From: Candidatus Ventrousia excrementavium
GTDB lineage: Bacteria; Bacillota; Clostridia; Oscillospirales; Butyricicoccaceae
Reading direction: 5' to 3'
Assembly (NCBI GenBank): GCA_018714845.1
Contig: DVMR01000033.1
Coordinates: 62,001 to 126,000, forward strand
DNA: 64,000 nt
Every line of letters begins with the position of its first letter. Position 1 is the first letter of the stretch. The translations under genes and the position numbers were made by a program. Below the pieces are notes generated by a model that was given only the letters and a program-made list of their open reading frames with translations, ran no database searches and was not told the DNA's origin. Below, in pieces: positions 1 to 64,000 of this stretch.

Positions 1-2
1 CC

Positions 3-788
3 GCGGCCGATGAGGTGACACCCAAGCTGGTGCAGGGCGAAATCGACATCGCCGCAGTACCGGCCAACCTGGCATCGGTTTTGTACAACAACACCGAAGG
101 CAGCGTTGAGGTTTTGGCCATCAACACCCTGGGCGTCATCTATATCGTCGAAAGCGGCGACACCGTGACCTCGGTTGAGGACCTGCGCGGCAAAACCATT
201 TACGCCAGCGGCAAGGGCAGCACGCCGGAATATGCCCTCAATTATATTCTCAGCGAAAACGGCATTGACCCCGCAAGCGACGTCACCATTGAGTGGAAAA
301 GCGAGCACGCTGAATGTCTGTCTGCCCTGATGGCCGAAGAGAACGCCATTGCCATGCTGCCACAGCCCTTTGTCACCACGGCGCAGACCAAGAGCGACAC
401 CATTCGCGTGGCCCTGGACCTGACCGAAGAATGGGACAAGCTGCAGGAAGGCAGCGACGCGCCCTCGACGCTGATTACCGGCGTTGTTGTCGCGCGCCGC
501 GAATTTGTCGAACAGAATCCCGAAGCGGTCTCAGCTTTTATGGACCATTATAAGGAATCTGTTGACTTTGTCAACTCGAATGTCGAAGAGGCTGCCCAGC
601 TTGTCGGCCAGTATGATATCGTCACCGCTGAGGTGGCGCAGAAGGCGCTGCCCGAATGCAATATCACCTTTATCGAGGGCAGCGAGATGAAGGATAACCT
701 GTCAGGCTATCTGGCTGTTCTGCTTGAGCAGAACCCGCAGTCGGTGGGCGGAGCCCTGCCGGCCGATGATTTCTACTACAGCCGTTGA
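3..788 (+). CDS. ABC transporter substrate-binding protein, SsuA/NMT1-like (5' end outside window)
   Basis: The reading frame is open to the left edge, so the signal peptide and first lobe are missing; about 262 residues remain of a family usually 320-340 long. The visible part has the pattern of the NMT1/SsuA periplasmic-binding family: an early 'GEIDIAAVPANLA' segment, then 'VEDLRGKTIYASGKGS' and 'PEAVSAFMDHYKESVDFV' near the end. It should be an extracellular lipoprotein that delivers a small organic ligand (sulfonate, thiamine precursor or similar) to the permease encoded directly downstream. The ligand cannot be read from the sequence. The next gene begins 2 nt after the stop codon, so the three genes form one operon. 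Confidence 0.85.
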   Translation, partial: AADEVTPKLVQGEIDIAAVPANLASVLYNNTEGSVEVLAINTLGVIYIVESGDTVTSVEDLRGKTIYASGKGSTPEYALNYILSENGIDPASDVTIEWKSEHAECLSALMAEENAIAMLPQPFVTTAQTKSDTIRVALDLTEEWDKLQEGSDAPSTLITGVVVARREFVEQNPEAVSAFMDHYKESVDFVNSNVEEAAQLVGQYDIVTAEVAQKALPECNITFIEGSEMKDNLSGYLAVLLEQNPQSVGGALPADDFYYSR

Positions 789-789
789 T

Positions 790-1557
790 ATGAAAAAGGG
801 GCGGGATGCCCGCGGGCGGCGGACCATTCGGGCGTGGGCGGTGGCCTTTTGGCTGGCCGTATGGCAGGCTGTCAGCATGGCGCTTGACCAGCAGATTCTG
901 CTGGTCTCGCCCGTGCGGGTCCTCGTTCGGCTGGCGGGACTTGCCGTCACAGCGGAGTTCTGGGGCGCAGTGCTCTTCACGCTGCTGCGCATCACAGGCG
1001 GATTTTTGCTGGGTGCCGGCGCCGGCGTTGTGTTGGCCGGACTGGCATCGCGCTTCCGCCGCGTTGAAGAGCTGCTGGCGCCGGCCATGCTGACCGTCAA
1101 GTCTATTCCGGTCGCGTCCTTTATTATCCTGGCCCTCATTTGGTTTTCTTCCCGCAACCTTGCGGTGCTCATTTCTTTTTTGATGGTACTGCCTGTCATT
1201 TACACCAGCACGCTCGGCGGCATCCGCGCCGCGGACCGCCAGCTGCTGGAAATGGCGCAGGTCTTCCGCATCCCGGCGCTGCGCCGGGTGCGGTACCTGT
1301 ATGTGCCGCAGGTCTTCCCCTACTTTCACTCAGCCTGTGCCGCGGCGCTGGGCCTGAGCTGGAAGTCGGGCGTCGCGGCCGAAGTCATCGGTATGCCGCA
1401 GGGCTCCATCGGTGAACAGCTGCAGCAGGCCAAAGTCTATCTCAACACTCCGGACCTGTTCGCGTGGACGCTGGTCATTGTGCTTTTGAGCCTGGCTTTT
1501 GAAAAGCTCTTCCTTCTGCTGCTCAGGCGGGGGAAACGCGCGCTCGAGAGGATGTGA
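790..1557 (+). CDS. ABC transporter permease, SsuC/TauC-like
   Basis: A 255-residue inner-membrane protein with about six hydrophobic segments and the permease EAA-type loop around 'EMAQVFRIPALRRVRYLYVPQ', which contacts the ATPase. I chose the ATG at 790, just after the stop of the binding-protein gene, because upstream in-frame starts lie inside that gene; no clear ribosome binding site is visible, which fits translational coupling. The nearest relatives are importers for sulfonates, nitrate/bicarbonate or thiamine precursors. It sits between its binding protein and its ATPase. The substrate is unknown. Confidence 0.85.
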   Translation: MKKGRDARGRRTIRAWAVAFWLAVWQAVSMALDQQILLVSPVRVLVRLAGLAVTAEFWGAVLFTLLRITGGFLLGAGAGVVLAGLASRFRRVEELLAPAMLTVKSIPVASFIILALIWFSSRNLAVLISFLMVLPVIYTSTLGGIRAADRQLLEMAQVFRIPALRRVRYLYVPQVFPYFHSACAAALGLSWKSGVAAEVIGMPQGSIGEQLQQAKVYLNTPDLFAWTLVIVLLSLAFEKLFLLLLRRGKRALERM

Positions 1558-1560
1558 GCC

Positions 1561-2145
1561 ATGGCGGATATCTGCATTACAGGGCTGTGCAAGGCCTATG
1601 ACGGAAAGCCGGTGCTGCGCGATTTTTCTGCCGTACTCCCTGCGGGCAGAGTTACCGGGCTGATGGCGCCGTCCGGCGCGGGCAAAACGACCCTGCTGCG
1701 CATTCTGATGGGGCTCGAGCAGCCCGACGCGGGCAGCGTTACCGGCCTTGAAGGCCGGCGCATGAGCGCGGTCTTTCAGGAAGACCGCCTGTGCGATAAT
1801 CTTGACGCTGTGGCCAACATCCGACTGGTCACACCCGGGCTTGCCCGCGCAAAGACGCTGGACGCGCTGGATGCCGTAGGCCTCGGCAGCTGCGCTGGTC
1901 AGCCGGCGCGTGAGCTATCGGGCGGAATGCGCCGCCGCGTCGCCCTGTTGCGTGCGCTGTTGGCTGAGTACGACGTTTTGTTTCTCGATGAGCCTTTTAA
2001 AGGTCTGGACCGCGACACCCGTACGCGCGTCATAGCTGACACCCGTACGCGTTGTGCGGGCCGCACTGTGCTGCTCGTCACGCACGACGCCGGTGAGCTT
2101 GACGCAATGGGAGTTACCCAGCGCCTGACACTGGAAATGATATGA
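1561..2145 (+). CDS. ABC transporter ATP-binding protein, SsuB/TauB-like (short)
   Basis: Cytoplasmic ATPase that powers the importer encoded just upstream. All core motifs are present: Walker A 'APSGAGKTT', Q-loop 'VFQEDRL', signature 'LSGGMRRR', Walker B 'VLFLDEP' and the switch histidine in 'LVTHDAGE'. At 194 residues it is about 50 shorter than typical SsuB/TauB proteins; the protein ends soon after the H-loop, so the usual C-terminal extension is missing while the catalytic core is complete. The ATG lies 3 nt after the permease stop, with GAGG in the end of that gene as ribosome binding site. A strong terminator follows. Confidence 0.9.
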   Translation: MADICITGLCKAYDGKPVLRDFSAVLPAGRVTGLMAPSGAGKTTLLRILMGLEQPDAGSVTGLEGRRMSAVFQEDRLCDNLDAVANIRLVTPGLARAKTLDALDAVGLGSCAGQPARELSGGMRRRVALLRALLAEYDVLFLDEPFKGLDRDTRTRVIADTRTRCAGRTVLLVTHDAGELDAMGVTQRLTLEMI

Positions 2146-2151
2146 ATATGC

Positions 2152-2184
2152 AAACAAGTATCCCACACGGGATGCTTGTTTTTT
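2152..2184. terminator. Intrinsic terminator after the ABC operon
   Basis: A 13-bp hairpin (arms 2152-2164 and 2169-2181, one G-U pair, 4-nt loop) runs into a T tract. It lies between convergent genes and has A-rich sequence on the other side, so it can also stop transcription from the MATE gene. Confidence 0.85.
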
Positions 2185-2203
2185 GCCTATGAAAACATAT
2201 ACG

Positions 2204-3574
2204 TTATTTTTTGGGACTGTCCAGACGGCGGTATTCACGCGCAAACAAGCTGGCGGTGACGCTGACGGCAATGACATCGGCCACCGGTTCGGCCAGAAAA
2301 ACGGCAAGAACCTGATTGTCAATGAGCTGCGGCAGGAGATAGATGAAAGGAATGAGCAGCAGCACCTTGCGCAAAAGAGCGAGAAAAGCCGAAGTTTTGC
2401 TGTTGCCCAGCGCGATAAAGGTCTGCTGGCAGGCAAGCTGGACGCTGAAGATACAGCTCGCCGCCATATAGACGCGCATGGCCCAGCGGGTAAACTCGCT
2501 CAGCTCGGCGCTGTCGGTAAAAACACTGATGAGCAGCTGCGGCGCCAGCATGCACAGCGCCCACATGGCGCCGGCATAAACGGCGGCCCAGCGCAAGAGC
2601 ACCCAAAAGGTCTGCTTGACGCGGTCGGTTTTGCCCGCACCATAGTTAAAGCTGATAATAGGCTGTGCGCCCTGCGTCAGCCCCTGCAGCGGCAGCATGG
2701 TGAACTGCATGACAGAGCTTAGAATGGTCATGGCGCCGACGGCAATATCCCCGCCGTAACGCTGAAGGCTGGTGTTAAAGCAGACATTGAGCACGCTTTC
2801 GGTGAACTGCATGATAAAGGGTGACAGCCCCAGCGCGACAGCGGGCAGGAAAATGCGGGGACGCAGCAGCAGATATTTGCGGCGGATGCGCAGGTGGCTT
2901 TTATCGCTGGTCAGAAAGCGCAGAATCCAGACGCAGGAAACGGCCTGAGACAAAATAGTGGCCAGGGCCGCACCGCGCACGCCCATGCCAAAAATGAACA
3001 TGAAAATGGGGTCGAGTACAATGTTGCATACAGCGCCAATGACGACAGTAATCATGCCGATGCGGGCAAAGCCCTGGGCGTTGATAAAGGCGTTGAGACC
3101 CAGCGCCAGCTGGACGAAAATGGTGCCGATTGCGTAAATCTGCATGTATTCCCAGGCATAGCCAATGGTGTTTTCGCTGGCGCCGAAGGCCATGAGGATG
3201 CTCTGACCGAAAACCGAGACAATAAGGGTCAGCAAAACGGCGATAATGGTCAGCAGCGTGGTACAGTTGCCCAGGATATTCTCGGCCTGCTCGTGGTCGC
3301 CGCGGCCCATCATTATGGAAGCGCGCGGCGCACCGCCCATGCTGACCAGCGCGGCAAAGGCCGAAATTGCCATGATAACCGGCATACAGACGCCGACGCC
3401 GGTCAGTGCGTCAGGTCCGATGTCTTTGATATGGCCGATGTACATGCGGTCGACCAGGTTGTACAGAAGATTGACAATTTGGGCCAGAATTGCCGGAACA
3501 GCCAGCTTGCGAAGAAGCGGGCCAATGGCGTCGCGGCCCAGGTCAGCGCCGCCGGCAATACTATTTGTCTGCAT
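2204..3574 (-). CDS. MATE family multidrug efflux transporter
   Basis: A 456-residue polytopic membrane protein with about twelve hydrophobic segments. The N-terminal 'LLRKLAVPAILAQIVNLLY' followed by 'DRMYIGH' is typical of NorM/MepA-type MATE transporters, which export cationic drugs and dyes in exchange for Na+ or H+. The ATG has a GGAGAGG site upstream. Its start overlaps the end of the MarR gene by 14 nt, so both come from the same minus-strand transcript. This MarR-MATE layout resembles mepRA; drug specificity cannot be inferred. Confidence 0.92.
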   Translation of the reverse strand: MQTNSIAGGADLGRDAIGPLLRKLAVPAILAQIVNLLYNLVDRMYIGHIKDIGPDALTGVGVCMPVIMAISAFAALVSMGGAPRASIMMGRGDHEQAENILGNCTTLLTIIAVLLTLIVSVFGQSILMAFGASENTIGYAWEYMQIYAIGTIFVQLALGLNAFINAQGFARIGMITVVIGAVCNIVLDPIFMFIFGMGVRGAALATILSQAVSCVWILRFLTSDKSHLRIRRKYLLLRPRIFLPAVALGLSPFIMQFTESVLNVCFNTSLQRYGGDIAVGAMTILSSVMQFTMLPLQGLTQGAQPIISFNYGAGKTDRVKQTFWVLLRWAAVYAGAMWALCMLAPQLLISVFTDSAELSEFTRWAMRVYMAASCIFSVQLACQQTFIALGNSKTSAFLALLRKVLLLIPFIYLLPQLIDNQVLAVFLAEPVADVIAVSVTASLFAREYRRLDSPKK

Positions 3575-4025
3575 GAGTATCCTCTCCTGTCAGATTGTTT
3601 TGTGCGTTGTGTATGAGCCGGCTCAGCGTTTCAAGTGCCGCATTGAGGGCTTCGGGCTCGATGCCCTCGCCCAGCCGGCTCCACAGCAGGCTTTGCCTCC
3701 GTTCGATTTCGCGGCTGATGGGCCGGCTTTTTTCACTCAGCGCCAGATGGATGACCCGCCGGTCATGCTCATCGCGTGACAGCGTGACATACCCCTTCTG
3801 CCGCAGCGACTCGACTGACCGCGCGACCAGCGCTTTGGACAAATCCCGGCAGCGCACGATGTCGCTTGCAGTGTCCAGCTCGGGCGCATTGTTGTGCAGA
3901 AAGAGCAGAACCGCCATCTCCCCTGGTGTCAGCTCGTATTCCCCCACCAGCTGCTGAAGCTGACTGCGGTAGGCTTTGTCAAGCCTGCGCAGGCCTTGGA
4001 TGTACTCACCCGGCAAAAGACGCAT
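3561..4025 (-). CDS. MarR family transcriptional regulator
   Basis: A 154-residue winged-helix protein. Residues ~30-95 carry the DNA-binding domain, with 'LTPGEMAVLLFLHNNAP' and the wing 'VTLSRDEHDRRVIHLALSE' typical of MarR. I place the start at the ATG at 4025 because GAGGTGG lies 5 nt upstream; an in-frame start 30 nt further upstream has no such site. The gene is first in a two-gene operon with the MATE pump and is probably its repressor: a dyad symmetry overlaps the -10 of its promoter (see 4058-4098). The inducing ligand is unknown. Confidence 0.9.
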   Translation of the reverse strand: MRLLPGEYIQGLRRLDKAYRSQLQQLVGEYELTPGEMAVLLFLHNNAPELDTASDIVRCRDLSKALVARSVESLRQKGYVTLSRDEHDRRVIHLALSEKSRPISREIERRQSLLWSRLGEGIEPEALNAALETLSRLIHNAQNNLTGEDTHADK

Positions 4026-4057
4026 ATGCACCACCTCTACAGGTTTTGCTGTCAACT

Positions 4058-4098
4058 GTTTACTGATAAACTATAATCCCGCAGCCTGATTTTGTCAA
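4058..4098 (-). promoter_or_regulatory. MarR-MATE promoter with overlapping operator-like dyad
   Basis: On the minus strand, TTGACA (4093-4098) and TATAGT (4070-4075) are separated by exactly 17 nt, a near-perfect sigma-A promoter. The sequence GTTTA-CTGA-TAAAC (4058-4071) is an inverted repeat touching the downstream edge of the -10. This is where a MarR dimer could block transcription. The operator role is inference. Confidence 0.75.
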
Positions 4099-4124
4099 GA
4101 GGGATAGCAAACCGGCTGCTTTTT

Positions 4125-4133
4125 TGGTATAAT
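4125..4133 (+). promoter_or_regulatory. Extended -10 promoter for the P-loop kinase gene
   Basis: TG-G-TATAAT at 4125-4133 is an extended -10 element about 40 nt before the next plus-strand gene. I see no good -35, as expected for this promoter class. It lies back to back with the MarR promoter. Confidence 0.55.
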
Positions 4134-4174
4134 GGGCAGCACCTGAAAAGAATACGCCGGACGGGAGGGAAAGC

Positions 4175-4687
4175 ATGAAAATCGCCATTTTGGGCTACAG
4201 CGGGTCGGGCAAATCGACGCTGGCACGCAGGCTGGGGCAGGCGCTGGACTGCCCGGTTCTGCATCTGGATACTGTGCAGTTCACGCCGGGCTGGGTCGAG
4301 CGCGACCGCGCCGAGGCGCAGCGCATGGTCAGGGCGTTTATGGATGAACATCAAAGCTGGGTCATTGACGGAAATTACCGGGGCTTTGAGCAGGAGCGCC
4401 GTCTGCGCGAAGCAGACAAAATCGTCGTTTTGGATTTCCCCCGGCGCACCTGTCTGCGGCAGGCTGTGAAGCGGTATTTTCGCTGGCGCGGCAAGACCCG
4501 TGAAGATATGGCCGCCGGCTGCAACGAAAAGCTCGACCCTGCGTTTATCTGGTGGGTCGTATGGAAAGGCCGCCGGCGTGAAAGAAGCGGGCACCTGCGG
4601 AATATTGCCGTTCAATATCCTGACAAGACGACCGTGGCGCACAATCATGCGCAGGTCGACGCCTTTTTTGCGCAATGCACACGCTAG
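4175..4687 (+). CDS. P-loop nucleotide kinase-like protein (FlaR/topology modulation type)
   Basis: A 170-residue protein with an adenylate-kinase-like fold. It starts with the Walker A motif 'ILGYSGSGKSTLARRLG' (residues 4-20), followed by 'HLDTVQFTPGW' and 'WVIDGNYRG', the combination found in the family often annotated as DNA topology modulation protein FlaR. The name is historical; the phosphorylated substrate is unknown. The ATG at 4175 has GGGAGGG upstream. The 3' end overlaps the convergent LysR gene by 4 nt. Confidence 0.8.
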   Translation: MKIAILGYSGSGKSTLARRLGQALDCPVLHLDTVQFTPGWVERDRAEAQRMVRAFMDEHQSWVIDGNYRGFEQERRLREADKIVVLDFPRRTCLRQAVKRYFRWRGKTREDMAAGCNEKLDPAFIWWVVWKGRRRERSGHLRNIAVQYPDKTTVAHNHAQVDAFFAQCTR

Positions 4688-5589
4688 ACCTCGGTTTTTT
4701 TCTGCCCGATGTATTGCAGCATGAACTCGTTAAAGGCCTCGGCCGCCGGCGAAAGCCGACGGTCGTTTCGATAGGCCATATAAATGGACCACTGGCTGAG
4801 CTCGGGACATTCGGCGATCTCGACAGAGACCAGTCCGCGGCAGTTTTCCTGCGTCAGCGTCGGCTTGGCGGCCAGATAAACACCCAGCCCCTGCCGCACC
4901 AGGTCGAGCAGAAAGTCCTGTTCAGCCGAGGTGACGGCAATGCGCGGAACATACCCGGCCGCGGCGGCAGCCTGCAAGAGCCGGTGATAATGGGTGTGGT
5001 TCTCACCCAGCGAGACAAAGACCTCGTCGCGCAATTCGGCGATGGTGACGTTCTGTGCGCATGCCAGGCGGTGGTTCTGCGGCAGAACAAGCACAAGCGA
5101 ACTGCGCTCGATGAGGTTGGCAGTGAACGCCCCCGCAATCAGCGGCGGCACGGCGAGCGCCATGTCGCATTCTTCGGCGAGCAGTGCCTGCTGAACAATA
5201 TGCGCGCCGCGGTTGATGGTGTGGACATCGACACTGGGGTAGCGGCGGCAAAATTCGGCGATGACGCCTGACAGGTACAGGCTGCACAGCCGCAGCGGTG
5301 CCGCGATGGTCACCTGCCCGGTCACATCGCGCGAAAGACGCTGAGCCGAAATGCTCAGGTCCTCGTAGGCTGTGATGACAGCGGCGGCTTTGGCAAAAAA
5401 CTGCCTGCCCTCAGGCGTCAGCCGCACCCGCTTGGACTGATAGGACAGCAGCTTGATGCCCAGCTCATCCTCAAGCTTCTGCATGGCGACGCTGAGCGCC
5501 GGCTGCGAAATGTAAAGCTGCCGCGCCGCCTCTGAAAAGCTGCCGCAGTCAGCCACTTTGACAAAATACTGTATCTGCCGCAGGTCCAC
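4684..5589 (-). CDS. LysR family transcriptional regulator
   Basis: A 301-residue regulator with the LysR winged helix at residues 1-60 ('CGSFSEAARQLYISQPALS') and a periplasmic-binding-like effector domain after residue ~90. I prefer the GTG start at 5589 because AGGGGA lies about 7 nt upstream; an ATG 18 nt further upstream lies within that site. There is a well-placed promoter at 5625-5653. No divergent target gene is obvious: the gene across the spacer is an AT-rich VanZ gene. Its regulon is unknown. Confidence 0.9.
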   Translation of the reverse strand: MDLRQIQYFVKVADCGSFSEAARQLYISQPALSVAMQKLEDELGIKLLSYQSKRVRLTPEGRQFFAKAAAVITAYEDLSISAQRLSRDVTGQVTIAAPLRLCSLYLSGVIAEFCRRYPSVDVHTINRGAHIVQQALLAEECDMALAVPPLIAGAFTANLIERSSLVLVLPQNHRLACAQNVTIAELRDEVFVSLGENHTHYHRLLQAAAAAGYVPRIAVTSAEQDFLLDLVRQGLGVYLAAKPTLTQENCRGLVSVEIAECPELSQWSIYMAYRNDRRLSPAAEAFNEFMLQYIGQKKTEV

Positions 5590-5624
5590 GATAGTTCCCC
5601 TTTTCACGCTGTAGATTTGGTTTC

Positions 5625-5653
5625 AGTATACTTGATAGACGGCTTTTTCGCAA
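5625..5653 (-). promoter_or_regulatory. Promoter of the LysR gene
   Basis: TTGCGA (minus strand, 5648-5653), a 17-nt spacer and TATACT (5625-5630). The transcript would start about 30 nt before the GTG codon. Confidence 0.65.
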
Positions 5654-5839
5654 GATGTGCAAAAACAGTCTTTTGTGCCATCAGGCAACTTGAAGTCGCC
5701 TTTTGATCTGAGCGGCGACAGCATCAGACTCATCTGCACTCTTGCGGCGGCGCCCGGTGTGTGATAGAATTTTATTTGCTGTTTATACTATAAGAAGCAG
5801 CACCTATGTTTTGACTTCCTGCCTTTGTGAGATGCTACT

Positions 5840-6361
5840 ATGAAATACTTGATAGACTTCATCACCTTGACCTTCTTCTATATTTTTGTTTTTTTCAAGA
5901 GGTGGAAAGTCAAAGGCAAAGATGTATTGTTTGTCAATACACTCATGTATATATATCTTTCTTTTGTTCTCTATTTTACCTTGATGCCAATAATAGCATC
6001 TATCCCATTTGTCTTTAATCACCCCTATGTGCCCATGAATTTAGTACCATTTATAGACGCTTCAGCAGGGAGAGGAGACTTTTTAAGACAGATAGTATTG
6101 AACATTATTATGACGGTACCGTTTGGTTTTCTGTTTCCGTTAACACGAAATGGAGCTGCTCAACTTGGCACGACCGTACTGTTTTGTTTTTTGATGAGTC
6201 TGGGTATTGAAATATTGCAACCTCTTATCGATGGTTCCAGAGCTTCGGATATCACAGATTTAATTACTAATGTGATTGGCGGAGTTCTCGGATATATTTT
6301 GTATGCTGTTTTCAAACCAGTTACATCTTCTATTTTAGATCATCTAAAAAAAGAGAGTTAG
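5840..6361 (+). CDS. VanZ family membrane protein
   Basis: A 173-residue protein with four to five hydrophobic segments and the VanZ signatures 'MNLVPFID', 'LNIIMTVPFGFLFPL' and a final 'RASDITDLITNVIGGVLGY'. VanZ proteins are membrane proteins of uncertain biochemical role, first described for teicoplanin resistance. The gene is markedly AT-rich compared with both neighbours, and codon choice (AT-ending codons, many Phe/Ile) differs, which suggests recent acquisition. A possible -10, TATACT, lies at 5784-5789. The ribosome binding site is weak. No vancomycin-resistance ligase cluster is next to it. Confidence 0.85.
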   Translation: MKYLIDFITLTFFYIFVFFKRWKVKGKDVLFVNTLMYIYLSFVLYFTLMPIIASIPFVFNHPYVPMNLVPFIDASAGRGDFLRQIVLNIIMTVPFGFLFPLTRNGAAQLGTTVLFCFLMSLGIEILQPLIDGSRASDITDLITNVIGGVLGYILYAVFKPVTSSILDHLKKES

Positions 6362-6498
6362 AAAATCTGTACGCCCAGTGTGCATGCTGGTATTGTTTTA
6401 ATCTTACATGTGACACGAACGCTTACAAGGCTTTATAAGACATTTTTTCTGATTCAATCAATAAAAACAACATTCCAGCGCAGCAAGGAGGAATGTCC

Positions 6499-7011
6499 GT
6501 GGAGTTGCTTATGACCGACCGTTCGATACCTGAATTGTTTACCGAGACCGAAGAGCGGCGCTGCATCGATTTGACAGAGCACAGCATCAAAGGCTGTATC
6601 GGCTGCTTTGGCTGCTGGGTCAGAACGCCGGGCCGCTGCGTACTGCGAGACGATGCGGTCAATATTTATCCGCTCATTGCCCGTGCCAGCCGCGTGCTTT
6701 ATGTGACCCGGCTGTGTTATGGCAGCTACGACGTCCCCATGAAGACCATGCTCGAGCGGGCGATCCCCATCCAGAAAGCGTTTATTCGTCTGTACCAGGG
6801 GGAGACACATCATTTCCAGCGTGCGGTGCAGGAAAAAGACGCCGTCATTGTGGCGTACGGAGCCCGGTCGCAGGAAGAACAGCGTGTTTTTGAACGCCTG
6901 GTCGAGCGCAATTCCCGTAATATGCTGTTTAAGACCTGGCGGGTCCGCTTTGCCGACGAAGCTGACGTAGACGCGGCGGTACGCGAAGAGGTGTGTGCAT
7001 GGGACGCCTGA
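6499..7011 (+). CDS. Flavodoxin-fold protein with CxGCxxC motif (oxidoreductase partner 1)
   Basis: About 170 residues. The core 'IKGCIGCFGCW' followed by 'TPGRCVLRDD' matches a clostridial group of short NADPH-dependent FMN reductase/iron-sulfur flavoprotein relatives. The N-terminal 'GSPR' phosphate loop seen in most members is absent here but present in the protein encoded next. I choose GTG at 6499, 7 nt after AGGAGG (6486-6491); the ATG at 6493 is too close to that site. It overlaps the next gene by 13 nt, so the two are translationally coupled and may work as a pair. Substrate unknown. Confidence 0.7.
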   Translation: MELLMTDRSIPELFTETEERRCIDLTEHSIKGCIGCFGCWVRTPGRCVLRDDAVNIYPLIARASRVLYVTRLCYGSYDVPMKTMLERAIPIQKAFIRLYQGETHHFQRAVQEKDAVIVAYGARSQEEQRVFERLVERNSRNMLFKTWRVRFADEADVDAAVREEVCAWDA

Positions 7012-7607
7012 TGATTGTCAATGGAAGTCCGCGCGCGCCGCAGTCCAACTCCAAGCAGTATGCTGCGCTGTTCCGCAGCTTTTGGCGCGGAGAAGCGTAT
7101 GAATACAATGTTACGCAGCACAGTCATGCGGAAGCTTTTGCGCGGCTGGAAAATGCCGAGCATCTTTTGCTGGTCTTCCCCCTGTACGCAGACGGCGTCC
7201 CGGCCGTGCTGCTCGATTTTCTGAAAGCGCTTGAGGCGTCGCCGCTGCGCAGCCGGCCTACAGTTCATGTGCTGATTAACTGCGGCTTTTTAGAGCCCCG
7301 GCAAAACGGCGTGGCCATAGATATGGTCCGCCTGTTCTGCCGGCAAAACGGGTTTCCCTTTGGCTCTTCCCTGTCTGTTGGCTCGGGCGAAGCCATCTTA
7401 AAGACTCCGTTTCGGTTTCTGGTCAGACGGGGAGCCAGAAAGCTGGCGCGCGCCATGCAGGCCAGCCGGAACAGAGACATCTGCGTCACCATGCCCCTGC
7501 CCGCCCAAACCTATGTCAAGGCGTCGGAAAAATATTGGTTGGCCTATGGAGAAAAATATGGCACCACGCGCGAGCAGATGGACAGCATGGAAATTGAAAA
7601 AGACTAA
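6999..7607 (+). CDS. NAD(P)H-dependent flavodoxin-fold oxidoreductase (partner 2)
   Basis: About 202 residues, beginning with the flavin-phosphate loop 'LMIVNGSPRAPQSNSKQY' near the N-terminus and continuing with 'LLLVFPLYADGVPAVLLDFLK', both typical of flavodoxin-like NAD(P)H oxidoreductases. The ATG at 6999 is chosen over an upstream GTG at 6993 because GAGG lies about 9 nt before it. Its start overlaps the previous gene. Together the two may form a small redox unit, one supplying the FMN loop and the other the Cys-rich segment; this is inference. Confidence 0.75.
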   Translation: MGRLMIVNGSPRAPQSNSKQYAALFRSFWRGEAYEYNVTQHSHAEAFARLENAEHLLLVFPLYADGVPAVLLDFLKALEASPLRSRPTVHVLINCGFLEPRQNGVAIDMVRLFCRQNGFPFGSSLSVGSGEAILKTPFRFLVRRGARKLARAMQASRNRDICVTMPLPAQTYVKASEKYWLAYGEKYGTTREQMDSMEIEKD

Positions 7608-7609
7608 CA

Positions 7610-7644
7610 AAACCGGCAGTCTCGTAAAAAGAGACTGCCGGTTT
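7610..7644. terminator. Bidirectional terminator between convergent genes
   Basis: A 13-14-bp perfect hairpin (7610-7623 with 7631-7644; 7-nt A-rich loop) is followed by a T-rich stretch on the plus strand and bordered by A residues on the other side. It separates the flavoprotein pair from the convergent dehydrogenase gene. Confidence 0.85.
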
Positions 7645-7660
7645 GTATTATTTTATAAAA

Positions 7661-8530
7661 TTATTTCTTTTCGTATACTTTTATCAGGGCCTGTGTACCG
7701 TCATTTTCCAGACCCATGTCGGCCATCTGCTCGTAAAGAGCCAAAACAGCGTCAAGCATTTTCAGGTCCAGCCCGCGCTCGGCGCCTTCGTCACGCACAA
7801 TCTTCATGTCCTTGATAAAGTGCTTGACAAAAAAGCCGGGTGCGAAGTCGCCCTTGAGGGCCCGGGGCGCCATGTTGGCAATCTGCCAGCTGCCGGCTGC
7901 ACCGGCGCCAATGGCGTCGAACATGGCGGCGGGGTCCAGCCCCACGCGGCGGGCGTAGGCAATGGCTTCGGTGTAAGCGGCCGTGGCGCCGGCAACGGCG
8001 ATCTGGTTGGCCGCCTTTGTGTGCTGGCCCATGCCCGGTCCGCCCATCAGGCGGATGTTCTTGCCCATGCAGGAAAAGAGAGGAAGAGCTTCGTCAAAGT
8101 CGGCCTGGTCGCCGCCAACCATAATGGAAAGCGTGGCGTTGCGCGCGCCGCTGTCGCCGCCTGAGACCGGCGCATCCATGACGCGGATGCCTTTTTTGCG
8201 GCCCATCTCATACAGCATCTGGGCAAGCGCGGGCGACGAAGTCGTCATATCGACGGCCAGAGCGCCTTTTTTAGCGCACTCAAAAATACCGCCCGGACCG
8301 CAGAAAACCTCTTCCACGTCGGTCGGATACCCGACCATGACAAAAATGACGTCAGCTTCTCTGACCGCATCGGCGATGCTCGCGCAGGGTGTAAAGCCGA
8401 GCTCCTGTGCCTGAGATTCCATTTTTTCATATGTACGGTTGTATGCCCGCACGGAATAGCCGTTTTTGACCAGATGACCGGCCTGTTGGGCGCCCATGAC
8501 GCCGGTTCCGATCCACGCGACCTGTTTCAC
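7661..8530 (-). CDS. NAD(P)-dependent beta-hydroxyacid dehydrogenase (3-hydroxyisobutyrate / tartronate semialdehyde reductase family)
   Basis: A 289-residue Rossmann protein. The N-terminus 'VAWIGTGVMG' binds NAD(P), 'APVSGGDSGARNATLSIMVG' is the substrate-binding signature and the Lys in 'GQHTKAANQ' is the conserved catalytic residue of the family. I use the GTG at 8530 because AAGGAG lies 9 nt upstream; longer frames have no site. Members reduce tartronate semialdehyde, succinic semialdehyde or 3-hydroxyisobutyrate; the substrate cannot be fixed here. It is monocistronic. Confidence 0.88.
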   Translation of the reverse strand: MKQVAWIGTGVMGAQQAGHLVKNGYSVRAYNRTYEKMESQAQELGFTPCASIADAVREADVIFVMVGYPTDVEEVFCGPGGIFECAKKGALAVDMTTSSPALAQMLYEMGRKKGIRVMDAPVSGGDSGARNATLSIMVGGDQADFDEALPLFSCMGKNIRLMGGPGMGQHTKAANQIAVAGATAAYTEAIAYARRVGLDPAAMFDAIGAGAAGSWQIANMAPRALKGDFAPGFFVKHFIKDMKIVRDEGAERGLDLKMLDAVLALYEQMADMGLENDGTQALIKVYEKK

Positions 8531-8574
8531 TGCAATGCACTCCTTTTTTGTTTGCTTCATTATAAACCAAAAGA

Positions 8575-8597
8575 CCCCGGACGGCAAGCGTCCGGGG
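8575..8597 (-). terminator. Terminator after the RsgI-like gene
   Basis: A 9-bp G+C hairpin (8575-8583 with 8589-8597) is followed on the minus strand by TCTTTTGG. It ends the sigma factor operon just before the dehydrogenase gene. Confidence 0.7.
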
Positions 8598-8604
8598 CTG
8601 GAAA

Positions 8605-9876
8605 TCAGTCGTCCCAGTCAATATCTACATCAAGAATGTCCCCGGTGGCGGCGTCGATTTCGTATTCATATTCGGTTCGGCCGGATTCAAACTCCACATC
8701 GTACTTGCCGCGGCCGTCGTCGTAATCAAACTCGATTTTGACACTGTAAACATCGGCTTCGGCCAGTCCCGCATGGGCCAACGCAGTCGCCAGGGCGGCG
8801 TCGCGGCCGATATCTCCGTTCGAGGACCCTTCTGTACCGGACGGTGTAACGGGATTCACGGGTGTATGGTAGTATTCCGACTCATTTTTCACAATTTCAC
8901 CGGTCCGGGCGTCAAGGTCAGTCTCGTATTCAGCGGATGCAGTACCGAACTCGACCTCGTACACCATACGGCCGTCGTCGGCGTCCAGCTCGACATTGAG
9001 CCATGTCGTGTCAGCCTCGGCGACACCGGTAGCGGCCAAAGCCAGCTCGCGCGCCTTTTGTTCACCGATATAGGCTTTGTCGCTTGCAGTGCCCGTCGAG
9101 CTGACACCGGTGGCGCCCGACCCGGACGCAGCCAGCAGGTTAAGCTCGTTGATGCTCAGGCCGACGAGATTGCGTTCGAGCAGCTGGGGATTCTGGGCCA
9201 TGATACCGATGATAAGTGATGCTTTGCCCTGAGAGATGCCATAGGTATCCATCATCTGCTGCACAGTCTCGTCGGCTGTTCCAACGGTCTGGCTGAGCAC
9301 AGCCGGCTCGACGGAGCTGGCGCTGAGCAGGGCGCCAATCTCGTCGACCAGACGCTGCTGCAGCTCTTCGCCGCGGGCGCGGTCGTCGTTTTCAACAGTG
9401 ACCAGAATGGAGTTCTGCAGGTCGCTGATATATCCGTTTTTGAGCATGGAACCAATCAGGGCGTTGATGGCAACGTCAAGGGTGGCATTTTGCAGGTCCA
9501 TGCCGTCCAGAATGGCTTCGGCGTCAGTGTTGAGCGCCGTGGCAGACAACACCCGTTCGTCGCGGCTGACCTGCAACTCGATGCTGGGGTTGACGTCAAG
9601 TTCGATAATCGAGTCCACCTGGCCGGCAACCGGAGCCGCCGGCTGCTCGGCACCCGGGAAGCGCAAAAGCCCTGTGCCGGCCGAGACGCCGATGACAATG
9701 GCCAGCATGGCGGCCACGGCCAGAATGCGGGCCGGCATGTTGCGGCGACGGCGGGGCGGCATGGCGATGACAGTGTCGCGCTGCGCATCGCATGCGGCCA
9801 GAATATTGTCCAGAGCGTCGGGCGCCGTCTTGTGTACGGCAGAGCGCAGCTTTTGCTCAAGATGCCTGTTCTGCAT
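8605..9876 (-). CDS. RsgI-like anti-sigma membrane protein with two PepSY domains
   Basis: 423 residues. A basic cytoplasmic N-terminus (1-48) leads to one membrane helix (~50-70). Right after it comes 'IIELDVNPSIELQVS', the hallmark extracellular segment of RsgI-type anti-sigma factors. The C-terminal half has two repeats of the PepSY type, each ending with a 'YE.EFD..TGEI'-like pattern (about residues 270-340 and 355-423). The short cytoplasmic part should bind the sigma factor whose gene ends 4 nt upstream. PepSY domains are thought to modulate proteases or sense the cell surface. Sequestration of the sigma factor is inferred from gene order and family. Confidence 0.8.
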   Translation of the reverse strand: MQNRHLEQKLRSAVHKTAPDALDNILAACDAQRDTVIAMPPRRRRNMPARILAVAAMLAIVIGVSAGTGLLRFPGAEQPAAPVAGQVDSIIELDVNPSIELQVSRDERVLSATALNTDAEAILDGMDLQNATLDVAINALIGSMLKNGYISDLQNSILVTVENDDRARGEELQQRLVDEIGALLSASSVEPAVLSQTVGTADETVQQMMDTYGISQGKASLIIGIMAQNPQLLERNLVGLSINELNLLAASGSGATGVSSTGTASDKAYIGEQKARELALAATGVAEADTTWLNVELDADDGRMVYEVEFGTASAEYETDLDARTGEIVKNESEYYHTPVNPVTPSGTEGSSNGDIGRDAALATALAHAGLAEADVYSVKIEFDYDDGRGKYDVEFESGRTEYEYEIDAATGDILDVDIDWDD

Positions 9877-9880
9877 GGGC

Positions 9881-10438
9881 TCACTCCCCTTTCATCTGTG
9901 CGCGCAGCTTTTTGAGCGCACGGTTGTATTTTGACAAAACAGTAGGCAGCGCCAGGCCGAGCATGTGGGCGATTTCACGGTGTTTGAACCCGCCGACGGC
10001 ATGCAGCATGACAATCTGCCGCTCTTCGTCGTTCAGACTGCGTATGACCTCGCGCAGCAGGATGCGCTCGTCGGGGTCCAGACCGCGGTCATCGGGCACG
10101 TCAAATAGCGCTTCGTCATCGTCAGCCGGGCCGTCTGAGCGCCGCGCGTGCTGCCGCAGGCGCATCAGCGCCAGGTTGCGCGCGATGGTAAAGACCCATG
10201 GCATGGGGCTGCCCGTCGCCTGGTATCCGCCGGCGGCGCCGTAAATGCGAAGATAGGTGTCCTGCAAAACATCTTCGGCATCCTGCTGATTTTTGACGAT
10301 TGCCAGTACAAAGCCGTACAGGGCGTCGCGCGTCTTTTCATAAAACGCAGCCAGGGCGTCCTTGTCGCCCAGGGACATGCGCGCGATGCACTGCTCCAAA
10401 AAGGCACGGCCATCTGCGGCCGTCTGCTGTGTAGACAA
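9881..10438 (-). CDS. ECF-type RNA polymerase sigma factor
   Basis: 185 residues. Region 2 spans about residues 30-75 ('DAEDVLQDTYLRIY') and region 4 about 134-178 ('HREIAHMLGLALPTVLSKY'), with a charged linker, the layout of extracytoplasmic-function sigma factors. The start is a TTG at 10438, 9 nt after AGGAGG; no better start is visible. It is the first gene of a two-gene operon with its membrane-bound anti-sigma candidate. Auto-regulation is usual for the group; an imperfect dyad (10528-10556) lies upstream. Confidence 0.9.
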   Translation of the reverse strand: MSTQQTAADGRAFLEQCIARMSLGDKDALAAFYEKTRDALYGFVLAIVKNQQDAEDVLQDTYLRIYGAAGGYQATGSPMPWVFTIARNLALMRLRQHARRSDGPADDDEALFDVPDDRGLDPDERILLREVIRSLNDEERQIVMLHAVGGFKHREIAHMLGLALPTVLSKYNRALKKLRAQMKGE

Positions 10439-10527
10439 ACTTGGTTTCCTCCTGTCGCGCCTGCACAGGCCGCCTGTATCTTATACATGCAGCAGCCGGC
10501 TGCTTTATTGCACGGCGCGAAAATTTT

Positions 10528-10556
10528 TTTGCCGCAAAGAACCCTTTGGCGGCAAA
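10528..10556. repeat. Inverted repeat in the sigma factor / small-protein intergenic region
   Basis: Arms TTTGCCGC-AAAG (10528-10539) and CTTT-G-GCGGCAAA (10544-10556) pair with a single bulged base around a 4-nt loop. It lies between two divergent genes and has no T tract on either side, so an operator or 5'-leader structure is likelier than a terminator. Confidence 0.45.
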
Positions 10557-10601
10557 TCGCATAGATTATTAACAGTCTGTGTAAAAGAAAGGGGAATAGC
10601 T

Positions 10602-10805
10602 ATGGATTACGACTGCGCGCCCCGCGGCAGCGACCGCGGAACACAGGACTTTATCAGCGACAACATCCTGCTCATCATTGTCGTGCTCGCCGTGCTGTTC
10701 GGGCTGGGGTACCTGGTGGGCAAGGCGGCTGTCAAAAACGGCATTTTAGAGGCGCTGAAGGAGCCCGACTGCCCGCTCGTTCCGCCGGGCCCCTGCGGAC
10801 TGTAA
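10602..10805 (+). CDS. Small single-pass membrane protein, unknown
   Basis: A 67-residue protein: charged N-terminus, one hydrophobic helix at about residues 22-40 ('ILLIIVVLAVLFGLGYLVG'), and a short proline- and cysteine-bearing tail. I do not recognise a family. The ATG has AAAGGGGA about 7 nt upstream. It lies divergent from the ECF sigma operon and convergent with the HD-domain gene, so a link with envelope stress is possible but unsupported. Confidence 0.55.
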   Translation: MDYDCAPRGSDRGTQDFISDNILLIIVVLAVLFGLGYLVGKAAVKNGILEALKEPDCPLVPPGPCGL

Positions 10806-10809
10806 AAGG

Positions 10810-11385
10810 CTAGATTTCCATCTGGCCAATCAGGCTGCGCATGGCGAGAATGGTTTTTTCCATCAGCTCCTCAAGGCTCCAGCCCAGCATTTCGGCGCCC
10901 TGCGAAATGACCTCGCGCGAGCAGCCGGCGGCAAACTTTTTGTCTTTGAATTTCTTTTTGACGCTCGACACCTCGATATCGGCCACGCTTTTGCTCGGGC
11001 GCATAATGGCGGCGGCGCCGATCAGCCCGGTCAGCTCGTCGACGGCAAACAGAATCTTTTCCATCTGCCGCTCAGGCGGAAACTCGCTTGTGATGTCGCC
11101 AATGCCATAGCCGTGGCTGGCGCAGGCGCGGATGATTGATTCGTCGATGTCGGCCTCGCGCATCAGCTCCTGGCACTTGACGCAGTGCTGCTCAGGCCAC
11201 TGCTCAAAGTCAAGGTCGTGCAGCATGCCGACAACCTGCCAGTATTCGACGTTTTCGGGGTCGTACTGCTGGGCAAACCAGCCCATGACGCCCGAGACAA
11301 TCTCGGCGTGACGCAGGTGGAAGGGTTCTTTGTTATACTGGCCCAGCAGCTCGCGGGCCTCGGTCAGAGTGGGGACATGAGACAT
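10810..11385 (-). CDS. HD-domain hydrolase (predicted phosphohydrolase)
   Basis: A 191-residue protein with HD-domain metal ligands: 'RHAEIVSGVM' (first His), 'GMLHDLDFE' (the HD pair) and 'IIRACASHGYG' (later His). It belongs to the short HDIG/HDOD-unrelated HD group annotated as phosphohydrolases; the substrate is unknown. The ATG at 11385 is preceded by AAGGAG. Further upstream frames lack a site and lie in the promoter. A near-consensus promoter with a 16-bp palindrome in its spacer lies at 11441-11469. Confidence 0.82.
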   Translation of the reverse strand: MSHVPTLTEARELLGQYNKEPFHLRHAEIVSGVMGWFAQQYDPENVEYWQVVGMLHDLDFEQWPEQHCVKCQELMREADIDESIIRACASHGYGIGDITSEFPPERQMEKILFAVDELTGLIGAAAIMRPSKSVADIEVSSVKKKFKDKKFAAGCSREVISQGAEMLGWSLEELMEKTILAMRSLIGQMEI

Positions 11386-11440
11386 CGTTGATCGCTCCTT
11401 GCTGATATAGAATCCTGATGCAGCGGACATAATTATACTA

Positions 11441-11469
11441 ATTATAGCACAACCGGCGCGCCGGTTCAA
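11441..11469 (-). promoter_or_regulatory. HD-gene promoter with a 16-bp palindrome between -35 and -10
   Basis: On the minus strand TTGAAC (11464-11469), a 17-nt spacer and TATAAT (11441-11446). The spacer is almost filled by the perfect palindrome AACCGGCG/CGCCGGTT (11451-11466), a good place for a repressor or MerR-like activator to bind. Confidence 0.65.
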
Positions 11470-11547
11470 TAAAGGCCGGCTTTCGTTGCAAAAAGGCCCT
11501 GATTGTGGTAAAATCAAAAGTCAGAACAACCGAGGGGGAAGCGGCGC

Positions 11548-12333
11548 TTGAAAACGACCATACAGGGACTTTCGGTCCATTATGAGGTACAGGGCCAGGG
11601 GCCGGAGACCGTCCTTTTTCTGCATGGCTGGGCAGCGCCTGTCACGGCCTATCAGCCGGTGCTCGGGCTTTTGGCCCGGCGCTTCCGCGTCGTCGCCTTT
11701 GACATGCCGGGCGTCGGCGGCACTGACGAGCCGCCTGCACCCCTGACACTCGACGATTATGTCGCGTTCACGCTGGACTTCTGCCGCGAGGTGGGGCTTG
11801 ACAGCGCGACGCTGGTCTGCCACTCACACGGCGGACGCATCGCCGTGCGGCTTTTGTCCGACCCAGGCTGCCCGCTGCGCTGCGGGCAGGCCGTGTTCAT
11901 TGACGCCGCCGGCGTTCCGCCCCGGCGTTCGGCCGGGTGGAAGGTGCGGCAGCGCGCATACCGCCTGCTGCGTGTGCTGGGCACGGCAAAGCTGACAGCG
12001 CCGCTTTTTGCCGAGCGCTACGAAGTCGTGCGCGACCGGCGATCGTCGGCCGATTACCGGGCGGCCACGCCCGTCATGCGCGCCACGCTGTCCAATGTGG
12101 TGAGCGCTGACCTGACCCCACTCATGCCCGCGGTCTCGGCCGAGGTGCTGCTTATTTGGGGGGAAAACGACACGGCCACGCCGCTGACTGACGGACAGGA
12201 GATGGCGCGGCTTTTGCCCAACGCCGGGCTGGCGGTTGTCAAAAACGCCGGACACTTTCCGTTTGCGGACAACTGGCCGCAGTTCAAAGGCATTTTAGAG
12301 GCCTATTTTGGGCTGAATACCGATTCAGACTGA
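11548..12333 (+). CDS. Alpha/beta hydrolase, first gene of the Mur ligase-Ddl operon
   Basis: 261 residues with an alpha/beta-hydrolase fold. The oxyanion segment is 'FLHGWAAP' (24-31), the nucleophile Ser93 lies in 'VCHSHGG', the acid is Asp208 in 'WGENDTATPL' and the base His236 in 'NAGHFPF'. The start is a TTG at 11548 with GAGGGGG upstream; an extended -10 (TGTGGTAAAAT) lies about 30 nt earlier. It precedes the Mur ligase gene by 15 nt. The substrate is unknown; given its neighbours, an ester or amide in cell-wall precursors is a possible target, but this is only inferred from position. Confidence 0.85.
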   Translation: MKTTIQGLSVHYEVQGQGPETVLFLHGWAAPVTAYQPVLGLLARRFRVVAFDMPGVGGTDEPPAPLTLDDYVAFTLDFCREVGLDSATLVCHSHGGRIAVRLLSDPGCPLRCGQAVFIDAAGVPPRRSAGWKVRQRAYRLLRVLGTAKLTAPLFAERYEVVRDRRSSADYRAATPVMRATLSNVVSADLTPLMPAVSAEVLLIWGENDTATPLTDGQEMARLLPNAGLAVVKNAGHFPFADNWPQFKGILEAYFGLNTDSD

Positions 12334-12348
12334 ACAAAGGAGAACGCC

Positions 12349-13923
12349 ATGCTCCTCATGCTTTCCACGCTGGCGGGCGCTGCCAGCCTTTTGGCTGTGG
12401 TCTGCCATATGTCGCTGCGCTGGACGCATATCCTGCAGCAGTGCTCGTATCAAAATCCGTCCTACTACCGCTGGCTGTGCGAAAACCGGGCGCAGTGGAC
12501 GCCTGCCCGGCGCTGGGTGGTGCTGCCGGCGGGCCTGCTTGCCCTGGCGCTGCCCCTCGCCCTTTGGGGGTGGGTCGTGTGCGCCTTTTCGCTTTTGCAC
12601 ATCTGGCTCAACCCGTCCCGGCACGGCCGGGGCGCCAAAAAGCCGCTGGTCTTTACGGCGCGCGTCAAGCGCCTGCTCGCCTGTGAGTGGGGGCTTTGCG
12701 CGCTTTTGTGCGCGGTCACGCTCTGGCTCTGGCCGCCGCTGTGCCTTTTTGCGCTCAGCCTGTACACCTGTCTGACGCCGTGGCTGGCCGCCTGGTGCAA
12801 CGCGCTCAACGCGCCGGTCGAGCGCCGCATTGCGCAGAAATACATTGACGAGGCGCGCGCCATTGTGCAGGGCATACCCGGCCTGACGGTCGTCGGCATC
12901 ACGGGAAGCTACGGAAAAACCAGCACCAAGCATTATCTGTACGCCCTTTTGTCGGCGCACCGGCATGTTTACATGACGCCGGGCAATTACAACACCACGC
13001 TGGGCGTCACCCGCGCCATCCGCGAAGGTCTGCTGTCCACGCATCAGGTCTTTCTGTGCGAAATGGGGGCGCGACATGTCGGCGATATCGCCGACATCTG
13101 CCGTCTGGTCAGCCCCGACCTCGGCATCATCACAGCCATCGGAGAGCAGCATCTGGAGACCTTTGGATCGCCTGAAAATATCGCGCGCACCAAGCTCGAG
13201 CTTTACGACGCGGTGCGCGAAAAGGGCGGACGGACGGTGATGAACTGGGACTGCGGCGCCATCAGCGGCCGCCGGTACGACGGCGGCGTCATCCGCTGCG
13301 GAAGCGGCGGGGACTGCGACTACCGCGTCAGCCATGTGGAGCAGGGCCCCCACGGCACCCGTTTTTCGATGGCAGCGCCGGACGGCGAGACGGCGGATTT
13401 TGAAACGCGGCTGCTGGGCCGCGCCAATCTGCAGGATGTCGCGCTGGCCATTGCGGCTGCGCATCAGCTGGGCATCCCGCTTGCCGGGCTGCGCATGGCG
13501 GTGGCGCGGCTGCAGAGCGTCGAGCACCGCCTGCAGCTCAAAAACGCCGGGGCCTATACCCTGATTGACGACGCTTACAACTCCAATCCGCAGGGCGCGG
13601 CAGTGGCGCTCGAGACGCTGGCCGGGTTCCCGGCCGGGGGACGCATCGTCATCACGCCCGGACTGGTCGAGCTGGGCGAACGCGAATACCAGCTCAACTT
13701 TGAACTGGGCCGGCAGGCCGCGGCCTGCTGCGACTATGCCATTCTCATCGGACAGCGGCAGGCGCCGCCCATTCGGGAAGGACTGCTCGACGCGGGATTC
13801 CCCGAAAGCCGCATCGCGGTTTTTGACGACGTACAGGACGGCCTGAGCCACGCCGCATCCCTTCCCGGTGGCAGCGAACGGACGGTACTGCTGTTGAACG
13901 ACCTGCCGGACAGCTACCGGTAA
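12349..13923 (+). CDS. Membrane-anchored Mur ligase family protein (MurF-like)
   Basis: 524 residues. The first ~155 are three to four hydrophobic helices (about 2-22, 56-80, 108-150) in place of the UDP-binding N-domain of MurF. The Mur ligase core follows: ATP loop 'GITGSYGKTS' (183-192), 'EMGARHVGDI' and 'AIGEQHLETFG' for Mg/ATP, and the C-domain start 'LIDDAYNSNP'. Mur ligases join an amino acid or dipeptide to a carboxylate. Without the UDP-binding domain and with membrane helices, this one may act on a lipid-linked or other membrane substrate (inference). It lies between the hydrolase and the Ddl-like ligase, suggesting a dipeptide made by the latter is its substrate. Confidence 0.85.
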   Translation: MLLMLSTLAGAASLLAVVCHMSLRWTHILQQCSYQNPSYYRWLCENRAQWTPARRWVVLPAGLLALALPLALWGWVVCAFSLLHIWLNPSRHGRGAKKPLVFTARVKRLLACEWGLCALLCAVTLWLWPPLCLFALSLYTCLTPWLAAWCNALNAPVERRIAQKYIDEARAIVQGIPGLTVVGITGSYGKTSTKHYLYALLSAHRHVYMTPGNYNTTLGVTRAIREGLLSTHQVFLCEMGARHVGDIADICRLVSPDLGIITAIGEQHLETFGSPENIARTKLELYDAVREKGGRTVMNWDCGAISGRRYDGGVIRCGSGGDCDYRVSHVEQGPHGTRFSMAAPDGETADFETRLLGRANLQDVALAIAAAHQLGIPLAGLRMAVARLQSVEHRLQLKNAGAYTLIDDAYNSNPQGAAVALETLAGFPAGGRIVITPGLVELGEREYQLNFELGRQAAACCDYAILIGQRQAPPIREGLLDAGFPESRIAVFDDVQDGLSHAASLPGGSERTVLLLNDLPDSYR

Positions 13924-13946
13924 TCCAGAAACAAAGGATGATTGCC

Positions 13947-15167
13947 ATGAAAATACGCGCCGGGGTGTTTTTCGGCGGCAGGAGCGTCGAGCACGAGGTC
14001 TCGGTCATTTCGGCCATGCAGGCCATTGCCGCCTTAAACCGCAGCAGGTACGAAATTGTGCCCGTTTACATCACCAAAGACAACCGTTTTTTTACCGGCG
14101 AGCACCTGGGAAAAATGGAAACCTGGCGCGACATTCCGGCAGCCCTCAAGCTGGCGCAGCAGGTGGTGCCCGCACGAATTGACGGCCGTGCCGTGCTCTT
14201 GCGCTGGCCGCAGCCGCATTTTGGCAGCCGCGAAGTGTGCACGCTCGACGTCGCCGTCCCCGTTGTGCACGGCACCGGGGTCGAGGACGGGGCTTTGCAG
14301 GGCCTTTTTGAGTATCTCGGCGTGCCGTACACGGGCTGTGACGTGGCTTCGAGCGCCGCGGGCATGGACAAATGGACCATGAAGAGCCTGTTTTGTGCCG
14401 CCGGCCTGCCGGTCGCCGAAGGCGTCCGGCTGACGGCCGGGCAGTTTTATGCGGAACCGGCCGGACAGCTCGACCGCATTGAGCGTGCGCTCGGCTGGCC
14501 GGTCATCGTCAAGCCGGTCAACCTGGGTTCGAGCGTCGGCATCGGCAAGGCGCGCGACCGCGCCGGCCTTGAAGAGAAAATCAGAGACGCCCTGCAGTAT
14601 GCACCCGTGGTGCTGTGCGAAAAAGCCATCCCCCACCTGCGCGAAATCAACTGCGCCGTGCTGGGCGACCGGGACGAAACCCGCGTCAGCGTGTGCGAGG
14701 AACCGCTCAACGCTACAGACTTTCTCACCTACGCTGACAAATACCAGTCAGGCGGCGGGGGCAAGCAGGGGACAAAAGGAACGGCGGGCGGTGGAAAGAC
14801 AGGCGGCGCGGGAATGCAGTCCCTGTCGCGCCGGGTACCGGCTGATTTGCCGCCGGAGCTGGCCGCTCAGGCACAGGAACTGGCCCGAAGCGCCTTTCTG
14901 GCCATTGACGCCGCCGGCATGTCGCGCGTCGACCTGCTGCTCGACGACGAGACAAAAACGCTGTATGTCAATGAAATCAACACCATCCCCGGCAGTCTGG
15001 CCTTTTATCTGTGGGAAGCGTCGGGGCTCGGGTTTTCAGACCTTCTGGACGAAATGGTCTCTCTGGCACTCAAGCGCAGCCGCGAGCAGGGCGCGCTGAC
15101 CCACAGCTTTGACGTCAACCTGCTGGCTGGCGCGACGCTGGGCGGCAAGACGGGCAGCAAAGGATAA
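13947..15167 (+). CDS. D-alanine--D-alanine ligase family protein with glycine/lysine-rich insert
   Basis: 406 residues, about 40-50 longer than usual Ddl. ATP-grasp features: 'FGGRSVEHEVSVIS' (9-22), 'HGTGVEDG' (108-115), 'VIVKPVNLGSSVGI' (186-199) and the metal-binding 'VNEINTIPGS' (341-350). Between 'TYADKY' (261-266) and 'RVPADLPPEL', where the omega loop closes over the active site, there is a Gly/Lys-rich insert at about 268-291. I use the ATG at 13947, 9 nt after AAAGG. It should form a D-Ala-D-Ala-type dipeptide for the Mur ligase. Whether the second residue is D-Ala, D-Ser or another cannot be read. Confidence 0.88.
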   Translation: MKIRAGVFFGGRSVEHEVSVISAMQAIAALNRSRYEIVPVYITKDNRFFTGEHLGKMETWRDIPAALKLAQQVVPARIDGRAVLLRWPQPHFGSREVCTLDVAVPVVHGTGVEDGALQGLFEYLGVPYTGCDVASSAAGMDKWTMKSLFCAAGLPVAEGVRLTAGQFYAEPAGQLDRIERALGWPVIVKPVNLGSSVGIGKARDRAGLEEKIRDALQYAPVVLCEKAIPHLREINCAVLGDRDETRVSVCEEPLNATDFLTYADKYQSGGGGKQGTKGTAGGGKTGGAGMQSLSRRVPADLPPELAAQAQELARSAFLAIDAAGMSRVDLLLDDETKTLYVNEINTIPGSLAFYLWEASGLGFSDLLDEMVSLALKRSREQGALTHSFDVNLLAGATLGGKTGSKG

Positions 15168-15175
15168 AGCAACAA

Positions 15176-15210
15176 AAAACGGACGGTTCCTGCGGGGAAC
15201 CGTCCGTTTT
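15176..15210. terminator. Bidirectional terminator between ddl-like gene and nagB
   Basis: A 15-bp hairpin (15176-15190 with 15196-15210) flanked by A5 on the left and T4 on the right, lying between convergent genes. Confidence 0.9.
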
Positions 15211-15220
15211 CATATTCAGG

Positions 15221-15940
15221 TCACATGCGCAGTGCATCGTGCTCGACAACGGTGACGTCAGGGTGCAGCTGCAAAATGGATGCCGGCACCCGCGGGGTGA
15301 CCGGGCCGAACAGCGCCTGCTCGAGCACATAGCCTTTGTCCTCGCCGCTGACGATGAGCAGGATTTTTTTGGCCTGCATAATGGACTTGATGCCCAGCGT
15401 CAGCGCCTGAGTCGGCACATCGTGCATACTGTCAAAGTAGCGCGCATTGGCGCGGCGGGTTCCTTCGGCCAGACGGACGCAGTGCGTGGTCTTTTCAAAG
15501 GCCGAACCCGGCTCATTAAAGCCGATGTGGCCGTTGTAGCCAAGGCCCAGAAGCTGCAGGTCTATGCCGCCCAGCTCTTCAATAATATGGTCATAGCGGT
15601 CGCATTCCGCCTGCAGGTCCTGTGCCATACCATCGGGACAGAAAATGTTTTCGCGCGGCAGATTGACGCAGTCAAACAGGCAGCTGCCCAGAAAGTACCG
15701 GAAGGTGTGCGGGTCGCCGGTCGGCACGCCGACATATTCGTCCAGACAAACCGCCTTGACGGCGGAAAAATCAATGTCATCCTTGTCATACCATTCGACA
15801 AGCTGCTGATAGGTGCCGATTGGCGTTTCGCCGCTGCACAGGCCAAGCACGCAGTTCGGACGCAGAATGACCTGTGCTGAAATGATGTTGGCCGCCTTGC
15901 GGCTCATGTCCCTGTAATCCCTGGCCCGGATGATTTTCAT
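15221..15940 (-). CDS. nagB: Glucosamine-6-phosphate deaminase
   Basis: A 239-residue cytoplasmic enzyme that converts glucosamine 6-phosphate to fructose 6-phosphate and ammonia, feeding amino sugars into glycolysis. Diagnostic segments are 'LGLCSGETPIGTYQQL', 'CLDEYVG', 'LLGLGYNGHIGFNEPGSAF' (catalytic His in GHIGFNEP) and 'ALTLGIKSIMQAKKIL'. The ATG is preceded by GGGAGGG. No nagA or PTS gene is adjacent; the gene is monocistronic with its own promoter. It could recycle amino sugar from host mucin or its own wall. Confidence 0.95.
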   Translation of the reverse strand: MKIIRARDYRDMSRKAANIISAQVILRPNCVLGLCSGETPIGTYQQLVEWYDKDDIDFSAVKAVCLDEYVGVPTGDPHTFRYFLGSCLFDCVNLPRENIFCPDGMAQDLQAECDRYDHIIEELGGIDLQLLGLGYNGHIGFNEPGSAFEKTTHCVRLAEGTRRANARYFDSMHDVPTQALTLGIKSIMQAKKILLIVSGEDKGYVLEQALFGPVTPRVPASILQLHPDVTVVEHDALRM

Positions 15941-16014
15941 ATTGCCCTCCCATGCTGTGAAATGACGGCCCCGGCCCTGCGGCCGTGCGGTGCGGACCGG
16001 ACTTTACGCACTTT

Positions 16015-16044
16015 ATTGTACCACAGGAAACCCGCGCCGCGCAA
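16015..16044 (-). promoter_or_regulatory. nagB promoter
   Basis: On the minus strand TTGCGC (16039-16044), an 18-nt spacer and TACAAT (16015-16020) with a TG extension before the -10. The leader to nagB is about 70 nt and contains GC-rich inverted repeats. Confidence 0.5.
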
Positions 16045-16069
16045 TCTGTTCCAGGCGTAATTTGGCGGG

Positions 16070-16098
16070 TTGTTTTTTTCGACAAAACCTCGTATAAT
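16070..16098 (+). promoter_or_regulatory. Promoter of the 2-hydroxyacyl-CoA dehydratase operon
   Basis: TTGTTT (16070-16075), 17 nt, TATAAT (16093-16098), about 45 nt before the ATG of the activase gene; GGGAGG precedes that ATG. Confidence 0.65.
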
Positions 16099-16145
16099 AA
16101 GGTGTAAAATACTTAGTCAACCTAAGCATTCAGGGAGGCTTTTGC

Positions 16146-19067
16146 ATGCGCATTGGTCTGGACATCGGCTCCACAACCATCAAATGCGTCGCGCTGTCTG
16201 GCAGCGGCGAGCTTTTATACAACACCTATGAACGGCATTACTCACACATCGCCCCGCGGGCGGCCGAGCTGCTTGACCAGCTTGCCGCGCGCTTCCCCGA
16301 TGCGGGACCGGTCATGCTGGCGCTTTCGGGGTCGGCCGGTATGGGTATTGCCGAAAAATGCGGGATTCCCTTTGTGCAGGAGGTCTATGCCACGCGCCTG
16401 GCCGCTGACCGGCTGGGCAGTCAGGCTGATGTCATCATCGAGCTGGGCGGTGAGGACGCCAAAATCCTCTTTCTGACCGGCGGCGTTGAGGTGCGCATGA
16501 ACGGCTCGTGCGCCGGCGGCACGGGCGCTTTTATCGACCAGATGGGCACGCTGTTGGGCATGACGCCTGACGAAATGGACGAAGCGGCTGCGCACAGCAC
16601 CCGCCGGTACGACATCGCGTCGCGCTGCGGCGTGTTCGCCAAAAGCGATATTCAGCCGCTGCTCAATCAGGGGGCGCAGAAGAGCGATATCTGCATGAGC
16701 ATTCTGCACGCCGTTGTCAGCCAGACCATTGCCGGGCTGGCGCAGGGCCGGCTCATCCGCGGCCGCGTGCTGTATCTGGGCGGGCCGCTGACCTTTCTGC
16801 CCCATCTGCGCCAGGCCTTTGATGAGCAGTTGGGCCTGACCGGGCTGTGTCCCCCGCACTCGCTTTATTACGTCGCCTTCGGCGCCGCCTTTTATGCGCC
16901 CGAGGCCCAGAGCCTGTCTGACGCGGCCGCGCGCCTGCGCGGCTACTCGTCGTCCGCGGATTATCGCGGCGACGAGCCTCTCTTTGCTTCGCAGGAGGAA
17001 TATCAGCGCTTTTGCGAGCGGCACGCCCGTGCCGCCGTGCCCAAAGGTGCGCTGAAGGACGCCCGCGACATCTGGGTCGGCATTGACGCGGGCTCGACGA
17101 CCGTCAAGGCGGCCGCCGTCGACAGCGAGGGTCGGCTGGTGTTTTCACGCTATCAGCCGTCGGGCGGCAATCCCGTGCCGCTGGTCCGCGCCTTTTTGCA
17201 GGAGTTGTACGCTGAAAACCCCGATGTGCGCGTGCACGCCTGTACGACGACCGGCTACGGCGAGGACCTTGTCAAGGCGGCGTTTCGCGCTGACCTGGGC
17301 ATTGTCGAAACAGTGGCGCACTTTACGGCCGCGCGGCGCTTTTTGCCGCAGGTTGACTTTGTCATCGATATCGGCGGCCAGGACATGAAGTGCTTCAAGG
17401 CCGAAGACGGTGCTATTTCTGATATTTTTCTCAACGAAGCCTGCTCGTCAGGCTGCGGGTCCTTTTTGCAGACCTTTGCCGGCGCGCTCGGCTATTCGGT
17501 GCGTGACTTTGCCCAGCTTGGCCTTTTTGCCGACCGGCCGGCTGACCTGGGCTCGCGCTGCACGGTGTTTATGAACTCGTCGGTCAAGCAGGCGCAAAAA
17601 GACGGCGCCAGCATTGAAAATATCTCGGCCGGGCTGTCCATCAGCGTTGTCAAAAACGCCCTTTACAAGGTTATCCGTGCATCGTCGCCCGACGAGCTGG
17701 GGCGTCATGTCGTCGTCCAGGGCGGGACCTTTTACAACCATGCGGTGCTGCGCGCCTTTGAAAAAGAAATGGGCTGCCAGGTCGTCTGTCCCGACATTGC
17801 GGGGCTGATGGGGGCTTACGGCGCAGCCCTTTACGGGCTGGAGCGCCGCGGACAGGGCGAGAGCACGCTGCTTTCCGCCGCCGAGCTCGAAGGCTTTTCG
17901 CACGAGGTGACGGGCACGACATGCGGCCTTTGCCCAAATCGATGCCGCCTGACCGTCAACCGCTTTGACGGCGGACGCCGGTTTTTGAGCGGCAACCGCT
18001 GCGAGCGGCCCATCACCCATCGCGACGTGCAAAGCGGCTTTAACCTGTATGAGACCAAGCGCCGCCTTGTGCGTGAAACGCCGGATGTCCTCGGGGCAAA
18101 GGGGCGGGTCGGCATTCCCATGGGGCTGAACATGTTCGAATTGTATCCGTTCTGGCGGGCCTTTTTCGCGTCACTGGGCTGGCAGACTGTGCCGTCGCCG
18201 GTGTCTGACCGCGACCTGTATCTGTCCGGCCAGGGCACCATCCCCTCGGACACGGTCTGTTATCCAGCCAAGCTGATGCACGGGCACATCGAAGCGCTCA
18301 AAAAACAGGATGTCGACTTTATTTTTTACCCCTGCATGAGCTACAACCTTGATGAGCACACGGGCGACAACCATTATAACTGCCCTGTCGTTGCCTACTA
18401 CCCCGAGGTCATCGCCGGGGCGTATGACGGACAGGCGCCCTTTATATATGATTATATCGGCCTGCACCGTGAAAAGGACTTTCCCAAACACATCGTCCGC
18501 ATCCTGCGGCCTGTGATGGGCGAAATCGCGGTGCGCGACGCCGACCGCGCCATGAAGGCGGGATTCGCTGAGCGGCAGCGCTACCTGGACGCGGTCCGCG
18601 CCGAGGGAGTACAGATTATCGAGCACGCCCGCAGCGAGGGAAAGCACATCATCGTGCTGTCCGGCCGGCCCTACCACATCGACCCCGAAGTCAGCCACGG
18701 CATTGACCAGCTCATTTGCTCGCTCGGCGCGGCCGTCATCTCTGAAGACGCTGTCAGCCATCTCGAGCCGCCGCAGCGGGTGTCGGTGCTCAACCAGTGG
18801 ACTTATCACGCGCGGCTTTATGCCGCAGCCCGCCGCGTTTGCCGCTTCCCGGACATGGACCTTGTGCAGCTGGTCTCGTTCGGCTGCGGGGTCGACGCTA
18901 TCACGACCGACGAGGTCCGGCGCATTCTGCGCGAGGGGAAAAAGCTGTATACCCAGATCAAGATTGACGAAATCGCCAATCTGGGCGCTGTAAAAATTCG
19001 TGTGCGCAGCCTGCTGGCCGCACTTGAGGAAAGGAGAGAACGCCATGGAACAGTTCCCGCAGTTTAA
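16146..19067 (+). CDS. 2-hydroxyacyl-CoA dehydratase activase, double BadF-type ATPase with C-terminal Cys-rich domain
   Basis: 973 residues. Two ASKHA/BadF ATPase repeats start at residue ~2 ('IGLDIGSTTIKCVAL') and ~312 ('VGIDAGSTTVKAAAV'). Each has a cluster-binding cysteine pair: 'NGSCAGGTGAF' with 'SRCGVFAKSD' and 'EACSSGCGSF' with 'SRCTVFMNSS'. A third part begins at ~590 with 'TCGLCPNRCRL' and 'GNRCERP', the DUF2229-type region. Such activases use ATP to inject a low-potential electron into the dehydratase. Many Clostridia encode a ~1400-residue protein that also contains the dehydratase-like part; here that part is a separate gene overlapping by 23 nt. Confidence 0.88.
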   Translation: MRIGLDIGSTTIKCVALSGSGELLYNTYERHYSHIAPRAAELLDQLAARFPDAGPVMLALSGSAGMGIAEKCGIPFVQEVYATRLAADRLGSQADVIIELGGEDAKILFLTGGVEVRMNGSCAGGTGAFIDQMGTLLGMTPDEMDEAAAHSTRRYDIASRCGVFAKSDIQPLLNQGAQKSDICMSILHAVVSQTIAGLAQGRLIRGRVLYLGGPLTFLPHLRQAFDEQLGLTGLCPPHSLYYVAFGAAFYAPEAQSLSDAAARLRGYSSSADYRGDEPLFASQEEYQRFCERHARAAVPKGALKDARDIWVGIDAGSTTVKAAAVDSEGRLVFSRYQPSGGNPVPLVRAFLQELYAENPDVRVHACTTTGYGEDLVKAAFRADLGIVETVAHFTAARRFLPQVDFVIDIGGQDMKCFKAEDGAISDIFLNEACSSGCGSFLQTFAGALGYSVRDFAQLGLFADRPADLGSRCTVFMNSSVKQAQKDGASIENISAGLSISVVKNALYKVIRASSPDELGRHVVVQGGTFYNHAVLRAFEKEMGCQVVCPDIAGLMGAYGAALYGLERRGQGESTLLSAAELEGFSHEVTGTTCGLCPNRCRLTVNRFDGGRRFLSGNRCERPITHRDVQSGFNLYETKRRLVRETPDVLGAKGRVGIPMGLNMFELYPFWRAFFASLGWQTVPSPVSDRDLYLSGQGTIPSDTVCYPAKLMHGHIEALKKQDVDFIFYPCMSYNLDEHTGDNHYNCPVVAYYPEVIAGAYDGQAPFIYDYIGLHREKDFPKHIVRILRPVMGEIAVRDADRAMKAGFAERQRYLDAVRAEGVQIIEHARSEGKHIIVLSGRPYHIDPEVSHGIDQLICSLGAAVISEDAVSHLEPPQRVSVLNQWTYHARLYAAARRVCRFPDMDLVQLVSFGCGVDAITTDEVRRILREGKKLYTQIKIDEIANLGAVKIRVRSLLAALEERRERHGTVPAV

Positions 19068-20361
19068 ACCCGAAATGAAGAAGACCCACACCCTGCTCAT
19101 GCCGCAGATGTGCACCTATCACTTCCGCATGATTCGCAATCTGCTGGTCGCGCAGGGCTATAAGGTCGAGCTTTTAGAGACAACCGGCCCCCAGATTGCG
19201 CAGGAGGGCCTGAAATATGTGCACAACGACACCTGCTACCCCGCCCTTCTGGTCATTGGGCAGATGATTGACGCGCTCAAAAGCGGTAAGTATGACCTGG
19301 ACCATACGGCGCTTATCATCACTCAGACAGGCGGCGGCTGCCGCGCGTCCAATTACATTTACCTGCTGCGGCACGCGCTCAAGAGCGCCGGCTTTGGACA
19401 GGTGCCGGTGGCGTCCATCAACTTCAGCGGCCTTGAAAAGGGCTCGGGCTTTTCGATGACGCCCAAAATGATGCTGCAGCTCATCACAGCGGTCTACTAT
19501 GGCGACCTGCTGATGCTTTTGCGCAACCAGACCGCGCCGTACGAAAAAACGTCCGGCCAGAGCGACAGCCTGTGCGACAAGTGGGTTGAGGTGCTGTCCG
19601 GCCAGATTGCCGGAATGCACGGTCTCTTCCCCGGCGGGATGAAGCAGAACTTCGAGCGCATGGCGGCCGAGTTCGCCGCTGTGCCCGTCGACCGTGTGCC
19701 GCGCGTCAAGGTCGGTGTGGTCGGCGAAATCTACGTCAAGTACGCTCCCCTGGGCAATAACGACCTTCAGAAATTCCTCGAGAGCGAGGGGTGCGAGGTC
19801 TGTATGCCCGGACTGCTCGGCTTTCTTCTGTACTGCGTGTGCAACGGATGGATTGACGTCGAGCTGTACGGCGGCAGCCGCGGCAAGGCGATGGGAATGC
19901 GTGCGCTGACCGACATTTTGTGTCGGCAGGAAGAAAAAATGCACGACATTGCGCGAAAGCACGGCTTCTGGGCGCCGTCGTCCTTTTTGCACACCAAAGC
20001 GCTGGGCGAAAAGATTATCGGCCAGGGCAGCAAGATGGGCGAAGGCTGGCTGCTGCCCGCCGAGATGATGGAGCTGTGCGATTCCGGGTTTTTGAACATC
20101 GTCTGCGCGCAGCCCTTTGGCTGCCTGCCCAACCACATCGTCGGCAAGGGAATGGTGTCGAAAATCAGAAAAATCTATCCGGACAGTAATATTGTCGCTG
20201 TTGATTACGACCCGGGGGCGACAAAGGTCAATCAGGAAAACCGAATCAAGCTGATGCTGGCCGTGGCGCGGGAAAAGCTGGAGCAGCAGACCGCTGCTCC
20301 GGCGCTCCAGCCGGCCGCAGCGCAGGAGCGGGAGCCGGCCGCAGCGAGCAGCAGCACATAA
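19045..20361 (+). CDS. 2-hydroxyacyl-CoA dehydratase-like (HgdB/FldBC family) protein
   Basis: 438 residues. Cysteines that could hold a [4Fe-4S] cluster lie in 'NDTCYPALLVIGQM' and 'TGGGCRASNY', as in the dehydratase superfamily. ATG at 19045 has AAGGAGAG upstream and lies inside the 3' end of the activase gene, so the two are translationally coupled. The tail (~415-438) is Ala/Glu/Pro-rich and looks disordered. The physiological substrate is unknown; no CoA-transferase or acyl-CoA dehydrogenase gene is adjacent, so a classical amino-acid fermentation operon is not evident. Confidence 0.82.
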   Translation: MEQFPQFKPEMKKTHTLLMPQMCTYHFRMIRNLLVAQGYKVELLETTGPQIAQEGLKYVHNDTCYPALLVIGQMIDALKSGKYDLDHTALIITQTGGGCRASNYIYLLRHALKSAGFGQVPVASINFSGLEKGSGFSMTPKMMLQLITAVYYGDLLMLLRNQTAPYEKTSGQSDSLCDKWVEVLSGQIAGMHGLFPGGMKQNFERMAAEFAAVPVDRVPRVKVGVVGEIYVKYAPLGNNDLQKFLESEGCEVCMPGLLGFLLYCVCNGWIDVELYGGSRGKAMGMRALTDILCRQEEKMHDIARKHGFWAPSSFLHTKALGEKIIGQGSKMGEGWLLPAEMMELCDSGFLNIVCAQPFGCLPNHIVGKGMVSKIRKIYPDSNIVAVDYDPGATKVNQENRIKLMLAVAREKLEQQTAAPALQPAAAQEREPAAASSST

Positions 20362-20368
20362 GAGACAG

Positions 20369-20396
20369 ACCGCAGAAAATTTTTCTGCGGTTTTTC
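20369..20396 (+). terminator. Terminator of the dehydratase operon
   Basis: Hairpin arms 20369-20379 and 20381-20391 with an almost absent loop, followed by TTTTTC. Confidence 0.85.
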
Positions 20397-20496
20397 TTTT
20401 CAAAATTTAATACTCTGGTTCCAAATCCGGCGCTGCAAAGTGCGGACGACTGTGGAAAGACGGCAGAATTTGCCGGCCGTTGCGGTGGTTTCCCCC

Positions 20497-20526
20497 TTGA
20501 CATTTGTCGGGATGTGGGGTTATATA
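20497..20526 (+). promoter_or_regulatory. Promoter of the ABC exporter operon
   Basis: TTGACA (20497-20502) followed after 17-18 nt by TTATAT/TATATA (20520-20526). The leader to the first gene is about 60 nt. Confidence 0.6.
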
Positions 20527-20589
20527 GTAGTGCAACAATTCCAGAAAGGACGGGCGCGCTCAATGAGGCCGCCCGAAAGGATGTACCCC

Positions 20590-21309
20590 ATGCTCAAGAT
20601 TCAACACCTGACCAAAACCTACGGCGGGAATAAAAAGGCGGTCGACGATCTGTCGCTGACCATCGCGCCAGGCGAAATTTACGGCTTTATCGGCCACAAC
20701 GGCGCGGGAAAAACGACGACCATCAAGTCGTGCTGCGGCATTTTGCAGTTTGACAGCGGCGAGATTTTTGTCGACGGCGTCTCTGTGCGGGAAAACCCGC
20801 TTGAATGTAAGCGCCGCATTGCTTACATTCCGGACAATCCGGACCTGTACGACTTTATGTCCGGGGTCAAGTACCTCAATTTCGTTGCCGATATCTACGG
20901 CGTCCCCCAGCGTGAGCGGCAGGACCGCATTGCGCAGTATGCCGGGCTGTTCGGTCTGACCGAGGACCTGGCGCAGCCGGTGTCGGCCTATTCGCACGGC
21001 ATGAAGCAGAAGCTGGCCATCATCTCGGCCCTGATTCATCAGCCGCGGCTCATGCTGCTGGACGAGCCCTTTGTCGGTCTGGACCCCAAGGCCTCGCATA
21101 TCCTCAAGGGGCTGATGCGTGAGCTGTGCGACCGCGGCGGCGCTATCTTTTTCTCCACCCATGTGCTTGAAGTCGCAGAAAAGCTGTGCGACAAAATCGC
21201 CATCATCAAGGGCGGACGGCTCATCGCGTCGGGCACCACGGCCGAGGTCAAGGGCGACGAGTCGCTCGAGCAGGTCTTTTTGGAGCTTGTGGAGGACGAA
21301 CATGCTTAG
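20590..21309 (+). CDS. ABC-2 type exporter ATP-binding protein
   Basis: 239 residues. Walker A 'GHNGAGKTT', Q-loop region 'AYIPDNPDLYDFMSG', signature 'YSHGMKQKL', Walker B 'LMLLDEPFVGLDP' and switch 'FSTHVLEVAE'. The signature YSHGM and the single-domain format fit ABC-2 exporters (YtrB/CcmA-like). I use ATG 20590, 9 nt after AAAGG; an ATG at 20581 overlaps that site. It overlaps the permease gene by 8 nt. Substrate unknown. Confidence 0.9.
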   Translation: MLKIQHLTKTYGGNKKAVDDLSLTIAPGEIYGFIGHNGAGKTTTIKSCCGILQFDSGEIFVDGVSVRENPLECKRRIAYIPDNPDLYDFMSGVKYLNFVADIYGVPQRERQDRIAQYAGLFGLTEDLAQPVSAYSHGMKQKLAIISALIHQPRLMLLDEPFVGLDPKASHILKGLMRELCDRGGAIFFSTHVLEVAEKLCDKIAIIKGGRLIASGTTAEVKGDESLEQVFLELVEDEHA

Positions 21310-22906
21310 AACACTGATTCGGGTCCGCCTGGCGTCCATCAAGACGGCTTTTCTGCGCCAGGGCTCAGGTCTGGGCCGCCGCGGCGGGCGCGGCACACGC
21401 ATTTTAATTGGCATTGCCTTTGCTTACCTGGGCCTGTGCCTGCTCGCTCTGATTGGTATGCTGTGCTACGCAATGGCGGCCCCGCTGGCCGGAGCCGGAC
21501 TGGGCTGGCTGTATCATGCGGTGGCCGGGCTGATTGCCGTTTCCCTTTGCTTTATGGGCAGCGTCTTTCTGGCCCAGAGCCAGATTTTTGACGCGCGCGA
21601 CAACGAGCTTCTGCTGTCCATGCCCGTTCCCCCGCGCCTGATTGTGGCGAGCCGGCTGCTGTCTTTCCTGCTGCTCAACTACCTGTATACGGCGATTGTC
21701 ATGGCGCCGGCCGCTGCCGTCTATGCTGTCCAGCTGTCGCCGGGCCCCATGTTTTATGTCAGCTATGTGCTGGGCTTTTTGCTGCTGCCCATGCTGTCAA
21801 CGGCAATTACCTGTATTATCGGCTGGCTCATCACCCTGCTCATCTCGCGCCTGCGGCATAAAAACCTGGTTACCGGGCTTGCGATGATTGTGTTTTTCTT
21901 TGTTTTCATGGCTCTTTACATGAATCTGCAGAGCTACGCCATGGCCCTGATTCAGAATGGCCAGGAGATTGCCGCTGTCATCCAGCGGGTGCTGCCGCCC
22001 TTTTATTCCTTCGGCATGGCGGCTGAGGGCTCGGTTCTGCACCTGGTGCTGACCGCCGTATGGTGCCTTGTCCCGCTGACGCTTGTTTATCTGCTGCTTG
22101 CACGGTCCTTTCAGAAGCTGGCGACGACCAACCGCGGGGCGGCTAAAGTCAAGTATGTGGCGCGCGAAATGCATGTCGCAAGCCCCCGTGCCGCACTGCT
22201 GCGCAAGGAGCTGGGGCGCATTTTCGGCTTTCCGCTCTATCTGTTCAACTGCGGCATCGGCGGACCGCTAGCCGTTATTCTGGGCGTCGTTGTGCTGGTG
22301 CAGGGCCCGGGCATTCTGAACACTTTAAGCGCCGCCTACGGCCTGACCGATATGGGCTTTCTGGTGCCTTTTGTGCTCATTGTTTTGTGTTTCTGCGCCA
22401 TCTGCACCTGCACCAGCGCGCCGTCAATTTCGCTTGAAGGGCCGTATCTGTGGATTGTGCGGGCCAACCCGGTGCGCGAGAGCGACCTGTTTTTTGCCAA
22501 AGTCATGGCCAACGTGCTCATTGGCGGGGTCCCGCTGGCGGTGGCGTCGGTGCTGTTTGTCATTGCCCTGCCCATGAGCGCGGCTAACGCTGCACTGGTC
22601 ATTATCCTGCCGCTGCTGGCTCAGACATTTATGGCCTTTCTCGGCCTGTGCCTCAACCTGCTCATGCCCCGCCTTGACTGGGTTTCGCAGGCCGCGGTGG
22701 TCAAGCAGAGCGGCAGTGTGATGGCTGCTGTTTTCGGCGGCATGGGCATGATTGCCTTCCCTGCCCTGCTGTACGGCTTCTGGCTGAGCAGCGTCATGAG
22801 CTTTGAGATTTTCGGCCTGCTCGTCTGTATTGTGCTGGCGTTCGGCTGCCTGCTCATGCACCGGTATCTGGGCCGGGGCGGCCTGCGCCGTTTCCGGGCA
22901 TTATAA
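21302..22906 (+). CDS. ABC-2 type exporter permease
   Basis: A 534-residue membrane protein with a basic N-terminus and about twelve hydrophobic segments, pairing with the ATPase whose gene overlaps it. Features such as 'DARDNELLLSMPVPPRLI' after the third helix are typical of large ABC-2 permeases of Clostridia annotated only as putative transporters. The start is the ATG at 21302 with GGAGG upstream. Exported substrate unknown; no biosynthetic or resistance genes are nearby. Confidence 0.85.
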   Translation: MLRTLIRVRLASIKTAFLRQGSGLGRRGGRGTRILIGIAFAYLGLCLLALIGMLCYAMAAPLAGAGLGWLYHAVAGLIAVSLCFMGSVFLAQSQIFDARDNELLLSMPVPPRLIVASRLLSFLLLNYLYTAIVMAPAAAVYAVQLSPGPMFYVSYVLGFLLLPMLSTAITCIIGWLITLLISRLRHKNLVTGLAMIVFFFVFMALYMNLQSYAMALIQNGQEIAAVIQRVLPPFYSFGMAAEGSVLHLVLTAVWCLVPLTLVYLLLARSFQKLATTNRGAAKVKYVAREMHVASPRAALLRKELGRIFGFPLYLFNCGIGGPLAVILGVVVLVQGPGILNTLSAAYGLTDMGFLVPFVLIVLCFCAICTCTSAPSISLEGPYLWIVRANPVRESDLFFAKVMANVLIGGVPLAVASVLFVIALPMSAANAALVIILPLLAQTFMAFLGLCLNLLMPRLDWVSQAAVVKQSGSVMAAVFGGMGMIAFPALLYGFWLSSVMSFEIFGLLVCIVLAFGCLLMHRYLGRGGLRRFRAL

Positions 22907-22912
22907 GTGAAC

Positions 22913-22944
22913 AAAACCGCGAAGCTGCGCTTCGCGGTTTTTTC
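22913..22944. terminator. Terminator of the ABC exporter operon
   Basis: A 12-bp hairpin (22913-22924 with 22930-22941), 5-nt loop, then T-rich sequence. Confidence 0.9.
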
Positions 22945-22973
22945 TTGTCTTTATGCACGGCAGATGATATGAT
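22945..22973 (+). promoter_or_regulatory. Promoter of the ccdA-thioredoxin gene
   Basis: TTGTCT (22945-22950), 17 nt, TATGAT (22968-22973), starting right after the preceding terminator. Confidence 0.65.
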
Positions 22974-23016
22974 ATCCTTGACTCTGCCCGCGGGCAAACT
23001 GTAAAGGAGAGTGACC

Positions 23017-24225
23017 ATGGGATTCACCCTTGAAGCGAGCGTGTCGGTACTGACTGTGCTGGCGCAGGGCCTGCTGAGCTTTTTTTCACCGTGCGTGCTG
23101 CCGCTTGTGCCGCTGTATGTCAGTTATCTGGCCGGCGGTACACAGACGCAGGACGAAAACGGAAACCCCGTTTATCCGCGCGGAAAAATCCTATTGAACA
23201 CGCTGTTTTTTGTTTTGGGCATCAGCTTCACCTTTTTCCTGCTCGGGCTGGGAATGACGGCGCTGGGCCGCTTTTTCAGCCAGAACCGCATATTGTTTGC
23301 AAGCGCAGGCGGCGTCATCATGATTTTGTTCGGCCTGTATCAGCTGGGGCTATTCGGACGCGCCGGCGGACTTGAGCGCGAGCACCGGCTGCCTTTCCGG
23401 CTGGACAGATGGGCCATGAACCCGCTGACCGCGCTGGCGCTGGGCTTTACCTTCAGCTTTGCGTGGACGCCCTGTGTCGGCCCGGCCCTGAGCAGCGTGC
23501 TCATCATGGCCTCATCATCGCAGACCGCGGGGGCGGGCTTTTTGCTCATCGGCATTTATACGTTGGGTTTCGTCGTGCCCTTTCTGGTTGTCGGGCTGTT
23601 CACCGGCGCGGCGCTCAGCTTTTTCAGCCGCCACCGCAGCGTGGTGCGCTACACTGTCAAAATTGGCGGCGTGCTGATGATTGTCATGGGCATCATGACC
23701 ATGACCGGGATGATGAATGGCTTTACCGGCTATCTGTCGGACAGCCCGGAGGAGACAACGCAGGAGGACCCGGACAGCGACATCATTCCGGCTCCGGACT
23801 TCACTCTGACCGACCAGTACGGCGAAGAGCATACGCTGTCTGACTACAAGGGTAAAACGGTCTTTTTGAACTTCTGGGCCACCTGGTGCGGCCCGTGCAA
23901 GCTTGAAATGCCGGATATTCAGGCGCTGTATGAAAAATACGGCGAAAATGAGGGCGACCTGGTCGTGCTGGGCGTCGCCGGGCCGGGCATCGGCCGCGAG
24001 GGCAGCGAAGAAGATATCCGCGCCTTTCTGGACGAAAACGGTTATACCTTCCCGGTTTTGATGGACCCTGAAGGGCAGACCTATTATCAGTACAACATAA
24101 CAGCCTTCCCCACCACCTTCATGATTACCGATGAGGGCGAAGTCTTTGGCTATGTTGCCAGAATGCTGACATCCGAGCAGATGGAATCCATCATCGAGCA
24201 GACCATGACGGGTGTGCGGCAGTAG
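23017..24225 (+). CDS. CcdA-like thiol-disulfide transporter fused to an extracellular thioredoxin domain
   Basis: 402 residues. The first ~235 form a six-helix CcdA/DsbD-type membrane domain with the redox cysteines in 'FFSPCVLPLVP' and 'AWTPCVGP'. A short acidic linker ('EETTQEDPDSD') leads to a TlpA/ResA-like thioredoxin domain from ~262 with 'WATWCGPCK' and the cis-Pro 'AFPTTF'. It should carry electrons from cytoplasmic thioredoxin to extracellular disulfides. The fusion puts donor and acceptor in one chain. ATG 23017 has AAGGAG at 7 nt. Monocistronic. Confidence 0.93.
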   Translation: MGFTLEASVSVLTVLAQGLLSFFSPCVLPLVPLYVSYLAGGTQTQDENGNPVYPRGKILLNTLFFVLGISFTFFLLGLGMTALGRFFSQNRILFASAGGVIMILFGLYQLGLFGRAGGLEREHRLPFRLDRWAMNPLTALALGFTFSFAWTPCVGPALSSVLIMASSSQTAGAGFLLIGIYTLGFVVPFLVVGLFTGAALSFFSRHRSVVRYTVKIGGVLMIVMGIMTMTGMMNGFTGYLSDSPEETTQEDPDSDIIPAPDFTLTDQYGEEHTLSDYKGKTVFLNFWATWCGPCKLEMPDIQALYEKYGENEGDLVVLGVAGPGIGREGSEEDIRAFLDENGYTFPVLMDPEGQTYYQYNITAFPTTFMITDEGEVFGYVARMLTSEQMESIIEQTMTGVRQ

Positions 24226-24270
24226 ACCTGCGCGGCCCGGCTTTTCCCGCATCGGGGGAAGGCGTTGCTC

Positions 24271-24299
24271 TTGCAAGTCCCCGGATTCCGTTTTATAAT
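24271..24299 (+). promoter_or_regulatory. Promoter of the prfA operon
   Basis: TTGCAA (24271-24276), 17 nt, TATAAT (24294-24299), ~35 nt before the prfA start. Confidence 0.75.
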
Positions 24300-24334
24300 A
24301 GAAAAGTAAAATAACAAAAGATTGGCGGCATAAA

Positions 24335-25402
24335 ATGTTTGAAAAACTCACCGCTGTTGAAAAGCGGCTTATGGAAATCGAAGAGCTTTTGCAGAGCAGC
24401 GACCTGTACGAGGACCCCAGGCGCGCGGCCGAGCTGCTGCGCGAGCAAAAGGAGCTGACGCCCGTTGTCGACGCCTTCCGCGCATGGAAAAGTGCGCAGG
24501 CCGACCTTGAAACGGCGCGCGAGCTGGCGCACGACGCGGACCCCGAAATGCGCGCCATGGGCGCGGCCGAGGCCGAAGAGGCCAAAGCGCGCATGGACAG
24601 GCTCGAAGAGGACATCAAGGTGCTGCTGCTGCCCCGCGACCGTGACGACGACAAAAACGTCATCGTCGAGATTCGCGGCGGCGTGGGCGGCGAAGAAGCG
24701 GCGCTGTTTGCCGCCGTTTTATTCCGCATGTACTCGATGTACGCCGAGCGCCGGCGCTTTTCCATTGAGGTCATGAACGCCACGGAAACCGAGCTGGGCG
24801 GATATAAAGAAATCAGTTTTCTTGTCGAGGGAAAGGGCGCCTGGTCGCGCTTTAAGTTTGAAAGCGGAGCGCACCGTGTGCAGCGCGTGCCTGAAACCGA
24901 AAGCGGCGGGCGGATACACACCTCGGCCGTCACGGTGGCTGTTCTGCCCGAGGCCGAGGATGTCGAGGTCGAAATCAACCCCGCAGACCTGCAGATTGAC
25001 ACCTACCGCTCGGGCGGTGCGGGCGGTCAGCACGTCAATAAGACCGAGTCGGCCATCCGCATCACACACCTGCCCACAGGCGTTGTCGTCGAGTGCCAGG
25101 ACGAGCGCTCGCAGCACAAAAACCGCGAACGCGCCATGAAGATTCTGCGGTCGCGCCTGTACGAGGCGCAGCGCGAGGCCCAGGAGGCCGAGCGTGCCGG
25201 CGAGCGCCGCGCCCAGGTCGGCAGCGGCGACCGCTCTGAACGCATCCGCACCTATAATTACCCACAGGGCCGCGTCACAGACCACCGCATCGGCCTGACG
25301 CTGCACCGGCTCGAGCAGATTCTGGACGGCGACCTTGACGAGATTATCGACGCACTGACGGCTGCTGACCAGGCCGAAAGGCTCAAGGGATCGCAGGACT
25401 GA
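24335..25402 (+). CDS. prfA: Peptide chain release factor 1
   Basis: 355 residues, the usual length. It terminates translation at UAA/UAG. The peptidyl-tRNA hydrolysis motif GGQ is in '[17 protein letters not shown]' (~residue 228), and the codon-recognition tripeptide region is '[14 protein letters not shown]', with PET where many bacteria have PAT/PVT. The following '[14 protein letters not shown]' is also conserved. It heads a housekeeping block: prfA, ppa, tsaC-coaE, tepA-like, ylzJ. No prmC is next to it, though it often is elsewhere. Confidence 0.96.
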
Positions 25403-25432
25403 CAAAGCGGGGGAGCTCAGGGAAAAAGCTGA

Positions 25433-25464
25433 CGGCCTTTGGACGCCTGCGGCACCAAAGGCCG
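25433..25464 (+). other. Intercistronic hairpin between prfA and ppa
   Basis: A 10-bp perfect stem (25433-25442 with 25455-25464) around a 12-nt loop, followed by AAGAAAAATG and not by a T tract. It is more likely an mRNA stability or processing element than a terminator. Confidence 0.55.
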
Positions 25465-25494
25465 AAGAAAAATGAAAAAGGGGAGCTTTTGTGT

Positions 25495-26034
25495 ATGAAT
25501 ATCTGGCATGACATGGACCCGTCCTTTATCACACCGCAGCAGTTTATGGCAGTTATCGAGATTTCGGCGGGCAGCAAGAAAAAATACGAGATGGACAAAA
25601 AGACCGGTATGCTGCGGCTTGACCGCATTTTGTACACCTCGACCCATTATCCGGCCAACTACGGCTTTATTCCCCGCACCTATGCCGACGATTTGGACCC
25701 CATGGATGTTCTTGTGCTGTGCTCTGAGACGCTGGACCCCATGGTGATGGTGCAGTGCTATCCCATCGGCGCCATCCGCATGACTGACGGCGGCGAGATT
25801 GACGACAAGATTATCGCCATTCCCGTCGGCGACCCGACATGGAGCTTTTACCAGGATATCACCCAGCTGCCGCCCCATGTTTCCAATGAGATTATCAACT
25901 TTTTTGAGGTTTACAAAAGCCTGGAGCACAAGACGACGGCGCCGAGCGACGTCATGGGCCGTGAAGAGGCGGCCGAGATTATCGCGCAGTCCATGCGCCT
26001 GTACGAGCGTCATTTCTGCGGAAAGACGCGGTGA
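25495..26034 (+). CDS. ppa: Family I inorganic pyrophosphatase-like protein
   Basis: 179 residues. 'KKYEMDKKTGMLRLDRIL' and 'YPANYGFIPRTYADDLDPMDVLVL' are the core of soluble family I pyrophosphatase; the metal-binding Asp residues sit in 'DDLDPMDV' and in the following 'GGEIDDKIIAI'. The enzyme removes PPi from biosynthesis. ATG 25495 has GGGAG 9 nt upstream. It overlaps the next gene by the GTGA tetranucleotide, so translation is coupled. Confidence 0.93.
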   Translation: MNIWHDMDPSFITPQQFMAVIEISAGSKKKYEMDKKTGMLRLDRILYTSTHYPANYGFIPRTYADDLDPMDVLVLCSETLDPMVMVQCYPIGAIRMTDGGEIDDKIIAIPVGDPTWSFYQDITQLPPHVSNEIINFFEVYKSLEHKTTAPSDVMGREEAAEIIAQSMRLYERHFCGKTR

Positions 26035-27650
26035 GCGCGGTGAACACGCTTCGCCTGCAGCCTGACGCGCAGGGTGCGGCACGCGCCGGTGAGATTCTGC
26101 ATGCCGGCGGCGTTGTCGCCATTCCGACTGAAACGGTGTACGGGCTGGCCGCGTCGGCGCTTGACGAAAACGCGGTGGCCCGGGTGTTTGCGGCCAAGGG
26201 CCGCCCGTCTGACAATCCGCTCATCGTTCACATCAGCGACCTTTCACAGCTTTCTCAGCTGTGGGAAAGTGTGCCTGAGCGTGCGCTGACCCTGGCCCGC
26301 GCTTTCTGGCCCGGCCCGCTGACCATGGTGCTGCCCAAGACTCCGGCCGTGCCCGCCTGCGTCAGCGCCGGACTTTCGACGGTCGGCGTGCGGATGCCTG
26401 CGCACCCGCTGGCGCTTGACGTCATCCGACGCGCTGGCGTGCCGCTGGCCGCCCCGTCTGCCAATGCGTCCGGCCGGCCGTCGCCGACAACGGCGGCCGA
26501 TGTTTTGCAGGACATGGACGGAAGAATTGACGCCGTTTTGGACGGCGGTCCCTGTGCGGTGGGCGTTGAGTCGACGGTCGTCGACCTGACGGGCGAGCAT
26601 CCGCGCATTTTACGCCCCGGCGCCGTGACGCTGGAGATGATTGAAGAGGCGCTGGGTGTGACCGAGGTTGACGAGGCAGTTATCCGCCCGCTCGGCAGCG
26701 GAGAACGCCCGCGCGCGCCCGGCATGAAGTACCGGCATTACGCGCCAAAGGCGCCGGTCACGGTCTTTGACGGCGCGCCGTCGCGCACAGCGGCGCACAT
26801 AGCGGGCCTTTTACAGCCCGGCGACGGGGTTTTGTGTTTTGACGACTGCAAAGAATGGTTTTCAGACATTCCGAACGTCTTGTGCTACGGCCCGAGCTGG
26901 AATATCGGCGAGCAGGGACGGCGGCTGTTTTCTGCGCTGCGCGCCTTTGACGAGCTGCCGTGCACGCGCATCCTGGCCCAGGGCTGCCGCCCGTGGGGCG
27001 AGGGCGCGGCGGTGCGCAACCGCCTGCACAAGTCGGCGGGCTTTAATGTCGTGCCTCTGGGGCTGCCCGTGCTCGGCGTCACCGGACGCTCGGGATGCGG
27101 AAAAAGCCTTCTGACCCGTCTGGCTGTCGAAATGGGTTTTGACGCGATTGACGCTGATGCCGTTTATGCGGAGCTGCTGCAAAACAGCGCCGATATGCGC
27201 GGCGCTCTCGCAGCGCGCTTTCCCGACGAGGCCGGGCCGGACGGCATTGACCGCCGGGCCCTGGCGCGCCGTGTTTTCGGAGACGAGGCGGCGCGGCAGG
27301 ACTTGAACGCCATCACCCACCCCTTTGTCCTGCGCGAGATTGACGCGCGCATTGCGCAGGCCGGGACAAAGGGAGCGCGCGCCATTGTGCTTGACGTGCC
27401 GCTTTTGTTTGAGAGCGGGCTGGACCGAGCCTGCACGGCCACCTGCGCCGTGCTTTCGCCCGAGGAGCTTTCGGTCGGGCGCATTGTCGAGCGCGACGGC
27501 ATTTCGCCTGAGCAGGCCCGCGCGCGCCTGCGTGCGCAGCCCGGTGATGACTATTATTTTTCCCGCTGTGACGTCGTGTTGATCAACGACGCCCCGCGCG
27601 AAGATTTTTTAAAAAAAGCGCGTTTTTGCCTGCAAAAATATGGCAGATAA
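26031..27650 (+). CDS. Fusion: threonylcarbamoyl-AMP synthase (Sua5/TsaC) + dephospho-CoA kinase (CoaE)
   Basis: 539 residues. Residues ~10-190 are the YrdC/TsaC domain ('GGVVAIPTETVYGLAASAL', 'KGRPSDNPLIVHI', 'PSANASGRPSPT'), followed by 'GMKYRHYAPKAPV', the linker of the Sua5 subtype, and a Sua5 domain to ~340. From ~345 a full CoaE begins: Walker A 'GVTGRSGCGKS', 'AIDADAVYAELL', 'THPFVLREI', 'LDVPLLFESG' and lid 'ERDGISPEQARARLRAQ'. One chain would thus make the t6A tRNA precursor and catalyse the last step of CoA synthesis. No frameshift or stop separates the two. GTG start overlaps ppa. Confidence 0.92.
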   Translation: MSAVNTLRLQPDAQGAARAGEILHAGGVVAIPTETVYGLAASALDENAVARVFAAKGRPSDNPLIVHISDLSQLSQLWESVPERALTLARAFWPGPLTMVLPKTPAVPACVSAGLSTVGVRMPAHPLALDVIRRAGVPLAAPSANASGRPSPTTAADVLQDMDGRIDAVLDGGPCAVGVESTVVDLTGEHPRILRPGAVTLEMIEEALGVTEVDEAVIRPLGSGERPRAPGMKYRHYAPKAPVTVFDGAPSRTAAHIAGLLQPGDGVLCFDDCKEWFSDIPNVLCYGPSWNIGEQGRRLFSALRAFDELPCTRILAQGCRPWGEGAAVRNRLHKSAGFNVVPLGLPVLGVTGRSGCGKSLLTRLAVEMGFDAIDADAVYAELLQNSADMRGALAARFPDEAGPDGIDRRALARRVFGDEAARQDLNAITHPFVLREIDARIAQAGTKGARAIVLDVPLLFESGLDRACTATCAVLSPEELSVGRIVERDGISPEQARARLRAQPGDDYYFSRCDVVLINDAPREDFLKKARFCLQKYGR

Positions 27651-27671
27651 ACATGCGGCATAAAAAAATTG

Positions 27672-27704
27672 CCCCCGTGCACAATAATGCGCGGGGGTGT
27701 TTTC
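27672..27704 (+). promoter_or_regulatory. Terminator-like hairpin covering the ribosome binding site of the TepA-like gene
   Basis: A 9-bp stem with one G-U pair (27672-27680 with 27689-27697; 8-nt loop) followed by TGTTTTC. The GGGGGTG that should serve as ribosome binding site for the GTG at 27705 lies in its 3' arm. It may end the upstream operon, restrict translation of the next gene, or both. Confidence 0.5.
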
Positions 27705-28424
27705 GTGCAGAAAGAGAATCAGGACAAAAACGGCGAAAACGAAGCGCTGAACCGCGCTGACGAAATCGAAAAAACCGGTTCCGTCACCATGGAATCAGGA
27801 CGCTCGAGTATTCACTGCCTGACCATTGTCGGACAGATCGAGGGTCACCAGGTTCTGCCGCCGCAGAACAAGACGACAAAGTATGAACACGTCATGCCGC
27901 AGCTGGCGGCGATTGAAGAAGCGCCCGACATCGACGGGCTGCTCATTCTGCTCAATACAGTGGGCGGCGACGTCGAAGCCGGGCTGGCTATTGCCGAGCT
28001 GATTGCCGGCATGAAAAAGCCGACCGTCTCGCTGGTACTGGGCGGCGGACATTCCATCGGCGTGCCATTGGCCGTTTCAGCCAAAAAATGCTTTATTGCG
28101 CCGACAGCGTCCATGACCATCCACCCGGTGCGCCTGAACGGCACCGTCATCGGCGTGCCGCAGACCATGACGTATTTTGAGAAAATCCAGGAGCGGATTG
28201 TCAACTTCGTCTGTGAAAATTCAAAGATCAGGCCCGAAACCTTTCGCGAGCTTATGCTGCGGACGGGTGAGCTGACCAATGACGTCGGCAGCGTCGTATA
28301 CGGAAAGGATGCCGTCGAGCTGGGACTTTGTGACGCGCTGGGCAGTCTGCACGAGGCGCTCTCGTGCCTGCACGCCATGATTCGGGACGCAAAGGCGCCC
28401 CAGACAGGGGAGGAAACGGCATGA
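27705..28424 (+). CDS. TepA-like ClpP-family serine protease
   Basis: 239 residues. After a charged, disordered N-terminus (~1-35) comes a ClpP/crotonase-type fold: 'GLLILLNTVGGDVEAGLAIAE', then 'LGGGHSIGVPLAVSA' with the likely catalytic Ser, and 'APTASMTIHPVR'. This matches the TepA (translocation-enhancing) group of S14 peptidases. I use GTG 27705; the alternative ATG 27687 has no ribosome binding site and lies in a hairpin. It overlaps ylzJ by ATGA. In Bacillus the same pair lies before spoIIIE, which is not present here. Confidence 0.85.
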   Translation: MQKENQDKNGENEALNRADEIEKTGSVTMESGRSSIHCLTIVGQIEGHQVLPPQNKTTKYEHVMPQLAAIEEAPDIDGLLILLNTVGGDVEAGLAIAELIAGMKKPTVSLVLGGGHSIGVPLAVSAKKCFIAPTASMTIHPVRLNGTVIGVPQTMTYFEKIQERIVNFVCENSKIRPETFRELMLRTGELTNDVGSVVYGKDAVELGLCDALGSLHEALSCLHAMIRDAKAPQTGEETA

Positions 28425-28594
28425 TCCATTCCATCATACCCTATGACGATATTTTCCCGACTGAGATTTCCAACCCGCATTTTGTCAATGAGGACGGAAT
28501 CATCAGGGAATACCGCGACAACGGCTTTGGCCTTGAATCGCTGTCAAGAATTTACGCCACAGATTTGTGGATGTTCCTGCCTCCGATTTATTAA
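28421..28594 (+). CDS. YlzJ-like small protein
   Basis: A 57-residue soluble protein ('MIHSIIPYDDIFPTE' at the start, 'YATDLWMFLPPIY' at the end) resembling the YlzJ family that accompanies TepA in Firmicutes. Its function is unknown. The ATG overlaps the stop of the TepA-like gene and has a strong GGGGAGG site in that gene's end. Confidence 0.75.
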   Translation: MIHSIIPYDDIFPTEISNPHFVNEDGIIREYRDNGFGLESLSRIYATDLWMFLPPIY

Positions 28595-28601
28595 ACCAGG
28601 C

Positions 28602-28633
28602 AGAAAAGGGAGCCCCGCGGGGCTCCCTTTTCT
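28602..28633. terminator. 32-bp perfect palindrome, bidirectional terminator
   Basis: Arms 28602-28617 and 28618-28633 are perfectly complementary (16+16) with A4 and T4 at their outer parts. It lies between convergent ylzJ and mrp and includes two bases of the mrp stop codon (28632-28634 on the minus strand). Confidence 0.88.
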
Positions 28634-29468
28634 ATTCTGCTTTTTCACCGAATACAATGTCGGCCAAACCGTCAAGCCAGTCGCCGTCAAACAGCTCGAG
28701 CAAACCCTTGTCCGCCGCAGCGGCCAGCTTGGGGCTAATGGGCATGCGGGCTACAGTTTCAATGCCGTGATCAGCGGCCACCTGATCTACATGGCTGTCG
28801 CCGAAAATGGCGTGCCGGCTGTGGCAGTCGGGACACTCGAAATACGACATGTTCTCGACAATGCCCAGCACGGGAATGTTCATCATGTCGGCCATTTTGA
28901 CAGCCTTGCCGACAATCATGGACACCAGCTCCTGCGGCGAGGTGACGACGACGATGCCGTCGACGGGCAGGGACTGGAAAACAGTCAGCGGAACATCGCC
29001 GGTGCCTGGCGGGCAGTCGACCAGCATCAGGTCAACGTCGCCCCACAGTACGTCGGTCCAGAACTGTTTGACTGTGCCGGCGATAACAGGGCCGCGCCAC
29101 ACCACCGGGTCGGTCTCATTCTGCAAAAGCAGGTTGACCGACATGAGCTTGATGCCGGTCGAGGTCTCGGCGGGGAAAATGCCGTCTTCAGTGCCCATGG
29201 CGTGACCGTGTACGCCAAAGGCTTTGGGAATGGACGGGCCGGTGACATCGGCGTCCAGAACGGCGGTTTTCAGGCCGCGGCGCTGTGCTATAACAGCCAG
29301 CAGCGAGGTGACAAGGCTTTTGCCGACGCCGCCCTTGCCGCTGACAACGGCGACGACGCGCCGGATTTCAGACTGTGCGTTCTGCGGCTCGAGAAAGCTC
29401 TGCGGGCCCTGGCGCGAGGGGCAATCCTCGCCGCAGGTGCTGCAGTCGTGGGTGCAGGCTTCACTCAT
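28632..29468 (-). CDS. Mrp/NBP35 family Fe-S cluster carrier ATPase
   Basis: 278 residues. A short N-terminal Cys cluster ('CTHDCSTCGEDC', residues 4-15) precedes a deviant Walker A 'SGKGGVGKS', then 'DADVTGPSIPKAFG', 'VDCPPGTGD' and 'ENMSYFECPDCHSRHAIFG', the C-terminal CxxC that binds the bridging cluster. Such proteins carry [4Fe-4S] clusters to apo-enzymes, which fits an organism with PFOR and dehydratases. ATG 29468 has GGAGAG upstream. Monocistronic. Confidence 0.93.
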   Translation of the reverse strand: MSEACTHDCSTCGEDCPSRQGPQSFLEPQNAQSEIRRVVAVVSGKGGVGKSLVTSLLAVIAQRRGLKTAVLDADVTGPSIPKAFGVHGHAMGTEDGIFPAETSTGIKLMSVNLLLQNETDPVVWRGPVIAGTVKQFWTDVLWGDVDLMLVDCPPGTGDVPLTVFQSLPVDGIVVVTSPQELVSMIVGKAVKMADMMNIPVLGIVENMSYFECPDCHSRHAIFGDSHVDQVAADHGIETVARMPISPKLAAAADKGLLELFDGDWLDGLADIVFGEKAE

Positions 29469-29520
29469 CTTACATCTCTCCTCAATTTTGCATGTACCTC
29501 TATTGTACCACAAAGGCGGC

Positions 29521-29553
29521 AAAAAACAAGGCAGGGCGCGCGGCCCTGCCTTG
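29521..29553 (-). terminator. Terminator after kbl
   Basis: A 10-bp stem (29527-29536 with 29544-29553), followed on the minus strand by GTTTTTT-type sequence (A6 at 29521-29526). Confidence 0.85.
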
Positions 29554-29569
29554 CAGCTTGTTTGAAAAT

Positions 29570-30757
29570 TTACAGACCCATTTCGGCCTTGACTTCCTTA
29601 AAGCACTGAACGGCGAAGTCGAGGTCTTCTTTGGTGTGGCCAGCCGAAATCTGGGTGCGGATGCGGTCGCGGCCCTTGGGCACGACAGGATAGCAGAATC
29701 CGACGACGTACACGCCCTTGTCGAGCATCCGGGCGGCGAATTCGTTGGCAATTTTGGCGTCATAGAGCATAACGGGCACGATGGGGTGCTCGCCGGGCAG
29801 CAGGTCAAAGCCGGCCTTTTCCATCTCGGCGCGGAAGTAACGGGCGTTCTCATGCACCTTGTCGCGCAGAGCGGTCGACTCGCTAAGCATGTCAAAAACC
29901 TTGATGGACGCAGCGGCAATGGCCGGGGCCAGGGTGTTGGAGAACAGGTACGGACGCGAGCGCTGACGCAGCAGGTCGACAATTTCCTGCCGGGCCGAAG
30001 TGTAGCCGCCCGAAGCGCCGCCCAGAGCCTTGCCCAGGGTGCCGGTGATGATGTCAACACGGTCCATCACGCCGCAGTGCTCAGGCGTGCCGCGGCCATG
30101 CGCGCCCATAAAGCCGACGGCGTGGCTGTCGTCGACCATGACCAGGGCGTTGTACTTGTCGGCCAGATCGCAGATGCCCACGAGGTTGGCAATATAGCCG
30201 TCCATCGAGAAAACGCCGTCAGTGGCAATCAGCTTGATGCGGGCGCCCTGCTCGTCGGCGGCCTTGAGCTGAGCCTCGAGGTCTTCCATGTTGTTGTTTT
30301 TGTAGCGGAAGCGCTTGGCCTTGCACAGGCGAACACCATCGATGATGCTGGCGTGGTTGAGCTCGTCCGAGATGACGGCGTCTTCGGCCGTCAGAAGGGT
30401 CTCAAACAGGCCGCCGTTGGCGTCAAAGCACGAGGAGTACAGAATGGTGTCGTCCATGCCCAAAAAGGTCGAGATTTTTTTCTCGAGCTCTTTGTGAATG
30501 CCCTGGGTGCCGCAGATAAAGCGAACCGACGACAGGCCGAAGCCCCACTTGTCGTAGCTGTCTTTGGCAGCTTTGATGAGCTCGGGGTTATTGGACAGGC
30601 CGAGGTAGTTGTTGGCGCACATGTTGAGCACGCCGTTGGCCTTTGTCGTATCAATGCGGGCCTTTTGAGGCGTGGTGATGATGCGCTCATCCTTGTAAGT
30701 GCCCGACTCGCGGATGGATTCCAGCTCTTTCTGATAAATCTTCAAAGCGTCTTTCAT
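29570..30757 (-). CDS. kbl: Glycine C-acetyltransferase (2-amino-3-ketobutyrate CoA ligase)
   Basis: 395 residues, standard size for this PLP enzyme. '[15 protein letters not shown]', '[13 protein letters not shown]', '[11 protein letters not shown]', '[11 protein letters not shown]' and the PLP-lysine region '[17 protein letters not shown]' identify it. It cleaves 2-amino-3-ketobutyrate with CoA to glycine and acetyl-CoA, the second step of threonine catabolism. It follows tdh by 37 nt on the same strand. The ATG has AAAGGAG upstream. Confidence 0.96.
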
Positions 30758-30794
30758 GAAAACAGTCTCCTTTTCACCAGCGTTGCAGATGGGC

Positions 30795-31838
30795 TTATAC
30801 CCAGCTCAGAATGACCTTGCCCGACTCGCCCGAGTTCATGGCGGCAAAGCCTTTTTCAAAGTCGGTGTAGTGGAAGCGGTGGGTGACGATGGGGCTTAAA
30901 TCCAGGCCGCCGTCAATCATGGCACCCATTTTGTACCAGGTTTCAAACATCTTGCGGCCGTAAATACCCTGCAGGGTCAGGCCCTTGAAGATGACGTCGT
31001 TCCAGTCAATGACAGTGCCCGGGCCGGCAATGCCCAGAAGCGCGACCTTGCCGCCGTTGCGCATCAGGCCGAGAAGCTGGTTGAGAGCCGCGCCGCTGCC
31101 CGACATTTCCATGCCCACGTCAAAGCCTTCGACGATGTGATGCTTTTTCATCAGCTCTTCAATGTTGTCGGTCTTGAGATTGACCGCTTCGGTCGCGCCC
31201 ATCTTTTTGGCAAGATCGAGGCGGTACTGGTTGACATCGGTGATAAAGACCGAACGCGCGCCGCAGAAGCGGGCGATGGCCACAGCCATCATGCCAATGG
31301 GGCCGGCCCCGGTGATGAGCACGTCCTCGCCAACGACGTCAAACATCAGCGCCGTGTGCGTGGCGTTGCCGTAGGCGTCGAAAAAGGCGACGATATCTTC
31401 AGGCAGGCTTTCGGAAATGGGCACCACGTTGGTGGCCGGAATGCACAGGTACTGGGCAAAGGCGCCCGGGCGTTCAACGCCGACACCCTTTGTGTGTTTG
31501 CACCAGTGCTTGTTGCCGGCGCGGCAGTTGCGGCACTGTCCGCAGACGATGTGCCCCTCGCCCGAGACGCGCTGTCCGATGGAGAATTCGTTGACGCCGG
31601 CACCCAGCGCCGCAATCTCGCCGACATACTCGTGGCCGATGATGTTGGGCGGCGTCACATGCTGCTGGCTCCACGGATCCCAGTTGTAGATGTGTACGTC
31701 AGTGCCGCAGATGGCGGTCTTGTGGATCTTGATCAGGACTTCACCCGCGCCAACTTCGGGCACCGGGACCTGCTTGAGTACAAGGCCCTTGCCGGGCTCG
31801 GTCTTGACCAGAGCGTCCATCATGGTGGGGATTGCCAT
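30795..31838 (-). CDS. tdh: L-threonine 3-dehydrogenase
   Basis: 347 residues, zinc medium-chain dehydrogenase. The catalytic zinc ligands begin in '[10 protein letters not shown]' and 'GHEYVGEI'; the structural zinc cysteines are in '[18 protein letters not shown]'; NAD binds at '[17 protein letters not shown]'. It oxidises threonine to 2-amino-3-ketobutyrate, the substrate of the adjacent kbl product. ATG has CAGGAG upstream. The pair is a two-gene operon from the promoter at 31894-31921. Confidence 0.96.
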
Positions 31839-31893
31839 TTTGCCTCAACTCCTGTTCAGTATTGTGCGGTGGGTTGTTTTGATACATACTCAA

Positions 31894-31921
31894 ATTGTAT
31901 CACAAATGTGAAGAATTGCAA
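31894..31921 (-). promoter_or_regulatory. tdh-kbl promoter
   Basis: TTGCAA (minus strand, 31916-31921), a 16-nt spacer and TACAAT (31894-31899). CACA-AA-TGTG (31901-31910) is a small dyad inside the spacer. The 305-nt gap 31839-32143 holds this promoter, the inverted repeat at 32005-32076 and the trmL promoter. Confidence 0.6.
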
Positions 31922-32004
31922 GGGTCAAACACAGGGTTTTATGAAAATTCGTGTGTATTACGAAATATTTCGGGGGATTTCAACTAAAAATAAAAATAGA
32001 TTTT

Positions 32005-32076
32005 GTCCTGTGTAAAAAGACAAATATCGAAATATATAGTGGAAAATTAGCGGTGGTTTGTCCTTTTACACAGGAC
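32005..32076. repeat. 72-bp inverted-repeat element with 20-bp arms
   Basis: Arms 32005-32024 and 32057-32076 are reverse complements at 19 of 20 positions around a 32-nt AT-rich centre. The right arm is followed by ATCATTTTTT. It is AT-rich within G+C-rich DNA and lies between divergent promoters, with no plus-strand gene upstream that needs a terminator. It may be a small mobile-element remnant or regulatory structure. Confidence 0.6.
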
Positions 32077-32094
32077 ATCATTTTTTGCCCGGAC

Positions 32095-32123
32095 TTGAGA
32101 AAAAACGGCGGACAGTGTATGAT
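32095..32123 (+). promoter_or_regulatory. trmL promoter
   Basis: TTGAGA (32095-32100), 17 nt, TATGAT (32118-32123). The leader to the TTG start is only about 15 nt. Confidence 0.7.
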
Positions 32124-32143
32124 AGGGGCCGAGGTGATTTGTT

Positions 32144-32605
32144 TTGCTCAATATCGTGCTGCTCGAGCCGGAAATTCCCCAGAACACCGGCAATATCGCT
32201 CGCACCTGTGCGGCCACGCGGTCACGGCTGCATCTGATCGAGCCCATGGGCTTTTCGGTGGACGAAAAGCACGTGCGCCGTGCCGGCTTGGACTACTGGC
32301 CCATGGTTGATCTGACGGTGTACCAAAGTCTTGACGAGTTCTATCGCCAAAACCCCGGCGCGCGGCCGTGGATGGCGACGACCAAAGCCAAAAAGCGCCA
32401 TTGCGACGTGCAGTTTGCTGACGGCGACTATCTGATGTTCGGCCGCGAGACGCGCGGCCTGCCCGAAGAAATGATTTTTGCCGATTACGACCGCGCGCTG
32501 CGCATTCCCATGCGCGAGGATGCGCGAAGCCTCAACCTGGCGAACTCGGTGGCTGTTGTCGTGTACGAGGCTCTGCGCCAGATGGACTTCCCCGGGCTGC
32601 GCTGA
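32144..32605 (+). CDS. trmL: tRNA (cytidine/uridine-2'-O-)-methyltransferase
   Basis: A 153-residue SPOUT enzyme that methylates the 2'-O of wobble position 34 in certain leucine tRNAs. 'LLEPEIPQNTGNIARTC', 'LMFGRETRGLPEEM' and 'RSLNLANSVAVVVYEALRQ' are the three conserved SpoU/TrmL motifs, including the knot that binds AdoMet. The start is TTG 32144, 7 nt after GAGGTG. Monocistronic, convergent with csp. Confidence 0.93.
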   Translation: MLNIVLLEPEIPQNTGNIARTCAATRSRLHLIEPMGFSVDEKHVRRAGLDYWPMVDLTVYQSLDEFYRQNPGARPWMATTKAKKRHCDVQFADGDYLMFGRETRGLPEEMIFADYDRALRIPMREDARSLNLANSVAVVVYEALRQMDFPGLR

Positions 32606-32626
32606 TCCCGGCTGCTGGCAAAAGAA

Positions 32627-32650
32627 AGAGCCCGCCTGAAGGCGGGCTCT
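32627..32650. terminator. Bidirectional terminator between trmL and csp
   Basis: A 10-bp G+C-rich stem (32627-32636 with 32641-32650) and small loop. On the minus strand it is followed by TTCTTTTG, on the plus strand by GTTCGTTT. Confidence 0.75.
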
Positions 32651-32660
32651 GTTCGTTTAT

Positions 32661-32873
32661 TTACAGGGGCTTGACGTTGACGGCGCGCAGCTTGCCGGCA
32701 TTGCGGGGGTCTTCTTCCACGTCAAAAGAGACCTTCTGGCCCTCGCTCAGGGTCTTGAAGCCGTCGACCAGGATGGCCGAGAAGTGGACAAAGACGTCGT
32801 CGCCGCCGTTGTCGTTAGAGATGAAGCCAAACCCCTTGGCCTCGTTGAACCACTTTACCGTACCCGTATTCAT
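32661..32873 (-). CDS. Cold shock protein (CspA family)
   Basis: A 70-residue single-stranded RNA/DNA-binding protein. RNP1 'KGFGFI' and RNP2 'VFVHF' are intact, with '[15 protein letters not shown]' at the N-terminus. ATG 32873 has AAGGAGG upstream; the frame upstream of it lies over that site. The transcript from 33004-33032 has a ~120-nt leader with a long hairpin, as in cold-regulated csp genes. Confidence 0.96.
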
Positions 32874-32920
32874 GTCAGGTACCTCCTTATTCAAATAGTC
32901 GTACTCCGGAGAACGAAAAA

Positions 32921-32975
32921 GCTCACATGCTTTTGTAAGACATAAACGAACAAGGCCTTACAAAAACATGTGAGC
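32921..32975 (-). promoter_or_regulatory. Hairpin in the csp 5' leader
   Basis: Arms 32921-32939 and 32957-32975 pair at 18 of 19 positions around a 17-nt loop, ending about 48 nt before the csp start codon. In the minus-strand mRNA this is the dominant structure of the leader. It could work as a temperature-sensitive element or transcript stabiliser; this is inference. Confidence 0.6.
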
Positions 32976-32988
32976 ACGATCGTTTCAT

Positions 32989-33032
32989 CTAAAATACAAT
33001 TTTAGTATAACACGCATAAAACAAAAAGTCAA
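32989..33032 (-). promoter_or_regulatory. csp promoter with palindrome at the transcription start
   Basis: Minus-strand TTGACT (33027-33032), 17 nt, TATACT (33004-33009). The palindrome CTAAAAT-ACA-ATTTTAG (32989-33005) spans the predicted start site and touches the -10. Confidence 0.75.
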
Positions 33033-33121
33033 CGGGAAATAATTCTTTTTGTAAAGCAGCAAAGCGGCAGTGCGCCCCGGGAAAGCAGGCGTTTTTCATC
33101 GCTTTCTTCATACAGCTTTCG

Positions 33122-33757
33122 TCATTTTTTAATTTTAACGCCGAGCAGGCTGACCAGACCGGCGGCCTGCTCGGGTGCAATGATGGCGCCTTTGAGCTCA
33201 GCGGGCGGCGATGAAACGACCGGCCCGGCCAGCTCGCACGAGGAAAAGTCCACCCCTGCAAGCGCTGTCTTGAAAAAGCTGGTTTTGACGAGTCTGCACT
33301 CCTGCACTTCCAGAGAGCGCAGCCGCAGCTCGGTCAGGGCAGCCTCGCTCAGGTCGCAGCGGCGCAGCGTTACCGCCGTCAGCCGTGCGCGGTCAAGAGA
33401 TGCGTAGTGCAGGTCGCAGTCCTCAAACTGCACATTTTTCATCACCACGCCGGGCATCCGCGCACCGATGCAGGTGCATCCGGCAAACAGGCAGCGCTCA
33501 AAATACGCGTCTGCAAACATGCTGTTACGCAGGCTGCACCCACGAAACTCCACATCATAAAAGGCGCTGCCGGTAAAATCGCAGCCGTCGATGTGGCAGT
33601 TTTCCAATACGGACTGTCGGATTTCATATTTATAAAACTCTTGGTTGTCAGTTGGCGCGCCGCTGATGCGCACGCCGCACAGCGACTGCTCTTCACCGGC
33701 CCATTCCTCCCATGCGGCAGAGCGAAGTACGGCCGGCAGACGGGGCGTTGCATCCAT
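33122..33757 (-). CDS. Pentapeptide-repeat protein
   Basis: 211 residues. From ~45 to ~175 there are tandem A(D/N)LXX-type pentapeptides with central F/L/V/C residues ('CDFTGSAFYDVEFRGC', 'CDLHYASLDRARL'), predicted to form a right-handed quadrilateral helix. Size and layout resemble Qnr/MfpA proteins, which mimic DNA and protect gyrase, but I see no specific Qnr signature. The end 'LKGAIIAPEQAAGLVSLLG' is common in Firmicute members. ATG has AAGGAG upstream. Function unproven. Confidence 0.85.
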   Translation of the reverse strand: MDATPRLPAVLRSAAWEEWAGEEQSLCGVRISGAPTDNQEFYKYEIRQSVLENCHIDGCDFTGSAFYDVEFRGCSLRNSMFADAYFERCLFAGCTCIGARMPGVVMKNVQFEDCDLHYASLDRARLTAVTLRRCDLSEAALTELRLRSLEVQECRLVKTSFFKTALAGVDFSSCELAGPVVSSPPAELKGAIIAPEQAAGLVSLLGVKIKK

Positions 33758-33818
33758 GTGTCAGTCTCCTTGCAGATGAGTGCTTTCAGTATATCACAAA
33801 ACTGCACCCGGATAAACA

Positions 33819-33846
33819 AAAAAGAGAGGCCCGTGCCTCTCTTTTT
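33819..33846. terminator. Terminator after the PFOR gene
   Basis: A 12-bp stem (33819-33830 with 33835-33846), 4-nt loop, A/T-flanked on both sides, between PFOR and the pentapeptide gene. Confidence 0.85.
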
Positions 33847-33901
33847 GCTGCGCCCAGGGCGCACACACCAGAAAATCCTGTCTGTGGATTGAATACTTCT
33901 G

Positions 33902-37414
<3,513 letters not shown>

Positions 37415-37450
37415 GAAAAGACCTCCAGACGTATTATTTAATCTAAAGTT

Positions 37451-37489
37451 GTATGATGTCATCATACCGCATACATCATCATATGTCAA
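37451..37489 (-). promoter_or_regulatory. PFOR promoter with operator palindrome over the -10
   Basis: Minus-strand TTGACA (37484-37489), 17 nt, TATGAT (37461-37466). The perfect 17-bp palindrome GTATGATG-T-CATCATAC (37451-37467) covers the -10. ATGATG half-sites recur at 37471-37483. GntR-family operators are usually GT...AC dyads, so this is a good candidate site for the adjacent regulator. Confidence 0.75.
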
Positions 37490-37522
37490 GCGCTTGCGAA
37501 AAAAAACCTTTTGTGAGATAAT
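37487..37522 (+). promoter_or_regulatory. Promoter of the GntR gene and central palindrome
   Basis: TTGCGA (37494-37499), 17 nt, GATAAT (37517-37522). The perfect palindrome CAAGCGCTTG (37487-37496) overlaps both divergent -35 elements. Confidence 0.6.
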
Positions 37523-37569
37523 AAAATAAAACAAAAAATGCAATCTTACAGGAATCGAGGACAGTGCCT

Positions 37570-38268
37570 ATGTCTGCCAGGCTGACCGACCAGACAGCTG
37601 ACCGTATTTTTCAAATGATTATTTCTGACCCGCACCTGGGGCCGGGGCAGAAACTGCCCAACGAGGCCGAGCTGTGCGAGCTGTTCGGCGTCAGCCGCAC
37701 AACGCTGCGCGAGGCAGTGCGGTCGCTGGCCGCACAGGGATATGTCGAGGTGCGGCGCGGGCGCGGCACCTTTGTCGCCGACCGCACCAATTTCAAGCGC
37801 GACATCGGCCTGTCGCAGCTCGAGTCGGTGCGTTTGCGGCTGCAGGACCTGTTTGAAATACGCATGATGATTGAGCCGCCCACGGCCATGCTGGCCTGCG
37901 CCCGCGGAACCGATGAAGAGATTGCAGAGATTATCCGCTGTGCCCGCGAAGTGGCGCACTGCATCCACACGGGCGGCGACTGGGCCAATGCGGACCTTGT
38001 TTTTCACCATGCCTTTGTCACAGCGTCGCACAATCAGTTTATGGAACAGCTCATCCCCATTATCAATAAAGCCATTGCCGACACCTGGTCGGTGCGCGGC
38101 ACCCACCAGCTGCTGCCGGGCACCGTTTTGCGCGACAATGAAATGCTGGTCGATTATCTCGAAAAGCGCGATGCGCAGGGCGCGCGCTTTGCCATGGCCT
38201 GCCATATCCGCCACATCATCAATATCCTTGACTTTGAGCCGGAAGATCAGCCGTCGTCTCTGCTGTAA
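37570..38268 (+). CDS. GntR family (FadR subfamily) transcriptional regulator
   Basis: 232 residues. An N-terminal winged helix (~5-72) contains 'LPNEAELCELFGVSRTTLREAVRSLAAQGYVEVRRGRGTFV'-type features (key parts 'VSRTTLREAVRSL' and 'RRGRGTFV'), and a C-terminal all-helical FCD domain (~90-220) has the usual metal-binding Asp/His positions ('DLVFHHAF', 'HLRH'-like 'CHIRHI'). It lies divergent from PFOR with shared promoter DNA and is probably its pyruvate- or lactate-responsive regulator, comparable to PdhR/LldR. Effector is inferred. ATG 37570 has GAGG 9 nt upstream. Confidence 0.9.
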   Translation: MSARLTDQTADRIFQMIISDPHLGPGQKLPNEAELCELFGVSRTTLREAVRSLAAQGYVEVRRGRGTFVADRTNFKRDIGLSQLESVRLRLQDLFEIRMMIEPPTAMLACARGTDEEIAEIIRCAREVAHCIHTGGDWANADLVFHHAFVTASHNQFMEQLIPIINKAIADTWSVRGTHQLLPGTVLRDNEMLVDYLEKRDAQGARFAMACHIRHIINILDFEPEDQPSSLL

Positions 38269-38282
38269 GGCAGCAAAAAAGA

Positions 38283-38306
38283 GCGAAAGCGCAGCTTTCG
38301 CCCTTT
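38283..38306. terminator. Terminator after the GntR gene
   Basis: An 8-bp stem (38283-38290 with 38294-38301), 3-nt loop, followed by CCTTTTGG. It lies between convergent transcription units. Confidence 0.65.
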
Positions 38307-38319
38307 TGGAAGAACCGGT

Positions 38320-38975
38320 CTAGCAGTTCAGGTACTTTTTCAGCTCCTGCGCCGCCTTTTCAAGGTCAGGCTCGCACAAAAGCGGCAGAACTTCAGCCAG
38401 TGTTTCCGGGTCAAAATCCCACCACCTGAGCTGAAGCAGAAGGGCGGTCAGCTCGTCGGAAAAGCGCTGGCGAATCAGGCGTGCAGGATTGCCGCCCGCG
38501 ATGCAGTAGGGCGGAATGTCGCGCGTCACCACAGAGTACGCCGCGACGATGGCGCCGTCACCGATGTGAACGCCCGGCATGACGACGCTTTCGCGGCCGA
38601 GCCACACATCATTGCCGACCACGATGTCGCCCTTGCGCGGAAGCTCAGAGAGATGGTCGGGCGTGCGCTCGCTCCACACCCCGCCGAACACATGGAACGG
38701 ATAGGTCGTGACGCTGCTCATGCGGTGATTGGCCGGGCCCATGATAAACCTGGTGCCTGAGGCGATGGCGCAGAACTTGCCAATGATAAGCCGGTCCCCG
38801 AACTCGGGGTAATTGAACAGCACGTTGTTTTTTCAAAGCCGGCCGGGTCAACAGGGTCGTCATAATAGGTGTAGTCGCCGATGAAAATGTTGGGCGCGGT
38901 GACGACGTTTTTAATAAAGCACGAGGTTTTGTACGCATTGGGGAAAACCGCGTGCGGACTGGGAATGTTATACAT
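38320..38975 (-). pseudogene. Vat/CatB-type xenobiotic O-acetyltransferase, frameshifted
   Basis: Two overlapping frames together make one left-handed beta-helix hexapeptide acetyltransferase. The first (from ATG 38975, GGAGG upstream) gives 'CFIKNVVTAPNIFIGDYTYYDD' features, 'YYDDPVDPAGFEK'; the second begins 'VLFNYPEFGDRLIIGKFCAIA' in part and runs through 'NHRMSSVTTYPF' and 'GDIVVGNDVWLGRES' to the end at 38320. They join at a run of six A residues (minus strand, ~38825-38832) where a seventh would restore FEKNN. So one base is missing: a real mutation or a homopolymer sequencing error. Intact relatives acetylate streptogramin A or chloramphenicol-like substrates. Confidence 0.85.
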
Positions 38976-39068
38976 AGTCTGCCTCCGTTGTTTTAAAGAT
39001 GTATCACGCTCCTTTCGACAGCATAGACAACGGCAAGAGCCCTTTTCTTTCGCATTTCTTTCTCACCC

Positions 39069-39095
39069 CGCAAAAAAGCCGCACATCATGCGGCT
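39069..39095 (-). terminator. Orphan minus-strand terminator upstream of the amidase gene
   Basis: A 7-bp stem (39077-39083 with 39089-39095) is followed on the minus strand by TTTTTTGCGG. The only DNA feeding it on that strand is antisense to the amidase gene, so it may stop antisense transcription, or be a relic. Confidence 0.6.
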
Positions 39096-39165
39096 GATAG
39101 TCTTTACACATTTTAGCACAAACACGCGGACAATTCCACAGCAGACAACACAAAGAGGTGAAAAT

Positions 39166-40590
39166 ATGTTTGAGCTTTGCGAAGCTACTTTTCAGACCAT
39201 TGCACAGGCCTTTGCATCCGGAGAGCTGACGTCGCTCGAGCTGACGCTGCGGTACCTTGAGCGCATTGCGGATATTGACCGCGAGGGTCCGGCGCTCAAC
39301 GCTGTGCTCGAAATCAACCCTGATGCCGTCGATATTGCCGAGGCGCTGGACCGCGAATACGCCCAAAAGGGGCCGCGCGGACCGCTGCACGGCGTGCCGG
39401 TGCTCATCAAGGACAACATCAACACCCATGACAAAATGCACACCAGCGCGGGCTCGCTGGCGCTGGCAGACAACTATGCGGCCTTTGACGCGCATATTGT
39501 CACCCGCCTGCGGGACGCGGGCGCGGTCATTCTGGGTAAGGCCAACCTGACCGAGCTGGCCAACTTTCTCACCCACGGTATGCGCAACGGCTTCAGCTCG
39601 CGCGGGGGCGCGGTGCGCAGTCCCTACGGCGAGGGCCTTGACGTCGGCGGGTCGAGCGCGGGCAGCGCCGTCGCCGTGGCGGCCAACCTGTGCGCCGCAG
39701 CGGTGGGGACTGAGACGAGCGGGTCGATTCTCTGCCCCGCCAACTGGAACAGTATCGTCGGGGTCAAGCCGACCAAGGGGCTGGTCAGCCGCACCGGCAT
39801 CATTCCCATCTGTACGGCGCAGGACACCGCCGGCCCCCTGACGCGCACCGTGGCCGACGCCGCGGCGCTGCTGACCGTGCTGGCGGGCCCTGATCCCGAC
39901 GACCCGGCCACCGGGGCCATTGAGCCGTACTGCCGGGACTTTACTGCCTTTCTCGACCCTGCGGGACTGCGCGGGATGCGCGTCGGCGTCAGCCGCGTCA
40001 ACCTCGAGCATCTGCCTGACGAGCATCAGGTGCTGGCCGAGCGGGCCTTTGCCGCGCTGGAACAGGCCGGGGCTGTGACGGTTGATACTCCCCTGCCCAG
40101 GTACGGCGGCGACTGGCAGACCAGTATTCTGCTCTATGAGTTCAAGCAGTGCCTCAACGCCTACCTTTCGACCTGCCCCGACCCGGGAGCGCGCACGCTT
40201 TTGGACATGATCGACTTTAACAATGCAAACCCCGAGCGCTGCCTGCAATATGGGCAGTCCATCGCCCTTGAGGCGCAGCACCGCACGAGCGGCACGCTGA
40301 CCGAGCCCGGCTATCTGCGAAGCCGGGCCAGGACTCTGCGCGAGACCCGCGCCCTGGTCGACGGTCTGCTGCGCCAGCACGACCTGTCGTGCATTGTTAT
40401 GGCTGGCTGGAACAATATCCCGCCGTCTTCGGGGTACCCGGCCATCACGGTGCCAATCGGTGCAGGTGCTGACACCGGCCACCCCATCGGACTGACCTTT
40501 ATCGGAACAGCCTTTTCCGAGCCCACGCTGTTCCGCGCGGCCTACGCCTTTGAGCAATTCTTTGGCGGCCGCGTCGTACCTGAATTGTAG
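39166..40590 (+). CDS. Amidase signature family hydrolase
   Basis: 474 residues. The Lys of the Ser-cisSer-Lys triad is in '[11 protein letters not shown]' (~84), the cis-Ser and Ser lie in '[17 protein letters not shown]' and '[12 protein letters not shown]'. This is the general amidase fold that includes GatA, but no GatB/GatC genes are adjacent and the C-terminal half ('[17 protein letters not shown]', '[17 protein letters not shown]') is of the stand-alone amidase type. Substrate unknown. ATG 39166 has AAAGAGGTG upstream. Confidence 0.9.
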
Positions 40591-40601
40591 CATAAACCCA
40601 A

Positions 40602-40631
40602 AAAGGGAGCGGATTCAAATCCGCTCCCTTT
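40602..40631. terminator. Bidirectional terminator after the amidase gene
   Basis: A 13-bp stem (40602-40614 with 40619-40631), 4-nt loop, with A4 and T3 ends. Confidence 0.88.
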
Positions 40632-40644
40632 GAATGCCGAAACG

Positions 40645-41103
40645 CTATACCTCTATCCAGATACCTTCATCATGAATAGATGCATTTTCAACCGAGTGAT
40701 AAAAACGTTGTGATTCTTTATTCTTCGCTATCAGAGCAATGAGAACTTCAACACCGGACTTCTTGAGAGCGGAACGCAATTCACGAAGCATTATTTGCCC
40801 AATATGCTGATGACGTTCGCTTTTGAGCACGCAGATCCAGTCGAGATATGCTGAGCAGCAACAGGCGTCGCATCGACTGGTGATAAGAGATGCTTCAATT
40901 CTTCCGACGACTTTGCCACCGCGCATTGCCAGCAATGAAATGGCAGTTTGAAAGCGTGTATCACAAAAGCTGTCGTGAAGCTTTTGGACATACGTGGCAT
41001 CGGGCTCCCAGTAATAGGTATTGGGCTCTTCGGCACGCAGCTGCTTTTCAAACGCGATAACAAGATCGATTTTGTCCGCAGTAAAAGGTATAATCGTGAC
41101 CAT
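40645..41103 (-). CDS. GNAT family N-acetyltransferase
   Basis: 152 residues. The acetyl-CoA-binding region is 'ICVLKSERHQHIGQIMLREL' in part (an R/Q-x-x-G-x-A-like loop), followed by 'LIALIAKNKESQRFYHSV', the usual GNAT C-terminal NxxSxxFY-like motif. Acceptor unknown. ATG 41103 has AAAGGA upstream. The gene is noticeably lower in G+C than aspS and the amidase gene and may be acquired. Confidence 0.78.
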   Translation of the reverse strand: MVTIIPFTADKIDLVIAFEKQLRAEEPNTYYWEPDATYVQKLHDSFCDTRFQTAISLLAMRGGKVVGRIEASLITSRCDACCCSAYLDWICVLKSERHQHIGQIMLRELRSALKKSGVEVLIALIAKNKESQRFYHSVENASIHDEGIWIEV

Positions 41104-41121
41104 ATGAGATTTCCTTTTTAA

Positions 41122-41152
41122 ACGCTCCTGCACCGTACCGGCGCAGGAGCGT
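41122..41152 (-). terminator. Terminator/attenuator between aspS and the GNAT gene
   Basis: A 10-bp stem (41122-41131 with 41143-41152) with an 11-nt loop; the minus strand continues TTTAAAAAGGAAATC, so the T tract is short and merges with the GNAT ribosome binding site. Some read-through into the GNAT gene is possible. Confidence 0.6.
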
Positions 41153-41156
41153 CTGT

Positions 41157-42944
<1,788 letters not shown>

Positions 42945-43000
42945 GGTATTGATATTCCTTTCGGATAATTTAGGCCACAGAGACCGCGCGCCGGCAACTG

Positions 43001-43408
43001 TCAGCGTGCGACCGGATTGATGATTTCGCGCCAGGCCAGGTCGCCGCGCGCCAGACCCTGAATGAGCACCTCGGCCGTGGCGACGTTGGTGGCAACGGGG
43101 ATGCTGTTGAGGTCGCAGTTGCGCAGAAGGTTGTTAATCTCGACCTGCTGCTCATACTTTTCCATGGGGTCGCGGAACAAGAGTACAAGATCTATTTCGT
43201 TGTACGCGACGCGGGCGGCAATCTGCTGCTCGCCGCCCGTGGGGCCGGGAAGCAGGCAGTTGACCCGCAGTCCTGTTGCGTCGATAATCATTTTGCCTGT
43301 TGTGCCTGTTGCGCAGATTTCATGCTTGGCGAGCACGCCGCAATAAGCGATGCAGAATTGCACCATAAGCTCCTTTTTCCGGTTCTGCGCGATAATAGCG
43401 ATATTCAT
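43001..43408 (-). CDS. mgsA: Methylglyoxal synthase
   Basis: 135 residues. It converts dihydroxyacetone phosphate to methylglyoxal, a bypass when phosphate is limiting. 'IAIIAQNRKKELMVQFC' (start), 'ATGTTGKMI', 'LPGPTGGEQQIAA' and 'LLFRDPM' are the family's phosphate-binding and catalytic segments. It lies between minD and aspS; minD-mgsA neighbourhood is common in Clostridia. ATG has GGAGG ~10 nt upstream. Confidence 0.95.
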   Translation of the reverse strand: MNIAIIAQNRKKELMVQFCIAYCGVLAKHEICATGTTGKMIIDATGLRVNCLLPGPTGGEQQIAARVAYNEIDLVLLFRDPMEKYEQQVEINNLLRNCDLNSIPVATNVATAEVLIQGLARGDLAWREIINPVAR

Positions 43409-43441
43409 ACGTTGCCTGACCTCCGATTCTATATGATTGGG

Positions 43442-44206
43442 TTACTGGTATTGTCCCCGCAGGCCGTTGAGCAGGGGAACGCGCTCGCCGCGCAGTCTGC
43501 GCGCGATGTTCCAATAGGCCTGCTGGGCGTCGCCCTCGGACTCTAAAAGCAGGACCTGTCCCCTGCCGGCGCAGACGGCGACGTCATCGTCCTCGGGCAC
43601 AGCGCCGAGCAGCGAAAGCCCCGACGCGTCCATGGCGCGGTCGATGTTGACTGCCGCTCCGGCGTCAATCATGCCGCGCCGGATGCGGTTGACGACAATG
43701 TGCACATCAGAAATGCCGCTCTGACGCAGGGTCTGCGCTGCCTTTTGTGCGCCGCGCAGAGCCAGCGCGTCAGCGGTTGAAACAATGGCAGCCCGCTGGG
43801 CCGCGGGTGCAAAGGCCGAAATTTCGCGTCCTACCCCGGCAGGGCAGTCGATAAGAATATAAGTAAAATGCTCGCGTGCGCGGCGGACAAGCGCACAAAG
43901 CTGTGCGTCAGAGACTTCGTCGCGCCGGGCGGGGTCGGCCGGCGCGGTCAGAACGCGCAGGTTTTTGACAATGGGGTGATGGACCGCAGCTTCTTTGAGC
44001 AGGGCGTCACCCTGTGCGACATCGGCATAGGAAAAAAGCAGGCTGTCGGTCATGCCGAGCACCAGGTCCAGGCTGCGCAGTCCGGCATCGGCGTCGATGA
44101 GCAGGACCTTTTCGCCCATCGCGCACAGCGCGACGGCGACATTGGCGCAGAAAGAGGTCTTGCCCGTTCCGCCCTTGCCGGACGCAACCAGTATCGCAGT
44201 TCCCAT
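43442..44206 (-). CDS. minD: MinD-like septum site ATPase lacking an obvious membrane-targeting tail
   Basis: 254 residues, ParA/MinD family. Deviant Walker A 'SGKGGTGKTS' (9-18), 'LLIDADAGLRSLDLVLG' and 'YILIDCPAGVG' are MinD-like. In family members the C-terminus is an amphipathic helix after 'GE.VP'; here the protein ends about 15 residues after 'RLRGERVPLL' with no such helix. No minC or minE is adjacent, although the mre-mrdA neighbourhood is the usual min location. It is transcribed from 44488-44516 with a ~275-nt leader. Alternative: a MinD paralogue with another cargo. Confidence 0.85.
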   Translation of the reverse strand: MGTAILVASGKGGTGKTSFCANVAVALCAMGEKVLLIDADAGLRSLDLVLGMTDSLLFSYADVAQGDALLKEAAVHHPIVKNLRVLTAPADPARRDEVSDAQLCALVRRAREHFTYILIDCPAGVGREISAFAPAAQRAAIVSTADALALRGAQKAAQTLRQSGISDVHIVVNRIRRGMIDAGAAVNIDRAMDASGLSLLGAVPEDDDVAVCAGRGQVLLLESEGDAQQAYWNIARRLRGERVPLLNGLRGQYQ

Positions 44207-44482
44207 ATGTCACTGCCCTTTCGTCGTATTGCAGAAGCATTGCCACCGGGGCGCGCTCCGTCCCCCCGGCTGTGGAAAAAACAGCCGCCTGCCGTATGCG
44301 CACATAACAGCCCCGCCGGGGACGTGCTGTGAGCCCCCGTGCAGGAAGTGGAACCGGACCCCTGGCCCGGCGCAGCCGCAACAACCAGACAACTCGGGAC
44401 GCTTGCGCGGTCCCGAGTCCGTAGCTGCAAGATTTATCCGGCGCCGGCGGCGCTTGTCGACAGAATGGAGATACTTCTCCAC
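44207..44482 (-). ncRNA. Long G+C-rich structured leader upstream of minD (candidate regulatory RNA)
   Basis: Between the minD start and the predicted transcription start near 44481 lie ~275 nt without a convincing gene. On the minus strand they contain a 5'-end hairpin (44467-44471 with 44476-44480), a 9-bp stem with 9-nt loop (44392-44400 with 44410-44418) and further G+C-rich complementary stretches. I do not recognise 6S, SRP, RNase P, T-box or a known riboswitch. In other Clostridia minC occupies this position. The whole gap 44207-44542 also holds the promoter and the 3' end of mrdA. Confidence 0.4.
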
Positions 44483-44487
44483 ATACT

Positions 44488-44516
44488 ATTGTAACCGATT
44501 TCTTCCATTCCGACAA
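44488..44516 (-). promoter_or_regulatory. Promoter of the minD transcript
   Basis: Minus-strand TTGTCG (44511-44516), 17 nt, TACAAT (44488-44493), starting just after the mrdA stop codon. Confidence 0.65.
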
Positions 44517-44542
44517 GACCTTTTTGCATTAAAGTATAAAAA

Positions 44543-46657
44543 TTATTCCTCAGCCGCAATGACGGTACTGCCGCCCGTACCTGCACCCTGCAGCGTGTTG
44601 GTTGTATCCTCATAGGTTTCCTCGGGCTCGTCCTGGTTCAGCCCAAAGTATTCGTCGTACACGGCGATGGCAACCGGGGCCATGTTGCCGCCGCTGCCGG
44701 CGTATTCGCCGACAACGCAGATGGCAATTTCAGGGTCATCATAGGGCGCGAATGAGACAAACACGCCATGGGCCGAGCGCGTGCCGGTCACAGTCTGGGC
44801 CGAGCCGGTCTTGCCGGCGACCTCGATGGGATAATTGCGAAAGCGCGACGACGCGGTGCCGTCTTCCGTAGTGACGCCCAGCATACCCTCAAAAATGGCC
44901 TGCTGCGTCTCTTCTGACATCTGGACGGTATCGACGACTTCGGGCTCAATCACCTCAAGCTGCTCAGTGTAGGAATAATTCCACACCTCTTTGAGCAGGT
45001 GAGGCCGGTAGCGCGTTCCGCCGTTGGCGATAGTCGCAATATAGGAACAAATTTGCACAGGACTGAACAGCTGTTCAGACTGGCCGATGCCGGCCTGAAT
45101 GGTCTCGCCCAGTTCCCAGCGCGGACCGCCGTTGGCCTCACGGCTTTCAGGACCGGCCAGGTTGGTCTTGGCTTCGCCCAGCTCCAGCCCGGTCGGCTGC
45201 CCCAGGCCGAACTGCTTGGCGTACTCGTTGAGTTTGTCGATGCCCAACAGTCGCGACACCTCATAGAAAAAGTAGTTGCACGAATACTGAATGGCCTGGC
45301 TGACATTGATATTGCCGTGCGTTCCGCCGGTGTCGTTGTAAATCCAGCAGGCCGGGGTGTAGTCAGGCGCGTAATACATGTACCGGCCCTGGTCGCGGAT
45401 GCGCGTTTCGGGGGTGATAATGCCCTCTTCCAGTCCGGCGACGGCGGTGACCATTTTAAAGGTCGAGCCGGGCGGGTAGGCGCCCTGCACTGCGCGGTTG
45501 TACATGGGGCGGCCGGGGTCCTGATTGAGTTCGGTGATGTCCTGACGGAAGGTCGAAAGGTTATAGGTCGGATAGCTGGCAAGCGCCAGCACCTCGCCGG
45601 TGTTGACGTCCATGACGACCACGGCCCCGCCTTCGGCATCGGCGCCGCGCAGCTCGCGGCCGCTTGCCCGCAGGTCCAGAATGGTCTGCTCAAGCGCGTC
45701 CTCAGCCGCTTTCTGCAGGTCAAGGTCAATGGTGAGCACGCAGTTGTCGCCCGGCTCAGGCTCCTTTGAGATAAACTCGCTCAAAATGACGCCGTCAATG
45801 TTGGTCTCGACCGAGCGCTCGCCGTCAATGCCGCGCAGATAGCTTTCAAGCGCCTTTTCCATGCCCGTCTTGCCAATGCTGTCGTTATAGGCGTAGCCGT
45901 CGTCCTTGAGCTCAGCGTACTCGTCTGCATCCAAAAGACCCATATAGCCGAGGACGTGTGCGGCGTAGTCGGTTTCGTACTCGCGCACGTCTTCAACCTC
46001 TATATTGACGCCGGGCAGCTCGCGCGAACGCTCAGAAACAAGCGACACCGTCTCGATGTCAACATCGCTGGCAAAGGTAAAGGGCGTGTAGGATGAGAAA
46101 TCGCGGCGCTCCATTTCAAAGCGCACGCCGACAATGGTGCGCTTCTGCGCGGCGGTCAGACTGTCGTCCACACCGTACTTTTCACACAAAAGGTCTATTA
46201 GCTCGGCGGGCGCAGGATCGGCCGGCCACTCGTCCTGGTCGGCAATAAAGCTGTAAAGATAGGCGCCGTCGTCAGAATCCTTGCTGGAGTAGGTGTAGTA
46301 AAACGGCTCAGTGCTGCTCAGCGGCAGGGTATCGTTATAGCTCGCCCCGGCTTCTTTCATAATATCGGTCAGACGCAGTATGACGTCGTTTTGGTTGTCA
46401 CGGTCCCATGTGTAATAGTCGATGACCAACGCGAAGCCGACACTGTTTGAGACCAGCGCCGTGCCGTTGCGGTCGGTGATTTCGCCGCGTGATGCGTTTT
46501 CGTCATAGGTCCGCAGCGTTTTGCGCTGCGAGGCTTCGGCGTATTCTTCGCCGTGTACCAGCTGCAGCTGGGCCATGCGAAAAATCAGCACGCCGGCAAT
46601 GGCCAGCATGCAGGCACACAAAGCGATTGTTCGGGTCAGACTTTTTTTCTCTTTCAT
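44543..46657 (-). CDS. mrdA: Penicillin-binding protein 2 (class B transpeptidase)
   Basis: 704 residues. One N-terminal membrane anchor (~9-30), a dimerisation domain with 'RGEITDRNGTALVSN', and the transpeptidase domain with SxxK 'YPPGSTFKM', SxN 'YSCNYF' and KTG 'AGKTGSAQT'. It cross-links peptidoglycan during elongation with MreC/MreD. The C-terminal ~25 residues are acidic and Thr/Gly-rich. Its ATG overlaps mreD by 4 nt. rodA is not in the window. Confidence 0.95.
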   Translation of the reverse strand: MKEKKSLTRTIALCACMLAIAGVLIFRMAQLQLVHGEEYAEASQRKTLRTYDENASRGEITDRNGTALVSNSVGFALVIDYYTWDRDNQNDVILRLTDIMKEAGASYNDTLPLSSTEPFYYTYSSKDSDDGAYLYSFIADQDEWPADPAPAELIDLLCEKYGVDDSLTAAQKRTIVGVRFEMERRDFSSYTPFTFASDVDIETVSLVSERSRELPGVNIEVEDVREYETDYAAHVLGYMGLLDADEYAELKDDGYAYNDSIGKTGMEKALESYLRGIDGERSVETNIDGVILSEFISKEPEPGDNCVLTIDLDLQKAAEDALEQTILDLRASGRELRGADAEGGAVVVMDVNTGEVLALASYPTYNLSTFRQDITELNQDPGRPMYNRAVQGAYPPGSTFKMVTAVAGLEEGIITPETRIRDQGRYMYYAPDYTPACWIYNDTGGTHGNINVSQAIQYSCNYFFYEVSRLLGIDKLNEYAKQFGLGQPTGLELGEAKTNLAGPESREANGGPRWELGETIQAGIGQSEQLFSPVQICSYIATIANGGTRYRPHLLKEVWNYSYTEQLEVIEPEVVDTVQMSEETQQAIFEGMLGVTTEDGTASSRFRNYPIEVAGKTGSAQTVTGTRSAHGVFVSFAPYDDPEIAICVVGEYAGSGGNMAPVAIAVYDEYFGLNQDEPEETYEDTTNTLQGAGTGGSTVIAAEE

Positions 46658-47172
46658 GCTTCATCCTTTTCCGCAAACCGGAGATAAATGGCCCGCACGA
46701 TAAAAAAGACAAGCGCTGCGGGCAAAAGTGAAACAGCGCAGTCGCCGAGCAGCAGCAAGGCGGCCCGGCCGGCCGGGGCGTTGAAAAAGAGCGCGTAATA
46801 AAACAAATAGCCGATGACTCCCTTGAACACAGTCGCCAGCAGGCCCAGCAGAAGGGCTGACGGCAGCACTCGGCGCATGTAGCGCAGGGCAAACATGCCA
46901 CATAGCACCCCCAGCACACCGTAGTACAGGGCCAAAAGCCCGTCGAGCACCGGTGAGCCGACAGCGCACAGCAGTCCGGCCGCAAAGCCCAGGCTGCCCG
47001 CGCCATACGGCCCCTCAAACAGCGCCAGGGTCACAACGAAAAATGGGATTACATCAAGTTGCAGGCCCCACAGCGACAGCGAGGTTCCCCTTGCCGTTTG
47101 CAGGACATAGAGCGCAAGGAGCAAAAGCGAATACGCACAGTATTTTACGATGTCGTTTTTATGCTCGTTCAT
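46654..47172 (-). CDS. mreD: Rod shape-determining protein MreD
   Basis: 172 residues with five to six hydrophobic helices; 'VIPFFVVTLALFEGPYGAGSLGFAAGLLCAVGS'-type features (key part 'FEGPYGAGSLGFAAGL') match MreD. It is a membrane component of the elongasome. Overlaps mreC and mrdA by 4 nt each (ATGA type). Confidence 0.9.
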   Translation of the reverse strand: MNEHKNDIVKYCAYSLLLLALYVLQTARGTSLSLWGLQLDVIPFFVVTLALFEGPYGAGSLGFAAGLLCAVGSPVLDGLLALYYGVLGVLCGMFALRYMRRVLPSALLLGLLATVFKGVIGYLFYYALFFNAPAGRAALLLLGDCAVSLLPAALVFFIVRAIYLRFAEKDEA

Positions 47173-48002
47173 CGCACAACCTCAAAGCTTTTGACGACGA
47201 AAACGCTTTTCAGCTCTTCGAGCGGCACGACGGGTTCGACGACGGCATAGCTCGAAATGCCATGACTTTCGGGCAAAAATTCCACGACAGTGCCCAGAAG
47301 AAGGCCCTGCGGGTACAATCCGCCATAGCCCGATGTCTCGACGAGGTCGCCCGGCTCGACATCGGCGTCATTTTGCAGATAGGACAATTTAAAGTGGCCG
47401 TCTGACAAAAGTTCAAGGCTTCCCTCAGACACAGCCGTTTCGCGCGTGCGGCTCAAAACCGCGCCCACATGAGTTGAAATGTCAAGTACAGTGAGCACCT
47501 CAGAGTAATTGGGGCCCACTTCAGACACATAGCCGACCATGCCCTCGCTGACGACGACGCAGTCGCCGACCTCGATGCCGTTGACGGACCCTTTGTCAAT
47601 GGTGAAGCCGCTGCGGTAGCTGCCTTCAGAGGCTGAAACGATGCTGCAGTACTCGAGATCAAACTCGCGGTGCTTTTGCTTCAGGCCGAGCATTTCGCGC
47701 AGGTCGGCGTTTTCGCTGAGCGCTTCGAGGTATTCGCGCTGCTGATTGCGCAGGTCGGCGAGCTCCTCTTTCAGGCGGGCATTTTCTTCCTGAAGCGAGC
47801 TGTAGCGGTAAAAGTATCCGAATATGCCGGAAGCCCAGTCAGTGACGGCGTTGACTCCCTTTTCAAGCGGTGTGACGACGGCGCCCATGACGCCGCTGAG
47901 CATGTTGGGACCGCCGAAAGCATAGACGCCCCCCATGATGACGCAGGCGGCGATGACGATGCCGAGTATGAACAAAAATGGCTTGGAACGAAATATCTTC
48001 AT
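47169..48002 (-). CDS. mreC: Rod shape-determining protein MreC
   Basis: 277 residues. Cytoplasmic stub, one membrane helix (~8-28), a coiled coil (~70-100, 'LQEENARLKEELADLRNQQ') and an extracellular beta-domain with 'GSVNGIEVGDCVVVSEGMVGYV' in part and 'LQNDADVEPGDLVETSGYGG'. It scaffolds PBP2. mreB, normally directly upstream, is absent: maf lies there instead, overlapping by 4 nt. Confidence 0.95.
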   Translation of the reverse strand: MKIFRSKPFLFILGIVIAACVIMGGVYAFGGPNMLSGVMGAVVTPLEKGVNAVTDWASGIFGYFYRYSSLQEENARLKEELADLRNQQREYLEALSENADLREMLGLKQKHREFDLEYCSIVSASEGSYRSGFTIDKGSVNGIEVGDCVVVSEGMVGYVSEVGPNYSEVLTVLDISTHVGAVLSRTRETAVSEGSLELLSDGHFKLSYLQNDADVEPGDLVETSGYGGLYPQGLLLGTVVEFLPESHGISSYAVVEPVVPLEELKSVFVVKSFEVVR

Positions 48003-48556
48003 GCCTGTGCTCCGATTTCCTCAAGCATTTTGCACAGGGTGCACAGCGGCAGCCCCATGACATTGTAAAAGTCCCCTTCAATGCGGTGGACAAAGGCGCC
48101 GCCGACGCCCTGAATGCCGTAGGCGCCCGCCTTGTCGAGCGGCTCGCCCGACTGCACATAACGCTCGATGTATGCGTCGGGAAGGGAGCGGAAATAAACG
48201 TCGGTCTGCTCGGCGCGCACCAGGAGGCGGTCTGCACGCCGTACGGCAACGCCGGTAAAGACCGTGTGCCGGTTGCCGGACAGCCGGCGCAGCATGGCGC
48301 GCGCCTCGCCTTCATCATGCGGCTTGCCCAGAATATCGCCGTCCAGGCAGACTACGGTGTCGGCGGCGATGACAGTGTCCTGTGCATCGGCCGTCACCGC
48401 CAGGGCCTTGCGCCGGGCCAGCTCGCACACCAGACGTCCGGGGTCACGCTCAGCGCACTGTTCGTCGCAGTTGGCCGGGCGCACGTCAAAGGAAATGCCC
48501 AGACCGCGCAGAAGCTGGCTGCGCCGCGGAGACGCCGACGCTAAAATGACCGCCAC
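47999..48556 (-). CDS. maf: Maf family nucleotide pyrophosphatase
   Basis: 185 residues, a house-cleaning dTTP/UTP-type pyrophosphatase. The N-terminal 'VILASASPRRSQLLRGLG' and 'VIAADTVVCLDG' with 'GNRHTVFTGVAV' and 'AGAYGIQGVGGAFV' are conserved. I use GTG 48556, directly after the dut stop; the longer frame upstream overlaps dut. Linked to mreC, as in Bacillus and many Clostridia. Confidence 0.94.
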   Translation of the reverse strand: MAVILASASPRRSQLLRGLGISFDVRPANCDEQCAERDPGRLVCELARRKALAVTADAQDTVIAADTVVCLDGDILGKPHDEGEARAMLRRLSGNRHTVFTGVAVRRADRLLVRAEQTDVYFRSLPDAYIERYVQSGEPLDKAGAYGIQGVGGAFVHRIEGDFYNVMGLPLCTLCKMLEEIGAQA

Positions 48557-48557
48557 G

Positions 48558-49004
48558 TCAGCGCACGCCGGTCGAGCCGAAGCCGCCGTCCTGCCGGGTG
48601 CTGTCGGACAGCTCAGCCTCGCGCAGCGCGGGCCGGACAAAGGGCACGATGAGCAGCTGGGCGATGCGGTCGCCGTTTTGCACGGTGTAGGGGGTATCGC
48701 CCTGATTGATGAGGGCGACGAGCACTTCGCCGCGGTAGTCGGGGTCAATAAGCCCCACGCCGTTGGAAAGACCCAGCCCCACGCGGTTGGCCAGTCCCGA
48801 CCGGGCCATGACCAGCCCCGCGCACTGCGGGGGCAGTTCGATGGCAATGCCGGTGGGAATCAGGCTGCGCCCGCTGGCGGGAATGGTGACAGGATGCTCT
48901 AAAAAGGCGCGCAAATCCATGGCGGCCGCGCCGTCGGTCTGGTATTCCGGAAGCGGCGGCACCTGGCCGTGATGGGGCAGCCGCTGGATTTTCATTTCAG
49001 TCAT
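48558..49004 (-). CDS. dut: dUTP diphosphatase
   Basis: 148 residues, trimeric dUTPase. Motifs: 'GAAAMDLRA' (1), 'ARSGLANRVGLGLSNGVGLID' region (2-3, with 'RSGLA' and 'GVGLIDPDYRGE'), 'GDRIAQLLIVPF' (4) and the C-terminal 'RQDGGFGSTG' (5). It hydrolyses dUTP to dUMP, protecting DNA. ATG has GGAG upstream; the maf start follows its stop by one base. Confidence 0.96.
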   Translation of the reverse strand: MTEMKIQRLPHHGQVPPLPEYQTDGAAAMDLRAFLEHPVTIPASGRSLIPTGIAIELPPQCAGLVMARSGLANRVGLGLSNGVGLIDPDYRGEVLVALINQGDTPYTVQNGDRIAQLLIVPFVRPALREAELSDSTRQDGGFGSTGVR

Positions 49005-49029
49005 GACAACTCTCCTTTAAAGTCCGGGG

Positions 49030-51129
49030 CTATTCAACGCCCCGGTAATACAGTCCGCGGGTGATGCGGTCGGGCGCGCGCCCCCCGCCGTGGACATAGG
49101 CTGAGGCGGCTTCTTCACATTCACGCGCGTTTTCAGTGGTAAAGCACAGGCGCAGATGGCTGACACCCAGCCCTTTAAGATCATCAGCCTTATCGGCCAG
49201 ATACAGCTTGTCAGCGTTGTACAGGGTGTTGCGGCAGCCGCTCTCAGGCAGCAGAGGGAAGCTGCGGCCTGTTTTGTCAATGATGGCGGCCGGAGCGCCG
49301 TCACAGGTGCACTCGCCGGTGCGCCGGCGGATGACGCAGTTTTCTGTCACCATGAGCGGCAGCCGGCCGTACGCGATGAGCTCAGTGGGCATGGAATGGG
49401 ACAGGCTGCGCACCTGTGCCAGGTTCATTTCAAAGGACAGCGTGGCCGAAGAAAGCCCGAGCGCGCGCAGCTCCTTGAGAGTCTGCGAGTTCATGACGTT
49501 GAGGCCAAAGTCGCCCCGCAGTTCAAAGCCCAGACCGCTGAGCAGCGCCGGATGCGCCAGGTTGCCGCACACGAGCGCCGAAACACCGGCGTCTTTGACG
49601 CGGCGCAGCAGCTCGATCTGCCCGGGCCATTCGTTGTCAAAGGTGACGCGGTCGAGCACAGCGCCTATTTTCTGCCCTTTGCGCGTCAGCGCGCGCACCA
49701 CGTCGCCGTGACGGTCGAGCTCGCGCAGCGGCAGGTAAAGATAGTCGGGCCCCATGTCGAGCAGCCGGGGAGTGACTTGGTCCAGCCGGACAAAGGAAAA
49801 GATGTAACCCGGCCCGCCCTCATGGCCGCCGCGGTGAAGCCCGGGCTCCCACACGCCGGTGCGGCGTTCGGGGGCCTTCTGGCGCACGGCCTCGAGCCCC
49901 TCAAGACAGCGGCGGCGCAGGGCGTTGACGGCGCTCATCGGCACGCGCAGGCCGTCGTCCAGCTCTACAGCGACATCCCGCGCGTCAAAGACCGTGCCGC
50001 CGGTTTTGCGCAGGCCGCTTTCGACTTCGTCAGACGTTGTGGCGCGGGTGCGGGCCGTCTCAGCCGGCAGCGCCTGCGACTGGTACTCAAATCCGTCGGC
50101 GTCGCACACGCGCAGTGAAACCGGCTGGCCCTGCCGGGCAGAAAAAGCCATGTCAACGGGCACGCAGGGCGGTTCGGGCTCGGATTTGTAGATGCTCTGC
50201 GCCTGCTGGTACAGGGCGCGGGCCTCGCGGGCGCTTTGCTCGTCGCGCGCTCCAAACATATTCTCGCCCTTTTTGCCCGCCAGATAACCATCAGTAAAGC
50301 CGTCGCGGGAAAAAACAACGCGCAGACGCTCAAGCTCCTCGCGCGTGGGCTCGCGGTTTTCTCGCACAGCGTCTTTATAGGTCTTGGTTGCCAGGGCGAC
50401 GTATTCCGGCCGCTTCATGCGGCCTTCGATTTTGAGGCACCTGACGCCGGCCTGCGCAAGCTCGCCCAGATGCCCTGCGGCGCTTAAGTCCTTCAGGCTC
50501 AAAAGGGGCGACGCCGGGCCGCCGAAAAAGGAATAGTTCATGCGGCAGGGCTGGGCGCAAAGTCCGCGGTTGCCCGAGCGGCCGCCGATGGCCGCCGACA
50601 GAAAGCACTGGCCGCTGTAGCACATGCACAGCGCGCCGTGACAGAAGACTTCGATTTCGATGGGCGAACGCTCACAGATGAAGCGGATTTCTTCGATGGG
50701 CAGCTCGCGCGACAAAACGACGCGCGACAGTCCCAGCTTGTGCGCGGCCAGAACGCCGCCCAGACTGTGCACAGTCATCTGTGTCGAGCCGTGCAGCGGC
50801 AGGTCGGGTGCCAGAGCGCGCATCATGCGCACCATGCCCAGGTCCTGAACAATGACGCCGTCCGCGCCCAGCGTGTTGATTTGTGAGACCAGCTCTTTGG
50901 CCGCAGGCATCTCGCGGTCAGTGACCAGCGTGTTGACGGTGACATAGGTCTTGACGCCGCGCAGGCGGCAGTAGCGCATGGCGGCGGCCAGCTCGTCATC
51001 GCCCAGGTTTTTGGCGTTGCGGCGGGCATTGAAGCCGCCTGCACCGAAATAAACGGCGTCGGCGCCGGCGCGGACCGCCGCGGTCAGCGCCTCAAATGAG
51101 CCGGCCGGGCTGAGTATCTCAAGAGGCAA
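49030..51129 (-). CDS. U32 family peptidase-like protein (RlhA-like)
   Basis: 699 residues. 'LEILSPAGSFEALTAAVRAGADAVYFGAGGFNAR' features at the N-terminus (key part 'AVRAGADAVYFG') and the Cys-rich 'EVFCHGALCMCYSGQCFLSA' segment with 'GNRGLCAQPCR' are the U32 signature that holds an Fe-S cluster. The extra C-terminal region (DUF3656-like) and size resemble RlhA, which hydroxylates 23S rRNA cytidine; proteolysis is doubtful for this family. It follows zapA by 36 nt, a common clostridial pairing. Confidence 0.9.
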   Translation of the reverse strand: MPLEILSPAGSFEALTAAVRAGADAVYFGAGGFNARRNAKNLGDDELAAAMRYCRLRGVKTYVTVNTLVTDREMPAAKELVSQINTLGADGVIVQDLGMVRMMRALAPDLPLHGSTQMTVHSLGGVLAAHKLGLSRVVLSRELPIEEIRFICERSPIEIEVFCHGALCMCYSGQCFLSAAIGGRSGNRGLCAQPCRMNYSFFGGPASPLLSLKDLSAAGHLGELAQAGVRCLKIEGRMKRPEYVALATKTYKDAVRENREPTREELERLRVVFSRDGFTDGYLAGKKGENMFGARDEQSAREARALYQQAQSIYKSEPEPPCVPVDMAFSARQGQPVSLRVCDADGFEYQSQALPAETARTRATTSDEVESGLRKTGGTVFDARDVAVELDDGLRVPMSAVNALRRRCLEGLEAVRQKAPERRTGVWEPGLHRGGHEGGPGYIFSFVRLDQVTPRLLDMGPDYLYLPLRELDRHGDVVRALTRKGQKIGAVLDRVTFDNEWPGQIELLRRVKDAGVSALVCGNLAHPALLSGLGFELRGDFGLNVMNSQTLKELRALGLSSATLSFEMNLAQVRSLSHSMPTELIAYGRLPLMVTENCVIRRRTGECTCDGAPAAIIDKTGRSFPLLPESGCRNTLYNADKLYLADKADDLKGLGVSHLRLCFTTENARECEEAASAYVHGGGRAPDRITRGLYYRGVE

Positions 51130-51165
51130 AGCAAAAACCCCCTCGCGGTTTATCGAAGCGCGCCG

Positions 51166-51468
51166 TCATTTTGCGGCAGCGGCCTTTTTCAGCTTGGCAA
51201 TTTCGGCGCGCAGCGCGGCGTTTTCCTCGGCATATGAGCGAATCTGACCGCGCAGCCCGTCAGAGGCGTCGAGCGCCTTATAATACAGGTCGGCAATGTT
51301 CATGGCAGCCAGCACGGTGCAGTCCAGCGTGCCCAGGCGGCTTTGCTTTTTGACCTCGGCGATGTTGCCGCTGACCAGAGCGGCGGCCTTTTTGATGTAC
51401 TCTTCGTTCTCTTCCGCGACCACGGTGTAGTCCTTTCCGTCAATGGTGACGACGACGCGGTTGAGCAT
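51166..51468 (-). CDS. zapA: Cell division protein ZapA
   Basis: 100 residues. 'NRVVVTIDGKDYTVVAEENEEYIKKAAALV' features at the N-terminus (key part 'VTIDGKDYTV') and a long C-terminal coiled coil ending 'ENAALRAEIAKLKKAAAAK' identify ZapA, which bundles FtsZ. ATG 51468 has AAAGGAG 9 nt upstream. It appears to be the first gene of the minus-strand cluster reaching to mrdA. Confidence 0.92.
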   Translation of the reverse strand: MLNRVVVTIDGKDYTVVAEENEEYIKKAAALVSGNIAEVKKQSRLGTLDCTVLAAMNIADLYYKALDASDGLRGQIRSYAEENAALRAEIAKLKKAAAAK

Positions 51469-51645
51469 GATGCAAAACTCCTTTCCTGCGGAAAAATTCC
51501 GCACGGGCTGCAGATATTCATATCATAGCATAAAACGACAGACTTTTAAACGGCAACAGAAAAATTTCATATAATCTTCACGACTGCAGTTTCAAACTGG
51601 GCCCCCGGAAGCCCGGTGCTGTGATAAAAGTTTTTTCGGGCGTGA

Positions 51646-51674
51646 TTGATAACTTTTGACAGTTTTGGTATAAT
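51646..51674 (+). promoter_or_regulatory. Promoter of the methyltransferase-nuclease pair
   Basis: TTGATA (51646-51651), 17 nt, TATAAT (51669-51674); leader ~45 nt with GGGGGG before the ATG. The 258-nt spacer to zapA otherwise shows only AT-rich sequence. Confidence 0.75.
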
Positions 51675-51726
51675 ACAAAAAGAGCTTTGCGCGGCTGCGG
51701 CCGCAATCAATACCCGGGGGGACTGC

Positions 51727-52848
51727 ATGATATATCAAAGCGTGACCTCGCCTGCCGAAAGGGACTATCTGACAGCGCAGCTGATTACTTATCTGGGCAA
51801 CAAGCGCGCGCTGCTTGACTTTATCGGCTCGGCTGTTGAGCTGGTGAAGACCGAGCTCGGACAGGATAAGCTGTCAATCGGCGATTTCTTTTCCGGCTCG
51901 GGCGTTGTTGCCCGTTACTTCAAGCACTGTGCCAGCCGCTTGGTCGTCAACGACCTTGAGCGCTATTGCGAAGTGCTGAATCAGTGCTATCTTTCCAACC
52001 GGTCGCAGCTGGACCTTGACCGTCTGCACAGCATCCATGACGGGCTGTGCAGCAGGCTGGATGGCGAGCTCGACGAAGACGGCATCATTGCCCGCATTTA
52101 CGCCCCGCGCGACGAGAACAACATCCGGCCCGGGGAACGCGTTTTCTACACCCCGCGCAACGCGCGGTTTATCGACACCGCACGCCGGCTGATCGGCGAG
52201 CTGCCGCCCGAAGAGCAGCCGTATTTTCTCGCCCCGCTTCTGTCAGAGGCGTCCATCAAAAGCAATACCGCAGGCGTGTTCAAGGGGTTTTACAAGGACG
52301 CGCGCACCGGCATCGGCCAGTTCGGAGGCACGGCGCGCAATGCGCTGTCGCGCATCTGCTGCGAAATCACCCTTCCCTTCCCTGTTTTCAGCAGCTATGA
52401 GTGCCCGGTCGATATTCTCCGGGGCGATGCGCTCGACGCGGCCCGGCAGCTTGAGATGCTTGACCTTGTTTATCTGGACCCGCCGTACAACCAGCATCCC
52501 TATGGCTCCAATTACTTTATGCTCAACCTCATCTGCGATTACTGTGAGCCTGAGGAAATCAGCGCCGTAGCCGGCATCCCCCGCGAGTGGAACCGTTCCC
52601 GCTACAACCGCGTGGGCATTGCCTTTGAAACGCTGGCTGAGCTGTGCGCTGCCGTCAGAGCCAAATATCTGCTGGTCTCTTTTAACTCTGAGGGCTTCGT
52701 CACCCGGGGCGAAATGACGCATATGCTTTCCCACCTGGGAAAAGTGCAGGTGCTTGAAACACCGTACAATGCCTTCCGCGGTTCACGCAACCTGCAAAAT
52801 CGTGATTTGCATACAACAGAATACCTCTTTCTCGTGCGTAAAGCCTGA
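51727..52848 (+). CDS. D12-class adenine-specific DNA methyltransferase
   Basis: 373 residues. Motif X 'YLGNKRALLDFI' (22-33), AdoMet motif I 'DFFSGSGVVARYFK' (53-66, FSGSG) and catalytic motif IV DPPY (251-254) in 'YLDPPYNQHPYGSNYFM' give the order X-I-IV of alpha-group N6-adenine methylases. It should methylate adenine in a specific sequence that cannot be predicted here. The variable target-recognition region is ~100-220. The gene has its own promoter and precedes an HNH nuclease gene by 49 nt, which suggests a restriction-modification pair. Confidence 0.9.
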   Translation: MIYQSVTSPAERDYLTAQLITYLGNKRALLDFIGSAVELVKTELGQDKLSIGDFFSGSGVVARYFKHCASRLVVNDLERYCEVLNQCYLSNRSQLDLDRLHSIHDGLCSRLDGELDEDGIIARIYAPRDENNIRPGERVFYTPRNARFIDTARRLIGELPPEEQPYFLAPLLSEASIKSNTAGVFKGFYKDARTGIGQFGGTARNALSRICCEITLPFPVFSSYECPVDILRGDALDAARQLEMLDLVYLDPPYNQHPYGSNYFMLNLICDYCEPEEISAVAGIPREWNRSRYNRVGIAFETLAELCAAVRAKYLLVSFNSEGFVTRGEMTHMLSHLGKVQVLETPYNAFRGSRNLQNRDLHTTEYLFLVRKA

Positions 52849-52897
52849 GCGGGGCTTTTGCCGCTTGATCCATTCGCTGTAGAAAAGGAGTAGGATT

Positions 52898-53944
52898 ATG
52901 ACAAATGTTACCAAAATTATCGAAGTCATCAATGCCAATGGCCGTCAGGGCCCCAAGGACCTGAAAAGCCGCGAGGTCTACAACTGGGTCAAGCGCGACC
53001 TTGACATCAGCTATGAAGATTATCTGTCTGTGTTGCAGGCCAACGCCATCCCGGCAGATGAGCGAATGCGCTTCCGCAATGCGTATTTCATTGTGTCGTC
53101 AAGCGGTGTGTACTCCTTTTTTAAGTCGAGCGAAGAGGAGCTGCGGCCCTACATCTGCTACATCATTTACAAGACCCCGTACTTAAGAAGCTCAGAAATC
53201 AAGGACAGGATGAAAGAAATCTACCCTCACTTCACCCTGATCGACCAGATGCTGCAGCAGAATCTGACGGCCCCCCAGTGCGTCGTCGACCAGACCATCC
53301 GCAATGTACTGGTTTCAAACTACGAGCGTCAGGCCAACCGCGAGCTGTTCGAGCGTTCGCCCGTACGGCCGTACATTTACACCATCAAGCCGGCGGGCGC
53401 TGAGCTGGCACTGCAGGTCGAGCGTGCGCTTGTGAGCGGCACGGTGAGCATACCGGCACCTGTGCGCAACTGGGTGCACGACCAGGGCCCCGCACTGATT
53501 ATTGCCGAGCCCTATTCGGACGAAGAGCTGGCCCAGCTCCGCGAGCGCAGCAGCAGCTTTCGCTACAAAGCGCCGGAAGCCGGCCTGGCCGAACACCGCG
53601 AGCGCGACAACCGTCTGAAGGCGACCCGGCTGCGTCAGGCCGACTACCGCTGCTCGATTGACGAAAGCCACCGCAGCTTTGCAGCGCCCAACATGCCCAA
53701 CTTTGTAGAGTGCCACCACATCGTACCACTGGCTGCTCAGCGCGAGGTGCCGGATATCAATCTCGACTGCCTGGAAAACCTGGCCCCCATGTGCCCGGTC
53801 TGCCATTCGGCCATTCACTGCGGCACTGATGAGGTGCGCCGCGACATGTTCGAGCGCCTGCTCGTCCGTTATGAAAATAGCCTGCAATCCATCGGGATTT
53901 CGGCCGAGCAGGCCCGTGAATTATTTGAAAAATACAACATGTAA
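52898..53944 (+). CDS. HNH endonuclease, probable restriction partner of the methyltransferase
   Basis: 348 residues. The C-terminal nuclease (~250-310) has Cys252, 'FVECHHIVPL' (His273/274), Asn294 in 'CLENLAPMCPVCHSAIH' and the zinc cysteines 299 and 302, a complete HNH/beta-beta-alpha-metal site. The N-terminal ~200 residues contain two helical segments that look like winged-helix DNA-binding modules (~1-75 and ~80-160). ATG has AAAGGAG upstream. Together with the methyltransferase it would form a type II R-M system; no vsr, C-protein or mobility gene is visible. I know no characterised enzyme with this layout. Confidence 0.8.
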   Translation: MTNVTKIIEVINANGRQGPKDLKSREVYNWVKRDLDISYEDYLSVLQANAIPADERMRFRNAYFIVSSSGVYSFFKSSEEELRPYICYIIYKTPYLRSSEIKDRMKEIYPHFTLIDQMLQQNLTAPQCVVDQTIRNVLVSNYERQANRELFERSPVRPYIYTIKPAGAELALQVERALVSGTVSIPAPVRNWVHDQGPALIIAEPYSDEELAQLRERSSSFRYKAPEAGLAEHRERDNRLKATRLRQADYRCSIDESHRSFAAPNMPNFVECHHIVPLAAQREVPDINLDCLENLAPMCPVCHSAIHCGTDEVRRDMFERLLVRYENSLQSIGISAEQARELFEKYNM

Positions 53945-53969
53945 TTTAAGCAAAATAAATTCCTTTTTG

Positions 53970-53997
53970 TTTTGGGCAGCGTTTGCGCTGCCCAAAA
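53970..53997 (+). terminator. Terminator after the HNH gene
   Basis: A 12-bp perfect stem (53970-53981 with 53986-53997), 4-nt loop, then TGTCTTTT. Confidence 0.85.
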
Positions 53998-54061
53998 TGT
54001 CTTTTAAAGTGGTTTGTGATATTGTCTAAAATCGCCCGGCAGATTTAATGCTTTATTGCCA

Positions 54062-54090
54062 TTGACAAATTGTTGAGGTCTCTTTACTAT
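54062..54090 (+). promoter_or_regulatory. Promoter of the hydrolase-pepC operon
   Basis: TTGACA (54062-54067), 17 nt, TACTAT (54085-54090); an overlapping TATAAT at 54088-54093 is an alternative -10 with a longer spacer. Confidence 0.65.
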
Positions 54091-54123
54091 AATATTATAT
54101 AACAATATAAAAGGAGAGGCTGT

Positions 54124-54939
54124 ATGGACGTTTTGTCAATGCTCAGGAACGATCCGGCCGTTGTGCGGGCCGAACAGGCGCAGGCCCCGGAGGAATATGC
54201 GCAGACCGCACAGCTGTACACCTTCCGGTACCGCAGCGCCAGCGAAGAGGTCGAGGGAATGCTGGCTGTTCCCGCAGACTTGGATGGGCCGCTGCCAGCC
54301 GTTGTCTACTGTCATGGCGGCAACCGGGACCTGTCCCCCATGCGGCCGGCCACGGCCTGCCGGCTTGCGGCTGCGGGATATGCCGGCATCGGCAGCCAGT
54401 ACCGCGGGTGCAGCGGCAGCACCGGCTCTGACGAGTTCGGCGGGGCCGACGTGCTCGACGTCATCCGGGTTACCGACCTTGTGCTGCGGCTTCCGTTTGT
54501 GCGTACGGATGGCGTATATATGCAGGGACACTCGCGCGGGGGCATGATGGCTTATCTGTGCGCCGCCTGTGACCGGCGCATCCGCGCAGTGGCCATCGGC
54601 GCCGGCGTGGCAGACTGCGTCATGATGTATAATCGCCGTGAGCAGGCCATGAAGCAGGTTTTTCATGAGCTGGTGGGCGGTTCGCCCGAGCAGCTGCCCG
54701 AAGAGTTCCGGCGGCGTTCGGCGGTCTGCTGGGCAGAGCGCATTGAAGCGCCCGTGCTCATCTGCCAGGGCACCGGCGACTGGCGTGTTGACCCGCAGCA
54801 GTCGATTGATATGGACGCAGCACTGGAAGCGGCGGGAAAAGAACATCGGCTTATTTTGTATGAAGAGGCCGACCATTCTCTGAAAAATACAGGCTATTGG
54901 GCGGATGTGCTCGATTGGTTCAGAGCGCATCCACTGTAA
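54124..54939 (+). CDS. Alpha/beta hydrolase (prolyl oligopeptidase / dienelactone hydrolase-like)
   Basis: 271 residues. 'VVYCHGGNRDL' provides the oxyanion hole; the nucleophile Ser is in 'MQGHSRGGMMAY' (~138), the acid in 'GTGDWRVDPQQS' and the base in 'EEADHSL'. This S9-like group often acts as short-peptide hydrolase or acyl esterase. It precedes aminopeptidase C by 21 nt, so both may process peptides brought in by the importer encoded downstream. ATG has AAAGGAGAGG upstream. Confidence 0.88.
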   Translation: MDVLSMLRNDPAVVRAEQAQAPEEYAQTAQLYTFRYRSASEEVEGMLAVPADLDGPLPAVVYCHGGNRDLSPMRPATACRLAAAGYAGIGSQYRGCSGSTGSDEFGGADVLDVIRVTDLVLRLPFVRTDGVYMQGHSRGGMMAYLCAACDRRIRAVAIGAGVADCVMMYNRREQAMKQVFHELVGGSPEQLPEEFRRRSAVCWAERIEAPVLICQGTGDWRVDPQQSIDMDAALEAAGKEHRLILYEEADHSLKNTGYWADVLDWFRAHPL

Positions 54940-54960
54940 TCTGAAAAGGAGGAACTGAAT

Positions 54961-56292
54961 ATGAAAAATATTGATCAAGAGCTGCTGCGGCGCTGCCGTG
55001 AGCAGGTGGAAGCGGACAAATGTGCCGCTGTCGCCATGCGTGCCGTGACCCGTGTAGGGCCGTTGCAGGCCGGCATGGACGTCGACGCGCAGCGCAAGCT
55101 GCCGTATGCCTTTTCCATTGACTTGAAGGAGCAGGGCATCACCGACCAGGGGCAGAGTCTGCGCTGCTGGACCTTTGCCTCGCTCAACCCCATCCGTCAG
55201 AATATGGCCCGCACCCTTGACATGCAGGACCAGGGCTTTGAGCTGTCGCAGAACTACACTTATTTTTATGACCAGCTTGAAAAGAGCGGCCGCGCTCTGA
55301 GCGAGGCTATAGCCCGCATTGAAGAGCCGCTCGACAGCCCTGAAATGCTGCGCCTGCTGCGCCAGCCGGTGGCAGACAGCGGGCAGTGGTATATTTTTAT
55401 TGATCTGGCGGCAAAATATGGCGTGGTTCCCAAAAGCGTCATGCCGGACACCCAGTGCTCGCCCGACACCCGCTACGTCACCCGCACGCTGGGCGACAAG
55501 CTGCGCCTGTCCATCAAGCAGATGCGCGATGATTATGCCGAGCACCACAGCGTCGAGCGGCTTGAGGCGCTGCGCGAAAAACAGCTTGAGGGCGTCTACA
55601 GTATTCTGTGCCGTTTTCTGGGCCTGCCGCCCGAGACCTTTACCTTTGGATATCACGACCGCAAGGGCCAGTGGCACTGCCTTGAGAATATCACGCCGCA
55701 GGAGTTCTTCCGCAAATACGGCGGCATGAATCCTGACGACTATATGTTTGTCATTCATCATCCCTCGCAAAAGCGTCCCTTCATGCAGACCTATTACATC
55801 GAAGACTACACTGGCAAGGCCCCTGAGCGTCCCTGCCCCGCTATTCTGCTCAACGTCGACCTGCCGCTTATCAAAAAGGCCGTTATCGCGCAGCTCCAGG
55901 CCGGAGAACAGGTTGTCATGGGATGTGACGTTGCCAAGCAGTCGAGCAAGCCGGCCGGCCTGATGGACGCGCAGCTCTATCCGTTTGAAGAGCTGTTCGG
56001 CACTGAGCTCGAGATGAGCAAGGCGGACCGCATTTTGTACAAGGGCACCTGCGGCACCCACATCATGAGCTTCAGCGGCGTCAACCTGCGTCCTGACGGA
56101 ACGCCTGACCGCTGGAAGGTCCAGAACAGCTACGGTGCCGGCATGGGCATTGCCGGCCATTACGTCATGTCGGACAGCTGGTTTGACGAGTATGTTCTGA
56201 GCGTCGTCGTGCGCAAGGACCTGGCCGACCCCGCCCTGGTCGAGGCCTATGAAAAGACCCCGCTCCCCATGTCCATGAAAGAGTGGTATTGA
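54961..56292 (+). CDS. pepC: Aminopeptidase C (bleomycin hydrolase family, C1B)
   Basis: 443 residues, typical length. The catalytic Cys is in 'DQGQSLRCWTFASLNPIR' (about residue 70), the His in 'GTCGTHIMSFSGV' and the Asn in 'RWKVQNSYGAGMG'. Papain-like cytoplasmic hexamer that removes N-terminal residues from peptides. The Cys context is 'LRCW' where many relatives have 'GRCW', a small change. It is followed by a strong terminator and then by the peptide importer operon. Confidence 0.95.
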   Translation: MKNIDQELLRRCREQVEADKCAAVAMRAVTRVGPLQAGMDVDAQRKLPYAFSIDLKEQGITDQGQSLRCWTFASLNPIRQNMARTLDMQDQGFELSQNYTYFYDQLEKSGRALSEAIARIEEPLDSPEMLRLLRQPVADSGQWYIFIDLAAKYGVVPKSVMPDTQCSPDTRYVTRTLGDKLRLSIKQMRDDYAEHHSVERLEALREKQLEGVYSILCRFLGLPPETFTFGYHDRKGQWHCLENITPQEFFRKYGGMNPDDYMFVIHHPSQKRPFMQTYYIEDYTGKAPERPCPAILLNVDLPLIKKAVIAQLQAGEQVVMGCDVAKQSSKPAGLMDAQLYPFEELFGTELEMSKADRILYKGTCGTHIMSFSGVNLRPDGTPDRWKVQNSYGAGMGIAGHYVMSDSWFDEYVLSVVVRKDLADPALVEAYEKTPLPMSMKEWY

Positions 56293-56299
56293 TTTGATG

Positions 56300-56357
56300 C
56301 AGCGTCCGCTGTCCCTGTCGGTGACTTGCCGGCAGGAACAGCGGATGCTGTTTTTTT
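56300..56357 (+). terminator. Terminator after pepC
   Basis: A long imperfect hairpin (outer arms 56300-56312 and 56338-56350, with an inner CGG/CCG stem) followed by seven T residues (56351-56357). Confidence 0.88.
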
Positions 56358-56503
56358 GCAGCATGCAGGCGGCAAATTTGTTTAGCTGAAAACGAATAAT
56401 CATTGACTGCATTTTAACAGTCTTTTTAACTAGAATCTACAACTTATATTTATAAGAAATATACAAAATGAATTGTAACATATCGTTTTATATAAATGTA
56501 ATA

Positions 56504-56531
56504 TTGACAGTTTTTAAAGGCATGTTATAAT
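56504..56531 (+). promoter_or_regulatory. Promoter of the peptide importer operon
   Basis: TTGACA (56504-56509), 16 nt, TATAAT (56526-56531) in a 200-nt AT-rich stretch (56385-56560). The untranslated gap 56293-56717 (425 nt) holds the pepC terminator, this promoter and the small ORF at 56584. Confidence 0.75.
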
Positions 56532-56583
56532 AATATTATTATTTCAACAAAAACAATCACGGTAAAGTTTCGGAGGTGGGCGA

Positions 56584-56703
56584 ATGGAACCACACCAGAC
56601 CGCAGGCATGTGCCGTCGGCGCTGCACTTATTTACTGCACGGCAGTATGCCGCTCATGCGCACAAGGCATATATTTTTTACTTTTAATAAATTTTTAAAT
56701 TAA
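56584..56703 (+). CDS. Small ORF (39 codons) between promoter and substrate-binding protein gene
   Basis: ATG 56584 follows GGAGG by about 7 nt, as good as any ribosome binding site in the window, and the frame runs 39 codons to a TAA at 56701. The peptide is basic and Cys-containing ('GMCRRRCTYLL') with an aromatic end ('HIFFTFNKFLN'). It ends 14 nt before the GTG of the binding-protein gene, so it may act as a leader peptide that tunes its translation. I know no homologue. The AT-rich 3' part could mean the frame is fortuitous. Confidence 0.4.
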   Translation: MEPHQTAGMCRRRCTYLLHGSMPLMRTRHIFFTFNKFLN

Positions 56704-56717
56704 AAGGAGAGATTTTT

Positions 56718-58430
56718 GTGAAGAAGACACTGTCCCTGCTCCTCGCGCTCATGATGATTTTCGCCCTGCTGGCAGGCTGCTCTGAGACAGCAGAACCTGC
56801 AGATGATGCCCAGGAACCATCTGCGGAGTCGAATGAACCCACCGAGCCAACTGAGCCGAGCGATAATACAGCCACTGAGGAGCCTCAGCTTGACGAGGTG
56901 CAGTATTATAACATCAACCTGGCAGAAGAACCCGGATCTCTCAATCACCTCATCAACACGACGCTTGCGGGCGGTACCATCCTGACCAATGTGCTCGAGC
57001 CGCTGGTCCGCAATGAGTGGGGCGAGATTGTCCCTGCCGGCTGCAGTGATTATGAGATTTCTGAAGACGGTCTGACATGGACTTTTCACCTGCGCGAAAA
57101 CTACTGGAATGACGGTGTACAGGTGACGGCGCAGGATTATGCCTATACCCTGCAGATGTGCGCTACTCCGGCCACCGGCTATCCCTATGCAGCCGACATG
57201 TATGTTATTAAGAACTTTGAGCCCATCATTGCCGGAGAAATGGACATTTCTGAGCTGGGCGTTCATGTTGTTGACGACCTGACACTGGAAATCGAGCTTT
57301 CCTACGTCTGTCCGGCGCTGCTCAATACTCTCAGTTTCATGCCTCTGCGTCAGGATGTGTATGAAGAGTGGGGCGAGCGCTACGGCTCTGAAGCTGAAAC
57401 GCTTGTCTGCTGCGGCCCCTTTGTGTTGGACGAGTGGACCCATAACAGCACGCTCAGGCTGTCCAAAAACGAACAGTACTGGGACGCCGAGACCGTCAAG
57501 CTCGAAGATGTCACCTATCATATTGTCACAGAAGAGGTTGCCCGCTACAACATGCTGGACAATGGCTCGCTGGACTCTCTCAGCGTGTCTGATGTCGACT
57601 ACATCGCCCGTTTCTCGGCCCGCGAAGATCTCAACGCCATTCACTACTCCTCGGCGCGCACCGTCATGATGGTTTTCAACAACGAAGACCCTGCCTTCTC
57701 CAACCGCAACATCCGCCTGGCGTTCTCGCTTGCTTTCCCGCGGGAAGACACGGCGACGTATATCTTCAACGACCTCAACGAGCCGGCCTGGAGCCTGACG
57801 CCTCCGCCGGTCACTGAAAACGGCGTCGCCATTCGCGATGCGACGGGCGAACCTCTGAAGCAGCTCATTGCCGACAACCCCGACCCGCAGGCTGTCCTGA
57901 TCGAGGGCCTGAAGGAGCTGGGGCTGAGCGAAGACCCGGCAGACTTTGAATTTGAGCTTTACTTGTCGGGCACCAACTCCAAGATGCACACCATGGGTGA
58001 ATACTGGCAGCAGGCGCTGCAGGAAGCGCTGGGCTGCACGATTACCTTGCGCTATGATGATTACGCCATCTTCTCGAGCAACTGCTCGAACGGCGACTTC
58101 CAGGTCGGCTTTCTGTCCTGGGGTGCCAATGCCGACCCGTCCTACATGTTCAACCTGTTTGCTTCGACATCCAGCTCCATTCCCGGCAAGCACAACAACC
58201 CCGAATACGACGAGCTGGCTCTGGCCGTACAGCGTGAGCTGGACTACGAAAAACGTCTTGAAATGTTTGCTGAGCTCGACAATATGCTGGTCACTGAAGA
58301 CGTCGCCATCTGTCCGGTGGTGTTCGGCGGCGGTATGACTTTCCGCTACGATTATGTGTACGGCGTCGATGAATCGGCATTTACAGATGCCGGTGTCAAG
58401 TATGTTTACACGGCAGGCCGCGAATCGTAA
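56718..58430 (+). CDS. Oligopeptide/dipeptide ABC transporter substrate-binding lipoprotein
   Basis: 570 residues. Signal peptide with lipobox 'LLAGC' (Cys21), an acidic linker rich in Glu/Pro/Thr (~22-55), then the extracellular solute-binding protein family 5 fold: 'PGSLNHLINTTLAGGTILTNVLEPLVR' features (key part 'GGTILTNVLEPLV'), 'LTWTFHLRENYWNDG' and 'KHNNPEYDELALAVQREL' near the end. It binds peptides or nickel-/haem-like ligands; pepC upstream supports peptides. GTG start with AAAAGGAGAG. Followed by an intercistronic hairpin. Confidence 0.93.
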   Translation: MKKTLSLLLALMMIFALLAGCSETAEPADDAQEPSAESNEPTEPTEPSDNTATEEPQLDEVQYYNINLAEEPGSLNHLINTTLAGGTILTNVLEPLVRNEWGEIVPAGCSDYEISEDGLTWTFHLRENYWNDGVQVTAQDYAYTLQMCATPATGYPYAADMYVIKNFEPIIAGEMDISELGVHVVDDLTLEIELSYVCPALLNTLSFMPLRQDVYEEWGERYGSEAETLVCCGPFVLDEWTHNSTLRLSKNEQYWDAETVKLEDVTYHIVTEEVARYNMLDNGSLDSLSVSDVDYIARFSAREDLNAIHYSSARTVMMVFNNEDPAFSNRNIRLAFSLAFPREDTATYIFNDLNEPAWSLTPPPVTENGVAIRDATGEPLKQLIADNPDPQAVLIEGLKELGLSEDPADFEFELYLSGTNSKMHTMGEYWQQALQEALGCTITLRYDDYAIFSSNCSNGDFQVGFLSWGANADPSYMFNLFASTSSSIPGKHNNPEYDELALAVQRELDYEKRLEMFAELDNMLVTEDVAICPVVFGGGMTFRYDYVYGVDESAFTDAGVKYVYTAGRES

Positions 58431-58446
58431 AGACCCGCAAGATTGT

Positions 58447-58473
58447 CCGGGGATCCCGCATAGGGGTCCCCGG
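58447..58473 (+). other. Intercistronic hairpin between binding protein and permease genes
   Basis: An 11-bp G+C-rich stem with one G-U pair (58447-58457 with 58463-58473), 5-nt loop and no T tract. Such hairpins protect the upstream message and allow more binding protein than permease. Confidence 0.65.
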
Positions 58474-58493
58474 TCCCGAAGGGAGAGATCTGC

Positions 58494-59453
58494 ATGGTGA
58501 CCTACATCATCAAACGCGTGCTCTATATGGCGATGGTTCTTTTTATCGTCGTCTCCATCACATTTTTCATGATTCACAGCGTGCCCGGCGACCCGCTGAC
58601 CTCGTCGGTCATGAATCTGCCAGACGAGGTGCGCGACAATTATTACGCGCGCTACGGTCTGGACAAACCGCTGTTTGAGCAGTACCTGCGGTTTTGGAAA
58701 CTGCTCTTTACTGAGGGAAGCCTGGGCGAGTCCATCAAATACCCCGGCCGCATGGTCGAGGAGTTCATTCTGAAGTACGCCGGCATTTCTGCCAAGCTGG
58801 GCATTATTTCGGTGGTGCTGGGCTTTTCAGTGGGCACGATTTTCGGCATTCTGGCCGCTGTTTTCAAAAACAAATGGCCCGACTACGCCGTCATGCTGAC
58901 CGCCATTGCCGGCGTCACCATTCCGGTTTTCGTGCTGGCAGCGGTCTTTCAGTACTTTTTTACCGTCAAGCTGACCTGGTTTCCGACGACGGGCTGGGGA
59001 ACAGTCAGACACATGATTCTTCCCATTGCCTGCATGTGCCTGGGCCCTATTGCAACCTATGCGCGTTATATGCGCTCGAGCGCTCTTGACGTACTGGGCC
59101 AGGACTACATCCTGACGGCTGAGTCCAAGGGAGTCAGCTCTTTGAACGTTGTGCGCCGCCATGTGCTGCGCAATTCGATGCTGCCGTCCATCACCCTGCT
59201 GGGCCCCAGTGTCGCGTCGGTTTTCACCGGTTCGTTTGTCATTGAGTCCATGTTCGCCATTCCGGGCCTTGGGACCTATTTTATCCGCGCTATCAATGAA
59301 CGTGACTTCACCATGGTGCTGGGCATGAATTTGTTCTACTGCCTGCTGTATATCGCCTCGCTGCTGCTGGTCGATATTCTGTATGTGTTCATCGACCCGC
59401 GCATCCGTCTGGCGGCGGGCAAGGAGAGGAGGAAGAAAGCCCATGCTGAATAG
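58494..59453 (+). CDS. Peptide ABC transporter permease, DppB/OppB-like
   Basis: 319 residues with six membrane helices. The N-terminal 'YIIKRVLYMAMVLFIVVSITFF' features and 'GDPLTSSVMNLPDEVRDNYYARYGLD' (part: 'YARYGLDKPLFEQY') are typical, and the EAA loop is 'TAESKGVSSLNVVRRHVLRN'. It pairs with the DppC-like permease, whose gene overlaps it by 11 nt. ATG has AAGGGAGAG upstream. Confidence 0.94.
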   Translation: MVTYIIKRVLYMAMVLFIVVSITFFMIHSVPGDPLTSSVMNLPDEVRDNYYARYGLDKPLFEQYLRFWKLLFTEGSLGESIKYPGRMVEEFILKYAGISAKLGIISVVLGFSVGTIFGILAAVFKNKWPDYAVMLTAIAGVTIPVFVLAAVFQYFFTVKLTWFPTTGWGTVRHMILPIACMCLGPIATYARYMRSSALDVLGQDYILTAESKGVSSLNVVRRHVLRNSMLPSITLLGPSVASVFTGSFVIESMFAIPGLGTYFIRAINERDFTMVLGMNLFYCLLYIASLLLVDILYVFIDPRIRLAAGKERRKKAHAE

Positions 59454-60390
59454 CCAGGACTGGCGCACCGATACAGCGGGACTGACGCAGGAGCAGTTTG
59501 CCATCATCGGCGCCGACCCCAATGCCGAAGACGTCCTGCGGCCCCATGTCACTTATCTGCAGGATGCCTGGCGCCGTCTGCGGCAGAACAAGCTGTCAAT
59601 GTTTGGCCTGGTGCTTTTATGCGTTCTGACCGTCATGGTTATCATCGGCCCCATTATCAGCCCCTATGACTATGAAAGCGTCGACCCGGTCATCAAAAAC
59701 CAGCCCCCTTCGGCCGAGCACTGGTTCGGAACCGACTCACTGGGCCGCGACTACTTTGCCCGCGTGTGGCAGGGCGGCCGCGTCTCCATCGTTATCGGTC
59801 TGTCGGGCGCTTTCATTTCCGCGGTTGCGGGGTGCATTTACGGTGGACTTGCGGCCTATTTCGGCGGCAGAGTCGACACGCTGATGATGCGCATCGTCGA
59901 GATACTCAACAGCGTGCCCTATCTGCTGGTGGTCATTCTGCTGTCGCTCGTGCTGGACAGCAAGGGCATCGGCACGCTGCTGCTGGCCATGACGCTGACG
60001 GGCTGGTGCTCCATCGCGCGCCTGGTGCGTGCACAGATGCTGCAGATTCGCAGCTCGGACTATGTGCTGGCGGCCCGGCTTCTGGGCGTTTCGCCCATGA
60101 AGATTGTTGTGCAGCACCTTATCCCCAACACCTTCAGCGTTATCATCGTCGCCGTCACTTTCCGCATCCCCAGCTACATTTTCGGCGAAGCCTTTTTAAG
60201 CTATGTCGGACTGGGCGTACAGGCGCCGCAGACCAGCTGGGGCGCTTTGTGCTCGCAGGCGCAGGTGGGACTGGTCTTTCACCCGTACCTGATGTTTCTG
60301 CCGGCCGGCGCTATCGCCATGACCATGCTGGCCTTTACGCTGCTCGGCGACGGCCTGCGCGACGCGCTCGACCCCCGTATGCGCAGATAG
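59443..60390 (+). CDS. Peptide ABC transporter permease, DppC/OppC-like
   Basis: 315 residues, six helices after a ~45-residue cytoplasmic N-terminus. 'NQPPSAEHWFGTDSLGRDYFARV' features (key 'HWFGTDSLGRD') and the EAA loop 'AARLLGVSPMKIVVQHLIPN' identify the second permease. I use ATG 59443 (AGGAGGAAG upstream), which overlaps the previous stop; a longer frame would lie inside the previous gene. Confidence 0.94.
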   Translation: MLNSQDWRTDTAGLTQEQFAIIGADPNAEDVLRPHVTYLQDAWRRLRQNKLSMFGLVLLCVLTVMVIIGPIISPYDYESVDPVIKNQPPSAEHWFGTDSLGRDYFARVWQGGRVSIVIGLSGAFISAVAGCIYGGLAAYFGGRVDTLMMRIVEILNSVPYLLVVILLSLVLDSKGIGTLLLAMTLTGWCSIARLVRAQMLQIRSSDYVLAARLLGVSPMKIVVQHLIPNTFSVIIVAVTFRIPSYIFGEAFLSYVGLGVQAPQTSWGALCSQAQVGLVFHPYLMFLPAGAIAMTMLAFTLLGDGLRDALDPRMRR

Positions 60391-60400
60391 GAGGTGCCTT

Positions 60401-61429
60401 GTGGATAATATTCTTGAAGTTAAAAACCTGAGTGTATCTTTTATGAGTTATATCGGCGAGATCCGTGCCGTGCGCGACGTCAGCTTTTCGCTCAAACCAG
60501 GCGAAACGCTGGCGATTGTGGGCGAATCGGGCTGCGGCAAGACGGTGACGGTCAAGGCGCTCATGCGGCTGTTTGGCAATTCGGCAGCGGCGATTAAGGA
60601 AGGCTCGCAGATTCTGTTCCGCGGTCAGGACATTGTCAAAATGAAAAAGAGCGAGCTTTACAATATCCGCGGCAGTGGCATCGGAATGATTTTTCAGGAC
60701 CCGATGACCTCGCTCAACCCGACCATGAATGTCGGGGCGCAGATTGTCGAGGGCATCCGGACCCATGACAGCAAAATCAGTCATCGAGATGCGCTGGCCC
60801 GCGCCGTCAAGCTGCTTGAGCTGGTGGGCATCCCCAGTCCGGAAGAGCGCATCGGCAACTATCCGCACCAGCTTTCGGGCGGTATGCGTCAGCGCGTCAT
60901 GATTGCCATTGCCATCGCCTGTTCGCCGGACATCATCATTGCCGACGAGCCGACGACCGCGCTCGACGTCACCATTCAGGCCCAGGTGCTCGAGCTTCTG
61001 CGCGAGCTGAAAGACAAGCTGAACACTGCTTTTATCCTGGTCACGCATGATTTGGGCATTGTTTTTGACTTTTCCGACCGGATTCAGGTCATGTACGCCG
61101 GCAGGATTGTTGAACGCGGCACCAAGCACGAAATCTATAAAAACCCCGTTCACCCCTATACCTGGGCGCTGCTCAACTCCATTCCGCGGCGCGGCCTGCA
61201 GAGCAAGGATGAGCTGTATTCCATTAAGGGCACGCCGCCGGACCTGATGCTGCCGCTGGAATGCTGTCCTTTTGCGCCGCGCTGTGATTATGCCATGCCC
61301 ATCTGCAAGGCGCGCGCCCCGCAGGAAGTCGCGCTGAGCGACACCCACGGCGCGGCCTGCTGGCTGCTGCATTCCATGGCTCCCAGGGTCGAGCGGCCGG
61401 GAGCGCTGCGAGGTGCTGACGATGAGTGA
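60401..61429 (+). CDS. Peptide ABC transporter ATP-binding protein, DppD/OppD-like
   Basis: 342 residues. Walker A 'VGESGCGKTVTVKAL', 'MIFQDPMTSLNPTM', signature 'LSGGMRQRVMIA', Walker B 'IIIADEPTTALDVT' and the oligopeptide-type C-terminal extension with cysteines ('ECCPFAPRCDYAMPICK') that holds an Fe-S cluster in OppD proteins. GTG 60401 has AGGAGG upstream. Overlaps the next gene by 8 nt. Confidence 0.95.
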   Translation: MDNILEVKNLSVSFMSYIGEIRAVRDVSFSLKPGETLAIVGESGCGKTVTVKALMRLFGNSAAAIKEGSQILFRGQDIVKMKKSELYNIRGSGIGMIFQDPMTSLNPTMNVGAQIVEGIRTHDSKISHRDALARAVKLLELVGIPSPEERIGNYPHQLSGGMRQRVMIAIAIACSPDIIIADEPTTALDVTIQAQVLELLRELKDKLNTAFILVTHDLGIVFDFSDRIQVMYAGRIVERGTKHEIYKNPVHPYTWALLNSIPRRGLQSKDELYSIKGTPPDLMLPLECCPFAPRCDYAMPICKARAPQEVALSDTHGAACWLLHSMAPRVERPGALRGADDE

Positions 61430-62381
61430 AAGAAAAGTGGTTTTCGAGGCCAGAAGCCTAAAAAAATACTTCCCGGCACCGAGCGGGAAGATGGTCCGCG
61501 CTGTCGACGACGTGTCATTTGCCATCCGTGAGGGCGAAACCTTTGGTCTTGTAGGCGAATCGGGCTGCGGCAAGACGACCTGCGGGCGGCTGCTGCTCGG
61601 CGTTTATCCGCCGACAGAGGGGGAGGTTTTGTACCAGGGCCGCGGGCTGGAAACGCTCGACCGGCATGAGCGCATGGAGTTTTGTAAAAATGTACAGATG
61701 ATTTTTCAGGACCCGTATGCCTGCCTGGACCCGCGCATGTCCATTGGCTCGATCATTGCCGAGGGGCTTCATGTGCACTTTCACCTGAACCAGGAAGAGA
61801 CCATGAAGCGGGTCAGGGAACAGCTTGACCGGGTCGGCCTGACGTCTGACTACGCATCCCGGTTTCCGCATGAACTGTCGGGCGGTCAGCGCCAGCGCGT
61901 CGGAATTGCCCGCGCACTGGCTGTCGAGCCCCGGTTTATCGTCTGCGACGAGCCTATCGCGGCGCTTGATGTTTCCATTCAGGCCCAGATTGTCAACCTG
62001 ATGGTCAAGCTGCAGCGCGAGCTCAAGCTGACCTATCTTTTCATCTCGCACGACCTTTCCATGGTGCGGCACATCTCTGACCGCATCGGCGTCATGTACC
62101 TCGGCTCGCTTGTCGAGCTTTCAGACAATGTCACCATTTATCAAAAACCGCTGCATCCCTATACGCAGGCACTCTTTTCAGCCATTCCGGTGGCAGACCC
62201 CGACCACAGCTGGATTGAAAATCGTATCCGGCTCGAGGGTGAGATTCCCAGCCCGCTCAGCGCGCCGCCGGGATGCAAGTTTTCGTCGCGCTGCCGTATG
62301 TGCACTGAAGAGTGCCGCAAGACCCCGCCCCCGCTGCGCGAAGTCGAGCCGGGCCACTTTGTCGCCTGTCACCGCGTGTGA
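61422..62381 (+). CDS. Peptide ABC transporter ATP-binding protein, DppF/OppF-like
   Basis: 319 residues. Walker A 'VGESGCGKTTCGRLLLG', 'MIFQDPYACLDPRMS', signature 'LSGGQRQRVGIARAL', Walker B 'IVCDEPIAALDVS', then the C-terminal oligopeptide domain with 'CKFSSRCRMCTEECRKTPP'. It forms the ATPase heterodimer with the preceding gene product. ATG 61422 has GAGGTG upstream. Two nitroreductase genes follow at short distance on the same strand. Confidence 0.95.
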   Translation: MSERKVVFEARSLKKYFPAPSGKMVRAVDDVSFAIREGETFGLVGESGCGKTTCGRLLLGVYPPTEGEVLYQGRGLETLDRHERMEFCKNVQMIFQDPYACLDPRMSIGSIIAEGLHVHFHLNQEETMKRVREQLDRVGLTSDYASRFPHELSGGQRQRVGIARALAVEPRFIVCDEPIAALDVSIQAQIVNLMVKLQRELKLTYLFISHDLSMVRHISDRIGVMYLGSLVELSDNVTIYQKPLHPYTQALFSAIPVADPDHSWIENRIRLEGEIPSPLSAPPGCKFSSRCRMCTEECRKTPPPLREVEPGHFVACHRV

Positions 62382-62405
62382 CAGCTGTCAGAAAGGAGAA
62401 GCACC

Positions 62406-63257
62406 ATGTGGGACATCCTTGAAAAATATGAAAAAGCTCCTCTGCGCCTGACTGACGAGGAATACCTGGCGGTCAGTGATACAGAGTTTTGCGCCCGGTT
62501 CCGCGAGCGGGTGCATCATACGCTTGAGGTGCAGTTTTATCATGCCCTGCAGACAGGCCGGCCGATGGACGCCGGACAGCTGAAAACAGCAGAGCACATG
62601 TGTCTGCTGTGGCAGAAACGGGGCCTGCCCGAGGACCATCATGATTACCAGTACGCACAGCGCATCCTCTCCATGGCGCGGGACTGCGCAGAGGGCAAAC
62701 CGGTCGATCTTTCGCCCCATGCCCCGCCGGAAGTGACGGACAAAGACCGCGAGGTCTTCTTCCGGGTCGTGCACGACCGGCGGTCGGTGCGCGCCTTTGA
62801 CATGGAGCGCGACGTGCCTGACGAGCTTATCAATAAAGTACTGGATGCAGGTCTTTGGGCGGCTCACGCCTGCAACCTGCAATCCATCCGATACCTCGTG
62901 GTACGCGAAAAAGATGAGCCGTGGCTGTTCCGGGGCAGCGACATTCCGCCCGGGCCAGTGCACATTGCCGTTTTGCAGGATGAACGCTGCTATCTGGCCA
63001 ACACCGCCATGAGCCTGAAAAACCGCGTGCTCGATGCAGGCGCTGCAACCCAGAATATTCTGCTCGCCATTCATGCACACGGACTCGACGGGGTCTGGCT
63101 GACCTATGAAGCCCCCATGATTGACCGCCTGCGCAGGCGCTTTGACCTTGCCGACTATATCCGCATCGTTGACTTTATCGACATGGGTTACGGGGTGCAA
63201 ACCCCCTTCCCCCCGCAGCGTCCCGATGTGTCCGAGCGCATTATTGTCCGCACCTGA
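62406..63257 (+). CDS. Nitroreductase family protein with N-terminal extension (paralogue 1)
   Basis: 283 residues, against ~180-220 for a usual nitroreductase. The FMN domain starts at ~120 with 'RRSVRAFDMERDVPDELI', continues with 'AHACNLQSIRYLVVRE' and ends with 'GAATQNILLAIHAHGLDGVWL'. The first ~115 residues are helical and not a domain I recognise. AAAGGAG precedes ATG 62406, 24 nt after the oppF-like stop, so it is probably co-transcribed with the importer. The oxidised or reduced substrate is unknown; a peptide-derived compound is a guess from context. Confidence 0.85.
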   Translation: MWDILEKYEKAPLRLTDEEYLAVSDTEFCARFRERVHHTLEVQFYHALQTGRPMDAGQLKTAEHMCLLWQKRGLPEDHHDYQYAQRILSMARDCAEGKPVDLSPHAPPEVTDKDREVFFRVVHDRRSVRAFDMERDVPDELINKVLDAGLWAAHACNLQSIRYLVVREKDEPWLFRGSDIPPGPVHIAVLQDERCYLANTAMSLKNRVLDAGAATQNILLAIHAHGLDGVWLTYEAPMIDRLRRRFDLADYIRIVDFIDMGYGVQTPFPPQRPDVSERIIVRT

Positions 63258-63278
63258 GCTGGGAAAGGAGTGCTGAAA

Positions 63279-64000
63279 ATGGCAGGAGCAAAGCTGAATC
63301 CCCTGCTGCAAAAGGTCGCGCTTGTGCGCGATGACGACTTTTACATGGGCCTGGACGATATCGCCTTCCGCACCTGTGTGCAGGAAAAGGCGCATCATTC
63401 CCTTGAAATTCAGGTCTGCCATGCCGAACACACCGGCTGCGAAATGTTCCCGCAGCGCCCTGCGCTCGTCGAGCACCTGCTTGAGCTGTGGGACCGCCGC
63501 GGCCTGAGTCACGAGCTGCCGGAATACCGCTTTGCACGGCGGCTGGTCGACATGGCAAATGATTATCTGAACGGCAGGCCGATTGACCTGTCCTCCTATG
63601 CGCCCCGGCGCCTGACGCCCGAAGAGGCTGACCGCTTTGATAAAATTCTGTATGGCCGGCGGTCGGTGCGCGCCTTTGATATGGAGCGCGATGTGCCTGA
63701 CGAGATGATTGACCGGCTGATTGATGCCGCGCTGTGGGCGCCCAACGGCGGCAATATGCAGCCGTGCCGCTTCCTTGTCATACGCGAAAAAAACGAGCCG
63801 GGACTGTTCCGCGGGAGCGATATTCCCGGCGGTCCGGTGCACATTGTCATTGCTGTGGATACGCGGGGAAGCCGCGTCATGGCACAGCTGCACCGCGGGA
63901 CCGTCCCGCCGGACGAGCAGCTGCTGTCGCACCGCAATACGCTGCTCAACTGCGGTGCTGCCGGACAGAACATTGTGCTGGCGGCCCACGCGCTCGGCCT
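63279..64000 (+). CDS. Nitroreductase family protein with N-terminal extension (paralogue 2, 3' end outside window)
   Basis: The frame runs to the edge of the window; 240 residues are visible. It is a tandem paralogue of the preceding gene: the block 'RRSVRAFDMERDVPDE' is identical, and the N-terminal extension is similar ('LELWDRRGLSHELPEYRFA' against 'CLLWQKRGLPEDHHDYQYA'). The FMN-domain segment 'AAGQNIVLAAHALG' is present at the edge. ATG 63279 has AAAGGAG upstream. The pair may form a heterodimer, as nitroreductases are dimers with FMN at the interface. Confidence 0.85.
   Translation, partial: MAGAKLNPLLQKVALVRDDDFYMGLDDIAFRTCVQEKAHHSLEIQVCHAEHTGCEMFPQRPALVEHLLELWDRRGLSHELPEYRFARRLVDMANDYLNGRPIDLSSYAPRRLTPEEADRFDKILYGRRSVRAFDMERDVPDEMIDRLIDAALWAPNGGNMQPCRFLVIREKNEPGLFRGSDIPGGPVHIVIAVDTRGSRVMAQLHRGTVPPDEQLLSHRNTLLNCGAAGQNIVLAAHALG

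Follow-up and report, generated by a model that had tools for sequence, protein, structure and literature searches.

Our analysis supports a model in which two adjacent genes in the 64,000-nucleotide stretch of DNA examined here (the window) form a type II restriction-modification system, a reading that we regard as very probable. The preliminary description had proposed a self-contained system of this kind, and the proposal is supported by two observations: full-length relatives of the HNH protein lie beside a methyltransferase gene in eight of eight genomes, and relatives of its nuclease module stand behind C5- and N6-methyltransferase genes. The model predicts the activities of both enzymes, a target that they share and a role in defence. 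One transcript would give rise to a D12-class methyltransferase and a separate nuclease. The methyltransferase would mark the host's DNA with N6-methyladenine at a short palindromic site. The nuclease would find this site through two N-terminal winged helices, and its C-terminal EcoKMcrA-like HNH domain would cut it where the mark is missing, as on DNA that enters with a phage or plasmid. The HNH enzyme would take the place of an EcoRI-like enzyme beside a methyltransferase clade that is otherwise solitary or paired with EcoRI-family nucleases.

The gene pair and its constant adjacency

Both open reading frames are intact and lie where they were first described, with the methyltransferase running from an ATG at 51727 to a stop at 52848 and the HNH protein, separated from it by an intergenic gap of 49 nt, from an ATG at 52898 to a stop at 53944. 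The features of the pair are as follows.

51646..51674, + strand: promoter-like site, matching the consensus at 11 of 12 positions: TTGATA-17-TATAAT, the -10 preceded by TG (pattern only)
51727..52848, + strand: D12-class N6-adenine DNA methyltransferase, 373 aa (PF02086, E = 2.9e-16; PADLOC MTase_II, E = 6.5e-109)
51889-51903, + strand: methyltransferase motif I, FSGSG, residues 55-59 (sequence)
52477-52488, + strand: methyltransferase motif IV, DPPY, residues 251-254 (sequence)
52885..52890, + strand: AAGGAG ribosome-binding site of the HNH gene (sequence)
52898..53944, + strand: putative tandem winged-helix HNH protein, 348 aa, predicted restriction endonuclease (Pfam, AlphaFold2 model, structural matches)
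53968..53999, + strand: terminator-like hairpin with a 14 bp stem, then TCTTTT (pattern only)

The claim that the pair has its own promoter and terminator agrees with the promoter-like site and terminator-like hairpin that flank it, both at the level of pattern. The base composition was said to be like that of the surroundings, and it is: GC content is 57% in both genes and 59% in the window, and GC3 resembles that of the neighbours. The pair also lies between housekeeping operons, as had been proposed, and its place differs among sister species. In the window's genome and one other (G251), zapA and a U32 peptidase gene lie upstream of the pair and a hydrolase gene downstream, and in the remaining two genomes of the genus (G294 and G295) a fumarase gene lies upstream, the two fumarases being 80% identical. 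This difference in location suggests that the methyltransferase and HNH genes travel, or stay kept, as a unit. All four genomes of the genus carry the genes side by side, although a contig break divides the methyltransferase of the fourth genome between two contigs. In this respect the pair is less sporadic than typical restriction-modification systems, a point that counts against the model. The nucleases of the other three genomes are 90, 76 and 71% identical to the window protein, and the two complete methyltransferase copies 90 and 76%. Within the genus, dN/dS for the pair is 0.05–0.24, which shows that both genes are maintained.

The adjacency of the two genes extends beyond the genus. A full-length HNH relative lies directly downstream of a methyltransferase of the same kind in every genome found to bear one, namely the four of this genus and four Bacilli metagenome-assembled genomes, in which the relatives are about 40–45% identical to those of the genus (39–41% by tblastn). 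No full-length copy without a methyltransferase was seen among these eight genomes. The gap between the two genes ranges from -8 to +65 nt across the eight. It measures 45–65 nt within the genus; two of the Bacilli pairs are 11 nt apart, and the remaining two overlap by a few bases. These sizes would fit an operon with coupled translation. Three of the Bacilli loci (L061, L087 and L092) came from a scan of 85,000 species genomes seeded with a methyltransferase alignment, which biases three of the eight pairs toward adjacency, but this is offset by the five that came from HNH-seeded searches. One of the latter, around a Bacilli locus, yielded L305, in which the relative is directly downstream of a 60% identical methyltransferase. 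Outside the genus, HMM searches covering the order (295 genomes), the class (391) and the phylum (398) recovered no full-length relative, and only the C-terminal HNH module recurs there. Searches for the HNH protein gave no relative in viral contigs and phage records, and HNH domain matches only in plasmids.

The methyltransferase clade, its partners and the predicted target

The HNH nuclease is an uncommon companion of a mostly solitary methyltransferase; neither this solitary habit nor the more usual nuclease partner, an EcoRI-like enzyme, had been recognised in the preliminary description. Of 87 genomes in the family to which the window belongs, 22 carry a relative of the methyltransferase, and outside the genus nearly all of these relatives are 52–60% identical. 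The neighbouring genes, named by reading the neighbour proteins, are mostly prmC, polA-rimI-tsaD, fumC and similar. Among 80 genome loci of the clade, an EcoRI-family gene accompanies the methyltransferase at seven, an HNH gene at five and neither at 68. Of these 68, 47 are flanked by 1.2 kb or more of sequence in each direction; no restriction enzyme is among the listed family matches of their same-strand neighbours, which are mostly housekeeping genes. Spirochaetes have clade members 53–62% identical to the window protein. In the Brucepastera family, 79 of 100 genomes carry one, and in three spirochaete genomes the clade member is the only D12 gene. When viral contigs are included, an EcoRI-like gene lies near a clade methyltransferase at 27 of 126 loci and, in nearly every case, directly next to it. 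EcoRI-family partners also occur on a Paracoccus plasmid and in two genomes from the same family as the window; among the EcoRI-family partners, two had their PF02963 match confirmed. The clade is thus seen to exchange partners.

A tree of 54 methyltransferases puts the HNH-partnered ones in two well-supported places. Those of the window's genus are placed next to solitary methyltransferases of the family that contains the genus, and those of the Bacilli next to EcoRI-partnered enzymes and one solitary clostridial enzyme. A single clade for all HNH-partnered methyltransferases was rejected (AU p = 0.0021). Thus, the HNH enzyme either joined the clade twice or changed partner, although the strong difference in base composition between the groups calls for some caution. 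The HNH nuclease was apparently added to this mostly solitary methyltransferase at least twice. Exchange with EcoRI-family partners, taken together with two separate associations, points toward both enzymes of the pair reading the same target.

Published methylomes offer a guide to what that target may be. A solitary methyltransferase family, the most represented new one reported by Blow et al., makes RAm6ATTY in all six Spirochaetaceae sequenced (PMC4752239). The same modification was already known from Campylobacter jejuni (PMC4752239), where the enzyme is M.CjeNI, encoded by Cj0208 (PMC3526280, PMC4889913), and the counterpart of M.CjeNI in another strain is annotated D12 (PMC4294202). The window's clade is probably the same family as the solitary spirochaete enzymes, and this probable kinship predicts an N-AATT-N target, that is, RAATTY or GAATTC; the EcoRI-family partners likewise suggest an AATT core for the clade. 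We therefore consider an AATT core fairly likely, with RAATTY or GAATTC as the most likely targets. Our confidence stays at this level because RAATTY is avoided in two of three HNH-bearing genomes and not in this one: its observed/expected ratio, which varies with Markov order, is 0.74–0.76 in the first two, 0.98 in this genome and 0.99–1.11 in two controls.

It is less likely, though well short of negligible, that the pair is a restriction-modification system with a target lacking the AATT core, such as GATC, a variant that is compatible with the core of our model. Avoidance counts for GAATTC, RAATTY, CAATTG and GATC disagree between genomes, and in this genome both GATC and CAATTG are more depleted than RAATTY. 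GATC is strongly depleted here (0.39) and in a pair-bearing Bacilli genome (0.40), but it reaches 0.77 in the third pair-bearing genome, near the control value of 0.82, and both the EcoRI-family partners of the clade and the spirochaete RAATTY reports (PMC4752239) favour AATT. As a separate observation, the 694 kb sampled from the window's genome (window included) contain CAATTG 3 times against 63 expected, with GATC at 0.39 of expectation, and CAATTG occurs 3 times against 29 expected in a genome with only a remote methyltransferase relative found (G070).

A relative in A. baumannii was also considered. Its gene, located between ribD and riboflavin synthase genes, encodes a protein with 30.7% identity that may be AamA. 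Both GAATTC and an RAATTY-containing motif have been reported for AamA (PMC10483419), whereas subsequent work detected no m6A at GAATTC (PMC10287943). Given that later result and the tentative link to AamA, the relative was set aside as evidence on the target.

The HNH protein and its nuclease module

The HNH protein matches HNH models only, with a Pfam HNH E-value of 1.6e-4, just over the gathering score, and no known non-restriction family matches it. Its N-terminal part, to about residue 185, matches no model in Pfam, NCBIfam, PHROG or PADLOC, and PF02963, the EcoRI-family nuclease model, gives no match in the window protein. The following domains and residues were placed.

52898..53122, + strand: predicted first winged helix, residues 1-75 (order of helices and strands as modelled by AlphaFold2)
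53117..53470, + strand: predicted second winged helix, residues 74-191 (VIA-align: MarR, PadR and forkhead winged helices, Z about 7 to 7.7)
53576..53887, + strand: HNH nuclease domain, residues 227-330 (Z 10.1 to EcoKMcrA, 8.0 to ScoMcrA; profile match to 6ghc, E = 4.2e-6)
53714..53818, + strand: HNH active site, comprising H273-H274 (53714-53719), N294 (53777-53779), H303 (53804-53806) and H307 (53816-53818)

The complete HNH site first noted in this 348-residue protein is present, with H273, H274, N294, H303 and H307 all intact; the roles of these residues would be those of their counterparts in the HNH family. Also intact are C252, H258, C299 and C302, which probably form a zinc site. Across 24 aligned relatives, the invariant residues are C252, H258, F261, E271, H273, H274, D290, N294, C299, C302 and H303. 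In two otherwise conserved relatives (L061:1678-2757 and L305:1501-2574), H307 is replaced by T, with ITYG in place of IHxG. The match of the HNH domain to EcoKMcrA (Z 10.1) extends over 95 residues at 25% identity.

An AlphaFold2 model built from the 24-sequence alignment has a mean pLDDT of 78.9, compared with 41.6 from four close sequences, and a pTM of only 0.47, so that the placement of the domains relative to one another is unreliable. The earlier suggestion that the N-terminal half consists of two winged helices fared differently in its two parts. The second (residues 74–191) is supported by structural matches to many winged-helix proteins at Z about 7–7.7, which is middling by the tool's own marking, and the first (residues 1–75), modelled as three helices with short strands in winged-helix order, is plausible on that basis. 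The structural matches of the N-terminal half are to winged helices, with none to the McrA N-terminal domain that reads modified DNA. A Foldseek search of the model in a viral library returned nothing significant.

The main rival to our model holds that the HNH protein cuts DNA in a methylation-dependent, type IV-like manner. Known 6mA-dependent enzymes have the architecture of a winged helix joined to HNH (PMC11037411), and the closest HNH domains of solved structure, those of EcoKMcrA and ScoMcrA, belong to type IV enzymes. We nonetheless find this very unlikely. An intact adenine methyltransferase adjoins the gene in all eight genomes, and cutting the mark that it makes would kill the cell, although this conflict arises only if the nuclease reads that same site. 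The enzymes of that study seldom have a methyltransferase neighbour, and such neighbours act on other sites; its winged helix–HNH enzymes are 224–283 aa long with one winged helix (PMC11037411). A sensor of some other mark would not explain why the protein joined the same methyltransferase clade in two lineages.

The HNH module itself occurs in a wider range of contexts. At four loci (L053, L190, L308 and L310), module relatives of 408–470 aa with unrelated N-termini directly follow a C5-methyltransferase gene (PF00145 was confirmed for two of the four), and these are apparently further type II restriction-modification pairs with HNH nucleases. At L313:1-1908, the gene directly after an N6-methyltransferase with a specificity domain encodes a 281-aa Mrr_N-HNH protein. 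The module thus follows varied methyltransferases with varied N-termini, and we conclude that this nuclease part is reused by restriction-modification and related systems. At three loci in Bacilli metagenome-assembled genomes (L307:378-1721, - strand; L306:617-1995; L189:1480-2888), the module directly adjoins or is fused to a NUDIX (MutT-like) domain, the fusion being the 448-aa protein of L307. The N-termini of these proteins appear PUA/EVE-like, and they are possibly damage- or modification-directed nucleases.

Slightly less probable still than a type IV nuclease is a solitary epigenetic methyltransferase beside an HNH gene that is inactive or serves recombination, repair or homing: the 68 of 80 relative loci without a recognisable nuclease neighbour (47 of them with 1.2 kb or more of flanking sequence each way) and their largely housekeeping surroundings would fit it, but constant adjacency with operon-like spacing across two bacterial classes, an intact active site under the low dN/dS given above and the similar HNH modules in other restriction-modification contexts argue against it.

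Implications and comparison with known systems

Under the restriction-modification model, the pair provides a concrete case of a solitary, probably regulatory methyltransferase gaining a nuclease, and the place next to one methyltransferase clade appears to be taken by HNH and PD-(D/E)XK enzymes alike. Together, these features make the order of events in the assembly of restriction-modification systems testable. Another prediction of the model is that an EcoRI/ApoI-like site is read by a non-homologous enzyme. In its fullest form, it holds that a restriction-enzyme family absent from Pfam, NCBIfam and PADLOC armed a usually solitary RAATTY-type methyltransferase in two classes, whether independently or by partner change, and that the nuclease is an isoschizomer of EcoRI/ApoI-type enzymes with an unrelated fold; we judge the chances of this fuller claim to be evenly balanced.

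Several known systems resemble the pair in part. The solitary RAm6ATTY methyltransferases of the Spirochaetaceae (PMC4752239) and M.CjeNI/Cj0208 (PMC3526280, PMC4294202) are D12 adenine methyltransferases like that of the window, which differs in having a nuclease partner. In the EcoRI-family pair on Paracoccus marcusii pCP157_17, the methyltransferase is 47.7% identical to the window's and the nuclease gene is directly adjacent, but that nuclease belongs to PF02963, with the EcoRI fold, whereas the window's is an HNH protein. EcoKMcrA and ScoMcrA share a similar HNH domain, although they need modified DNA and their N-terminal parts are not recognised in the window protein. Finally, the 6mA-dependent winged-helix fusion nucleases of type IV systems join a winged helix to a nuclease domain, as the window protein is predicted to do, but their winged helix–HNH members have one winged helix and lack a cognate methyltransferase, whereas the window protein has two predicted winged helices and a constant methyltransferase neighbour. 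In our view, what is new here is a probable type II restriction-modification nuclease that joins an McrA-type HNH domain with two predicted winged helices and occupies the slot that an EcoRI-like enzyme has in relatives.
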